The translations under genes and the position numbers were made by a program. A stretch of DNA of 45,521 nt from an uncultured Bacilli bacterium (GTDB lineage Bacteria > Bacillota_I > Bacilli_A > RF39 > UBA660), in NCBI GenBank assembly GCA_944358455.1, contig CALVRE010000042.1, forward strand, positions 64,299 to 109,819. Reading direction: 5' to 3'. Each line of letters begins with the position of its first letter. Within the stretch, counting starts at the first letter, position 1. Of the stretch, positions 1 to 45,521 are shown piece by piece. The notes under the pieces were generated by a model. It was given only the letters and a program-made list of their open reading frames with translations. It was not told where the DNA came from and made no database searches.

Positions 1-1152
<1,152 letters not shown>

Positions 1153-2499
1153 TCATCGATGATATTTTTCCTCGATCGTACGTGCTACTTCAGAAAGACC
1201 TAAAGCATGAGATCCTTTTACTAAAATAATACAATCATGCCACTCATTTTCCCATATTTTTTGTATCATTTCTTCTTTTGTTTGAAAATAAGTTCCCATT
1301 AATACTTTATGTTTTAAATGTTCGAACTCATGACCGGTCATCCACACTTCACTATTTTTAATATGATTGATTTGCTTGATAAGTTCAGTATGGATTCGTT
1401 TACTATGACGACCCAGTTCCAATATATCACCAGCAATGATTAACTTGGGACGCTTATCCTCCTTTAATAAATGAAGAGCCGAACGATATGATTCTATACT
1501 AGCATTATAACTGTCATCAATTAAAGTAATACGATGATTTAATTCTTTGACTTGTAAACGATGGTCAATACTAGTGATTGTTGCGATGCGATGGATACAT
1601 TCTTCTATCGGAATATCAAAATTAAGACCAACCATGATGGCCATCGAAATCAAATGAGGATAGTGTTCTCCAGGGTACGGAAATTTCACGAGATATTTCT
1701 TTTTATAATAATGAAGCAAGAAAGACGTACCTTTACGATCGATTTCGATATCGCCAATACGCATTTCATTTTTATGTCTTCTACCACATTTGACACAACT
1801 GATATGGTCGGTATTCCGCAACTTTTTTAAAAAGTGATCATCTCCATTTACGATTAGTAAACCATTATCCATACCCCCCGTAATTTCCATTTTTGCCTTA
1901 AAAATATTTCGTTTGCTTCCTAAATTGCCAATATGAGAAGTGCCAATATTGGTAATCAGTGCGACATCCGGTTTTGCAATATGGGATAATTTACAAATTT
2001 CACCAACATGATTCATTCCAAGTTCTGTCACAATCACATCATATTCTCCATTTAATTTGAGTAGCGTCATAGGTAACCCAATATGATTATTTTGATTCCC
2101 TTCATTTTTTAAAATACGATAATCCGGTTCTAACACACAAGCAATTAATTCTTTTAACGTTGTCTTTCCTACACTTCCTGTTACCGCGATCAGAGGAATC
2201 TTATAACGATCTCGATAAGCAGCACCTAAAGATGCTAAAGCATCATAAGTGTTTTCGACTTGAATCAAATTCCAATCTTTTTTCTTTGGTATTTTTTCTG
2301 AAACAATCGCGACACTACAGCCCTTTTGAAATGCCTCTTCCACATAATCGTGACCATTAAAAGAAAGACCTTTTAGCGCAATAAAAACATTTCCCTTTTG
2401 GATTGTTCTTGTATCCGTACTGTAACCTGTTACTTTCACTTTCTTTTTAAAAGCGACTAATGTTCCATTTGTGATACGTGCTAAATCTTCTATCTTCAT
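1153..2499 (-). CDS. murF: UDP-N-acetylmuramoyl-tripeptide--D-alanyl-D-alanine ligase (MurF)
   Basis: Adds D-Ala-D-Ala to the UDP-MurNAc-tripeptide in the cytoplasmic phase of peptidoglycan synthesis. 448 residues, normal for the family. The Mur-ligase P-loop TGSVGKTT is at 107-114, followed by the NEGNQNNHIG and ELGMNHVGEI motifs of MurF and a C-terminal domain with DDSYNA. A longer frame begins at 2568, but the ATG at 2499 has a GGAGTG ribosome site seven bases upstream and matches the family's N terminus, so I chose it. A terminator just upstream separates it from the yneF-like gene. Confidence 0.95.
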   Translation of the reverse strand: MKIEDLARITNGTLVAFKKKVKVTGYSTDTRTIQKGNVFIALKGLSFNGHDYVEEAFQKGCSVAIVSEKIPKKKDWNLIQVENTYDALASLGAAYRDRYKIPLIAVTGSVGKTTLKELIACVLEPDYRILKNEGNQNNHIGLPMTLLKLNGEYDVIVTELGMNHVGEICKLSHIAKPDVALITNIGTSHIGNLGSKRNIFKAKMEITGGMDNGLLIVNGDDHFLKKLRNTDHISCVKCGRRHKNEMRIGDIEIDRKGTSFLLHYYKKKYLVKFPYPGEHYPHLISMAIMVGLNFDIPIEECIHRIATITSIDHRLQVKELNHRITLIDDSYNASIESYRSALHLLKEDKRPKLIIAGDILELGRHSKRIHTELIKQINHIKNSEVWMTGHEFEHLKHKVLMGTYFQTKEEMIQKIWENEWHDCIILVKGSHALGLSEVARTIEEKYHR

Positions 2500-2557
2500 C
2501 TTTTCACTCCAAACTATTATTACAATATATGAGTGAAAAAAGAATTTATGCGTACAT

Positions 2558-2587
2558 AAAAAATACAATAGCTTAACTATTGTATTT
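2558..2587 (-). terminator. Intrinsic terminator overlapping the end of the UPF0154 gene
   Basis: An 11-bp perfect stem (2561-2571 with 2577-2587), five-base loop and minus-strand T-tract. The TAA stop of the UPF0154 gene (2573-2575) is in the loop. Confidence 0.85.
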
Positions 2588-2800
2588 GCTCATCTGTTTC
2601 ATCATTTGGTTCACCTGTTTTTGACTAGGCGTTCTCCCCATTTGACTCATCATTGCTTTGATCATTTGTTCATTGATTGGTGGATTTTTTTGCATGTACT
2701 TCTGCATATATTTACGAGCTAAAAAGAAACCAGCAATCGCACCTACGACAAGCCCACCAAAAATTTGTAATAAATCTATAAAAAATGCTCCCCAGTTCAT
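2573..2800 (-). CDS. yneF: UPF0154 (YneF-like) small membrane-anchored protein
   Basis: 75 residues: one N-terminal membrane helix (about 5-27, rich in Gly/Ala/Phe) ending in [19 protein letters not shown], then a Met/Gln-rich cytoplasmic tail with [13 protein letters not shown]. That ARKYM...NPPINE...MGRTPSQK pattern is the hallmark of the UPF0154/YneF family, whose function is unknown. The position next to sirA and tkt is as in Bacillus. Strong AAGGAGGAT ribosome site and its own promoter. Confidence 0.9.
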
Positions 2801-2823
2801 ATTTTTCTATCCTCCTTGTTAAC

Positions 2824-2852
2824 ATTGTACTAAATTTTACCACTTTTTTCAA
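2824..2852 (-). promoter_or_regulatory. Promoter of the UPF0154 gene
   Basis: Minus strand: TTGAAA (2847-2852), 17-base spacer, TACAAT (2824-2829). Confidence 0.65.
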
Positions 2853-2855
2853 GCC

Positions 2856-3284
2856 TTATACCTGATTATATGCATATTTTCTCGTTCTAGACGTGATATC
2901 ATAAAGCCAAAAATAATCTTTATTTTCAAAATCACAGACAAATAAATAAGGACTATAAAAAGAAAGATTTAGAAAAACATTCGGTAAATTTTCTTTGGTA
3001 AGTAAGACGAGACACGAATAATTCAGTTCCAATAAATAAGTTTGATCATATTTATGATCGACAAAATAATAACGTTTCTTTTTTTCTACGTGATACTTTT
3101 TACTGAAATATTCTTGTAATTGTGATACATCAAAAGGATCACATATTTGATTATAGAGGGATAACCCTTCTGCATAACCCTTTGTCTCTCTTAATTTTTG
3201 TAACGATAGAAAAAGAGATGATTCCTTTCCATCATATGCCTCATAGCTAGAACGTCGCAAGTGAAAAACATAATATTTCCGCAT
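2856..3284 (-). CDS. sirA: Probable sporulation inhibitor of replication, SirA-like
   Basis: 142 residues, soluble, no signal peptide. In Bacillus, SirA binds DnaA and blocks new replication rounds at the onset of sporulation. The assignment rests on three things. The gene sits between tkt and yneF exactly as sirA (yneE) does in B. subtilis. The length is close to the ~148 residues there. The ends resemble SirA: an N-terminal KYYVFHLRR...Y.GKESSLF block and a C-terminal SPYLFVCDFENKDYFWL block, where SirA as I recall it has SPxxxxxDFxxKxYxWL. The middle is divergent and rich in Tyr/Lys. A Spo0A-type box lies upstream. No catalytic motif is seen; overall similarity is modest. Confidence 0.65.
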   Translation of the reverse strand: MRKYYVFHLRRSSYEAYDGKESSLFLSLQKLRETKGYAEGLSLYNQICDPFDVSQLQEYFSKKYHVEKKKRYYFVDHKYDQTYLLELNYSCLVLLTKENLPNVFLNLSFYSPYLFVCDFENKDYFWLYDITSRTRKYAYNQV

Positions 3285-3299
3285 AGTATCACCAGCATT

Positions 3300-3334
3300 A
3301 CTATAACAGAAAAGATTATTGATATTTTGTCGAA
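3300..3334 (-). promoter_or_regulatory. Candidate Spo0A-controlled promoter of the sirA-like gene
   Basis: A perfect TTGTCGAA (Spo0A box core TGTCGAA) is at 3327-3334. A TATAGT -10 (3300-3305, minus) lies 16 bases upstream of the start codon. At 17-base spacing the -35 position (3323-3328) has no consensus but touches the box, as expected of an activator-dependent promoter. The core is only seven bases, so chance occurrence is possible. Confidence 0.45.
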
Positions 3335-3361
3335 AAAAGAAACTACAAAAATAGTTTCTTT
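3333..3361 (-). terminator. Intrinsic terminator overlapping the end of tkt
   Basis: Stem AAAGAAACTA/TAGTTTCTTT (3336-3345 with 3352-3361) and a T-tract on the minus strand. The TAG stop of tkt (3343-3345) is inside the stem. Confidence 0.8.
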
Positions 3362-5307
3362 ACTCTTTCTTCTAATGATTTATAATCGTAGTGATATTTC
3401 TTTAAAATTTGATCACGAGAACCACTTGCTCCAAAATGATCAATCGTTAGTAAGTAAGAAGAATTATAGACAAATTGGTGCCATCCAAATGATGAACCAG
3501 CTTCTATTACGACCGTTCTTATCCCTTTTGGTAATAGCGCGTCACGATACTCTTTTGGTTGTTCCAAAAACAATTCCATACAAGGCATACTGACTACTCG
3601 AAGATCGAGTTTTTCTCTTTCATATAACTTCGTAGCAATCCGCAAAGCGGTATGTACTTGATTTCCCGTCGCTATCAAAATACCATGTAAGTATTGATTC
3701 TCTTTACGAACAACATAAGCTCCCTTCGCTACTTCTTCACTACTAGTCGTTGCTAGTTGTTCTACTTCTACTTTCGAAAGAATCAATGCACTAGGTTTTT
3801 CTTTTTCTTTTAAAATATGGTTCCAACATCCTAATAACTCTTTTCCATCACAAGGACGATATACATTTAAATTAGGTTCACTACGTAACATAGCAAGTTG
3901 TTCTACTGGTTGATGAGTCGGCCCATCACTTCCAATCTCAATCGAATCATGAGATAAAAGATAAATTACCGGAAGTTTCATAAGAGATGACATACGAATC
4001 GCCGGTTTCAGATAATCAGAAAATGTTAAAAAGGTAGAACCAAACACTTGAAAATTAGTAAGAGCTAAACCATTTAAAATAGCTCCCATGGCATGTTCTC
4101 TTACTCCAAACCAAATATTCTTTCCTAAATAATTATCCTTTGTCAAATCATTCCCTCTGTCGATATAACTCTTAACAGAAGTCGATAAATCAGCACTTCC
4201 ACCAATAAAATAAGGAATTTCTCGAGAAATATGATTTAAAAAGGTTGCATTTGTCTTTCGGGTTGCTTCCTTCTCCTCCATCATAAAAGAAAAAGGCGTT
4301 TTTAATAAGTCAATTTCTTTCTTTTTTCCAAAAATAAAATCTAAATCTGACAAATCAGAATGTTCATTATGATAATCTTGATATCTTTTTGACCATTCTT
4401 CATAAGCAGGCTTTGTATGTTTTAACATTTCAGCGCGGAACATATTTTCTGTATTAGGTAAGGTTGTAAATGGTTCATGATCGATTCCCCACTTTCCTTT
4501 CAATTGATAAATATCTTCATCATCTAACACTTTACCATGAACTTCATGACTTCCCGCCAACTTCGAACCATTTCCAATAATCGTTTGTACTTCGATTAAA
4601 GTTGGTTTATCATTTTTCTTAGCTTTCGCAATCGCTCGATCAATCTCTGCTACATTTTCTCCATCTTTGACCAGTTCGGTATCCCATCCCATCGCTTCAA
4701 AACGTGCACGAACATTCTCTGTAAAGGTCATGTCGGTCGATCCATCTAAACTTGTTTTATTGGAATCATATAATACGATTAAATTATTTAACTTCCAAGT
4801 TCCAGCTAAACTTGCCGCTTCATAGCTGATTCCTTCCATTAAATCTCCATCACCACATAATACATATACATGATAATGAAAGAGTGATTCCCCTTTCGAA
4901 GTTACAAAACGATGTTCTAATATTTTTTCTCCTAGAGCCAGTCCTACAGCTGTCGCAATTCCTTGACCAAGAGGTCCTGTAGAAGCTTCTACTCCTGGTG
5001 TAACCCCTACTTCTGGATGCCCAGGAGTACGAGAATCAATTTGACGAAATTGCATCAAATCTTCTTTCGTTAGATAACCAGCCATGTAAAGTGTCGCATA
5101 TAAAATAGCCGAACCATGACCTGCAGACATGACAAAGCGATCACGATTTGGCCATTTAGGATCATTTACATTAATATTGATATGATGAGCATATAGACAA
5201 TATAGCATCGTAGCAGCATCCAACACGATACCCGAATGTCCATTTCCAGCCTTTTTAATCATATCGATTCCTAATGACTTCATATTATTTATTACTTGTT
5301 CTTGCAT
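3343..5307 (-). CDS. tkt: Transketolase
   Basis: Thiamine-diphosphate enzyme that moves two-carbon ketol units between sugar phosphates in the pentose phosphate pathway. 654 residues, full length. Visible are the N-terminal GNGHSG, SAGHGSAILYA, the ThDP-binding GDGDLMEGISYEAASLAG, GSADLSTS, the GVREHAMGAILNG block of the pyrimidine domain, and SHDSIEIGSDGPTHQPVEQ. It has a ribosome site (GAGGTGG) and a clean promoter, and is followed by a terminator, so it appears monocistronic. Confidence 0.97.
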   Translation of the reverse strand: MQEQVINNMKSLGIDMIKKAGNGHSGIVLDAATMLYCLYAHHININVNDPKWPNRDRFVMSAGHGSAILYATLYMAGYLTKEDLMQFRQIDSRTPGHPEVGVTPGVEASTGPLGQGIATAVGLALGEKILEHRFVTSKGESLFHYHVYVLCGDGDLMEGISYEAASLAGTWKLNNLIVLYDSNKTSLDGSTDMTFTENVRARFEAMGWDTELVKDGENVAEIDRAIAKAKKNDKPTLIEVQTIIGNGSKLAGSHEVHGKVLDDEDIYQLKGKWGIDHEPFTTLPNTENMFRAEMLKHTKPAYEEWSKRYQDYHNEHSDLSDLDFIFGKKKEIDLLKTPFSFMMEEKEATRKTNATFLNHISREIPYFIGGSADLSTSVKSYIDRGNDLTKDNYLGKNIWFGVREHAMGAILNGLALTNFQVFGSTFLTFSDYLKPAIRMSSLMKLPVIYLLSHDSIEIGSDGPTHQPVEQLAMLRSEPNLNVYRPCDGKELLGCWNHILKEKEKPSALILSKVEVEQLATTSSEEVAKGAYVVRKENQYLHGILIATGNQVHTALRIATKLYEREKLDLRVVSMPCMELFLEQPKEYRDALLPKGIRTVVIEAGSSFGWHQFVYNSSYLLTIDHFGASGSRDQILKKYHYDYKSLEERVKKLFL

Positions 5308-5333
5308 AAGCCACCTCTTATTATTCTGTAATT

Positions 5334-5362
5334 AGTATACCATATTTTCTGTGGCATGGAAA
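5334..5362 (-). promoter_or_regulatory. Promoter of tkt
   Basis: Minus strand: TTTCCA (5357-5362), 17-base spacer, TATACT (5334-5339). It begins right after the stop codon of the 48-codon SOS gene. Confidence 0.6.
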
Positions 5363-5365
5363 TAT

Positions 5366-5512
5366 TTATTGCATATTCATGACAATCATTTCTCTATCAC
5401 TTTCCACTTTATTTTCCTCCATTTTTTTTGATGCATTGGCGTTAAAATAAGCAAATCCAATCACAAAAATTGCAAATCCAACCATAACTTTACTTTTTAA
5501 AATTTCTTTCAT
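5366..5512 (-). CDS. 48-residue single-span membrane protein under SOS control (YneA/SosA-position protein)
   Basis: The start ATG at 5512 is preceded by GGGAGGAAT, one of the strongest ribosome sites in the window. The product begins MKEILKSKVMVGFAIFVIGF, so it has a short basic N terminus, one hydrophobic helix (about 9-23), then a charged tail (KKMEENKVESDRE) ending MNMQ. It is divergent from lexA, and its promoter spacer is filled by a perfect LexA box. In Bacillus the same place is held by yneA (105 residues, LysM) and in Staphylococcus by sosA (77 residues); both are SOS-induced, single-span cell-division inhibitors. This protein lacks LysM and is shorter than both. A division-inhibitor role is inferred from position, topology and regulation, not from sequence similarity. 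Confidence 0.72.
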   Translation of the reverse strand: MKEILKSKVMVGFAIFVIGFAYFNANASKKMEENKVESDREMIVMNMQ

Positions 5513-5536
5513 ATTATTCCTCCCTTTGTTGATTTT

Positions 5537-5565
5537 ATCTTATCACGAACAATCGTTCGTGTCAA
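5537..5565 (-). promoter_or_regulatory. Promoter with LexA operator for the 48-codon gene
   Basis: Minus strand: consensus TTGACA (5560-5565), 17-base spacer, TAAGAT (5537-5542). The spacer holds CGAACAATCGTTCG (5546-5559), a perfect Gram-positive SOS box of the CGAAC-N4-GTTCG form. LexA bound there would cover the whole promoter. Confidence 0.88.
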
Positions 5566-5574
5566 TTAATTTTT

Positions 5575-5586
5575 GAACATTTGTTC
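5575..5586. promoter_or_regulatory. Second LexA box in the divergent region
   Basis: GAACATTTGTTC with a following G: intact GAAC-N4-GTTC half sites 16 bases from the first box. It lies upstream of both promoters and could assist cooperative LexA binding. Confidence 0.75.
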
Positions 5587-5668
5587 GTTTTTTACGTTTG
5601 AATTGTCAAAAAATAATTACTATTTCATTCTCTTTCTTATGATAATTTCCAATTTTTTTACCTTTTTG

Positions 5669-5708
5669 CGAACAATTGTTTGACTTTGCCATTAATATAT
5701 GGTAAACT
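5669..5708 (+). promoter_or_regulatory. lexA promoter with LexA operator
   Basis: TTGACT (5680-5685), 17-base spacer, TAAACT (5703-5708). A LexA box with one mismatch, CGAACAATTGTTTG (5669-5682), overlaps the -35 element, which fits autorepression of lexA with a slightly weaker site than the small gene has. Confidence 0.85.
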
Positions 5709-5742
5709 GTAAATGTAATGAAATAAAAAGGAGGTTTTACAT

Positions 5743-6360
5743 TTGGAAAAACTCACAAGAAAACAAGAAGAAATTATGAACTTTATAAAAGAATACATCG
5801 TATCACATGGATATCCACCTACTGTTCGTGAAATAGCGAAAGGAGTTGGAGTATCGAGCCCTGCTACCGTTCAAGCACATTTAAATAACTTGGAACATAA
5901 AGGAGTTATCAAAAAAGATGGAACCAAAAATCGTGCTATTGAATTATTAGTTGAAAATGAATTCGCTATTCAAGAGACAAATGTTGTAGAAGTACCACTT
6001 TTGGGAAAAATTACAGCTGGTAATCCCATCGAAGCGATCGAAAGACCAGATGAATACTTTTCTTTACCTGCTTATTTGATTCCTAATAACAAGGAAGTGT
6101 TTACTTTATTAGTAAGTGGAAACAGCATGATCAACGCTGGAATCTTCGATGGAGATATCGTAATCGTTGAAAAACAAAATACGGCACGTAACGGTGAAAT
6201 CGTCGTAGCAATGACAGATGAAAACGAAGTTACTTTAAAAACATTTTACAAAGAAGCTAATTATTTCCGTCTTCAACCAGAAAATGATACAATGGATCCC
6301 ATCATTTTAAATAATGTAACTATCTTAGGAAAAGCAATTGGATTATATCGTAAATTATAA
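5743..6360 (+). CDS. lexA: LexA SOS repressor
   Basis: Represses DNA-damage genes and cleaves itself when RecA is activated. 205 residues. Winged-helix N domain about 1-70, cleavage bond Ala92-Gly93 in GKITAGNP, catalytic Ser128 (SGNSM) and Lys166 (EVTLKTF). The start codon is TTG: it lies seven bases after AAGGAGGT (5728-5735) and yields the usual MEKLTRKQEE beginning, whereas the first in-frame ATG would cut into helix 1. All autoproteolysis residues are intact. Confidence 0.97.
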   Translation: MEKLTRKQEEIMNFIKEYIVSHGYPPTVREIAKGVGVSSPATVQAHLNNLEHKGVIKKDGTKNRAIELLVENEFAIQETNVVEVPLLGKITAGNPIEAIERPDEYFSLPAYLIPNNKEVFTLLVSGNSMINAGIFDGDIVIVEKQNTARNGEIVVAMTDENEVTLKTFYKEANYFRLQPENDTMDPIILNNVTILGKAIGLYRKL

Positions 6361-6373
6361 AAACAAAGAATTC

Positions 6374-6403
6374 GACAAATAGTTTATCTATTTGTCTTTT
6401 TTT
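6374..6403 (+). terminator. Intrinsic terminator of lexA
   Basis: Stem GACAAATAG/CTATTTGTC (6374-6382 with 6388-6396), five-base loop, then a run of T. Confidence 0.88.
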
Positions 6404-6650
6404 ATAATAAAAAGTTATCTATCATTATATCGATAACTACTTTAATCTTTTATATTTCATATGAACCATGATAAGTTCCATTTCCTCCCTTTATGATTAC
6501 TGTTGGAAAAATAATTAATACGGAACGCAATCGCTTCGATAATTGTTCAAAATCAAAAAAGATCGATCGATATCGATCTCATAAACTAAGTTTAATACCG
6601 AATAAACATTATTAAAAGTTTAATTATATATTGTACATACACTCATTTAT
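6404..6650. other. Intergenic region between convergent lexA and PemK-like gene
   Basis: No convincing gene. Two hairpins are placed to act on minus-strand transcripts: GTTATC/GATAAC near 6414-6436 followed by T5 on that strand, and AGATCGAT/ATCGATCT (6560-6567 with 6572-6579) followed by T6. About 40 codons are open on the minus strand between 6459 and 6578, but without a start codon that fits a ribosome site. An AAAGGGAGG sequence near 6492 precedes only a 14-codon frame. Confidence 0.5.
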
Positions 6651-6683
6651 AAAAAAGATTGTCAATCATTACGATTGACAATC
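6651..6683 (-). terminator. Intrinsic terminator of the PemK-like gene
   Basis: An 11-bp stem GATTGTCAATC/GATTGACAATC (6657-6667 with 6673-6683) followed by T6 on the minus strand; 16 bases after the stop codon. Confidence 0.88.
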
Positions 6684-6699
6684 TAAAATTTTATTAATA

Positions 6700-7923
6700 T
6701 TATTTCCCTATCTTTTTCGTTTTCTCAGATTGATTTTCTCCAAGCACTTGATCTATTTTTTCTTCCATCATACGATTTTTGATAGCATCTAATTCTTCTA
6801 TTTGGGCTAATAAATCGCGTTTCATTTCTAATAGATCGCGAATTTGACTTGCTAAAGTCGTTTCATCTAAACCAAGATTTTTCAATATGGTTAATTGCAC
6901 AGCAACCTTTTCGGATTCAGGTAAGGTACGTCCTGATGGTTCTAGTTTTTCTTGTGAAACAGTTAACATTTGAGCACCTAAAATACTACCTTTCTTATTA
7001 AATGTACAAGGTATATTTTCTGAATATTGATTTCGACGTTCCTTGGAAGTCATGGGAAGAACAATCGCACTATTAAGTGGATTGTTGATACGTTCATCAG
7101 AAGAAACAACAACGCATGGGTGTTTTCCTAACATGGTATTATCCCATCCTTGAAACGGATACCAATAGATTTGAAATTGTTTTACTTTAGGAAATTTAGG
7201 TTGCTCTAATATTGGTTCCGTAGTAGCTAAAGTTGGTACTTCTACTTCCTCATCTAATACTTCTTCAATAAATTGGTCAATCTCTTTTTTTAAAGCTTCG
7301 ATGTGTTCAAAATCTAGAATAACAAATTGATTAAAGTTACAAAAGCTACGGTATCGATATGCAAAGTGACGATCTTGTAAAAAGTCTGATAAATCTACCG
7401 TTTGTAGTCGAGAAATTTTCTTTTGATGTTCTTTATCTGTAAATAACTCATACTTTTTCATATAATCTTTATATTTTTCTTCTAAATTACGTCCATTGTT
7501 CGTTTGATAGAATCGTTCTGCGACACGAAGAACTTGTTTATTTAACTTTTGTTTTTCAAGTCGAAATGCTTCTATTTGAGTATTATATTTAGTAATAACC
7601 GTCTGACCTTCTAATGTATGTTTTTCGATTGAGAATGCTCCCATTTTTGTGTGTGTTGGAATAAAGTACATCGTTGCCTCTTTTCCATCTGGAAAAAGCG
7701 GTTCTTCGATCACAGATTCATGAAACTGAGTGGTCACGAAATCTTGAACGAACTCTGTCTCTACTTTGATCTTCTTTGAAGCATTGATTGTAATACTGTT
7801 AGACCACTTATAATACGTTGGAACAGAAATTCCTAAAGCTGCGGCAATATCTTCAGCTCTATATCCTTGTTTTTTTAATTCGACTAATTTTTCTAATGCC
7901 TCTTTTGTTTTTTTACTTTTCAT
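6700..7923 (-). CDS. HTH - PemK/MazF-like domain - coiled-coil fusion protein
   Basis: 407 residues. Order: helix-turn-helix resembling a resolvase/transposase-type module (about 5-42, AEDIAAALGISVPTYYKW), a Lys/Glu-rich helical region (110-225), a PemK/MazF-fold domain (about 248-352, with GKHPCVVVSSDERINN and SAIVLPMTS), and a coiled coil (357-395). PemK/MazF proteins are usually ~110-residue mRNA interferases paired with an antitoxin; here the domain sits inside a large protein with no small antitoxin gene beside it. The Arg normally found in the RPxVVVS strand is His269, while the Thr of the PxTS strand (Thr292) is kept. Ribonuclease activity is therefore uncertain; a DNA-binding or regulatory protein is an alternative. 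Confidence 0.7.
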   Translation of the reverse strand: MKSKKTKEALEKLVELKKQGYRAEDIAAALGISVPTYYKWSNSITINASKKIKVETEFVQDFVTTQFHESVIEEPLFPDGKEATMYFIPTHTKMGAFSIEKHTLEGQTVITKYNTQIEAFRLEKQKLNKQVLRVAERFYQTNNGRNLEEKYKDYMKKYELFTDKEHQKKISRLQTVDLSDFLQDRHFAYRYRSFCNFNQFVILDFEHIEALKKEIDQFIEEVLDEEVEVPTLATTEPILEQPKFPKVKQFQIYWYPFQGWDNTMLGKHPCVVVSSDERINNPLNSAIVLPMTSKERRNQYSENIPCTFNKKGSILGAQMLTVSQEKLEPSGRTLPESEKVAVQLTILKNLGLDETTLASQIRDLLEMKRDLLAQIEELDAIKNRMMEEKIDQVLGENQSEKTKKIGK

Positions 7924-7999
7924 ACTATTTTCCCCTTTTTCAGGGAATATTATAACATCTTTTCCCTTTTTGTCAAATTACAAAAAAAGATAGATTTCT

Positions 8000-9160
8000 C
8001 TATCTTATAAATCCCATATAGATCATGAATACAGTAAAGATGATCGTCATAATCCAACCATTGACTTTATCGAATGTCGTCGACTTATATTTTACTCCTA
8101 ATGCCATTGAAATTAAAATACCACCGATTAATCCCCCAACATGCGCAGCCATATCGATTCCACTTAGGAAAAGGCCCATCATGAGGTTCAAAATAATGAG
8201 AGGAATAATTTGCGATTTTAAAACATTTCCTAAATAAACACGGTAGTGGTAACCAAAATATAATAAAGATCCTAGTAATCCAAAGATAGCTCCACTCGCA
8301 CCGGCGCTTACCGCATTATGAGTAAACATGATCGACATTAAATTACCGGCAATGGCACTAAATAGATAAATGATGAGATATTTCCCTTTGCCATAAAAGC
8401 TTTCTAATTGTGGACCAATTACATAAAGTGCATACATATTAAATACAAGGTGAATGACACCAATATGTAAGAAAGCACTCGTAAGAAGACGCCAATACTC
8501 TCCTTCTAAGACATAAGGAGCATAATTCGCTCCAAACGAAAGTAAGGTACCAACATGAGTACTACCATTTCCGAGTAAATACATGAGTAAAAAGACTACT
8601 ACATTGATCGCAATTAAAATATAAGTTACAATTGGTTTTTTCGGTCTAAAAACATCTTCCGCACGTCTTGCGTCGGTTTCGTTCTTTTTATTGATTGCAT
8701 CTGTTACTTTCATAAATAGTTCCAATCCTTTTTCTTTAAAATCGGTTTCTTCTGTAATATTTGGAAACTCTACCATCACTTGTTCATACTTTTTAAAATC
8801 ATCCATCGTATCGATATCGAGGCAAAGTAAGTTTTGATTATGATTGTCATACTTTTCAATATGTACATTATCTCCTAAATTTAAAAAGATACTGATCGCA
8901 TTCATATGTAAAGAATACGTTTTTTTCTTAATTCGTTTCATAATTGCTTTCGTACGATAAATATCATAATTGAATTGTTCATCATTGTGAATATAATTCG
9001 TTACAATGCGAATAATACGATAGTCAGCTTCTAAGTTTTCTAACCATATTTCATTTTTCGCTCCATGTAACACAATCGGGTTATATCCTTTTTCCGTAAT
9101 AAAATAATGCAACAATTTCATTACGATTTCATCATCTTTTGTTACGATTACTTCGTTCAT
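8000..9160 (-). CDS. gluP: Rhomboid-family intramembrane serine protease, GluP (YqgP)-type
   Basis: 386 residues. A cytoplasmic N-terminal domain (1-173) precedes about seven membrane helices (from 177). The catalytic dyad is Ser289 (GASGAIFG) and His340 (AAHVGGLIGG); the HLVFNMYAL loop supplies the oxyanion-side Asn241. The layout, with a long cytoplasmic domain before the rhomboid core, is that of B. subtilis GluP/YqgP, which cleaves membrane proteins such as a magnesium transporter during quality control. Substrates here are unknown, but a CorA-type magnesium channel gene is elsewhere in the window. It has a GGAGGTTTC ribosome site and is followed closely by the RluD-type gene. Confidence 0.88.
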   Translation of the reverse strand: MNEVIVTKDDEIVMKLLHYFITEKGYNPIVLHGAKNEIWLENLEADYRIIRIVTNYIHNDEQFNYDIYRTKAIMKRIKKKTYSLHMNAISIFLNLGDNVHIEKYDNHNQNLLCLDIDTMDDFKKYEQVMVEFPNITEETDFKEKGLELFMKVTDAINKKNETDARRAEDVFRPKKPIVTYILIAINVVVFLLMYLLGNGSTHVGTLLSFGANYAPYVLEGEYWRLLTSAFLHIGVIHLVFNMYALYVIGPQLESFYGKGKYLIIYLFSAIAGNLMSIMFTHNAVSAGASGAIFGLLGSLLYFGYHYRVYLGNVLKSQIIPLIILNLMMGLFLSGIDMAAHVGGLIGGILISMALGVKYKSTTFDKVNGWIMTIIFTVFMIYMGFIR

Positions 9161-9210
9161 AGAAACCTCCTATCTATTTCTAACGCTTTTTTATTATAAC
9201 ACATTCTACT

Positions 9211-10107
9211 CTATTCTTCAAAATGTTTGAGAATATTTAAAAATTTATCGGGAAGTGGAGCAGAAAACTCCATATATTTTTTTGTCTTAGGATGAATAAA
9301 GCCTAATTCCATCGCATGTAGACATTGTCCTTCCTCGTTGATCTGTTTTCTTATACCATAAACAGGATCATTGACAACAGGATGACCAATATAATTCATA
9401 TGGACACGAATTTGATGAGTTCTACCTGTTTCAAGTTCACATTCGATCAATGTGGCATCGTGATAACGTTTCAAAACGCGAAAATGGGTAATCGCTTTCT
9501 TACTATTATGACTCGTTACCGTCATTTTTTTACGATCCGTCTGATCTCTTCCAATGGGAGCATCGATCGTTCCGGTATCTTCTTTTATCACACCCCACAC
9601 GAGCGCTATATATTTACGATGTGTTTTCTTTTCTTCTAATTCACGAGCAAGAATTTCATGAGCCTTATCGTTTTTTGCCACCATGAGTAATCCAGTTGTA
9701 TCACGGTCGATTCGATGAACGATACCAGGGCGAAATTCCCCATTGATATGGCTTAAGTCTTTAGCATGATACAAAAGTCCATTGACCAATGTACCATGAG
9801 TATTGCCGGGAGCAGGATGTACCACTACCCCATTTGCCTTGTTTACGACTAACACATCATCATCTTCGTAGACAATATCGAGATCCATTTTCTCTGGTAT
9901 TGCTTTCATTTCTTCCGTTTTGGGTTCTTCATAAGTGATGATATCTCCATCTTTCAAGCGATAGCTATTTTTAACTGGTTTCCCATTCACAAATAGTAAT
10001 TTAGCTTCTCCCAGTTTCTGAACTTTGCTACGACTATAACCCGTCACTTCCATCATATATTGATCAATTCTTTTATCATTACTATTTTGAACGACCATTT
10101 GTTCCAT
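9211..10107 (-). CDS. RluD-family 23S rRNA pseudouridine synthase
   Basis: 298 residues: S4 RNA-binding domain (about 12-75), then the RluA/RluD catalytic domain with HRIDRDTTGLLMVAKND, Asp134 being the catalytic aspartate, and GRTHQIRVHM near residue 230. It overlaps the end of lspA by 26 bases, the same lspA-rluD pairing as Bacillus (ylyB). The ATG at 10107 is preferred over the one three codons later because AAAGGAG lies nine bases before it. The exact uridine target cannot be read from sequence. Confidence 0.93.
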   Translation of the reverse strand: MEQMVVQNSNDKRIDQYMMEVTGYSRSKVQKLGEAKLLFVNGKPVKNSYRLKDGDIITYEEPKTEEMKAIPEKMDLDIVYEDDDVLVVNKANGVVVHPAPGNTHGTLVNGLLYHAKDLSHINGEFRPGIVHRIDRDTTGLLMVAKNDKAHEILARELEEKKTHRKYIALVWGVIKEDTGTIDAPIGRDQTDRKKMTVTSHNSKKAITHFRVLKRYHDATLIECELETGRTHQIRVHMNYIGHPVVNDPVYGIRKQINEEGQCLHAMELGFIHPKTKKYMEFSAPLPDKFLNILKHFEE

Positions 10108-10555
10108 GGTTCACGTCTCCTTTCCATATGAGAATAATTAAGCAAAAAACGGAGATGACAATACAAATATCCGCAAAATTAAAGATTGGATAATGATAAT
10201 CAAAAAAAGTAAACTCTAAATAGTCAATCACATAACCATAGACGATACGATCATATAAGTTTCCTAAAATACCACCAAGTAAACATCCATATATTATACT
10301 TTCCGAACGATTTAATATGCGATTATGCAAAAAATAATAAAGAAAAAATAAAGAAGCCAGTGCAACTATAATGAGAAAAAAACGATTCCCGCTGAGCACA
10401 CTCCAAGCTGCTCCATAATTTCTTACATAAGTAAGCTTGAAAAAATCACCGATGACAGAAACACTACGATCGAGAGGAATCGTAATCGCAATAATCTGTT
10501 TGATTATTTGATCCAACACCAGTATGAATATTCCTAATATTGTCACCTTTTTCAT
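10082..10555 (-). CDS. lspA: Lipoprotein signal peptidase (signal peptidase II)
   Basis: 157 residues, four membrane helices. Removes signal peptides from prolipoproteins before the lipid-modified Cys. The catalytic aspartates are Asp111 (YVIDYLEF) and Asp129 (FNFADI), with the conserved NYGAAWS and GNLYDR motifs. A lipoprotein substrate is encoded nearby (11423-11878). Ribosome site GGTGATGG. It opens a two-gene unit with the RluD-type gene. Confidence 0.96.
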   Translation of the reverse strand: MKKVTILGIFILVLDQIIKQIIAITIPLDRSVSVIGDFFKLTYVRNYGAAWSVLSGNRFFLIIVALASLFFLYYFLHNRILNRSESIIYGCLLGGILGNLYDRIVYGYVIDYLEFTFFDYHYPIFNFADICIVISVFCLIILIWKGDVNHGTNGRSK

Positions 10556-10572
10556 GCCATCACCTAAACAAC

Positions 10573-10601
10573 ATTATACCGAAGGTAAGAAAAAAACACA
10601 A
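10573..10601 (-). promoter_or_regulatory. Promoter of lspA
   Basis: Minus strand: TTGTGT (10596-10601), 17-base spacer, TATAAT (10573-10578). Its -35 overlaps the arm of the preceding terminator. Confidence 0.5.
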
Positions 10602-10619
10602 CTCAAAAAGTTGTGTTTT
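10590..10619 (-). terminator. Intrinsic terminator after the CYTH gene
   Basis: An 11-bp stem AAAACACAACT/AGTTGTGTTTT (10593-10603 with 10609-10619), T-run on the minus strand. The 130 bases between this hairpin and the CYTH stop codon are very AT-rich and hold nothing I recognise. Confidence 0.75.
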
Positions 10620-10751
10620 AGGTATCATAAATTCGATCATTTTATTGCTCGTTTTTTATAAAAGAATAATGAAATATATACTTGTATAATCAATATATTT
10701 ATTAAATTTTATATACCAACACTGTTTGACAACTGTTGCCTTTTATTAATT

Positions 10752-11234
10752 TTATACAATTTCATTATTGATTTTTTCTTTAATAACAGCATAAGTCTTG
10801 TCGACTGCTCCTTTTTCACCTTCTATTGCCACAACAAACATTGTTTCAGGAGCATCATACTTGTCTATTTCAAAAGTAACATTTCCTTTTTTATAGACCA
10901 TACGATTTCTAATTAAAGTTTTATCTTTAATATATCCTAACATATCAAGTATAGACTCAATTGCTTTTTCATTTTCTGGCGTTATTTCTAACGGAATAGT
11001 TTCTCTTGAAACCTTTAAAACGACATCTGCTTGATTATCATCTTTAAAGTCCAAAACTGTTTTTGTTTTTCCGTCTTTCGTTTTAGAAGTAATTCTAGCC
11101 ATAGTTTTATTAACATTCCTATATAAGGTTCTATTTTGTACTGTTTCCTCTTCTTTCGTATACCCATTCTCATCACAGTACTGAATATATGGATCAATAC
11201 TTTTTACTTTAAAACTATATTCATATTCTTTCAT
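10752..11234 (-). CDS. CYTH-domain protein (CyaB/triphosphatase-like)
   Basis: 160 residues, soluble. The N terminus EYEYSFKV is a form of the ExExK signature of the CYTH superfamily, which comprises class IV adenylate cyclases and tripolyphosphatases acting on triphosphate substrates. Alternating charged strands follow, such as RNRMVYKKGNVTFEIDKYD and FVVAIEGEK, where paired basic and acidic residues line the tunnel in known members. The first acidic/basic motif is imperfect (E-Y-E-Y-S-F-K). The start ATG overlaps the stop of a 57-codon frame (ATGA), suggesting translational coupling. The substrate cannot be told. Confidence 0.75.
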   Translation of the reverse strand: MKEYEYSFKVKSIDPYIQYCDENGYTKEEETVQNRTLYRNVNKTMARITSKTKDGKTKTVLDFKDDNQADVVLKVSRETIPLEITPENEKAIESILDMLGYIKDKTLIRNRMVYKKGNVTFEIDKYDAPETMFVVAIEGEKGAVDKTYAVIKEKINNEIV

Positions 11235-11404
11235 CTTTTCACAACCTTTCTTAATCTAGGATTGGGATACATAAACCTAGTCATTAGCTGATATTCAGGA
11301 TAAGCTGATAAATAATTTTCAAGCCATAATTTTACTTTTATTACATCAAAATAGTTATCAATAAAAGCATGATGGAAAATATAATAAAAGATGATTTTCA
11401 TCAT
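11231..11404 (-). CDS. Possible 57-codon ORF or C-terminal gene remnant
   Basis: An open frame from ATG at 11404 to TGA at 11231, sharing ATGA with the CYTH gene. The product has a protein-like composition (WLENYLSAYPEYQLMTRFMY, then basic RLRKVVKR). No strong ribosome site precedes it, and its first codons lie in a hairpin that could end the upstream operon. It may be the tail of a gene whose front was lost, or non-coding. I do not recognise a family. Confidence 0.35.
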   Translation of the reverse strand: MMKIIFYYIFHHAFIDNYFDVIKVKLWLENYLSAYPEYQLMTRFMYPNPRLRKVVKR

Positions 11405-11405
11405 C
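11386..11405 (-). terminator. Weak hairpin after the flavin operon
   Basis: Six-bp stem GATGAT/ATCATC (11390-11395 with 11400-11405) with a GAAA loop in the minus-strand RNA, followed by TTTTA. Its position 18 bases after the lipoprotein stop codon suits a weak terminator. Confidence 0.45.
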
Positions 11406-11422
11406 CCTTATCAATTTTTATT

Positions 11423-11878
11423 TTACTTTGCTTGTTCTAAAGCTGATTGTAAAGCACGATATAAAGCATCGATTTGAATCGTACATCCACTGACAGCATC
11501 CGTTTTTCCATCCTCATTCAAAGTAATACCGTCTAATCCTTGCTTTTCCACTACTGCTGCTTCTAATTTTTCGACTTGTTCATACCATTCTCCAGCAGCA
11601 CTTGGATTTGCCATCATATTATAGTCATCACCCAATGCTTTTTTTGTTGTAACAACGCCGTCTTTCGTATAAGTTGCATCGAGATAAACAGATTTTAACA
11701 CACCATTTTCATCAACATGAATAACCGCAATAGCAGTATTTGACCCACCGCCATAAGTATCTGCTACACTCGCATAATAGGTTCCTTCTTTGTAATCTCC
11801 TTTCGTTTCTGTAACCTTTTCACATCCCGTAAAAAATAACATACTCGATAATAAAACAACCAATAATATCTTCTTCAT
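11423..11878 (-). CDS. FMN-binding-domain lipoprotein (PplA-like)
   Basis: 151 residues. Signal peptide with lipobox FTGC (Cys19), then one FMN-binding domain. The flavinylation-type motif is DAVSGCT, residues 127-133, with Thr133 the likely covalent FMN acceptor; position 132, usually Ala, is Cys. In Listeria the surface lipoprotein PplA is flavinylated by FmnB (ApbE family) and passes electrons to extracellular acceptors; PplA has two such domains, this protein one. It is the last gene of the apbE operon, and LspA in the same window would process it. Confidence 0.88.
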   Translation of the reverse strand: MKKILLVVLLSSMLFFTGCEKVTETKGDYKEGTYYASVADTYGGGSNTAIAVIHVDENGVLKSVYLDATYTKDGVVTTKKALGDDYNMMANPSAAGEWYEQVEKLEAAVVEKQGLDGITLNEDGKTDAVSGCTIQIDALYRALQSALEQAK

Positions 11879-11914
11879 AATTTCCTCCTATTTTTATGCT
11901 TTTATTATACTATA

Positions 11915-12427
11915 TTAAAAATTAATTTTCAATCTTTTTTCAAAGTAGTCAATAAAGTATTTACTCATATAACCAACGACAATACCAGTTGGAATCGAAA
12001 AAAGCAAAAGCCAAGGTAAGTAATAAATCATAAGTCCTTGTTTGATTAACAGAATCGCAACTAGAATTTGCCCAACACTATGAGCAATCGATCCTAAAAC
12101 ACTCGTTCCGATCACCGACAGCTTCGTATACTTTTTCGATAATGCCATCACAACAAAGCTCAAAAGCGCACCACCTAAACTCAAAAAGAAACGAATACTA
12201 AAAAGTCCAGTACTAATGAGTCCCATCAAAATAACTCTTAAAATCGATAAGAAAAAAGCATCTTTACTACTGAATGTGTAGAGGACAAATAACACGACGA
12301 TATTGGCAAGGCCCAACTTTAGTCCAGGAATAATACCACTGAAAAAAGGAATCATATTTTCTAGTAATCCTAGAATAACCGATAAGGCGAGTAACATCGA
12401 TAAACGGGTTAATTTTTTGATTTCCAT
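11915..12427 (-). CDS. Gx transporter family membrane protein (EetB-like)
   Basis: 170 residues, about five to six membrane helices. The N terminus (LTRLSMLLALSVILGLLENM), followed by PGLKLGLANI, is typical of the family formerly called heptaprenyl diphosphate synthase component I, now Gx transporter, and resembles ECF substrate-binding subunits. In Listeria's electron-transfer locus such a protein (EetB) works with a NusG-domain-II protein to supply FAD for extracellular flavinylation. It sits between the NusG-II gene and the FMN lipoprotein gene here, which fits that role. Confidence 0.85.
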   Translation of the reverse strand: MEIKKLTRLSMLLALSVILGLLENMIPFFSGIIPGLKLGLANIVVLFVLYTFSSKDAFFLSILRVILMGLISTGLFSIRFFLSLGGALLSFVVMALSKKYTKLSVIGTSVLGSIAHSVGQILVAILLIKQGLMIYYLPWLLLFSIPTGIVVGYMSKYFIDYFEKRLKINF

Positions 12428-12434
12428 ATGTCAC

Positions 12435-12800
12435 CTACTTTGCTACTGCATCTAATGAATCATTCGCTTCGATTGCTACCACGATCTTGTTAGGAAGGCA
12501 AACGATCGTTTCATAAGAGGAACTAATATATCCTTGCTTCGAACATAAATGAAGTGGACTATTCTCACTTGCTACTTTTACTTTACCATCCTTACTCTCG
12601 ATCGTTACCATTCCATTGAACCCTTCTACTTGATATGTTTTCTCTTCTTTTTGTGTAAGATCAATTTCTAGTACAACTTGATCTTCATAGTAGACGACAG
12701 CCTTTTTGGGTCCGTCTTTTTCCGATAAATAGAAGAATGCCATCCCTAAAAGAGAGAGAATGATCAAGATGAAAATTAAAATTCCATCTTGTTTATTCAT
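12435..12800 (-). CDS. NusG domain II-containing protein (EetA-like)
   Basis: 121 residues: an N-terminal membrane anchor (about 6-26) and an outside beta domain with the two-Cys signature SPLHLCSKQGYI...IVCLPNKIVV. That pattern defines the NusG-domain-II family, frequently beside Gx transporters and ApbE. It overlaps apbE by eight bases and is eight bases from the Gx transporter gene, so the three are surely cotranscribed. Probable partner in extracellular flavin delivery, by analogy with EetA. Confidence 0.85.
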   Translation of the reverse strand: MNKQDGILIFILIILSLLGMAFFYLSEKDGPKKAVVYYEDQVVLEIDLTQKEEKTYQVEGFNGMVTIESKDGKVKVASENSPLHLCSKQGYISSSYETIVCLPNKIVVAIEANDSLDAVAK

Positions 12801-13785
12801 ACTTTTTCACTCCTTCTGTCATGATGATTTCATCATCATTCGAATACCAAATCACTTCGACATTCGGATACCTTTCAATATATGCTTTCCCCTCTTCGAT
12901 ACTCATCAAAAAGAGTGTTGTCGATAATTGATCTGCTAAAGCACTGTCGTCCGTAATAATCGTCACACTTTTCATGTATTCACTCGGATAATTGGTATTC
13001 GGATCGATAATGTGATGATACTTATGACCTTCATATTCATAAAAACGTTCATAACCACCACTTGTTACCACGGCCTGATTCGTCACTTTTAATACTTTAA
13101 AAACACTACCATCGTTTGGATCTTCAATACCAACCTGATAATAATCCTTATTTTGCGGTGTTCCTACTACTACATTTCCTCCTGCATTGATGATATAACT
13201 CGTGATACCGACACTTTCAAAATATTCTTTTACTTTTTCTGTCGCATATCCTTTGGCAATCGCACCAAGATCGATATTCGGATGATTGTTAAGAACTTGA
13301 TTTTCTCCTAACAATACCAAGCGATTCACACTATTACAACTTTCTAGTTCTTCATCCGTTGGAATTCCCTCTTTCCGTTCTCGATAATATTTCCATTTAT
13401 CGATTACACATCCCATGTTGATGTCAAGTAACCCATTGCTTTCTTGATACGCCGTCTCACCATATGACAGTAATTCATATAACTTAGGATCGACGGTAAT
13501 CACCTCTTCTTCACTCGTATTATGGATCAAATAATAAACATTTTGACCATATTCCGTATATCGATTGGCAAGTTCATGATAATCCTGATAGATCTTAGTT
13601 ACTTCTTCTTTTATCTTTTTCACGTCATCTCTACTTTTCTTCGTATCAAATTTGATCTGAATATAAGTATCCATATAAAATAGATTGAGAGAATATTCCT
13701 GATAAGGTCTTCGTAACAAGAAATATCCTGCTCCCAGAAAAAGGATAAGAACGATTATCATTCCCATTATTTTTTTTATCTTCAT
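12793..13785 (-). CDS. apbE: FAD:protein FMN transferase (ApbE/FmnB family)
   Basis: 330 residues with an N-terminal membrane helix (about 5-23), so it acts outside the cell. It cleaves FAD and attaches FMN to Thr/Ser of target proteins. Family motifs: NIDLGAIAKGYATEKV, INAGGNVVVG, SGGYERF, HHIIDPNTNYPS and the metal-binding ALADQLSTTLF. First gene of the operon apbE, NusG-II, Gx transporter, FMN lipoprotein. A TATAAT element lies about 30 bases upstream, though with a poor -35. The likely target is the lipoprotein three genes downstream. Confidence 0.93.
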   Translation of the reverse strand: MKIKKIMGMIIVLILFLGAGYFLLRRPYQEYSLNLFYMDTYIQIKFDTKKSRDDVKKIKEEVTKIYQDYHELANRYTEYGQNVYYLIHNTSEEEVITVDPKLYELLSYGETAYQESNGLLDINMGCVIDKWKYYRERKEGIPTDEELESCNSVNRLVLLGENQVLNNHPNIDLGAIAKGYATEKVKEYFESVGITSYIINAGGNVVVGTPQNKDYYQVGIEDPNDGSVFKVLKVTNQAVVTSGGYERFYEYEGHKYHHIIDPNTNYPSEYMKSVTIITDDSALADQLSTTLFLMSIEEGKAYIERYPNVEVIWYSNDDEIIMTEGVKKYE

Positions 13786-13856
13786 CTATAACATCTACTT
13801 TCTTAACCATTATATCAAAAAAAGCAAAAAAAGACTATGGCTCTTTTTCTTGCAAT

Positions 13857-13883
13857 AAAAAACGAATACTATTTCGTATTCGT
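13857..13883 (-). terminator. Intrinsic terminator of the glycosyltransferase gene
   Basis: Eight-bp stem ACGAATAC/GTATTCGT (13862-13869 with 13876-13883), T6 on the minus strand. The TAG stop (13869-13871) is inside the hairpin. Confidence 0.82.
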
Positions 13884-14888
13884 CTCTTCCATACTCATAA
13901 CTTCTTCATAAATTGCTTTCAATTCTTTTCCAATATTTTTGATATCTCTTTCTTCTGCTACTTTATAACCTTCTTCTACTAAGGAAGGAAGTGTTCCTTC
14001 TAAAATACCGGTAATTTTCTCTTTGAATTCTTCGTTATTTCTTCCTTTATAAACGTTGATACCATCTTGAAACCAACCTTCATAAATCGGAATATCACGG
14101 ATTAAAACTGGTATTTTAGAAGCAAGTGCTTCTAAAAGAACGATTCCCTCCGTCTCTTCATGTGTGGGAAAGAAAAATAGATCAGCACCCGAATAGGCTC
14201 CTCTTAAAATCTCTCTTGGCACATAGCCTGGAAAATGAAGATTTGGTAATTTTGTCTCCACTGCTTCTCTAATTTTAAGGGGAATTAATTTAGGATCCAA
14301 ATATCCAAACCAAATAAACTGATATTGAGGTAATTCTTTTGCAAGTTCGACAAAATCTAAAATTCCTTTTCGTTCGATATAAAGTCCTACTGACATTACG
14401 ACCTTATCCGAATCACGAAAATGAAATTCTTCTCGGAACTTACGACCTAATTCCGGATCTTTTTTAAAGAAATCTAATTCAATTCCATTTGATACCGCAA
14501 TGATCTTTTTTCCTAGATCGTAATTTTCTAATAATCTTTTCGAATAGGGAGTTGGAGTAATCACCAAATCCGCGCTCGAATAACACTTCTTGAGCCACAA
14601 TTTAAAAGCTGGTGCGACTTGATTGGAAAATAAAAAGGAATTACGAAAATCTTCTTCTGTCGAATGGGCATGAAAAATTACTTTTTTACCCATTTTCTTT
14701 GCTTTTTTCCCCATCAAATACGACTCCGGAAAAATCGTATTAATATGAATGATATCATAATCATCATTAGGATCAGTTGTATAAGGTACTCCTACGAGAT
14801 CGAGTGCCTTTTTCTGATGAACAATTGCTCTACCAACGCCACTTTTCTCTACTTGTTCCATCTTATCCGTATGTAGCAACACTTTCAT
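13869..14888 (-). CDS. GT4 glycosyltransferase, CpoA-like (glycolipid synthesis)
   Basis: 339 residues, GT-B fold. The N terminus has SGVGRAIVHQKKALDLVG, then YDIIHINT and HAHSTEEDFRNSF; the donor-binding half carries SVGLYIERKGILDF and the EX7E motif of GT4 enzymes (EETEGIVLLEALA). Those N-terminal motifs match Streptococcus CpoA and relatives, which add the second sugar to monoglucosyl-diacylglycerol, a membrane glycolipid and lipoteichoic acid anchor. The exact sugar and acceptor are inferred. No membrane helix; probably a peripheral membrane enzyme. Confidence 0.8.
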   Translation of the reverse strand: MKVLLHTDKMEQVEKSGVGRAIVHQKKALDLVGVPYTTDPNDDYDIIHINTIFPESYLMGKKAKKMGKKVIFHAHSTEEDFRNSFLFSNQVAPAFKLWLKKCYSSADLVITPTPYSKRLLENYDLGKKIIAVSNGIELDFFKKDPELGRKFREEFHFRDSDKVVMSVGLYIERKGILDFVELAKELPQYQFIWFGYLDPKLIPLKIREAVETKLPNLHFPGYVPREILRGAYSGADLFFFPTHEETEGIVLLEALASKIPVLIRDIPIYEGWFQDGINVYKGRNNEEFKEKITGILEGTLPSLVEEGYKVAEERDIKNIGKELKAIYEEVMSMEETNTK

Positions 14889-14964
14889 ATTATCACCTAA
14901 AAACCATTATAGCATACTTCTAATAAAAATACTACGATTCTATTCTTACAGTTTTGTCATAAAA

Positions 14965-15195
14965 TCAAAAACTTGTTTTGACAAGAATTACATCTTCTCC
15001 AATCTTTTCGATTTGATCCCATTTTATTTCGACTTCATCTTTACTTGTAAACATCGAAATAAAGAACTTGGTCTTTTCTACGATGAGACCATTCATCTTA
15101 CCACTCATGTCGATGTTGACATCGATGATATTACCAATTTTTTTGCCATCGTTCATATTGATCACATCTTTGTTTTGAAGATCGGATAAACGCAT
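14965..15195 (-). CDS. ylmC: YlmC/YmxH family PRC-barrel protein
   Basis: 76 residues: a single PRC-barrel domain (MRLSDLQNKDVIN...GKKIGNIIDVNID...WDQIEKIGEDVILV). The YlmC/YmxH family is largely confined to spore-formers and commonly lies next to sigG, as here. Function unknown. A terminator separates it from sigG, so it is probably expressed on its own. Confidence 0.9.
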   Translation of the reverse strand: MRLSDLQNKDVINMNDGKKIGNIIDVNIDMSGKMNGLIVEKTKFFISMFTSKDEVEIKWDQIEKIGEDVILVKTSF

Positions 15196-15218
15196 ATTAC
15201 CACCTATTCCATTTTATG

Positions 15219-15246
15219 AAAAAAGAAAAGTATTTATACTTTTCTT
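15219..15246 (-). terminator. Intrinsic terminator of sigG
   Basis: A ten-bp stem AAGAAAAGTA/TACTTTTCTT (15223-15232 with 15237-15246), four-base loop, minus-strand T-tract, eight bases after the stop. Confidence 0.85.
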
Positions 15247-15253
15247 AACCTTT

Positions 15254-16030
15254 CTATTCCATCAACCTCTTAACATTTTCTAAACCGCTTTTTTCTAACC
15301 TGGAAATTTGTGCTTGGCTAATTCCAATTTCTTCTGCTAGTTCCATCTGGGTCTTTCCCACGATATAGCGTTCCATCAAAATGTAACGTTCTTTTTCTTT
15401 TAATCCTTCTAAAGCAGCTTTTAAAGAAATACGAGTATCGATCACTTCTGATCGATTACTTTTATCCTCCAGTTGATCAGCTAGATAGATGGTATCGCCA
15501 CCATCGTTATAAATGGGTTCGAACATACTGATCGTATCACGCATCGAATCAAGCGCATTTTGAATTTCATAAACAGGTAAATTCAATTCTTTCGAAACCT
15601 CTTCTAAAGTAGCTTCCCTGCCATGAAGAGAGGTCAATTCTTCTTTTGTACGTAGAGCTTTATATGCCAGATCTTTAATACTTCTAGCAATTCGGATACT
15701 ATTATTATCGCGCAAAAAGCGTTTTAATTCTCCTACGATCATAGGGACTGCATACGTACTGAACTTCACTTCATGAGACAAATCAAAATTATCAATGGCC
15801 TTTATTAGCCCAATACAGCCTACTTGGAACAGATCATCCATGTTATCCGTACGATTACTAAATCGCTTTAAAATGCTGAGGACAAGCTTTAAATTTCCAT
15901 TTACGAGATCATCTTTCGCAAAGGGATCTCCAGCTTGCATCTTCTTGAACAATTCCATCTGTTCTTCACTACTTAATACTTTAATATTCGCAGTATTCAC
16001 GCCACATATTTCGACTTTGTGACGTGCCAT
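15254..16030 (-). CDS. sigG: Sporulation sigma factor SigG
   Basis: Late forespore-specific sigma factor. 258 residues. The opening HKVEICGVNT and the segments VNGNLKLVLS, DDLFQVGCIGLIKAIDNFDLSHEVKFSTYAVPM, and FEPIYNDGGDTIYL distinguish SigG from SigF. Sigma regions 2, 3 and 4 are all present, with a C-terminal helix-turn-helix (QMELAEEIGISQAQISRLEK). Its AAAGGAG ribosome site is the 3' arm of a strong hairpin shared with the terminator of the upstream ABC gene, suggesting blocked translation on read-through RNA. It is separated from sigE by three non-sporulation genes. Confidence 0.95.
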   Translation of the reverse strand: MARHKVEICGVNTANIKVLSSEEQMELFKKMQAGDPFAKDDLVNGNLKLVLSILKRFSNRTDNMDDLFQVGCIGLIKAIDNFDLSHEVKFSTYAVPMIVGELKRFLRDNNSIRIARSIKDLAYKALRTKEELTSLHGREATLEEVSKELNLPVYEIQNALDSMRDTISMFEPIYNDGGDTIYLADQLEDKSNRSEVIDTRISLKAALEGLKEKERYILMERYIVGKTQMELAEEIGISQAQISRLEKSGLENVKRLME

Positions 16031-16074
16031 AAAAAACTCCTTTCATACTTTTTATGGTACAAAAGGAGTTTTTT
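16031..16074 (-). promoter_or_regulatory. Hairpin sequestering the sigG ribosome site; also terminator of the MacB-like gene
   Basis: A 13-bp perfect stem, AAAAAACTCCTTT (16031-16043) with AAAGGAGTTTTTT (16062-16074), 18-base loop. In the minus-strand RNA the 3' arm is AAAGGAGUUUUUU directly followed by the sigG AUG, so one structure can stop the upstream transcript and hide the Shine-Dalgarno. A GTATA element (near 16075-16079) could be a sigmaF/G-type -35, but no good matching -10 is seen. Confidence 0.7.
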
Positions 16075-16088
16075 TATACAAAAATAAA

Positions 16089-18410
16089 TTATTCAGTGCG
16101 AAGTGCGACGACTGGATCTTTCTTCGATGCGATTTTAGCTGGTATATATCCTCCAATTAACGTAAGAGAAATACTAATGAGTGCTAAAATAAGAGCATGA
16201 ATAGGATTTAACTGTGCAACATTGGGTAAATCCGTCAAAGACTCCAATAACATATTCATTGGGAATGTGAGTAACCAAGCAATACCGATTCCCAATATAC
16301 CAGAACAAAGTCCGATAATAAAGGTTTCCGCATTGAAGACACGTGTAATATCTTTTTTACGAGCACCTAGGGCACGTAATACCCCAATTTCTTTCGTACG
16401 CTCTAAAACCGAAATATAAGTAATAATACCAATCATGATGCTCGATACCACTAACGAAATGGCACTAAAAGCAATTAATACATAGGTAATCGCATCCATG
16501 ATACTACTCGATAAAGATGATACTGTAGCAGCTAAATCCGTATAGATAATCTGATCTTCTGACTCTTTATTTTCATTATATCCATCAAGATAATCTAAAA
16601 TCTGTTCTTTACTATCAAAATCAACTGGATAAATACTGATCATGTATGGAAGAGTATCCGCACCTAGATAAGCAAGCAATTGCTGTTTCGTCTTCTCTCC
16701 TTCTTCCGTAGAAAGATCAAGTTGTTCTCCTGTTAGAACATTATAATTTGCTTCTTGTTGCTTCTCTACAATTGCTGAATTTTGATTCTGTTCGATGATG
16801 TAAGAAACTAATTCTTCCGTATAACCAATCGTACTACCACTAGTCGTCAGTTTATTATCCTCTTTACCACGAATAATACCAGTGATCGTAAGTGTGATGG
16901 TATTTTCACTTTCATACATTGCTTGATAGTCATTATTTAACGTAAAATAATCTCCTAAATTACGATAATAATCATCATTTAAGACAAGTTTTAACTCTAA
17001 TCCAAGCAATTCATCAAAAGAAATTTCTTCTTTGCTAGTATCGATACCAAGTAATTTTAACAGATTCGTATCGACACGATTTTTACTATCTACCAGCAAT
17101 ACTAAATCGGTCATATCCGTAGGAAAACTTCCAGCTAAGACATCGTAATTCTTTTCTAAATAAGTTGGCATGTTATTATCCACTTCGATTGGAAGAGAAG
17201 CAAAATAAGAAGTACCAGACGAATTTGAAGTCATAACTGGCTTAATTTCCCCATCTACTTTGTTTAACAAATTTAAACCGGTAACATGAGTATAAGCAAT
17301 TCCCGTGATTAAATTTTTATCGATTTCATTTACGTAATCAACATAATCTGATGTAATTTTATTGGTATGAAGCATCGCATTAGCCAAAGTATCATACGGA
17401 TATACTTTGTTTTCAGAAGGGTAATCCTCCCTCGTATTCATTGCTTCATCACGAATTTCCATCATTGTACTAGCATCTAGTTCCGTAGCCTGTTCTGTGA
17501 TCATAACTGGAAAACTAGACAATGTTTCTGTTTCAAATTTATCAATTTGAATATCGAAACCATTCGAAAGTGACAAAATTAAAGCGATACCAATGATACC
17601 AATACTACTTGCAAAAGCAGTGAGTAACGTTCTTCCTTTTTTGGTTTGAATATTATTGAACGATAACTTTAAAGCAGTTAAAAAACTCATAGCGGTTTTA
17701 CGAATATTGTAACTTTTTTGATCGCTCATATCATCGACCGGGTCACTATCACTCATAATTTCCCCATCACGCATACGAACGACACGAGAAGCATACGTTT
17801 CCGCTAGTTCATTATTATGGGTCACCATGATTACTAATTTATCTTTCGCAATTTCTTTGATGAGTTCCATAATTTGAACACTTGTAGCAGAATCCAAAGC
17901 TCCGGTTGGCTCATCAGCCAAAATAATTTCTGGATCGTTGGCAAGTGCTCTTGCAATCGCCACTCTCTGCATCTGTCCACCAGAAAGCTGATTTGGCTTT
18001 TTATGGGCATGATCCTTTAATCCCACTTTATCTAGCACTTCTAGTGCTTTTCTACGACGTTCCTTCTTACTCACTCCAGATAATGTCATTCCCATCTCGA
18101 CATTGTCTAGAACACTAATATGACTAATTAAATTATAACTTTGAAAGATAAAACCAACGCAATTGTTACGATAGCTATCCCAATCGCGATCCTTGAAATT
18201 TTTCGTCGATTTTTGATTGATAATCAAATCCCCACTCGTATAACGATCTAATCCACCAATAATATTTAATAATGTCGTCTTTCCACTACCACTTGGTCCT
18301 AAAACGGCAACAAATTCACTTTTGCGAAATTTTAAGCTAAAATCTTTTAATGCATGTTGACTAAATTCACCAGTCACATAAGTCTTTTTTATATATTTTA
18401 ACTCTAACAT
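16089..18410 (-). CDS. MacB-type ABC transporter (fused ATPase and FtsX permease)
   Basis: 773 residues. ABC ATPase domain at 1-225: Walker A GPSGSGKT (38-45), LSGGQMQRVAIARAL, Walker B IILADE, H-loop VTHN. A permease follows: first helix about 253-277, a large extracellular region (280-615), then three C-terminal helices of an FtsX/MacB core with ERTKEIGVLRALGARKKDI. The family exports or acts mechanically on envelope substrates; the substrate here is unknown. It ends the three-gene block inserted between sigE and sigG and could be cotranscribed with the transglutaminase-like gene (111-base gap). Confidence 0.9.
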   Translation of the reverse strand: MLELKYIKKTYVTGEFSQHALKDFSLKFRKSEFVAVLGPSGSGKTTLLNIIGGLDRYTSGDLIINQKSTKNFKDRDWDSYRNNCVGFIFQSYNLISHISVLDNVEMGMTLSGVSKKERRRKALEVLDKVGLKDHAHKKPNQLSGGQMQRVAIARALANDPEIILADEPTGALDSATSVQIMELIKEIAKDKLVIMVTHNNELAETYASRVVRMRDGEIMSDSDPVDDMSDQKSYNIRKTAMSFLTALKLSFNNIQTKKGRTLLTAFASSIGIIGIALILSLSNGFDIQIDKFETETLSSFPVMITEQATELDASTMMEIRDEAMNTREDYPSENKVYPYDTLANAMLHTNKITSDYVDYVNEIDKNLITGIAYTHVTGLNLLNKVDGEIKPVMTSNSSGTSYFASLPIEVDNNMPTYLEKNYDVLAGSFPTDMTDLVLLVDSKNRVDTNLLKLLGIDTSKEEISFDELLGLELKLVLNDDYYRNLGDYFTLNNDYQAMYESENTITLTITGIIRGKEDNKLTTSGSTIGYTEELVSYIIEQNQNSAIVEKQQEANYNVLTGEQLDLSTEEGEKTKQQLLAYLGADTLPYMISIYPVDFDSKEQILDYLDGYNENKESEDQIIYTDLAATVSSLSSSIMDAITYVLIAFSAISLVVSSIMIGIITYISVLERTKEIGVLRALGARKKDITRVFNAETFIIGLCSGILGIGIAWLLTFPMNMLLESLTDLPNVAQLNPIHALILALISISLTLIGGYIPAKIASKKDPVVALRTE

Positions 18411-18521
18411 GGCATGTCCCTTTCTATTTTTAAATCAATTTCATTATACGCAAAATAACTATCCCTGTAAAGCAAAAGAAAAGGAAATCATTTCATTTAC
18501 ATAATTTCCCACTTTTGTTCC

Positions 18522-19775
18522 TTATTTTTTAATCAATGCAACACTTCCGGTAATCAGTAAATCTTGAATTCCCAATGTTTCTTTTATTTCTTCTCGTTCG
18601 GCTCGAAAACTTGCCATATTGGTAATTTCTAATTCTACATATTCCGTATCATAGGTACTTAACTTTTCTTTTAAATCTTCTATTCCTGTATAACGATACA
18701 CACGATTTTCTAAAGAATAATATAAGTATTTCGTTCCATTCGGTTTAGGAATCATCTTACTTTCTTCGATGTTATAATCTTCATCATGATCGAATAAAAA
18801 GCCATTATATAAAACACCATCCGGCATAAAGTTTTTGATCGTCTCTCCACTTCCGGCTGTCGCATCAAAGTGATAAAAATCGCCACCGATCGAAACGATA
18901 TTCCATTCGTGCAAAGTGTTTCCGATCGAACCTGGTACAATCGTCGAAGTAAGGCCTACTCTTTGAAATAAAAGTTGGCTTGCTCTAGCAAATCCTGCAC
19001 AAACAGGAAAACTACTTTCTGAAAAAGCACTAATTGCACTTTGTGATCTAATGTCATCTTTATTTCCATAATGATTATTCTTTAATAGATATTCATAAAT
19101 GTACTTTGCTTTTTCATACTCAGAAAATGACTTAGTCGCTTCTTTTACACGTTCTAATTCTGTTTCAATCAAATTCTTATCCTCTTCATAGGCTTCTTTA
19201 CTGCTAGCGTAACGAATCCAAACATTCACTTCTTTGGTTGTCTCATTCACTTGATAACTGATCGTTCCGTATTGAAAGAGTTCAGGGTGATCCATAATGA
19301 AGGCATGATTAATCTTTTTCAATGATTGGGTAGCTTGATATTTTGATTGATATCCATAATCGGAATAAAGATAAGAGAAGCCTTCTTCGAAATGATCAAC
19401 GCTATTTAAAAGCATTTCATAAATTTTCTTTTCCTTCTTATTCAACAAATATTCATAATTTCTGCCATCGGATATATAAAGATCATTGATATTATGGATG
19501 GAATTAGGATCGCGTACTAATTCAGATACTGGCACCAGATCAAATGATTGATTGTGCCAATTGGCATAAGCTTGATAACCTGCAAATAACAAGACCAAAA
19601 CAAAAATGCAAAGTAAGAAAAAATGTTTGTGAAAAAAATGCCATAACTCCTGTTTTAATGAAGGTTTTTCCGTCGCTTCCATATCCATAAGTTCACTACT
19701 ATATCCACATCTTGGACACATTTTCGCATCCACTGGCATTTCAACTTGACAATTCGGACATCTTTTTTTCTCCAT
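18522..19775 (-). CDS. Zinc-ribbon, membrane-anchored transglutaminase-like protein
   Basis: 417 residues. An N-terminal zinc ribbon (two CxxC pairs: CPNC and CPRC) precedes one membrane helix (about 52-72) and an extracellular transglutaminase/cysteine-protease-fold domain. The Cys-His-Asp triad is in FPVCAGFARA, LHEWNIVSIG and YHFDATAG (Cys259, His289, Asp304 from this start). The ATG at 19775 is chosen because GAGGTG lies five bases upstream; a GTG two codons earlier would overlap that site. Such proteins may cleave or crosslink wall-associated proteins; the substrate is unknown. Confidence 0.82.
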   Translation of the reverse strand: MEKKRCPNCQVEMPVDAKMCPRCGYSSELMDMEATEKPSLKQELWHFFHKHFFLLCIFVLVLLFAGYQAYANWHNQSFDLVPVSELVRDPNSIHNINDLYISDGRNYEYLLNKKEKKIYEMLLNSVDHFEEGFSYLYSDYGYQSKYQATQSLKKINHAFIMDHPELFQYGTISYQVNETTKEVNVWIRYASSKEAYEEDKNLIETELERVKEATKSFSEYEKAKYIYEYLLKNNHYGNKDDIRSQSAISAFSESSFPVCAGFARASQLLFQRVGLTSTIVPGSIGNTLHEWNIVSIGGDFYHFDATAGSGETIKNFMPDGVLYNGFLFDHDEDYNIEESKMIPKPNGTKYLYYSLENRVYRYTGIEDLKEKLSTYDTEYVELEITNMASFRAEREEIKETLGIQDLLITGSVALIKK

Positions 19776-19837
19776 AAGCACACCTCACTACTATTATTAG
19801 TATAACTTGTTTATGTTAAGAAAGCAACGGCAAAAAG

Positions 19838-19857
19838 AAAAAAACACCGAAGTGTTT
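19838..19857 (-). terminator. Intrinsic terminator of the LiaF-like gene
   Basis: AAACAC/GTGTTT with a cTTCGg tetraloop in the minus-strand RNA (19842-19857), then a T-run. The TAA stop begins at the edge of the stem. Confidence 0.75.
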
Positions 19858-20509
19858 ATTTGATTTCTGTTCCTCCAAAAAATGAATTGCAAGTGACATA
19901 AATTGTCTTTTTACTTTCTTCTTGGTTTTCATATTTATTTTCGTTTCCACCAAAAACAGCAAACGAATGAAAGACGACATGATAACCTTCTGGAAGCAAT
20001 AGATTACTACCTCCAAAAAAAGCATTTACTTTGATATAAACTCCTTTTTCTTTAATTTCTACATCGCGAAAGTCAAGATCGACGCCTCCAAAGAAGGAAG
20101 AAATAATAGCTCCTTTAAAGTTTTTACTAGTAACCCGTTCTTTCACTTCCGTAAAGATAGCTTGATATTCGACTCTTCCCTCTGAATCGTAATAAACAGG
20201 CAACTTTTTCTTACGATTGATCGCGCGATCGACAATCACCATGACTCCTACTAAAATTAATAAGATAGGAAAGAATAAGTTACGAATATCGACCGAGAAT
20301 ATATTGGCATTTTTTACGAAAAAGAAAAGACCTATATAAAAGAGAACAACCATTACAACGTTAAAAACTTTATTTTTAAACATTTGATAGACACTGATTA
20401 CCATCAATACCAAAGGCCAAACCAATCCAAAATCAATGTTAAATGCAGGATATAAAGTATCTATTAAAAGAAGAATACCCAATCCTAAAATTACAATTCC
20501 AAACACCAT
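19856..20509 (-). CDS. LiaF/LiaI-like membrane protein
   Basis: 217 residues. Four membrane helices in the first 110 residues, then a beta-rich C-terminal domain with repeated FFGG motifs (SSFFGGVDLDF, NAFFGGSNLLLP, FAVFGGNEN, NSFFGG), the pattern of the LiaF-type cell-wall-stress domain. LiaF restrains the LiaS kinase in Bacillus, but no liaRS pair adjoins here, so the role is inferred only as envelope-related. Ribosome site AGGAGTG. First gene of the block between sigE and sigG. Confidence 0.8.
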   Translation of the reverse strand: MVFGIVILGLGILLLIDTLYPAFNIDFGLVWPLVLMVISVYQMFKNKVFNVVMVVLFYIGLFFFVKNANIFSVDIRNLFFPILLILVGVMVIVDRAINRKKKLPVYYDSEGRVEYQAIFTEVKERVTSKNFKGAIISSFFGGVDLDFRDVEIKEKGVYIKVNAFFGGSNLLLPEGYHVVFHSFAVFGGNENKYENQEESKKTIYVTCNSFFGGTEIK

Positions 20510-20545
20510 ATTATCACTCCTATTATCATTATATCACAACATAAT

Positions 20546-20568
20546 AAAAAGAAGAAATTTTCTTCTTT
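20546..20568 (-). terminator. Intrinsic terminator of sigE
   Basis: Stem AAAGAAG/CTTCTTT (20548-20554 with 20562-20568) then T5 on the minus strand; the sigE stop codon lies at the stem base. Confidence 0.65.
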
Positions 20569-21259
20569 ATTCGCGGACGATATTCTTTAATTTTCGAATC
20601 ACTTTCTTTTCGATTCTAGAGATATATGATTGACTAATGTTTAAAAGATCGGCCACTTCTTTCTGTGTCATTTCTTCATTATTATAAAGTCCGTAACGCA
20701 AGATCATAATTTGTTTGTCACGACCACTCAACTTGTCAATTTCACGATATAAAAGATACTTTTCTGTTTCTTCTTCTAACCCTTTTGTGACGATATCGGG
20801 GTCTGTTCCTAAAATATCTTCTAAGCGTAGTTCATTTCCTTCCGCATCATAACTTAAACTATCTTCGAAACTAACTTCTCCTCTTCTTTTTTTATTTTTT
20901 CTTAAAAACATCAGAATTTCATTATCGATACATCGAGAGGCATAAGTCGCTAATTTGATATTTTTTCCTAATTTATAAGTATTGATACCTTTGATTAAAC
21001 CAATCGTTCCAATACTGACTAAATCTTCTAAATCAATTCCTGTATTTTCATACTTCTTTGACAAAAAAACAACTAATCGCAAATTGTGCTCAATAAGTTT
21101 ACCTCGCGCACTCATATCCCCTTCCATACTTCGTTCGACATAATAGGTTTCTTCTTCTTTCGAAAGTGGTTCTGGTAATTTATCGGCACTTCCTACATAA
21201 AAGCATGGATTACTAATATGAAATAAACGAACAATAAACTGCATCATTTTTCTAAACAT
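20567..21259 (-). CDS. sigE: Sporulation sigma factor SigE (pro-sigma E)
   Basis: Mother-cell sigma factor for early engulfment. 230 residues. A basic/hydrophobic N-terminal stretch of about 27 residues ending near YVGSADKLPEPLS corresponds to the pro-sequence that SpoIIGA removes. Region 2 is intact (NLRLVVFLSKKYENTGIDLEDLVSIGTIGLIKGINTY begins it; ATYASRCIDNEILMFLRK), as is region 4 (KEVADLLNISQSYISRIEKK). It overlaps spoIIGA by eight bases, so protease and substrate are translated together. Confidence 0.95.
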   Translation of the reverse strand: MFRKMMQFIVRLFHISNPCFYVGSADKLPEPLSKEEETYYVERSMEGDMSARGKLIEHNLRLVVFLSKKYENTGIDLEDLVSIGTIGLIKGINTYKLGKNIKLATYASRCIDNEILMFLRKNKKRRGEVSFEDSLSYDAEGNELRLEDILGTDPDIVTKGLEEETEKYLLYREIDKLSGRDKQIMILRYGLYNNEEMTQKEVADLLNISQSYISRIEKKVIRKLKNIVRE

Positions 21260-22043
21260 AATTCCCCTCCAATATTTTCTCTTGTAATATACAATCTACT
21301 CCATCAATTGCTATTTTGTCTTTCAAAATTCCTACTAATACATGTTTTCGAATCCCAATTCCTTTGATCTCTAGGTGATCGATCTTCATACAAGGCAACA
21401 TGGCAAATCCACTTGCGGTTTGATACGGAACTAAGATAGGATTTTTAAGATGTCGTTCTAGTTTTCGACTATGAATTAAAAGAATTGGTTTTCCGGTATA
21501 AGGATCTTTTAGACGATTTCCTGTATCTAGAAATCCTCTTAATTCATAAGTACGATGATCGATCGATAGTTTCACTTGATAATAATGAGCATATTGATTT
21601 TTTAAAGCAATACCTTGTCTTATATAAATATATAAAATAAGTGGCGAAAATATGATTAAAACAATCATGTTGATGCTAAGTCCATTATGATAAAACACTA
21701 GTCCTTCTTGTTTATAGGAGAATGTCACATTCAAAAAATATAAAATTCCTCCTAATACAATACTAGTCATATATAAGAATAGAAGATTTTTTCCGGTATA
21801 CCGGATATCTCGATAACCGAAACTCACTAGCAACATGATCAGACTCATTCCTAACTTAAAGAAAAATAATGTAAACGAATTCATCGGTAGAAATAAAAGA
21901 AAAATCGATACTCCACCAACGATACCGCCTAACACTAATCTTCTTAACTTCACACCCCTTCTAAGAAGGAAAGAAACGGATAAAAGCAGTAAAAAATCAA
22001 AGGCGAAATTCAAAAAAAATAGCACATCTATATATACTTTCAT
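21252..22043 (-). CDS. spoIIGA: Sigma-E processing aspartic protease SpoIIGA
   Basis: 263 residues. Five membrane helices (about 5-140), then a cytosolic retropepsin-like domain whose active site is Asp173-Thr174-Gly175 in RGFLDTGNRLKDP. It activates pro-SigE after signalling from the forespore. The gene follows ftsZ, from which it is separated by a terminator, and overlaps sigE. Ribosome site GGTGAT. A TAGAAT -10 with a poor TTAACG -35 lies upstream. Confidence 0.93.
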   Translation of the reverse strand: MKVYIDVLFFLNFAFDFLLLLSVSFLLRRGVKLRRLVLGGIVGGVSIFLLFLPMNSFTLFFFKLGMSLIMLLVSFGYRDIRYTGKNLLFLYMTSIVLGGILYFLNVTFSYKQEGLVFYHNGLSINMIVLIIFSPLILYIYIRQGIALKNQYAHYYQVKLSIDHRTYELRGFLDTGNRLKDPYTGKPILLIHSRKLERHLKNPILVPYQTASGFAMLPCMKIDHLEIKGIGIRKHVLVGILKDKIAIDGVDCILQEKILEGNYV

Positions 22044-22064
22044 ATCATCACCTAATTCTAGTAT

Positions 22065-22092
22065 AAAAAAACGACACCGTTAATTGTGTCGT
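22065..22092 (-). terminator. Intrinsic terminator of ftsZ
   Basis: Stem ACGACAC/GTGTCGT (22071-22077 with 22086-22092), eight-base loop, T-run on the minus strand. Confidence 0.85.
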
Positions 22093-22107
22093 TTTATTGT
22101 TCACTAA

Positions 22108-23190
22108 TTAAAATCCTCTTTTTCTTAAGAAGGAAGGAATATCGATTTCTGATTTACCAGAATCGGAATCATCATTAGAAGAGTCTTCGATATCTTTGCG
22201 TATTTCTTCTCTTCTCGTATAAGAATGATAAAGTGGTTCTGATGTTTCTTCAAATCCTGTTGCAATAACAGTAACGATAATTTCATCATTTAAGTTTTCA
22301 TTGATGACAGCTCCAAAGATCGTATTGATATCCGTATTAGCAGAAGAACGAATGACCTCGGCAGCTTCTTCGACCTCGAAGAGCGTCAAATTAGCACCAC
22401 CTGTTACATTGATAATAGCATCCGTTGCACCACTGATTGATGTTTCCAAGAGTGGACTTGATACGGCTTCACGAGCTGCATCAGCAGCACGATTTTCTCC
22501 TACTCCCATTCCAATTCCAATCAAAGCATTGCCACGTTTCTCCATAACCGCTTTGACATCGGCAAAATCCAAATTGATAAGTCCAGCAACGGCAATCAAA
22601 TCGGAAATAGATTGAACACCACGTCTTAAGACATTGTCAACTTCTTTAAATGATTCTAGTAATGGTGTTGTTTTATCGATAATCTCACGCAAACGGTCAT
22701 TTGGAATCACGATTAATGTATCGACATGTTTTTTCAGTTCTTCTAGCCCTGCTAAGGCATTTTCCATTCTCTTTTTTCCTTCAAACGAGAAAGGCTTTGT
22801 TACAATACCAACGGTGAGTGCACCCAATTGTTGAGCAATATCAGCAATAACAGGAGCTGCACCAGTACCGGTACCTCCCCCCATACCACAAGTAACAAAC
22901 ACCATATCAGCGCCTTGCAATGCCGCCTCAATTTCATTTTTTGTCTCTAATGCAGCTTCTTTCCCTACATTCGGGTTCGCACCTGCTCCAAGTCCATTGG
23001 TAAGTTCTGTCCCGAGTTGAATTTTAACAGGAGCTTTCGAATTATTAAGTACTTGCAAATCGGTGTTTGCAACAATAAAGTCGACTCCTTGCACTCCTGA
23101 TTCAATCATACGATTAACGGCATTGTTTCCTCCTCCGCCAACACCAATAACCTTTATCTTCGCTAATTGATCCATTTCTAATCCAAACAT
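22108..23190 (-). CDS. ftsZ: Cell division GTPase FtsZ
   Basis: Tubulin homologue forming the division ring. 360 residues. GTP-binding [11 protein letters not shown] near residue 18, tubulin signature [10 protein letters not shown] (about 105-114), T7 loop NLDFADV, and a conserved C-terminal peptide [11 protein letters not shown] that binds FtsA/SepF. Eleven bases after ftsA, with an AAGGAGG ribosome site. Confidence 0.98.
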
Positions 23191-23201
23191 AAATTTCCTC
23201 C

Positions 23202-24461
23202 TTATTCGCTGAAAAAGTATCCAAATACTTTACCTAACATTGATTCGTTTGAAATGTTGATAAAACTTTTATGTACAGAAGATAATTCTTCCTCTTCACT
23301 TTTTGTAACCATCGTATATTCTTTTCCTTTCAATTTCAATTTGTTGATAAAATATACGATATTTCCTACGGCAGAAGAATAACGGTTATTACGTATTCCT
23401 ACCAATTTCACATTGCCGATGATGACATTTTTTCCAAAAATATCTTCGGCGATATATTTAAAGTTTGCCATATTACTCGTTCCACCCGTAATCATTACGT
23501 AATCGATCTTACGATTGGATAAAATACTAATTTCTTTTTTGGCAAGCGTTAGAATTTCTTCTAAACGTGACATAGCGATCTCAGATGCTTCAAACTGATT
23601 TATCTTGATCGTTTCTCCATAAGAAGTTGTCACTTCATAAATATCGTTTACTTGCGCATACATCTTGTGTGCAAGAGCGAACTTTTCTTTCACTTTCATC
23701 GCGTCATCTAATCCGATTTTATAAATATAGGCCAAATCGTTATCGATATTCTTTCCTCCCATTTGTAAAATGGAATTTTTTACGATGATTCCTTTATTAT
23801 AAAGAGAAACAGACGTCGTCTCGGCACCAATATTGATAATTGCTCCAATTTTCTCATCCAATTCCTTATTACGGAAAGCATACATGTCACCAATTCCACC
23901 AATGGAAATATCTACAACTTCGACTCCTAAGTTTTCGATCAAACCAATAACCGAATAAATATTTTTCTTTGGTGTCGTCACCATGATAGCTCGTGTACTG
24001 AGCTTGGATCCAACTAGTCCCTTGGGATCTTTAATACCATCTTTTTCATCCAGCTTAAAATCGATCGGTAAGATCGTTACCATCTCTTTATTTGGCGTCA
24101 ATTTCGGTTGCATGGCAATTTGAAACAATTTAATAATGTCAGCTCCCGTGACAACACCATTTCGTGGATCATCTTCTCCCACGATATCAATTTCTCCTTT
24201 GATCATCGTAAAATCCGCAAAATAACTAGGTACCGAAGCAATGACCTTTCGAATACGAATTCCCAACATCGATTCGACTTCCGAAAGGGCTTTTTTCAGT
24301 GCTAGAGATGCTTCATTCACATCGACGATGAGTCCCTTTTTTATTCCTCTTGATTTAATAGAAGATGTAGCTAATAAATTGAGTTTATTTTTATAGAGTT
24401 CGCAAGTGACCACTTTAATCGTATCGGAACCAATATCAACGCTAGTATAAATATGCTTCAC
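23202..24461 (-). CDS. ftsA: Cell division protein FtsA
   Basis: Actin-like membrane tether for FtsZ. 419 residues. Phosphate-1 loop in [11 protein letters not shown] at the N terminus, the SHS2/1C domain around 85-165, [13 protein letters not shown], and ITGGTSNM near 330. The C-terminal end FGYFFSE is an amphipathic-helix candidate. It begins the ftsA-ftsZ pair; a terminator lies just upstream after divIB. Confidence 0.96.
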
Positions 24462-24527
24462 ACGACCATCTCCTATAATCTACCCATAATTATACTATAG
24501 ATTTCAGAAAAAGTAAAAGGAAAAAAG

Positions 24528-24553
24528 AAAAAAGTTCACAAAACTTGAACTTT
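24528..24553 (-). terminator. Intrinsic terminator after divIB
   Basis: Eight-bp stem AAAGTTCA/TGAACTTT (24531-24538 with 24546-24553), then a T-run on the minus strand. It separates murG-murB-divIB from ftsA-ftsZ. Confidence 0.75.
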
Positions 24554-24570
24554 TCAAACGACAAAATCTT

Positions 24571-25395
24571 TTATTTTTCTAATACTTCAAAGGAATTACC
24601 AGCATTTAAATACAAAATTCCTTTTTGTCCTGGAAATTCTCGAATGATGTTGATGTAACTATTGATCGCATCGAACCTAGAAAGCGTTAAATAGACATAA
24701 TTACCATCACGCATCGAAAGTAAGAAGCGGCCATCATCGACTTCATCCGGATCGTACTTAATTTCAGAAATACGTTCTAAAACATCTAAATCCACTTCTT
24801 GCATTGCCTTTAAAAAGGACTCATACTGAGTATCTGGGACATAATTGATCAAAATAGGTGCGGAGTACTGTATCGTTGACTCCGTTCCATCTAACAAAAC
24901 AGTTCGATTCATACTATTGTAATAAAATAGTGGAACATTTTCCGTAATCGTAATCGAAACACTTCTTCCCCATTTTTTGACTTTTGCCTCTTTAATCAAT
25001 TCTTCTTTTTCCAGATTCTTTTCGATCAAAGAAGGCATTACGGTAATATTAGCTGGGTAATTAGCAAGTCCCGCTAGTTCTAAAATGGTCTGATCTTTAT
25101 AATAAGTATTACCATATACATATAGATTTGTAATAGGAGCATTACACACGAGAAAAAGAGAAAAACCAAAGATCATGAAAATAACGAGCGCAACTAGGAC
25201 GCGACGATAACGAATTTTAACTTTTTTCTTTTGAACTGGTTTCTTTACCTTGGCTTTTTGGGCCGTTTTCTTAGGTTGCTTCTTCACTGGTGTTTTCTTA
25301 ACTTGTTTCTTTACCGTCTTTGATTTTGGAATGGTTCCCTTTTTCTTTTTTTTAACATTTTTATCATACCGATTCATACGGGTACGTTCTGCCAT
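24571..25395 (-). CDS. divIB: Cell division protein DivIB/FtsQ
   Basis: 274 residues. A highly basic cytoplasmic region (Lys-rich, to about 62), one membrane helix (about 66-88), then a POTRA domain (ITNLYVYGNTYYKDQTILEL) and the beta domain of the divisome scaffold. Lies eight bases after murB in the usual murG-murB-divIB order. Confidence 0.92.
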   Translation of the reverse strand: MAERTRMNRYDKNVKKKKKGTIPKSKTVKKQVKKTPVKKQPKKTAQKAKVKKPVQKKKVKIRYRRVLVALVIFMIFGFSLFLVCNAPITNLYVYGNTYYKDQTILELAGLANYPANITVMPSLIEKNLEKEELIKEAKVKKWGRSVSITITENVPLFYYNSMNRTVLLDGTESTIQYSAPILINYVPDTQYESFLKAMQEVDLDVLERISEIKYDPDEVDDGRFLLSMRDGNYVYLTLSRFDAINSYINIIREFPGQKGILYLNAGNSFEVLEK

Positions 25396-25403
25396 GCTAT
25401 CAC

Positions 25404-26303
25404 CTATTCTACTATTTCTTGTTCTACCTTTAATTCAATTCCTTTTTCTTTTTTTACAGTAACCTGAATTTCTTTTATAAGTGTACAAATATCTTTCGCG
25501 GTCGCATTACCAGTGTTGATAATAAAATTGGCATGTTTTTCACTCACCATCGCGCCACCCACTTTTTTTCCTTTATAGCCGACCTCTTCAATCAACTTAC
25601 CAGCAAAATTTCCTTCGGGATTACGAAAAACACTTCCCGCTGATGGATATTCCAAAGGCTGAGAAGCCATTCTTCTCATCTTACGATCTTGAATAATATC
25701 CATAATTTCTTCTTTATTTCCCGGTTTCAACAACAAAGTTGCTTCTAGGCAAATATAATCTGGGTGTTCTTTTAAATAAGAGGTTCGATAATGAAAGTCA
25801 AGTTCATGATTATAAAGTCTTTTGATCTTTAAATCAGGAGTCAAAACTTTCACCGAATCGACAATATATCCCATATCACTATTGTAAGCTCCAGCATTCA
25901 TAAATACGGAACCTCCGATACTTCCTGGAATTCCGGCGGCAAATTCCAAACCACTATATCCAAGACGAGATACTTTGAGAGCTAAACGTTGAAGAGAATA
26001 ACCTGCTCCCACAATCACACGGTTCTGTTCCATATAAAAAGTATCAAATTCATCTAAATGAATCAAAATGCCATCATAAGGTTCATCTTTAAAAATCACA
26101 TTCGAACCATTTCCTAATACCTTATATTTTACACGATACTTCCTCAGTATGTTGACGAGACGAATCAATTCTTTTTCATTATATGGACTCACGATCGTCG
26201 CAAGTCCACCTACTTTGTAAGTCGTATATTTTTTTAATGACTGATTCATATGCACAGTTCCACAGTTCGATCTTTTTATTTCCTCTATTACTTTTGTCAA
26301 CAT
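25404..26303 (-). CDS. murB: UDP-N-acetylenolpyruvoylglucosamine reductase (MurB)
   Basis: FAD enzyme making UDP-MurNAc. 299 residues, short type I/II form. GNGSNVIF and GIPGSIGGSVFMNAGAY bind FAD; the active-site Ser is in PSAGSVFRNP, and EKHANFIINTG follows. Its start overlaps the murG stop by one base (TAATG), so the two are coupled. Confidence 0.96.
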   Translation of the reverse strand: MLTKVIEEIKRSNCGTVHMNQSLKKYTTYKVGGLATIVSPYNEKELIRLVNILRKYRVKYKVLGNGSNVIFKDEPYDGILIHLDEFDTFYMEQNRVIVGAGYSLQRLALKVSRLGYSGLEFAAGIPGSIGGSVFMNAGAYNSDMGYIVDSVKVLTPDLKIKRLYNHELDFHYRTSYLKEHPDYICLEATLLLKPGNKEEIMDIIQDRKMRRMASQPLEYPSAGSVFRNPEGNFAGKLIEEVGYKGKKVGGAMVSEKHANFIINTGNATAKDICTLIKEIQVTVKKEKGIELKVEQEIVE

Positions 26304-27385
26304 TATTTTAAATTCACCATTTCTTTTAAGATATTATAAATTTTTTCCGCACTATTTGGAACACTTAATTCCGTAAGATTTCGTTTCATCTCACTCACTT
26401 TTTTCGAATCGTGAAATAGGCTATCGATATTGCGAACAATAATATCCCCTTTCAAATCCTTTTCCTCAATCAAAATGGCGGCATTCTTTTCTACCAGATC
26501 CATCGCATTTTTAAATTGATGATTATTGGGAACATATGGGCTTGGTATTAAAATCGATGGGATTTTTAAGGCAATGATTTCACTTAATGTCGATGCACCA
26601 GCACGAGATACCATGACATCTGTCACTTTCATGACTCCAGAAAGTCCATCAATATAAGGAACTAATTTTACATTTTTAGGAAATTTCTTTTTCTTCATCT
26701 CTTCCCATGATTCTTTTCCAGTCACGTAAAGAATTTCATAATCTTTTCCATTAAATAATGACATCGTACGTTCTAGTCTTTCATTTACTTTCGTAGAACC
26801 CAATGACCCCATAACCAATAACACAAGTTTTTTATTAGGACTTAGTCCTAATGTTTCCTTATCGACGGGTTTGGCCTTTAAAGCGTTTTCACTACATGGA
26901 TTCCCTGTAAATATCGTTTTATACTCTGGAAATTCTTTCATCGACGACTTAAATGATACACCGATTTTCGTTACAAATTTACTTAGAAATAAATTCGATA
27001 CTCCAGGAACACTATTTTGTTCATGAATAAATGTTTTAATTCCACATTTATGAGCTGCATATAAAACTGGACCTGTCACATAGCCTCCAACCCCAATTAC
27101 GACATCCGGTTTAAATTGTTTGATCATTTTTTTACACTTCGAATATCCATTCCAAAAGCATTTTAAGGTTTTGAAGTTCTTCCATATTTGTTTTCGATAA
27201 AAGCCATAAATTTCAATCGTCTCAAAAGGAATTCCATACTTTGGGACAATTTCTTTTTCCATGCGGTTGTGTGTTCCAATATATAAGAATTCACTATCCG
27301 GTTCACGTTCTTTGATTTTATTGATAATTGCTAAAGCAGGATAAATATGTCCGCCCGTTCCACCTGCACTTATGATCACTCTCAT
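26303..27385 (-). CDS. murG: Lipid II synthase MurG
   Basis: Adds GlcNAc to lipid I at the inner membrane face. 360 residues. N-terminal SAGGTGGHIYPALAI, GVGGYVTGPVLYAA, EQNSVPG and the C-terminal SRAGASTLSEIIALKIPSI donor site. A longer frame begins at 27442, but the ATG at 27385 follows AGGATG and gives the family's MRVIISAGGTGGH start. A TATAAT lies upstream with a poor -35. Confidence 0.96.
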   Translation of the reverse strand: MRVIISAGGTGGHIYPALAIINKIKEREPDSEFLYIGTHNRMEKEIVPKYGIPFETIEIYGFYRKQIWKNFKTLKCFWNGYSKCKKMIKQFKPDVVIGVGGYVTGPVLYAAHKCGIKTFIHEQNSVPGVSNLFLSKFVTKIGVSFKSSMKEFPEYKTIFTGNPCSENALKAKPVDKETLGLSPNKKLVLLVMGSLGSTKVNERLERTMSLFNGKDYEILYVTGKESWEEMKKKKFPKNVKLVPYIDGLSGVMKVTDVMVSRAGASTLSEIIALKIPSILIPSPYVPNNHQFKNAMDLVEKNAAILIEEKDLKGDIIVRNIDSLFHDSKKVSEMKRNLTELSVPNSAEKIYNILKEMVNLK

Positions 27386-27429
27386 ATTTTCACATCCTAT
27401 CAGTATTATATCATAATTATATTCATAAG

Positions 27430-27452
27430 AAAAAGAAAACAAAACGTTTTCT
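27430..27452 (-). terminator. Intrinsic terminator after fucO
   Basis: Stem AGAAAAC/GTTTTCT (27434-27440 with 27446-27452), T5 on the minus strand. Confidence 0.65.
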
Positions 27453-27497
27453 TCTCAATTTATCAAAATAGTGAAATTCTTTATAGAAACCCCTAAT

Positions 27498-28652
27498 TTA
27501 CATAGCAGCTTTATAAATAGCTATCATATCTTCTTTTGTTACTTCTCTCGGATTACCTGGTGTACAAGCATCTTTCAATGCTTTTTCAGCAAGCATTGGA
27601 ATATCTTCTTCTTTTACGCCTACATCTTTCAAAGTCTGATTGATTCCTACTGATACGGATAATAATTTTAAACGCGAAACGAAGGTATCGATCACTTCTT
27701 CTTTACTCATACGTCGAGCATCAATTCCTAAAGAATTTAGAATGCGACGAAAACGCTCATAACAAACCTCTCCATTAAAACGCATAACATGTGGTAATAA
27801 AATAGCATTCGCAAGACCATGAGGTGTATCATAAACAGCGCCTAATTGATGAGCAAGAGAATGAACAATTCCAAGACCTACATTAGAAAAACCCATACCA
27901 GCTACATATTGAGCAAGTCCCATATTTTCGATGGCAGCTGTACTTCTTTCGTTAATTGCTTTGGGAAGTGATGCGAAAATAAGTTGAATCGCACGTAGAT
28001 GAAACATATCAGACAACTCCCAAGCTCCTTTTGTGATATAACCTTCTATAGCATGAGTAAGAGCATCCATACCTGTAGCAGCAGCTAAACTTGTTGGCAT
28101 TGACTCCATCAATTCAGAATCGATAATCGCTAATACTGGAATATCATGAGGATCAACACAAACCATCTTCGTTTGTGTTTCCGGATCCGTAATCACATAA
28201 TTAATGGTTACTTCTGCAGCTGTTCCTGCCGTAGTGGGAAGAGCGATAATTGGCATTCCCTTCTTTTTCGTATTTGCAGTGCCACTCAATGATACGATAT
28301 CACTAAATTCGGGATTGTTCATAACGATAGAAATCCCCTTGGCTGTATCGATAACAGAACCGCCACCAATCGCCACGATCACATCTGCCATCGCACTCTT
28401 ACATTTCATAACTCCATCTTGAACATTTTGAACAGTAGGATTAGCCTTTACATCGCTAAAGACTTCATAATTAATCCTATTTTTTCCTAATACGTCTAAC
28501 ACTTTATGAATAAGTCCTACCTCAACGATATTTTTATCGGTTACCACCAATACTTTTTCGTAACCTCGAGCAATAATTTCTGATCCTAGCATTTCTCTAG
28601 AACCTCTTCCAAAATAAGACATTTCGTTTAATACAAATCGATTGACTGCCAT
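27498..28652 (-). CDS. fucO: Iron-dependent lactaldehyde reductase / 1,2-propanediol oxidoreductase (FucO-like)
   Basis: 384 residues, group III Fe-alcohol dehydrogenase. NAD-binding GGGSVIDTAK (96-105). Predicted metal ligands Asp196, His200, His264 and His278 lie in GMDALTHAIEG, VHSLAHQ and DTPHGLANAI. Long segments match E. coli FucO as I know it (ALPTTAGTAAEVTINYVITD, QYVAGMGFSNVGLG), so reduction of L-lactaldehyde to propanediol in fucose/rhamnose fermentation is the best guess; other short aldehydes are possible. No sugar genes adjoin. Own promoter and terminator. Confidence 0.88.
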   Translation of the reverse strand: MAVNRFVLNEMSYFGRGSREMLGSEIIARGYEKVLVVTDKNIVEVGLIHKVLDVLGKNRINYEVFSDVKANPTVQNVQDGVMKCKSAMADVIVAIGGGSVIDTAKGISIVMNNPEFSDIVSLSGTANTKKKGMPIIALPTTAGTAAEVTINYVITDPETQTKMVCVDPHDIPVLAIIDSELMESMPTSLAAATGMDALTHAIEGYITKGAWELSDMFHLRAIQLIFASLPKAINERSTAAIENMGLAQYVAGMGFSNVGLGIVHSLAHQLGAVYDTPHGLANAILLPHVMRFNGEVCYERFRRILNSLGIDARRMSKEEVIDTFVSRLKLLSVSVGINQTLKDVGVKEEDIPMLAEKALKDACTPGNPREVTKEDMIAIYKAAM

Positions 28653-28678
28653 ACTAACCTCTCCTTTATTATAGAATT

Positions 28679-28707
28679 ATTATCTCATGAAGAAATGTAA
28701 TTTTCAA
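28679..28707 (-). promoter_or_regulatory. Promoter of fucO
   Basis: Minus strand: TTGAAA (28702-28707), 17-base spacer, GATAAT (28679-28684); AAGGAGAGG ribosome site follows. Confidence 0.65.
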
Positions 28708-28758
28708 GAACATACTATCAAAAACGTCAAAGAATTGTCGTCATTACACACGATTCAC

Positions 28759-31185
28759 TTAAAATGTATCTTCTGTTAAGGCATCTATGATATTTTCTTG
28801 CTTCATTTGCTTCGTTGCATAATGCATCGTTACCAATGTTAGAAGAAAAATTCCTAAAAATCCGATTAAGAATGTCTGATACGGATAATGTAAGTGAATC
28901 AATTTAGAATCACGAAAGGGATTATACATTTCTTTGATCCACCAGTTGATGATTAAAATAAAGAAATTCGATATTACAAACCCATATAAGAATGATTTCA
29001 TTCCAAAAAAGAAACTTTCTAAAGAGAGCATTTTATTAAATCCTTTCTTCGTAAGCCCAATACTACGGAGCATTGCAAATTCTTTTCGACGTAATAAAAT
29101 GCCTGTATAAACCGTCGTAAAAACACTCGTCAATGCAACTAAAGTTAAAAGTCCAATCAGACCATAAACAACAATTTCAATTAGTAAAATCGTTCTTTTC
29201 ATCATTTCTATTTGGAGAGCATAATTTTCGACGAAAGCATTGCTTGGTTCATATTGACGGAAAATGCGATTTATCTCCTCCTCGATCGTAAACGGATCTT
29301 TCGCAACAATAACAGCAGAACGTACGCTCATATTTTTCTCGTAGAGGTTTTGAATTTCTTCTAATGTATTTTCATCGACCACGATCGTAAGTGCGGTAGT
29401 AGACGGCAACAGGCCTAAACTGTCTGGCACCATTTCCAGATTATCTAATGTTTTATAGCAATCTCTTTCATTATTTTCTCCACGTGTACAAAGTAAAATG
29501 GATTGTGGCACCTCAGTAAACGGACTTATCTCTATCTTGGCATCTGCCTCATCCACAACTTTATTGATAATAAAAGGTCTTCCTCTTTCAATATGATAAT
29601 AATCGAGATATTCTTGATAACTTTTGGAATCCAAAGTGATCAAATTGGCAAACGATGCTACATTCTTTTTTTCGTCACCGTCGATCGCACCAATATAATT
29701 TGTTTTTCCGCTATATATAACAGCTTTATCGATTGAAGAAAGATTTAAAATTTCCGTTTCGATCGCCCTCACTTTATCCGGATCCGAATCACCGAAGGAT
29801 AAATTGACATTCATCTCTGGTAAATTCATTCCTAAATAAGTGGTTTCTTCTATAAAAGCAAAAAAGATATTTCCCACAACTAATAAAATAATACTAAGTG
29901 AAATGGCAATTGTCGTAACACGATACTTCTTTTTGTTACGTCTTAAATTTTTAAAAGCGATGTCTCCCTCAATACCAAACAGTCTTTTTATGATCCCAAA
30001 ATGGAACCACCTACGTTTTCTTTTGACATCATCCTTACTACGAATCGCATCAATCGGGCTTATTTTACCTGCCCTCATAGCGGGAAGCCAAGCAGAAAGA
30101 ATGATAATTCCAACAATATAAAGTAATGAAATATAATAATAAGATGGATAGAGAGCTAGTTTGAAAGTAGTACTAAAAACAGGTGCCCCAATCATATTAA
30201 ACAACTTAATCACAATCATACCCATCAAAATAGTCAACAAAATTCCTAATATCATACCAGGTATTCCTGTCACCAAAGCTTCGAAGAAAACCGAGCGAAT
30301 AATTTGCCCTGGTGTAGCTCCCACACTTGCAAAAATACCATATAATTTCTTACGTTCTGTTACCGATATGGCAAAAGCATTATAAATCACTAAAATACAA
30401 GCGACAGCAAGAATGGTAAGAAGAAAAAGATAAACACCCATTCGCATATCATCTGGCGAAGAATAATAGCCTTCTCCATAAACATTCAAAAGATGAATAT
30501 TGGGAGTGACACCTTCGTATTCGGAACCACCCCAACCATGAGTAGGAACAATTCCCAAATCGGTCGCAATCACTCCTAGTTGTTCCAAAGCATGGGAAAC
30601 ACTCTTTAACGTCACAAAATAATAATTGACATCGGTTAAAGTGTTATCTCCTTTCGTTATCATTACATTTTCACCTAAATATGACTCGTAATACTGTGGT
30701 TCTGAAACACCTACGACCGTATAGGTTTGATCTTGCAAATCAATGGTATCTCCCGTTTCAAGATTTAAAGTAGAATAGGAAGTGAAACTAGAGGGAATGA
30801 CAATTTCCCCTTCGTTTTGTGGAAGACGTCCATATTTTAACGGGATATTTTCTAACATATCCTCATTCATGGTAAAAAGACGCAAAGAATAAGTTTGATC
30901 AGAGATATTTAACCATGTTTCCGTGAGGAGTGAAATCGTTTCTATCGAAGCAATTTTTTCTTCTTTTTTTAATATATTCCATGCTTCCTTATCATTTTCT
31001 ACAACGATATGAAAAGTTCCATACTTTGCCATCGTTTCTTGCTCATCATTTTTTTGATAAGAACTAATAAAAAGCGCCATCGATAAAATCAATAAGGTCG
31101 ACAAAGCAATTCCTAGAATCGTTGCCAACATTCGTTTCTTATTGTGTTGTAAATAACGAATTGTAACTGTATTTAAGGGATTCAT
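28759..31185 (-). CDS. FtsX-type ABC transporter permease (module 2)
   Basis: 808 residues with two FtsX repeats. First helix about 18-40, large extracellular domain (50-250), three helices (about 255-370), a fourth at about 420-445, second extracellular domain (450-660), three helices to the C terminus. Motifs ERKKLYGIFASVGATPGQI and LRRKEFAMLRSIGLTKKGF mark the two cores. Its start overlaps the stop of its ATPase by four bases (ATGA). It parallels the permease at 33189-35837 but has diverged more than the ATPases. No terminator is evident before 28652. Substrate unknown; peptide-antibiotic sensing or export is typical. Confidence 0.88.
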   Translation of the reverse strand: MNPLNTVTIRYLQHNKKRMLATILGIALSTLLILSMALFISSYQKNDEQETMAKYGTFHIVVENDKEAWNILKKEEKIASIETISLLTETWLNISDQTYSLRLFTMNEDMLENIPLKYGRLPQNEGEIVIPSSFTSYSTLNLETGDTIDLQDQTYTVVGVSEPQYYESYLGENVMITKGDNTLTDVNYYFVTLKSVSHALEQLGVIATDLGIVPTHGWGGSEYEGVTPNIHLLNVYGEGYYSSPDDMRMGVYLFLLTILAVACILVIYNAFAISVTERKKLYGIFASVGATPGQIIRSVFFEALVTGIPGMILGILLTILMGMIVIKLFNMIGAPVFSTTFKLALYPSYYYISLLYIVGIIILSAWLPAMRAGKISPIDAIRSKDDVKRKRRWFHFGIIKRLFGIEGDIAFKNLRRNKKKYRVTTIAISLSIILLVVGNIFFAFIEETTYLGMNLPEMNVNLSFGDSDPDKVRAIETEILNLSSIDKAVIYSGKTNYIGAIDGDEKKNVASFANLITLDSKSYQEYLDYYHIERGRPFIINKVVDEADAKIEISPFTEVPQSILLCTRGENNERDCYKTLDNLEMVPDSLGLLPSTTALTIVVDENTLEEIQNLYEKNMSVRSAVIVAKDPFTIEEEINRIFRQYEPSNAFVENYALQIEMMKRTILLIEIVVYGLIGLLTLVALTSVFTTVYTGILLRRKEFAMLRSIGLTKKGFNKMLSLESFFFGMKSFLYGFVISNFFILIINWWIKEMYNPFRDSKLIHLHYPYQTFLIGFLGIFLLTLVTMHYATKQMKQENIIDALTEDTF

Positions 31186-31865
31186 GCACTCACCTTGGAA
31201 TCATCTATGATTCTTCCATCTTCGATCGTAATAATACGACTTGCCGTAAGTGCTAATTCGTGGTCATGAGTAATCATAATAATGGTTTGATGATACTTTT
31301 CATTTGACAACTTTAGTAATTCCATAATTTCCCGACTCGCTTTACTATCTAAGTTCCCAGTTGGCTCATCAGCAAGAAGCAAACTTGGACGATTCATAAG
31401 AGCTCTCCCAATACTCACTCTTTGTTGTTGACCGCCAGATAACTCATTCGGAAGATGATCTACTCTGTTTTCCAAACCTAAGGTTGTAATTAATTCTTGC
31501 AAATATGCTTGATCAATTTTCTTTTTATCCAACTCAATGGGAAGTGTCATATTTTCTTTGACATTTAAAATTGGTATCAAATTATAAAATTGATAGACCA
31601 ATCCAACTTCTCTTCTTCTGAAGACAGCAAGATCACGTTCATTTAACTGATAAACATCTTTCCCCTTTACATATACTTTCCCACTTGTCGGACGATCAAC
31701 TCCACCTAAAATATGCAAAAGGGTACTCTTTCCAGAGCCACTTGCTCCTACGATTGCCACAAATTCTCCATCTTCAACAGAAAAACTAACATCATCTAAT
31801 GCTTTTACTAATGCCTCTCCCTTTCCATAGTTTTTACACAGATGTTCGACTTTCAAAATCTCCAT
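31182..31865 (-). CDS. ABC transporter ATP-binding protein (module 2)
   Basis: 227 residues, LolD/MacB type. Walker A GASGSGKS (40-47), Q-loop YQFYNLIP, signature LSGGQQQR (142-149), Walker B LLLADE (162-167), H-loop MITHDH. Near-identical over long stretches to the ATPase at 35837-36517 (for example NVKENMTLP, NELSGGQQQRVSIGRALMN), so the two arose by duplication. Has its own promoter. Confidence 0.93.
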   Translation of the reverse strand: MEILKVEHLCKNYGKGEALVKALDDVSFSVEDGEFVAIVGASGSGKSTLLHILGGVDRPTSGKVYVKGKDVYQLNERDLAVFRRREVGLVYQFYNLIPILNVKENMTLPIELDKKKIDQAYLQELITTLGLENRVDHLPNELSGGQQQRVSIGRALMNRPSLLLADEPTGNLDSKASREIMELLKLSNEKYHQTIIMITHDHELALTASRIITIEDGRIIDDSKVSA

Positions 31866-31891
31866 ACTATACTCTCCTACTTTATATAAAC

Positions 31892-31920
31892 ATCATAGCA
31901 AAAAAAATAAAAAGATACAA
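31892..31920 (-). promoter_or_regulatory. Promoter of ABC module 2
   Basis: Minus strand: TTGTAT (31915-31920), 17-base spacer, TATGAT (31892-31897), with a GTAGGAGAG ribosome site downstream. The direct repeats found before module 1 are absent here. The rest of the intergenic stretch up to 32120 is AT-rich with nothing else recognised. Confidence 0.55.
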
Positions 31921-32120
31921 TCAGAAACAAATAGAGAATCGAATTCCTTTATTTTCATATGTTTTTTATCGTTGATTTAGTAATATATTCATCTCCAAAA
32001 CTTTCCTAAAAAACAATCATCTTAACTTTGTATCATTTTGACTAAGTAACGGAATATAAACATCTTTTGATTTATTATAAATTTCAATACTAAAAAATTA
32101 TTTTGATATAAATAAACATA

Positions 32121-32145
32121 AAAATGCGACTTTTTGCCGCATTTT
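32121..32145. terminator. Terminator of the secreted-protein cassette
   Basis: AAAATGCG/CGCATTTT (32121-32128 with 32138-32145), T-runs on both strands. It ends the minus-strand unit 21 bases after the stop of the 221-residue gene. Confidence 0.8.
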
Positions 32146-32166
32146 TTTACTCTTCCATAATATTTT

Positions 32167-32832
32167 TTAAGCAACTTTTTCGAGCCACATCGTACAATTC
32201 CAGCTTACACTATGGGTCGTATTACTAAAGACAATTCCAGTAGCTGTTCTCAGGTTCTCCATATTAGTAAGACGAAGTAAATTTAGATCTCCACTGATAC
32301 TTCCAACTCCTGCACTGTAACTTGTCATTGGGGTTAAGGTTTCAAATGTACCACTGACAGCTGTATTTGTTCCAACTAAACGATATGTTACATTACCAGC
32401 ACTATTACTAGACCAACCTAAGTTGACATTCACTTGTAATACAAGAGGAATATACTTCGTATTATCATAAGAAACAGTTCCACTTCCACCAGAAATTGCA
32501 GATAAAGTTCCGGTTTTAATTTCCCATCCTTCTGGGATAAATCCATTCGTAGAAGACATGGTTCCTACTTCTTCCGCACCAATATTCGCATTCCAGAACG
32601 TGACACCTTGTTTCACATCACTAGCCGTCGCATCTCCTGTCGGTGTTACTTGATTCTTTACTCTTTCGTATAATTCATCGAGTGATTCTTTCACATTTTC
32701 TACTTCCCATGATTCATTAGCTGGACTATAGCTAACTTCATTTGCTTGGTATTGATATGCCGCATAGACTGTCATACTAGTGAGCATTATTCCTATTACA
32801 ATTCCCAATCCAATACTACATACGTTTTTCAT
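32167..32832 (-). CDS. Secreted protein with VxxSLDELY and TASDV modules
   Basis: 221 residues, function unknown. Signal peptide or anchor about 5-25 ending TVYAAY. Then EVSYSP...ENVKESLDELYERV, a motif seen in phage tail and surface proteins of gut Firmicutes (VxxALDELY). Next GDATASDVKQGVTFWN...VGTMSS, resembling the TASDVLxGKTF..G.xxTGT repeats of the same kinds of proteins. The remainder is Ser/Thr/Asn/Gly-rich beta sequence. Overlaps the pilin-like gene by four bases, so the two are coupled. Probably a surface or fibre-like protein. Confidence 0.7.
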   Translation of the reverse strand: MKNVCSIGLGIVIGIMLTSMTVYAAYQYQANEVSYSPANESWEVENVKESLDELYERVKNQVTPTGDATASDVKQGVTFWNANIGAEEVGTMSSTNGFIPEGWEIKTGTLSAISGGSGTVSYDNTKYIPLVLQVNVNLGWSSNSAGNVTYRLVGTNTAVSGTFETLTPMTSYSAGVGSISGDLNLLRLTNMENLRTATGIVFSNTTHSVSWNCTMWLEKVA

Positions 32833-33098
32833 CTCATCATTCCCTCTAACTCATTTAGTGCATCTTCCACTGTTTTTATATTAGAATTATACTTCGTTTC
32901 ATATCCTACTTCACTCGCGTCAATTCTAGCATCTCCATTTATTTGTAACATAATATCATTTGTAAGTGTTCTTAAACGGTAATGTCCTTCTGCTAGATTG
33001 CTCAAGATCAGTAATATAAAACACAAAAACAAGACGAGTAATGGATATAAAATTCCACTAATTGCAAAACCTTTTTTCTCCACATTTTCAACCCCCAT
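32829..33098 (-). CDS. Pilin-like small membrane protein
   Basis: 89 residues. The N terminus MGVENVEKKGFAISGILYP leads into a long hydrophobic helix (to about 35), reminiscent of a type IV prepilin (basic leader, Gly-Phe junction, hydrophobic stem), then a polar tail with EVGYETKYNSNIKTVEDALN followed by EL. The same EV-x-Y...V-x-x-[AS]-L-[ND]-E-L pattern occurs in the next gene, so the two products share a module. No prepilin peptidase or assembly ATPase is in the window; the glutamate expected at +5 after Phe is absent. Pilin membership is therefore tentative. Confidence 0.6.
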   Translation of the reverse strand: MGVENVEKKGFAISGILYPLLVLFLCFILLILSNLAEGHYRLRTLTNDIMLQINGDARIDASEVGYETKYNSNIKTVEDALNELEGMMR

Positions 33099-33188
33099 CT
33101 CTATTATTCCTTATTTTTATTCTATCATACTTTTGTTTTATTCTGTTTTCATTGTATCAGATTTTGAAGTTCAACACAAGATATTTGA

Positions 33189-35837
33189 TCAAATATTTTC
33201 TTCACGAATGGAATCTAAAATATTTTCTCGTTTTACCTTTTTCGTTGCATAAATCATCGTTGCAAATACAATTAAGAATACGCCAACAATCGCAATCAAG
33301 AATGCATTCCATGGCCACATGATATCCGAATAAGAAACAATATTACCAATACTCATATGAATCCATATGATTACAAGGCAAGAGAATGGTAAGGCATAAA
33401 GCAATGATTTCATTCCGAAGAATAAGCTTTCAAAACAAATGATTTTATTAAATCCTCCTGGAGTAAGTCCCATACTACGAAGCATCGCAAATTCTTTTCT
33501 ACGAAGAGCAATACTGGTATTGATGGTATTGAAGACACTAGTAACACCAATCAAGGTTACTAAACTAATAAATCCATAAAGTAGAATTTTAATAACGAGG
33601 ATCATGTTACGTTCCAATTGCATATCTTTTTCAATATTTGTAAAATCAAAATGAGTGAGTTCATTCGTATCTTCGATTTCTTCTAAGCGTTTATTTAATG
33701 CTTCATAATCAGATGCTTGAATTAACATAGTATTTCCATAATAACCTTCCTCTTCATATGTTATTTGGCTTATAATTTGATCATACATATCTTCCGAAAC
33801 CAATATGTTGAGAGACGAGGTATCTTGAATGAGTGATGACATTCCAAATGGAGCGGTATCTAAAGTTACAATGTTGTTTAATGAAGCATTACAATGACTA
33901 TCTTTGATCGGATAACTACTCCACTCTTCTCCCACAATTACCTCTTGTTCATAGTCATATTCTAGATTACAAATGGAAAGAGATGATGGGGTTTTATCTA
34001 ACCATTTATATTCATAATTTACTCGCTCCCCATTCGCATAAGAAATACCTTTATATAGATTGATAAAGAAAGCTGTTCCTGCACTTCTATGATTCTTATT
34101 TAAAAGGTCTTGATAATACTTGTCATCAACACGAATCAAATTAATATCTTCATACTCTCTACTAGCAATTGATATGCTTTCGCGATGATTCATTCCCTCT
34201 TTTGTAAAATAAGAGTCATCTAGAGTTGGTGTAGACACACGATGAGATTGATAGTATACAATCTTTTCTACTCCTTCGTAAGCGGCCATCTCTTCTTCAA
34301 AATGCTTTTCAATTTCTTCATCTTCATCGTGATAATAAATTTCAATATTATAATCTGGAAGTGTTAGAAAATCTTCAGAAGTACGAAGCCCATATTGTAA
34401 TAAACTAGAAAAAGATACAAACATGACGATACTAATAAACAAGGAAGCAATCGTAATGCGATACTTCTTTTTATTACGCTTGATATTTTTAAGAGCGATT
34501 TCTCCTTCGATACCAAATAATTTAGAAACCCATTTGCCAGTTTTAACCTTTTTACTTTTTATTTTGATATCATCATTTTGGCGAATCGATTCGATCGGTG
34601 TAACACGACTTGCACGTACAGCTGGTAAATAGGCTGATAGGAAAATGACAATAATCATAAAAAGAATAGGAATTAAAATTAATGGTGGATAGGTCGTCAG
34701 TACTAAATCGCTTCCCAGTAGTTTTGGTACTAGATAGTTGACAATTTGAATCACGATACCGATTCCTAGATAAGCACCTAAAATACCTAATGGAATGCCA
34801 ATGATAGCGATGATAAAAGCTTCAAAGAAGACGGTTTTACGAATTTGCTTTTTGGTAGCTCCAATACTAGAAAAGAGTCCAAACTGTTTCTTTCGTTCCA
34901 TTACAGAAATGGCAAATGAATTATAAATGACAATGATACATCCAACCGATATAATAGAAAGAACAATGACGATAATTTGAAACATTCCACTATTGATATT
35001 ACTATATTGACTTTCTCCGTATAAAGAAAGTAATGCATCATTCATTTGTACATCCGAGTAATAAGTATAACCAAACGATTCCTCTTTTTCTTTTCCTAAG
35101 TTCTCGGCAATCGTATAGGCCTTATTATAAATATTTTTCGTACTTTTGAAAATAACATAGGAATAAATGACATCATCATCTGTTAGCGTGCCTTCATTGA
35201 CAAAAACAGAATATCCTGGTTCATCGTAATTTTCATAGCAACTACGTTCGACAATTCCCACGATCGTATAAGTTTTCGTCGTGTGAGTCTGTAATGTCTC
35301 CCCTTCTACAAATGGTTCTCCATGCTCGATAGGATATGTTTCTCCATTTTCTTCTGGATAATAGCGATCTCCTATCGAAAGAGTGATCGTATCACCTAAT
35401 CTATAAGAGACACCGCCATTACTTTTAATATGATTCGAAATTACGATTTCTTCATCGTTTACTGGTTTTCTTCCACTAATAAAATGAAGTTCATCATAAT
35501 ATTCATCATTGACTTCTAACACATGAAGATATGGCTTATATTCATTTGTACCACCTTCTAGATAGGCGTAGCCTAATTCATGCGCATAAAAGACCTTTTT
35601 TACAGCTGTATTATTTTGGAGTAACATCTTTTGACCGTACTCTATATTTTGATACTCTACATGATAAGAACCATTGTATTCAATAATTTCTTTGATCATA
35701 TTTTCGCGTACACTGGAAAAAATGAGACCAATGCCAACCATTAAAGCTGTCGATAAAACAACACCAATGATCGTGACAATCGTTCTTTTTTTATTCATAA
35801 CCAAATGCTTAATTGTCAATTTATTTAAAATATTCAT
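33189..35837 (-). CDS. FtsX-type ABC transporter permease (module 1)
   Basis: 882 residues, the same two-repeat layout as the module 2 permease, with larger extracellular domains (about 40-275 and 465-730). Core motifs ERKKQFGLFSSIGATKKQI and LRRKEFAMLRSMGLTPGGF. Its ATG shares one base with the ATPase stop. It follows the regulator, kinase and VanY-like genes, suggesting that the kinase and transporter work together. No good terminator follows the stop codon. Confidence 0.9.
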   Translation of the reverse strand: MNILNKLTIKHLVMNKKRTIVTIIGVVLSTALMVGIGLIFSSVRENMIKEIIEYNGSYHVEYQNIEYGQKMLLQNNTAVKKVFYAHELGYAYLEGGTNEYKPYLHVLEVNDEYYDELHFISGRKPVNDEEIVISNHIKSNGGVSYRLGDTITLSIGDRYYPEENGETYPIEHGEPFVEGETLQTHTTKTYTIVGIVERSCYENYDEPGYSVFVNEGTLTDDDVIYSYVIFKSTKNIYNKAYTIAENLGKEKEESFGYTYYSDVQMNDALLSLYGESQYSNINSGMFQIIVIVLSIISVGCIIVIYNSFAISVMERKKQFGLFSSIGATKKQIRKTVFFEAFIIAIIGIPLGILGAYLGIGIVIQIVNYLVPKLLGSDLVLTTYPPLILIPILFMIIVIFLSAYLPAVRASRVTPIESIRQNDDIKIKSKKVKTGKWVSKLFGIEGEIALKNIKRNKKKYRITIASLFISIVMFVSFSSLLQYGLRTSEDFLTLPDYNIEIYYHDEDEEIEKHFEEEMAAYEGVEKIVYYQSHRVSTPTLDDSYFTKEGMNHRESISIASREYEDINLIRVDDKYYQDLLNKNHRSAGTAFFINLYKGISYANGERVNYEYKWLDKTPSSLSICNLEYDYEQEVIVGEEWSSYPIKDSHCNASLNNIVTLDTAPFGMSSLIQDTSSLNILVSEDMYDQIISQITYEEEGYYGNTMLIQASDYEALNKRLEEIEDTNELTHFDFTNIEKDMQLERNMILVIKILLYGFISLVTLIGVTSVFNTINTSIALRRKEFAMLRSMGLTPGGFNKIICFESLFFGMKSLLYALPFSCLVIIWIHMSIGNIVSYSDIMWPWNAFLIAIVGVFLIVFATMIYATKKVKRENILDSIREENI

Positions 35838-36517
35838 TATCTCACCTTTTCATCACTGATAATTTTACCATCATCAAGGGTAATAATACGATTGGCAGCC
35901 AGCGCTAGATTATGATCATGAGTAATCATAATAATGGTTTGTTTATATTTTTTATTCGATAGTTTTAAGAGATCAATAATTTCTCTACTTGCTTTACTAT
36001 CCAAGTTTCCAGTTGGTTCATCGGCAAGAAGTAAGCTTGGTCGATTCATGAGCGCTCTTCCAATACTGACTCTTTGTTGCTGACCACCTGATAATTCGTT
36101 TGGTAAATGATTGACACGATCTTTTAATCCCAATGTTTCAATCAGTTCATTCAAATACGTTTCATCTACTTTTTTACTATCTAATAAAATAGGTAATGTC
36201 ATATTTTCTTTGACATTCAAAATGGGAATTAAATTATAAAATTGATAAATTAATCCAACTTGTCTTCTTCTAAAAATAGCAAGATTCGTCTCTGAGAGTT
36301 CATAGACATCTTCACCATCCACATAGACTTTCCCACTCGTTGGATGATCAACTCCTCCTAAGATATGTAAAAGCGTACTTTTCCCTGATCCACTTGCACC
36401 AACGATCGCCACAAATTCTCCTTTATCAACGGAGAAACTCACATGATCGAGAGCTTTTACTAACGTTTCTCCTTTTCCATATGTCTTACATAAATCTTCT
36501 ACTTTTAAAATTTCCAT
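35837..36517 (-). CDS. ABC transporter ATP-binding protein (module 1)
   Basis: 226 residues. Walker A GASGSGKS (40-47), LSGGQQQR (142-149), LLLADE Walker B, H-loop THDH; complete and probably active. Thirteen bases after the VanY-like gene and one-base overlap with the permease. Paralogue of the ATPase at 31182-31865. Confidence 0.93.
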   Translation of the reverse strand: MEILKVEDLCKTYGKGETLVKALDHVSFSVDKGEFVAIVGASGSGKSTLLHILGGVDHPTSGKVYVDGEDVYELSETNLAIFRRRQVGLIYQFYNLIPILNVKENMTLPILLDSKKVDETYLNELIETLGLKDRVNHLPNELSGGQQQRVSIGRALMNRPSLLLADEPTGNLDSKASREIIDLLKLSNKKYKQTIIMITHDHNLALAANRIITLDDGKIISDEKVR

Positions 36518-36530
36518 ATTCTCATCCTCT

Positions 36531-37052
36531 CTATAACTCCTCTAAACATAAATTTTGTTCTTTCATCGTAGTTGCCACATTCGCTCCGACATATCGATAG
36601 GTTGACCTGTTAGCCGTATGTCCTGTCAAAGCTTCTTTTCCTTCTGGATAGCGTAAAATAAATCCATATTTATGAGCATTTTCTTCTAACCATTGCCACA
36701 TGAGTTCATTTCTTCCTTCGATCTTCGAATAGAAGTCAACCTGCATGCCAGTATCGAATTCTTCCCCTTCGATCATCAACTGAGATTCCTCTTCGTCCGT
36801 CAAATACCCGTAACGAATTTTGAGTTCAACATGATCTCTACCTGCGCTCTTACACATATTGGTTAAAGATTTTAACATATCTTCTTTTACTTCGACATTG
36901 CGAAAACTGACGATTTCCCCTTCCGAACTTAATATTTGATCATCATCTTCTACTTTGTCTTGAAAATTCCGATATTCCATATAGGATAGACCTCCTAAAA
37001 TCGAAAGAAGGATTCCTAATGTCATGAGTTTTAAAACGAGTCTTTTTTGCAT
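36531..37052 (-). CDS. Membrane-anchored VanY-like domain protein lacking key catalytic residues
   Basis: 173 residues: N-terminal anchor (about 7-24), then a domain whose C-terminal half is clearly VanY/M15B D,D-carboxypeptidase-like: WLEENAHKYGFILRYPEGKE (121-140), then TGH...YRYVG. Aligned with the active-site motifs as known for VanY, the zinc His of SEHQTGxAVD is Phe99, the catalytic Glu and zinc His of the EPWHYRYVG motif are Asn148 and Thr151, and only Asp106 of the set remains. It should not bind zinc or cleave peptide, but could still bind stem peptide or D-Ala-D-Ala. It lies between a kinase and an ABC transporter, which suggests a sensing or substrate-binding part. Confidence 0.78.
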   Translation of the reverse strand: MQKRLVLKLMTLGILLSILGGLSYMEYRNFQDKVEDDDQILSSEGEIVSFRNVEVKEDMLKSLTNMCKSAGRDHVELKIRYGYLTDEEESQLMIEGEEFDTGMQVDFYSKIEGRNELMWQWLEENAHKYGFILRYPEGKEALTGHTANRSTYRYVGANVATTMKEQNLCLEEL

Positions 37053-37075
37053 ATTCCTCTCCCCTTCTAAAACTC

Positions 37076-37120
37076 ATTATAGAATCATCATATGACACTC
37101 TAGTGACAAAAAGAGTGACA
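37076..37120 (-). promoter_or_regulatory. Candidate response-regulator operator and promoter of the VanY-like/ABC operon
   Basis: On the minus strand three direct repeats TGTCACT, TGTCACT, TGTCATA (plus positions 37114-37120, 37102-37108, 37091-37097) are spaced 12 and 11 bases. They end nine bases before TATAAT (37076-37081). No consensus -35 exists, as in PhoB/OmpR-type activated promoters. Part of the region is also an 11-bp inverted repeat (37101-37111 with 37122-37132) that includes the kinase stop codon; no T-run follows on either strand, so it is a poor terminator. Confidence 0.6.
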
Positions 37121-37129
37121 GTTTTGTCA

Positions 37130-38359
37130 CTATATTCTATTTTTATAAAAGCGAATCGAAAAGATCGTTCCCTCTCCTTCTTTGCTTTTGACTCTAATTT
37201 CGCCATTTTGTTTATCGATGATCTTATAAGCCATATTAAGTCCAATACCAATACTATCTTTATTATCGCTTTTTCCTTTATAGAAACGTTCAAAAATATG
37301 AGGGAGGTCTTCTTTTTTAATACCGCTTCCATCATCTTTGATTTCGATACCAACATAAAGTGGATTATCGATCACTTCAATATGGATCGTGCCACCTTCT
37401 GGCGTATGCTCATGAGCATTTTTCACGATATTTAAAAGTGCTTCTAAGGTCCAATTTGGATCAATTTCTAATACAACATGTTCCGGAATATCCAGTATTA
37501 GTGTCTGTAATTTTAACTCGATCGGAATACGAATTGGTTCTACTACTTGATTTAAAAAAAGAGATGCATCGACTTTTTCTTTTTTTAATTCGACGACTCC
37601 ACTATCTAGACGAGACATTTTTAAAAGAGAGGTTACCAACCACTCGATACGTTCCAACTGAGCGCGATTTTTTCCTAACATTTCTTTTCTTTTTTCTTTT
37701 GTCAACTTCGAATCCAATAATAGATCATTAATGACATACATACTAGTGAGGGGGGTTCTAAGTTGATGAGAAATATCAGATAGTGTACTTTCCAAATATA
37801 ATTTATCTTGATTAGCAAGTTCTTTTTGTTCTTTCAAAACCGTTGTGATTTTGTAAACGTCATTTTTTAAACTACTGATATCTCCTTCTTCATAATCACG
37901 AATATCGAACAGCTCTTTTCCATTTAACACGCAGTTCATATAATGATTAATCTCATGTATTTTTTGATATTGCTTTTTCACAAACAAAATATAACTGATC
38001 GACAAAGCAAGAAAAATAACCGTCGTTACGAAAAAATGAATCGTTTGGTATTCTCTTCTACGCGATTCAATATCGTTTAAATACCCAATTCCTTCCATAT
38101 CATCCAAACCATATTTCTCTAAAATGGTAAGGCCATTTTCGTAACTTCCGGAATAGGTAGTCAAAGCATCGATAATATCTTCTTCCCATTCTGGATGTTT
38201 GCTTACTAAACTCGATACCAAATAAGCATTCTTTTCGATGATTTCCTGTTCGTAACGCTCCTCTATGACTTGATATGCTACATATCCAACCCCAAGACAC
38301 AACAAAAAGATCAAAATTTCGACGAAAATTAACTGTTTCACTTCTTTATTGTGTAGCAT
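37130..38359 (-). CDS. Sensor histidine kinase
   Basis: 409 residues. Two membrane helices (about 9-31 and 107-127) bracket a ~75-residue extracellular sensor. Then a linker, the dimerisation domain with phospho-acceptor His198 in DISHQLRTPLTSM, and the ATPase domain with NIVKNAHEHTPEG (N box), GIEIKDDGSGI and IGIGLNMAY. The extracellular loop rules out the short intramembrane-sensing BceS type. Its start shares one base with the response-regulator stop. Confidence 0.93.
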   Translation of the reverse strand: MLHNKEVKQLIFVEILIFLLCLGVGYVAYQVIEERYEQEIIEKNAYLVSSLVSKHPEWEEDIIDALTTYSGSYENGLTILEKYGLDDMEGIGYLNDIESRRREYQTIHFFVTTVIFLALSISYILFVKKQYQKIHEINHYMNCVLNGKELFDIRDYEEGDISSLKNDVYKITTVLKEQKELANQDKLYLESTLSDISHQLRTPLTSMYVINDLLLDSKLTKEKRKEMLGKNRAQLERIEWLVTSLLKMSRLDSGVVELKKEKVDASLFLNQVVEPIRIPIELKLQTLILDIPEHVVLEIDPNWTLEALLNIVKNAHEHTPEGGTIHIEVIDNPLYVGIEIKDDGSGIKKEDLPHIFERFYKGKSDNKDSIGIGLNMAYKIIDKQNGEIRVKSKEGEGTIFSIRFYKNRI

Positions 38360-39036
38360 TAGGCACCTACCTTGTAACCCATACCTCGTACCGTAATAAT
38401 AATCTTAGGATTCATAGGATCGTCTTCAATTTTTTCTCTAATGCGTTTAATATAAACTGTTAAAGTATTATCGTTTACATAAGCTTCGTTCACATCCCAA
38501 ATATCGGATAAAATCGCTTCTCTCGTAAATACTTGATTGGGATTTAAAGCCAAGATAAGCAGGATTTTATACTCTAAAGCAGTCAACATGACATCTTTAT
38601 TATCTTTGAATACTTTGGCTTGTTTCATATCAATTTTAACGTTTCCTAAATAGATCACATTGGAATCACTTTTTCCAACTCTTCTTAGAACATTTTTAAT
38701 ACGAGAAATCAATTCACGAGCTTTAAATGGCTTGGTAATATAATCATCTGCTCCCATATCAAGACCACGTACGACCGATACTTCTAAATCGTTGGCGGTC
38801 AAAAAAATGACAGGGATATCTTGTTTTTCTTTCATCTTTTCAAAAAGATCGAAACCATTGCCATCTGGTAAATTTAAGTCAAGCAAAATAAGATCGATAT
38901 CATTATGTTCCGATAATAAGATTAAACTATCATGACAAGTACCACTTTCATATACCTCAAAGTTTTCTTGTTCTAAATAGTATTTTAATCCTAAACGAAT
39001 CGTTTCGTCATCTTCGATCATCAAAATACGTTTCAT
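38359..39036 (-). CDS. OmpR/PhoB-family response regulator
   Basis: 225 residues. Receiver domain with acidic pocket ED (8-10), phosphorylated Asp53 (LLDLNLP), Thr in FLTAND and Lys in ITKPF; then a winged-helix DNA-binding domain with YVNDNTLTVYIKRIREKIEDD. The frame extends upstream to 39153, but I take MKRILMIEDD at 39036. The leader is short: a TATAGTATAAT element is directly upstream of alternative ATGs (39054, 39051, 39042), so a near-leaderless message is possible. Confidence 0.92.
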   Translation of the reverse strand: MKRILMIEDDETIRLGLKYYLEQENFEVYESGTCHDSLILLSEHNDIDLILLDLNLPDGNGFDLFEKMKEKQDIPVIFLTANDLEVSVVRGLDMGADDYITKPFKARELISRIKNVLRRVGKSDSNVIYLGNVKIDMKQAKVFKDNKDVMLTALEYKILLILALNPNQVFTREAILSDIWDVNEAYVNDNTLTVYIKRIREKIEDDPMNPKIIITVRGMGYKVGA

Positions 39037-39086
39037 TTCCATCACCAACATCATTATACTATAAAATATGGTTTGAAAAATGAATA

Positions 39087-39137
39087 TTTTGTCACATAAA
39101 GACATTTCTTGACTTTCTTTTTCGCTCCTTTTATAAT
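39087..39137 (+). promoter_or_regulatory. Promoter of the P-loop kinase-like gene, with TTTTGTCAC element
   Basis: TTGACT (39109-39114), 17-base spacer, TATAAT (39132-39137). TTTTGTCAC (39087-39095) upstream repeats a sequence found in the operator at 37122-37130, so the response regulator may also bind here, in the region shared with its own gene. Confidence 0.7.
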
Positions 39138-39181
39138 AAGAATAGAAAATCACATAAATAGAGCATCAGAGAGGAGTATGT

Positions 39182-39760
39182 ATGAAAAACACGATTTCCC
39201 TATTTCAAAACAAACCTAACTATATCAAAAAAGTAAGCGATGATCCAATTATCAATATCACTGGGTTAGTTGGATCTGGTAAAACGACTTTAGCCAATAC
39301 CTACCGTGAAAGTGATCGTTATTTAATTGTCAGTCTTGATACGTTATTCGGTTCTACGCGAAATTCCACTACTTATTCCATCGAATTAAGAAAGATGTTA
39401 GAAGCGAAGTATGGGTCTTTAGATCTTGATCATTTCGAAGAATATTATTTTATGATCATTTCCTATTTCTTGGAACATTATCCTGATTATCATTTGGTTT
39501 TAGAGGGACCACAGATCCATCAAAATCTTATGCCACTCAATTTAAAGGGTACGATTATCGTCGTTAGAACGAGTGGATGGACATCTTTTCGAAGAGCCGT
39601 CAAACGTGACATCGAATATCAAAAACATCGTTTAGAAATGAAGGAGATTACCAAAAAACAATATCAAAAAGAAAAAAAGTATGTAAAGAAAAAACGTTTT
39701 CACCAAATGCACGATCGAAAACGGATCAATCTATTCATAAAAAAGTTACAAGCACTATAA
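39182..39760 (+). CDS. P-loop nucleotide kinase-like protein
   Basis: 192 residues. Walker A in NITGLVGSGKTTLANTY (about 25-41), an aspartate segment LIVSLDTLF, a Walker-B-like strand HLVLEGPQIHQ, and a Lys/Arg-rich C-terminal third (KKQYQKEKKYVKKKRF). This is the adenylate/cytidylate-kinase-like P-loop fold; the phosphate acceptor is unknown. Divergent from the response-regulator gene; AGGAG ribosome site. It ends at a terminator shared with the symporter gene. Confidence 0.7.
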   Translation: MKNTISLFQNKPNYIKKVSDDPIINITGLVGSGKTTLANTYRESDRYLIVSLDTLFGSTRNSTTYSIELRKMLEAKYGSLDLDHFEEYYFMIISYFLEHYPDYHLVLEGPQIHQNLMPLNLKGTIIVVRTSGWTSFRRAVKRDIEYQKHRLEMKEITKKQYQKEKKYVKKKRFHQMHDRKRINLFIKKLQAL

Positions 39761-39784
39761 AAGCAAGGTTACCCTTGCTTTTTA
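39757..39784. terminator. Bidirectional terminator between convergent genes
   Basis: AGCAAGG/CCTTGCT (39762-39768 with 39773-39779) with A- and T-runs on the two sides. The kinase-like stop codon is two bases before it and the symporter stop codon (39769-39771) is in the loop. Confidence 0.85.
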
Positions 39785-41019
39785 TGTGTCATTTTTCGTT
39801 CCAGCCAATTTTTACCTTCGACGATTCGCGTTACTAACATGGCTCCAACCGGATTTCCTACAACATTCAAAGCGGTTGCAGGGGCATCGATAATAATACC
39901 GATCGTGGCGATGATGGCAAATGCACCAGCTGGAAAATTATATAAACTGACAATCAACATTTCGCCAATGAGGCCTCCACCTGGAATTCCACTCATGACG
40001 ACTCCACTTAAAACGGCAATCAATAATGCAATCAAATAAGTATCGATACCCGTAAAACTCTTTCCAAAAACAGTAAAGAGAAAAGAAATCTTTAAAATAG
40101 AACCTAATACACTACCATGCATATTCATCGTCGAACCAATCGGAAGTGATACTTCTCTAATATCTTTGGGGATGCCAATCTTTTCCACACATTCTAAGTT
40201 GGTCGGCAAAGTAGCAAGGGAACTCTGCGTTGCAAAAGCAGTTGCCGTTGGACTCAAAATATATTTATAAAATTGTTTGATTCCAACTTTTCCACCTGCC
40301 AAATAAGCATATAAGGTATAAAAAATAAAATAATAGCAAATACCCACGACACAGTAGAGAATAAAACTTCTAGCATAACTACCAATTAAGTTAGGACCAA
40401 ATTCCCCAATCAAAGCAGCAAAGTAACCACATAATCCGATGGGAGCATAATACATGATCATTCCTACTATTTTCATCATAACTTTGGATGCCGTATTGAG
40501 AAATTCGGATAATTTATTTCCTTCTTTTCCTAGGGTACTAACACCAATGCCAAACAAAATAGAGAATATAATCAAAGGTAACATATTATTGCGAGATAAT
40601 AACTCACTAAAATCTGTTACGGTAAGCGCTTGTACGATACGATCACCAATACTAATTTGTTCTAATGCCTCTCCTGCTTCGACGAGAATTGTCGCACCTC
40701 CTACTGGATCGACTACTTTAACAGCAATTAACATGAAAGTAGCAGCAACGAAACTCGTTCCAAAGAAAACGAGAAACATCGTTCCTAATATCTTTCCGAG
40801 ACGTTTCAAATCGAACATACTAGCAACACTACTAGAAATTGTGACAAAGACAAGTGGGACAACAATCGTAAACATCAAGTTTAAGAATACATCGCCAAAC
40901 GGTTTTAATACTTTCGCGTCTTCTTTCATCACCATACCAATGATGGTTCCGATAATAATCGAGCAAAATAATAAAATGGTAAAGCGATAATTCTTCCATA
41001 TCTTTTTACATTTCTCCAT
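39769..41019 (-). CDS. SLC1/DAACS-family cation symporter, non-canonical substrate site
   Basis: 416 residues, eight helices plus two re-entrant hairpins of the glutamate-transporter fold (TQSSLATLP for HP1, GIPGGGLIGE for HP2). Compared with GltPh, the NMDGT motif is NMHGS (His301 for Asp312). In the last helix, DAPATALNVVGN (378-389) keeps Asp394 and Asn401 equivalents, but Arg397 is Ala381 and Asp405 is Asn389. The Arg normally pairs with the substrate side-chain carboxylate and the Asp residues coordinate sodium, so neutral substrates and altered ion coupling are likely. Ribosome site AGGAGG. Confidence 0.88.
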   Translation of the reverse strand: MEKCKKIWKNYRFTILLFCSIIIGTIIGMVMKEDAKVLKPFGDVFLNLMFTIVVPLVFVTISSSVASMFDLKRLGKILGTMFLVFFGTSFVAATFMLIAVKVVDPVGGATILVEAGEALEQISIGDRIVQALTVTDFSELLSRNNMLPLIIFSILFGIGVSTLGKEGNKLSEFLNTASKVMMKIVGMIMYYAPIGLCGYFAALIGEFGPNLIGSYARSFILYCVVGICYYFIFYTLYAYLAGGKVGIKQFYKYILSPTATAFATQSSLATLPTNLECVEKIGIPKDIREVSLPIGSTMNMHGSVLGSILKISFLFTVFGKSFTGIDTYLIALLIAVLSGVVMSGIPGGGLIGEMLIVSLYNFPAGAFAIIATIGIIIDAPATALNVVGNPVGAMLVTRIVEGKNWLERKMTHKKQG

Positions 41020-41065
41020 AAAAACCTCCTACTAGATTTTATGTCGAATGGAATCGAATATGCAC

Positions 41066-41088
41066 AAAAAAAACACCAAGTGGTGTTT
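41066..41088 (-). terminator. Intrinsic terminator of the cysteine desulfurase gene
   Basis: AAACACC/GGTGTTT (41071-41077 with 41082-41088), four-base loop, T-run on the minus strand; it touches the stop codon. Confidence 0.82.
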
Positions 41089-42215
41089 TAAGAGCGAATT
41101 TTAAGCATCTGAATACATTCGTCAAATACTTTTAAAAACTCGCGAATTTCTTCCTCTGTTGTCAAATGCGAAAGACTAATGCGAAGACTCGTCGTCGCAC
41201 GAAGAGGATCATTCGTAACACTCATAACAGGGAGTGATGGATGGTCGGGAGTGGAACATGCACTTTGCGTCGAGATATAAATCTCATGACTTTCTAAAGC
41301 ATGCAAAAACGTTTCTGGTTTGATTCCAACGATACTGATATTTAAAATATGAGGAAGAGATTTTTCCGTACTATTGATAAATACCTTTTCATAATGAGCT
41401 AAGCTATCCGTAATCATTCGATTCAAAGTTGCTACATGGTTCCATTTTTGATCCAAGTGGTCGTAAGCTAAACGAAGAGCCTTAGAAATAGAGGCGATAA
41501 GTGGTAAAGCTGGTGTTCCACTACGATAACGCGTCGTGCTCTTTCCTCCATGAATCAAAGGCAAAAGATCAATAGAATCTTTTTTTACTAAACAGCCAAT
41601 TCCTTTCACCCCATAAAATTTATGGGCAGAAAAACTGACTAAATCGACATTTTGTAAGGACACTTCTACTTTTCCCATACTCTGTGTCATATCACTATGA
41701 AAAAAGCATTTGGGATACTGTTTCACAATGGTTCCAATTTGATCGATTGGTTGTAAAATTCCGAGTTCACTACTAACACTAGCGATGGTAACCAAAATCG
41801 TATCGTCACGCATTTTGTTTTTTAAATCTTCTAAATCGACGGTTCCATCTTTCTTTAAATGAACGTAATCAATTTCAAATCCTAGTGTTTCTAAATAATG
41901 TAAAGGTTCTAAAATAGAAGAATGTTCGAGTGGTGTCGTAATAATATGTTTACCACGATTTTGATATCGAAAAGCAATTCCTTTAATTGCTGTATTATTC
42001 GATTCACTTGCTCCACTGGTATAGATAATTTCACTTGCCTTTACATGTAATAAATTGGCAATTTGTTCGGTCGCACGATCCTGCAATTTTTTTGCTTCTA
42101 CTCCAAGTTTGTGCAGAGAATTGACATTCCCAATATAATCTTTGCTCACTTTCACATAAGTATCTAAAACACGAGAATCAACTGGTGTTGTTGCCGAATA
42201 ATCTAAATAAATCAT
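41088..42215 (-). CDS. Cysteine desulfurase (NifS/IscS family)
   Basis: PLP enzyme taking sulfur from cysteine for tRNA thiolation or Fe-S clusters. 375 residues from the ATG at 42215, chosen because MIYLDYSATTPV is the family start and GGTGA lies six bases upstream; the frame is open to 42254. His98 (PLEHSS), PLP Lys199 (SFSAHKFYG) and catalytic Cys320 (STQSACSTP) are present. No IscU/SufU or ThiI gene adjoins, so the sulfur acceptor cannot be named. Confidence 0.92.
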   Translation of the reverse strand: MIYLDYSATTPVDSRVLDTYVKVSKDYIGNVNSLHKLGVEAKKLQDRATEQIANLLHVKASEIIYTSGASESNNTAIKGIAFRYQNRGKHIITTPLEHSSILEPLHYLETLGFEIDYVHLKKDGTVDLEDLKNKMRDDTILVTIASVSSELGILQPIDQIGTIVKQYPKCFFHSDMTQSMGKVEVSLQNVDLVSFSAHKFYGVKGIGCLVKKDSIDLLPLIHGGKSTTRYRSGTPALPLIASISKALRLAYDHLDQKWNHVATLNRMITDSLAHYEKVFINSTEKSLPHILNISIVGIKPETFLHALESHEIYISTQSACSTPDHPSLPVMSVTNDPLRATTSLRISLSHLTTEEEIREFLKVFDECIQMLKIRS

Positions 42216-42250
42216 AATATCACCAAAACCATTATAGCACAAAAAAGGAA

Positions 42251-42898
42251 TCATTCATCTTGAATTATGATTCCTAATAATTTTGATAGATCAATGGCCT
42301 GACTACTGGTGACAATTGCCCCTTTCAACTCCGCTCCAACAAGACGAATCCCTTCCATACTGCAAGTACGAAGATCGATTCCTGAAAGTGGTGTTCGCAT
42401 TACTTCCATTACTTGTAATTTTGAATTTACAAATTCACTATCTTTCAACTCTACTTCGTTCATACTACCATAAGTAAAATCAGATTCACTCACACGCATA
42501 TACTTTATTTTAGAAGCAGAGAAATTAATATAGTGAGCCATACAACGTTCAAAGAAAACATCTTGTAAAGAAGAGCACGAAAAATCGGTCCCTACTAATT
42601 TACAATCACGGAATATCACGCGGTGAATGGTTGTCTCACTAAAATCGAGATTCGATAGATCACAATGATCGAAAATCACATCTAGTAAGGTGATACTGGA
42701 TAAATCCACTCTCACAAAATTAACATTTTGAAAGATACAAGTGTTCCATTCTTGATGATCAATATGAACGTCGACGATTTCTTGATTCTTGAATTTGCTA
42801 TGTTCAATTCTATCTTCCTCTAACAAGATATGAAATATCGACTCTTGATCGATATCAACATTCGGATAAATAAATTTTCGTTTTTTTTCTTTTTTCAT
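42251..42898 (-). CDS. Pentapeptide-repeat protein
   Basis: 215 residues. From about residue 50 to 195 there are repeated A(D/N)LxX-type pentads (VDLSS, LSNLDFSET, KLVGTDFSCSS, AHYINFSAS, GIDLRTCS, AELKG), predicting a right-handed quadrilateral beta-helix. Some relatives protect gyrase from quinolones, but nothing here shows that role. Lies 35 bases upstream of the cysteine desulfurase start and directly after corA, so possibly cotranscribed. Confidence 0.85.
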   Translation of the reverse strand: MKKEKKRKFIYPNVDIDQESIFHILLEEDRIEHSKFKNQEIVDVHIDHQEWNTCIFQNVNFVRVDLSSITLLDVIFDHCDLSNLDFSETTIHRVIFRDCKLVGTDFSCSSLQDVFFERCMAHYINFSASKIKYMRVSESDFTYGSMNEVELKDSEFVNSKLQVMEVMRTPLSGIDLRTCSMEGIRLVGAELKGAIVTSSQAIDLSKLLGIIIQDE

Positions 42899-42899
42899 A

Positions 42900-43841
42900 C
42901 TACAACATATTTTTCCTTTTCAAAATCCAAGCAATCAAAATGGCAAAAAGGAAGGAAACAATGATAATGAAAAAGAAAGAAAAGGAATGGCTTCCGAAAC
43001 TTCCAAGTGGAACATTCATTCCCATAAAAGAAGCAATCATCGTTGGGATCGAAAAGACGATCGTAATTCCCGCTAAGAATTTCATAATACGATTCAAATT
43101 ATTCGATATAATCGTCGCATACGTATCTGTCATACTCGTTAAAATTTCACGATAAATATTCGCCATATCAATTCCTTGACGATTTTCGATAATGGCATCA
43201 TGAATCAAAGAAAGGTCTTCCTTGTAAAGTGGTAAAATCTCCCCTTTTTCGAGTCGTTCTAAAACAGCCTCATTCTCCCGCAATGATGTAATAAAATAAA
43301 CGAGACTTTTTTCAATATTAAGTAGATTTAAAAGTTCTTTATTTTCCGTTGTTTTATATAAAATCTTTTCACGCGAAGTGATATCTTTATTGATCACTTT
43401 TAATTCATCTAGGTAAGAAATTGCAACTTGTAATAGAATTTGAACGACAAAGCGCGTCTTACGATCGGTATAAAACTCTCTTATTTTCGATTCTTTAAAA
43501 GGATCCAACAAATGATGTTTCTTACCACAAATTGTAAGAAAATAATTCTTAGACGAAACTAACATTCCCATTGGAAGTGTCGTATATTTATTTTTTCTGG
43601 CACGATCAACATTATATGGGAAATCCGTTACGACCAAGGTTTCTTCATCCTCTACTTCAATTCGTGGCAACTCTTCTTCGTCCAACACTTTGATTAAACG
43701 TTTAAAGGATACTCCCGTTTTCGATACAACTTCTTTTAACTCTTCTTCCGTTGGCTCCATGAGATCGATCCAACAATTTTCTTCGATCTCTTTTAATTCT
43801 TCTAACACACCATTCACATCAGTTTTATAAATTTTTATCAT
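42900..43841 (-). CDS. corA: CorA-family magnesium/divalent cation channel
   Basis: 313 residues. Large N-terminal cytoplasmic domain, long stalk helix, and two C-terminal helices with the signature GMNVP at the mouth of the pore. The loop after GMN lacks the common MPEL sequence. The ATG at 43841 is chosen because AAAGGA lies eight bases upstream; the frame extends to 43913. A TATAAT (43861-43866, minus) is the likely -10, with only a poor -35. Confidence 0.92.
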   Translation of the reverse strand: MIKIYKTDVNGVLEELKEIEENCWIDLMEPTEEELKEVVSKTGVSFKRLIKVLDEEELPRIEVEDEETLVVTDFPYNVDRARKNKYTTLPMGMLVSSKNYFLTICGKKHHLLDPFKESKIREFYTDRKTRFVVQILLQVAISYLDELKVINKDITSREKILYKTTENKELLNLLNIEKSLVYFITSLRENEAVLERLEKGEILPLYKEDLSLIHDAIIENRQGIDMANIYREILTSMTDTYATIISNNLNRIMKFLAGITIVFSIPTMIASFMGMNVPLGSFGSHSFSFFFIIIVSFLFAILIAWILKRKNML

Positions 43842-43921
43842 CTCTATCATCCTTTTCTTTATTATAGTATAAATTCGTATTGAAAAAAAGCTAAAAATGT
43901 CGAAAAAAAGCAAGAAAATAG

Positions 43922-43950
43922 TTTACATCGCTTTTTTTCTATGCTAGAAT
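43922..43950 (+). promoter_or_regulatory. Plus-strand promoter of the candidate small RNA
   Basis: TTTACA (43922-43927), exactly 17 bases, TAGAAT (43945-43950) with an extended TATGC before it. No gene starts downstream on this strand before the terminator at 44021-44052. Confidence 0.65.
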
Positions 43951-43956
43951 AAAATT

Positions 43957-44052
43957 GTCAATAGGTAGTTACTATTGATGAAGTATGATGAATGTTGTAC
44001 GTTGTATGCTGTATGTTGTAAATAGGAATGCATTTTGCATTCCTATTTTTTT
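43957..44052 (+). ncRNA. Candidate small RNA of about 95 nt
   Basis: Transcription from the promoter at 43922-43950 would begin near 43957. A 5' hairpin CAATAG/CTATTG (43959-43964 with 43972-43977, extendable by two pairs) is followed by a G/U-rich unpaired stretch built of TGTTGTA/TGTATG-like repeats. It ends in a strong 12-bp terminator (44021-44032 with 44036-44047) and a T-run on the plus strand. No family recognised. Its 3' end is antisense to the last codons of the 108-residue gene. Confidence 0.55.
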
Positions 44053-44369
44053 CTTTCCAACATGCGATCGTACTGTTTATAAAGATATTGAACATTGTTT
44101 TCCAAGAAAAAATAATGAAGCACGTAGGCAATCAAAAAACAAAGTAATGCCAATACAACGATGATAAATAACCAGGAGAACAAGCAAAGATAGATAAAAA
44201 GTAATGTAAAGAGAGCGTAAAACATCGTTACAATCAAATGAATCAATCTTTCGTGTTGGAAGAATTCAATTTTCGTAAGATGATGTTCCATTTCCTCCCT
44301 ACTAAACGGTTTATCACTTTCTAGTCTTTGATCGATCATACTTACGTATTCCTTTAAATACTTTCTCAT
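44043..44369 (-). CDS. Small membrane protein of unknown function
   Basis: 108 residues. N-terminal amphipathic part (MRKYLKEYVSMIDQRLESDKPF), two adjacent membrane helices (about 44-66 and 68-90), basic C terminus (YDRMLERKK). No family recognised. Its stop codon lies inside the small-RNA terminator hairpin. An extended -10, TGCTATAAT (TATAAT at 44396-44401), is 27 bases upstream. Confidence 0.75.
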   Translation of the reverse strand: MRKYLKEYVSMIDQRLESDKPFSREEMEHHLTKIEFFQHERLIHLIVTMFYALFTLLFIYLCLFSWLFIIVVLALLCFLIAYVLHYFFLENNVQYLYKQYDRMLERKK

Positions 44370-44495
44370 AGCACCACTTCTTTCTAATTATTTTTATTAT
44401 AGCATAAAATTTCTTACATCGTCTTCATCAGAATGAATTCATTTTAATGATTAAGCAATTTTGGATTACAGACACCATTTTGGCTCATAATACAA

Positions 44496-44658
44496 TTTCC
44501 AATTCATAGGAAATATGCTATAATGTTTTATGGCGAGTGGTTTTGAATCTATTTGTCATCTTCGCCTAATATTTACATAAAAATCCAAGAATGCTTGTTT
44601 AAAATAAAAGGATTTCGTTATATCAAATGCATAGAACAAAAAGGAGAGAATTTTTAAA
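44496..44658 (+). promoter_or_regulatory. Promoter and leader of the DedA-family gene
   Basis: TTTCCA (44496-44501), 17-base spacer, TATAAT (44519-44524), then a leader of about 128 bases. It can form GGCGA/TCGCC (44532-44536 with 44562-44566) and AAATCC/GGATTT (about 44580 with 44610). I recognise no known riboswitch. AAAGGAG precedes the start codon. The stretch 44402-44495 holds nothing I can name. Confidence 0.5.
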
Positions 44659-45294
44659 ATGCAAGAATTTATATTGAGTATTATGAACCAATTTGGTTAT
44701 ATCGGAGTATTTTTGTTAATTGCGATCGAAAATATTTTCCCGCCAATTCCATCAGAGGTAATCTTGTTATTCGGTGGTTTTATGACTACTTATACAAGAT
44801 TAAACGTCATCGGAATGGTAATTGCATCTACTTTAGGATCTGTCATTGGAGCAATTGTCTTATACTATATTGGTAAAATTTTCAATAAAGATCGATTAAA
44901 AAAAATAATATCTGGAAAAATTGGTAAAATTATTCGTTTGAAGCCAAGTGATATCGATAAGGCAGATCAATGGTTTGATACAAAGGGAAATAAAACAGTC
45001 TTCTTCTGTCGTTTTGTTCCTCTCATTCGTAGTTTAATTTCTATTCCTGCTGGAATGAGTGAAATGCCAATGGGTAAATTTTTATTATATACGGTTATTG
45101 GATCAACCATTTGGAATACTGTTTTAATCATAGTAGGATCAATCGTGGGAGAAAATTGGACTTCTATTTTAAATATTTTAGATACCTACTCTCACATCGT
45201 TGTTATTTTACTAGCAATTATCGTTGTTGTCTTTGTTTATATCTTCTACCACAAACGAATGAAACAAGAAAAAACAAAAATCAATTCTAAATAG
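44659..45294 (+). CDS. DedA-family membrane protein
   Basis: 211 residues, five to six membrane segments with the DedA signatures ENIFPPIPSEVILLFGG near the N terminus and FCRFVPLIRSLISIPAGM in the middle. Family members such as B. subtilis UptA/YngC recycle undecaprenyl phosphate across the membrane in wall synthesis; others handle phospholipids. The essential Glu (IENIFPP...SE) and Arg (CRFVPLIRS) residues are present. Confidence 0.92.
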   Translation: MQEFILSIMNQFGYIGVFLLIAIENIFPPIPSEVILLFGGFMTTYTRLNVIGMVIASTLGSVIGAIVLYYIGKIFNKDRLKKIISGKIGKIIRLKPSDIDKADQWFDTKGNKTVFFCRFVPLIRSLISIPAGMSEMPMGKFLLYTVIGSTIWNTVLIIVGSIVGENWTSILNILDTYSHIVVILLAIIVVVFVYIFYHKRMKQEKTKINSK

Positions 45295-45306
45295 AATTGA
45301 TTTTTT
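45281..45306 (+). terminator. Intrinsic terminator overlapping the end of the DedA gene
   Basis: Nine-bp stem TCAATTCTA/TAGAATTGA (45281-45289 with 45292-45300) and T6. The TAG stop codon begins the 3' arm. Confidence 0.85.
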
Positions 45307-45392
45307 ATGATTGCTTTAAATTGTTTTACCTAGATGCAAATCTATTTTGATCGTTTTTTCAATGTATCAGTTATAGACTCAACCCTCTCTTA

Positions 45393-45421
45393 TAAAAAAA
45401 ATCAATCAAACATGATTGATT
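45393..45421 (-). terminator. Terminator after the tRNA-Thr gene
   Basis: AATCAATCA/TGATTGATT (45400-45408 with 45413-45421) with an eight-base T-run on the minus strand; 40 bases past the tRNA 3' end. Confidence 0.82.
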
Positions 45422-45461
45422 TCATACATGAAAGTTCGATCATTCGAACCGATTTCTAAAA

Positions 45462-45521
45462 TGGTGCCACAACCGTGAATTGAACACGGGTTAAAGCCTT
45501 ACCATGGCCTCGTAATACCAT
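45462..45521 (-). tRNA. tRNA-Thr (anticodon GGU), 5' part outside the window
   Basis: Read on the minus strand from the window edge: end of the D arm, anticodon stem AGGCC/GGCTT around loop ATGGTAA (anticodon GGT at plus 45501-45503, with U33 and A37), four-base variable loop TAAC, T arm CCGTG-TTCAATT-CACGG, acceptor 3' strand, A73 and an encoded CCA. The loop resembles E. coli tRNA-Thr(GGU). Confidence 0.85.

Follow-up and report, generated by a model that had tools for sequence, protein, structure and literature searches.

Organization of the lexA region

The DNA upstream of lexA raises two questions: whether a frame of 48 codons, divergent from lexA, is a real gene, and whether its product could stop cell division during DNA damage. 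In the window, by which we mean the whole 45.5-kb stretch of DNA that was analyzed, the gene order is lexA-small gene-tkt-sirA-yneF. The lexA gene (5743-6360, plus strand) has a TTG start and encodes 205 amino acid residues with LexA_DNA_bind and Peptidase_S24 domains (TIGR00498, E 4.3e-69). On the minus strand, the small gene has tkt (3343-5307) behind it, an arrangement shared with Bacillus; tkt encodes a transketolase (Pfam Transketolase_N, E 1.5e-108) and is followed by a sirA-like gene (2856-3284; Pfam SirA, 29.8 bits with a cut-off of 26) and by a gene (2573-2800) which we take to be yneF-like, its translation resembling the YneF/UPF0154 type. The yneA neighborhood of Bacillus shows the order lexA-yneA-recombinase-DUF896-tkt, presumably with sirA and yneF behind tkt, and the window order resembles it.

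Two neighboring genes show features of their own. SirA of Bacillus inhibits replication during sporulation, and the SirA-like protein of the window (2856-3284, minus strand) is found in a 1.17-Mb gut genome which also encodes three FtsW/RodA/SpoVE-type proteins; these may be sporulation genes left over or put to a new use. Near lexA, the minus strand at 6700-7923 encodes a 407-residue protein with an N-terminal helix-turn-helix and a PemK/MazF-like domain (Pfam PemK_toxin, E 4e-11), which is an unusual combination.

The gap between lexA and tkt contains one convincing frame, the small gene (5366-5512 including the stop codon, minus strand), which starts with ATG and whose 48 codons encode a predicted small one-helix membrane protein, MKEILKSKVMVGFAIFVIGFAYFNANASKKMEENKVESDREMIVMNMQ. 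Direct reading of the same strand shows a ribosome binding site, GGGAGG (5519-5524), with similar sites in relatives, and a promoter made of the -10 element TAAGAT (5537-5542) and the -35 element TTGACA (5560-5565). The 17-bp spacer of this promoter is occupied by a perfect LexA box, CGAAC-N4-GTTCG (5546-5559; CGAACGATTGTTCG, 0 mismatches), that abuts the -35 element; the box and the junction TTGACA-CGAAC are conserved in relatives, and the -10 element is part of the same conserved composite. Two further boxes, with 1 mismatch each, lie between the small gene and lexA: the second (5574-5587) is upstream of the small-gene -35 element and is an extra box seen in the window's genus, and the third (5669-5682) overlaps the -35 element of the lexA promoter TTGACT-17-TAAACT (5680-5708, plus strand; TTGACT at 5680-5685 and TAAACT at 5703-5708). 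The initial annotation had described the promoter with a LexA box as spacer, the ribosome site, the two additional boxes and a place equivalent to that of yneA, and all four stand, the last with the frame divergent from lexA, in a tkt neighborhood and under a LexA operator. A terminator was looked for 3' of the small gene and none was found, therefore read-through into tkt is possible.

At no more than one mismatch, the 45.5-kb window contains three LexA boxes only, all of them in the 230-bp gap before lexA, while 0.74 would be expected by chance anywhere in this length. The composite TTGACA-CGAACN4GTTCG-N3-TANNAT was found with up to 3 mismatches in 65 of 86 loci, with nearly always the same spacing, and none of about 1800 shuffled upstream regions came within 4 mismatches of it. 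In the window genome, boxes of the same type precede recA by about 80 bp and recG by about 45 bp (names from translations). Genome-wide, one-mismatch boxes are no commoner than a reversed control pattern; the argument therefore depends on the perfect box, on where exactly it sits in the promoter and on how well it is conserved. At the level of sequence, the operator and promoter of the small gene are present and conserved, and we infer that the gene is repressed by LexA and induced in the SOS response. In a separate locus, L111 (G000:C4:33243-33256), a perfect LexA box lies about 83 bp before a long ribonucleotide reductase-like frame with an ATP-cone start, and SOS control of nucleotide supply is possible there.

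Conservation of the small gene beside lexA

A search for the same short frame beside lexA in related genomes had been proposed in the initial annotation as a test of its reading, and the outcome was strongly in its favor. Frames were counted when they had 40-60 codons, an ATG start, a ribosome site and an N-terminal hydrophobic helix, and were located within 350 bp upstream of lexA and divergent from it. Such a one-helix frame was found in 82 of 99 related lexA loci, a sample that may count a few genomes twice with no change to the picture, versus 9 of 1980 dinucleotide shuffles (0.45%) and 0/98, 1/94 and 0/94 control stretches taken from the other strand or downstream of lexA. The frame is absent from about 14 lexA loci. 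Protein lengths in relatives cluster at 42-51 residues, and 117-160 bp usually separate the ATG from lexA. At 230 bp the window's genus stands apart, its gap being about 100 bp larger than in most relatives and holding one extra LexA box.

A family profile built from 69 members, which matches the window protein with an E-value of 2.5e-12, was run against 117 family genomes irrespective of where lexA lies. Most genomes show a strong match, mostly one per genome; 19 of the 20 strong matches examined adjoin lexA, and 11 of these 19 are proteins outside the profile. The sole exception among the 20 is a second copy in genome G022, away from lexA and beside phage-like genes (L196, G022:C24:13000-16365, frame around 1948-2076, minus strand). 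This copy is flanked by a small helix-turn-helix-like frame with a weak phrog_2113 match and by a frame matching phrog_15768/16304; its comparison with viral collections gave no match, and a search for phage homologues of the small protein found none. The copy may represent a mobile element carrying its own division inhibitor.

Between the window and a sister species of the same genus, the small gene differs by 6 synonymous and 3 non-synonymous substitutions (dN/dS 0.083). Across 11 related pairs, dN/dS was 0.08-0.19 in 10 and 0.45 in the remaining one, and substitutions fall mostly in third positions. By this pattern of substitution and by its conservation, the small frame is a real gene.

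The gene behind the small gene is tkt in several relatives and polA, yneF, miaB, or a calcium-ATPase-like or DNA-glycosylase-like gene in others (names from translations), which indicates that the small gene stays paired with lexA even as its other neighbor varies. The Faecisoma lineage retains the small gene although a small helix-turn-helix-like frame has been inserted between it and the promoter. Upstream of lexA, loci L052, L053, L054, L056 and L063 show a 60-residue frame, MEYYTIKDIQLLTGYSRRK... (phrog_989, E 1e-5); as read in L052 and L063, it separates the small gene from the LexA-controlled promoter, forming a putative two-gene SOS operon. In family f11 (L123, L130 and L137), the protein encoded divergently from lexA, with LexA-like boxes, has one helix and 57 residues and is apparently a different one; it begins MFNKICLTIYSYRCLIGIYFF... 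in L130 and has a DUF896-type gene behind it in L123. Its presence suggests that the slot beside lexA is fast-evolving or refilled.

Protein sequence analysis

The hydropathy peak of the 48-residue protein starts at residue 9, and AlphaFold2 modeled one helix at residues 8-41 (mean pLDDT 78) with a loose tail, in agreement with the single membrane helix first proposed. The predicted topology is a basic N-terminal end inside, one helix, and about 20 residues outside, the orientation of the tail being deduced from the basic N-terminal end. Alignment of the family shows a lysine-rich N-terminal end and a helix of 17-20 residues, often with F/L-Y in its first half, followed by a positive juxtamembrane residue (R/K), the motif h-x-x-L/I/M-E/N/D, a variable stretch and the C-terminal ending I/V-x-h-N. 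The ending h-x-h-N, with 0-3 residues more, is present in 48 of 91 members versus 18 of 669 other C-terminal ends.

Searches of Pfam, NCBIfam and PDB found no significant relative of the small protein; matches to NprX, DUF5657 and a potassium-channel subunit were set aside as weak helix matches. The YneA model NF010723, on which three true YneA proteins score 89-98 bits with a cut-off of 60, matched neither the window protein nor any of 69 relatives, and HMMER and HHalign comparisons with the three YneA proteins gave no significant match to the small protein. Elsewhere in the window genome, the YneA model finds LysM-like stretches, mostly repeats in frames of 150-381 residues and none beside lexA. 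No LysM domain was matched in the 69 members, so the claim of a protein smaller than YneA and devoid of LysM holds at 48 residues. The small protein is not YneA, either by the model or by LysM. A YneA-like C-terminal end was dropped as evidence of homology, the motif fitting only one of three YneA tails. In a literature search lying mostly outside subscription papers, the small gene family was undescribed in this lineage.

Natural variants of 28-37 residues (L065, L073/L126, L090 and L070) keep the promoter or the LexA box and have nearly lost the tail. Their genomes still carry a CtpA-type protease, and a link between tail loss and loss of this protease was rejected, no such association being found. 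If the tail blocks FtsW, these variants should be inactive or SidA-like.

Predicted function

On all features that sequence can test, the small protein fits among the SOS division inhibitors encoded divergently from lexA. The promoter with its operator, the predicted topology, the size, the position and synteny, and the lack of LysM all agree with the minimal inhibitor that the initial annotation suggested, which is thereby supported, and the division block would follow by analogy from position, regulation and topology. We consider it probable that this lineage inhibits cell division in the SOS response by means of the small protein, a miniature without LysM whose action is like that of YneA and SosA. 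As long as the DNA is undamaged, LexA bound in the spacer between the -35 and -10 elements would shut the small-gene promoter, and DNA damage would lead through LexA self-cleavage to synthesis of the small protein. By analogy with known inhibitors, its helix would attach, within the membrane, to the septal wall polymerase FtsW, probably the target, and the juxtamembrane part, predicted to continue the helix, would block septal wall synthesis, so that division would halt during repair. The conserved hydrophobic C-terminal end would probably mark the protein for removal by a CtpA-type membrane protease after repair.

Candidate partners are widespread. SEDS proteins (FtsW/RodA family) are present in all 13 family genomes examined, with three in the window genome, and S41 proteases (CtpA-type) in 12 of the 13 and in 17 of 18 further genomes; none was found in the 92%-complete assembly of the window genome, though the sister species has one. 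Against a division inhibitor speak this missing protease, the lack of a significant YneA match, the four near-tailless relatives and the roughly 14 loci without the frame. Furthermore, about 20 residues of tail may not suffice, since YneA without LysM and SosA truncated to 47 residues or fewer are inactive; SidA, which inhibits with 29 residues, counters this doubt.

Modulating larger membrane proteins is a common role of small one-helix proteins, and the product could instead regulate another envelope or repair process in the SOS response, such as a membrane protease, a transporter or RecA/LexA turnover. This we consider unlikely, because the lexA-divergent, one-helix, outside-tail plan is that of YneA, ChiZ, DivS and SosA (PMC6851548). 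Slightly less likely still is an SOS-induced small membrane toxin or depolarizing peptide of the TisB/DinQ kind, which would lower the membrane potential and slow the cell with the divisome untouched. Small size, one helix and a LexA-controlled promoter agree with it, E. coli DinQ being an example (PMC3567139); however, the small gene has a fixed place beside lexA in yneA synteny and strong ribosome sites, no antisense partner stood out as the region was read, and its product has a conserved charged outer motif and C-terminal end that a pore peptide does not need. That the frame is untranslated or a decayed yneA remnant, as its shortness and the shortened tails of a few relatives might suggest, is highly improbable, being already contradicted by dN/dS values of 0.08-0.19, by conservation at 82 of 99 lexA loci versus 0.45% by chance, and by the conserved promoter, operator and ribosome sites.

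The small gene thus appears as an overlooked gene beside lexA in a large group of uncultured gut bacteria, with a strongly conserved putative DNA-damage switch. As a division inhibitor, it would give uncultured, genome-reduced gut Mycoplasmatota/Bacilli a DNA-damage division checkpoint outside the family libraries searched. We give even chances to the wider proposal of a so far unnamed group of SOS division inhibitors, spread across a bacterial family, that need no more than one helix and about 20 residues of tail to block the septal wall polymerase. If true, glycan binding mediated by LysM would be dispensable, and the group would define a very short outer segment that suffices to stop FtsW. 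Known inhibitors of this type differ, YneA needing LysM, SosA having none and SidA consisting of 29 residues. Versions of about 48 residues, very different in sequence on a fixed plan, offer a natural mutagenesis set for the minimal inhibitory part, and the variants of 28-37 residues bear on whether the helix alone suffices.

Comparison with known systems

YneA of Bacillus and Listeria resembles the small protein in its gene, which is divergent from lexA with a LexA-type box in the promoter and tkt downstream, and in its plan, with one N-terminal helix, the C-terminal end outside and a short hydrophobic C-terminus. It differs in size and domains: the three YneA proteins compared have 103-109 residues and a LysM domain needed for activity, whereas the small protein has 48 residues and none. 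The YneA helix binds TM7 of FtsW and localizes YneA there, LysM blocks wall synthesis, YneA without LysM fails to block division, the TM7 changes V204F and P206L in FtsW are described for YneA, and docking on this FtsW helix is also predicted for SosA and SidA (PMC13396833). CtpA cleaves YneA directly (PMC6051672).

By its published description, SosA of Staphylococcus is also lexA-divergent, with one helix, an outside C-terminal end, no LysM, and a conserved membrane-proximal segment and C-terminal end (PMC6851548), although it has 77 residues versus 48. SosA needs the membrane-proximal outer segment, the conserved segment after the helix being residues 37-45; versions truncated to 47 residues or fewer are inactive, and turnover is governed by the C-terminal end and CtpA (PMC6851548). 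SidA of Caulobacter, likened here by description, is very small, SOS-induced and located in the inner membrane, acts on FtsW and inhibits with 29 residues in total (PMC4211646); it differs in its alphaproteobacterial host. ChiZ and DivS of Actinobacteria are, by description, lexA-linked one-helix SOS division inhibitors (PMC6851548); ChiZ differs from the small protein in having a LysM domain, while DivS, like the small protein, is built without one (PMC6851548).
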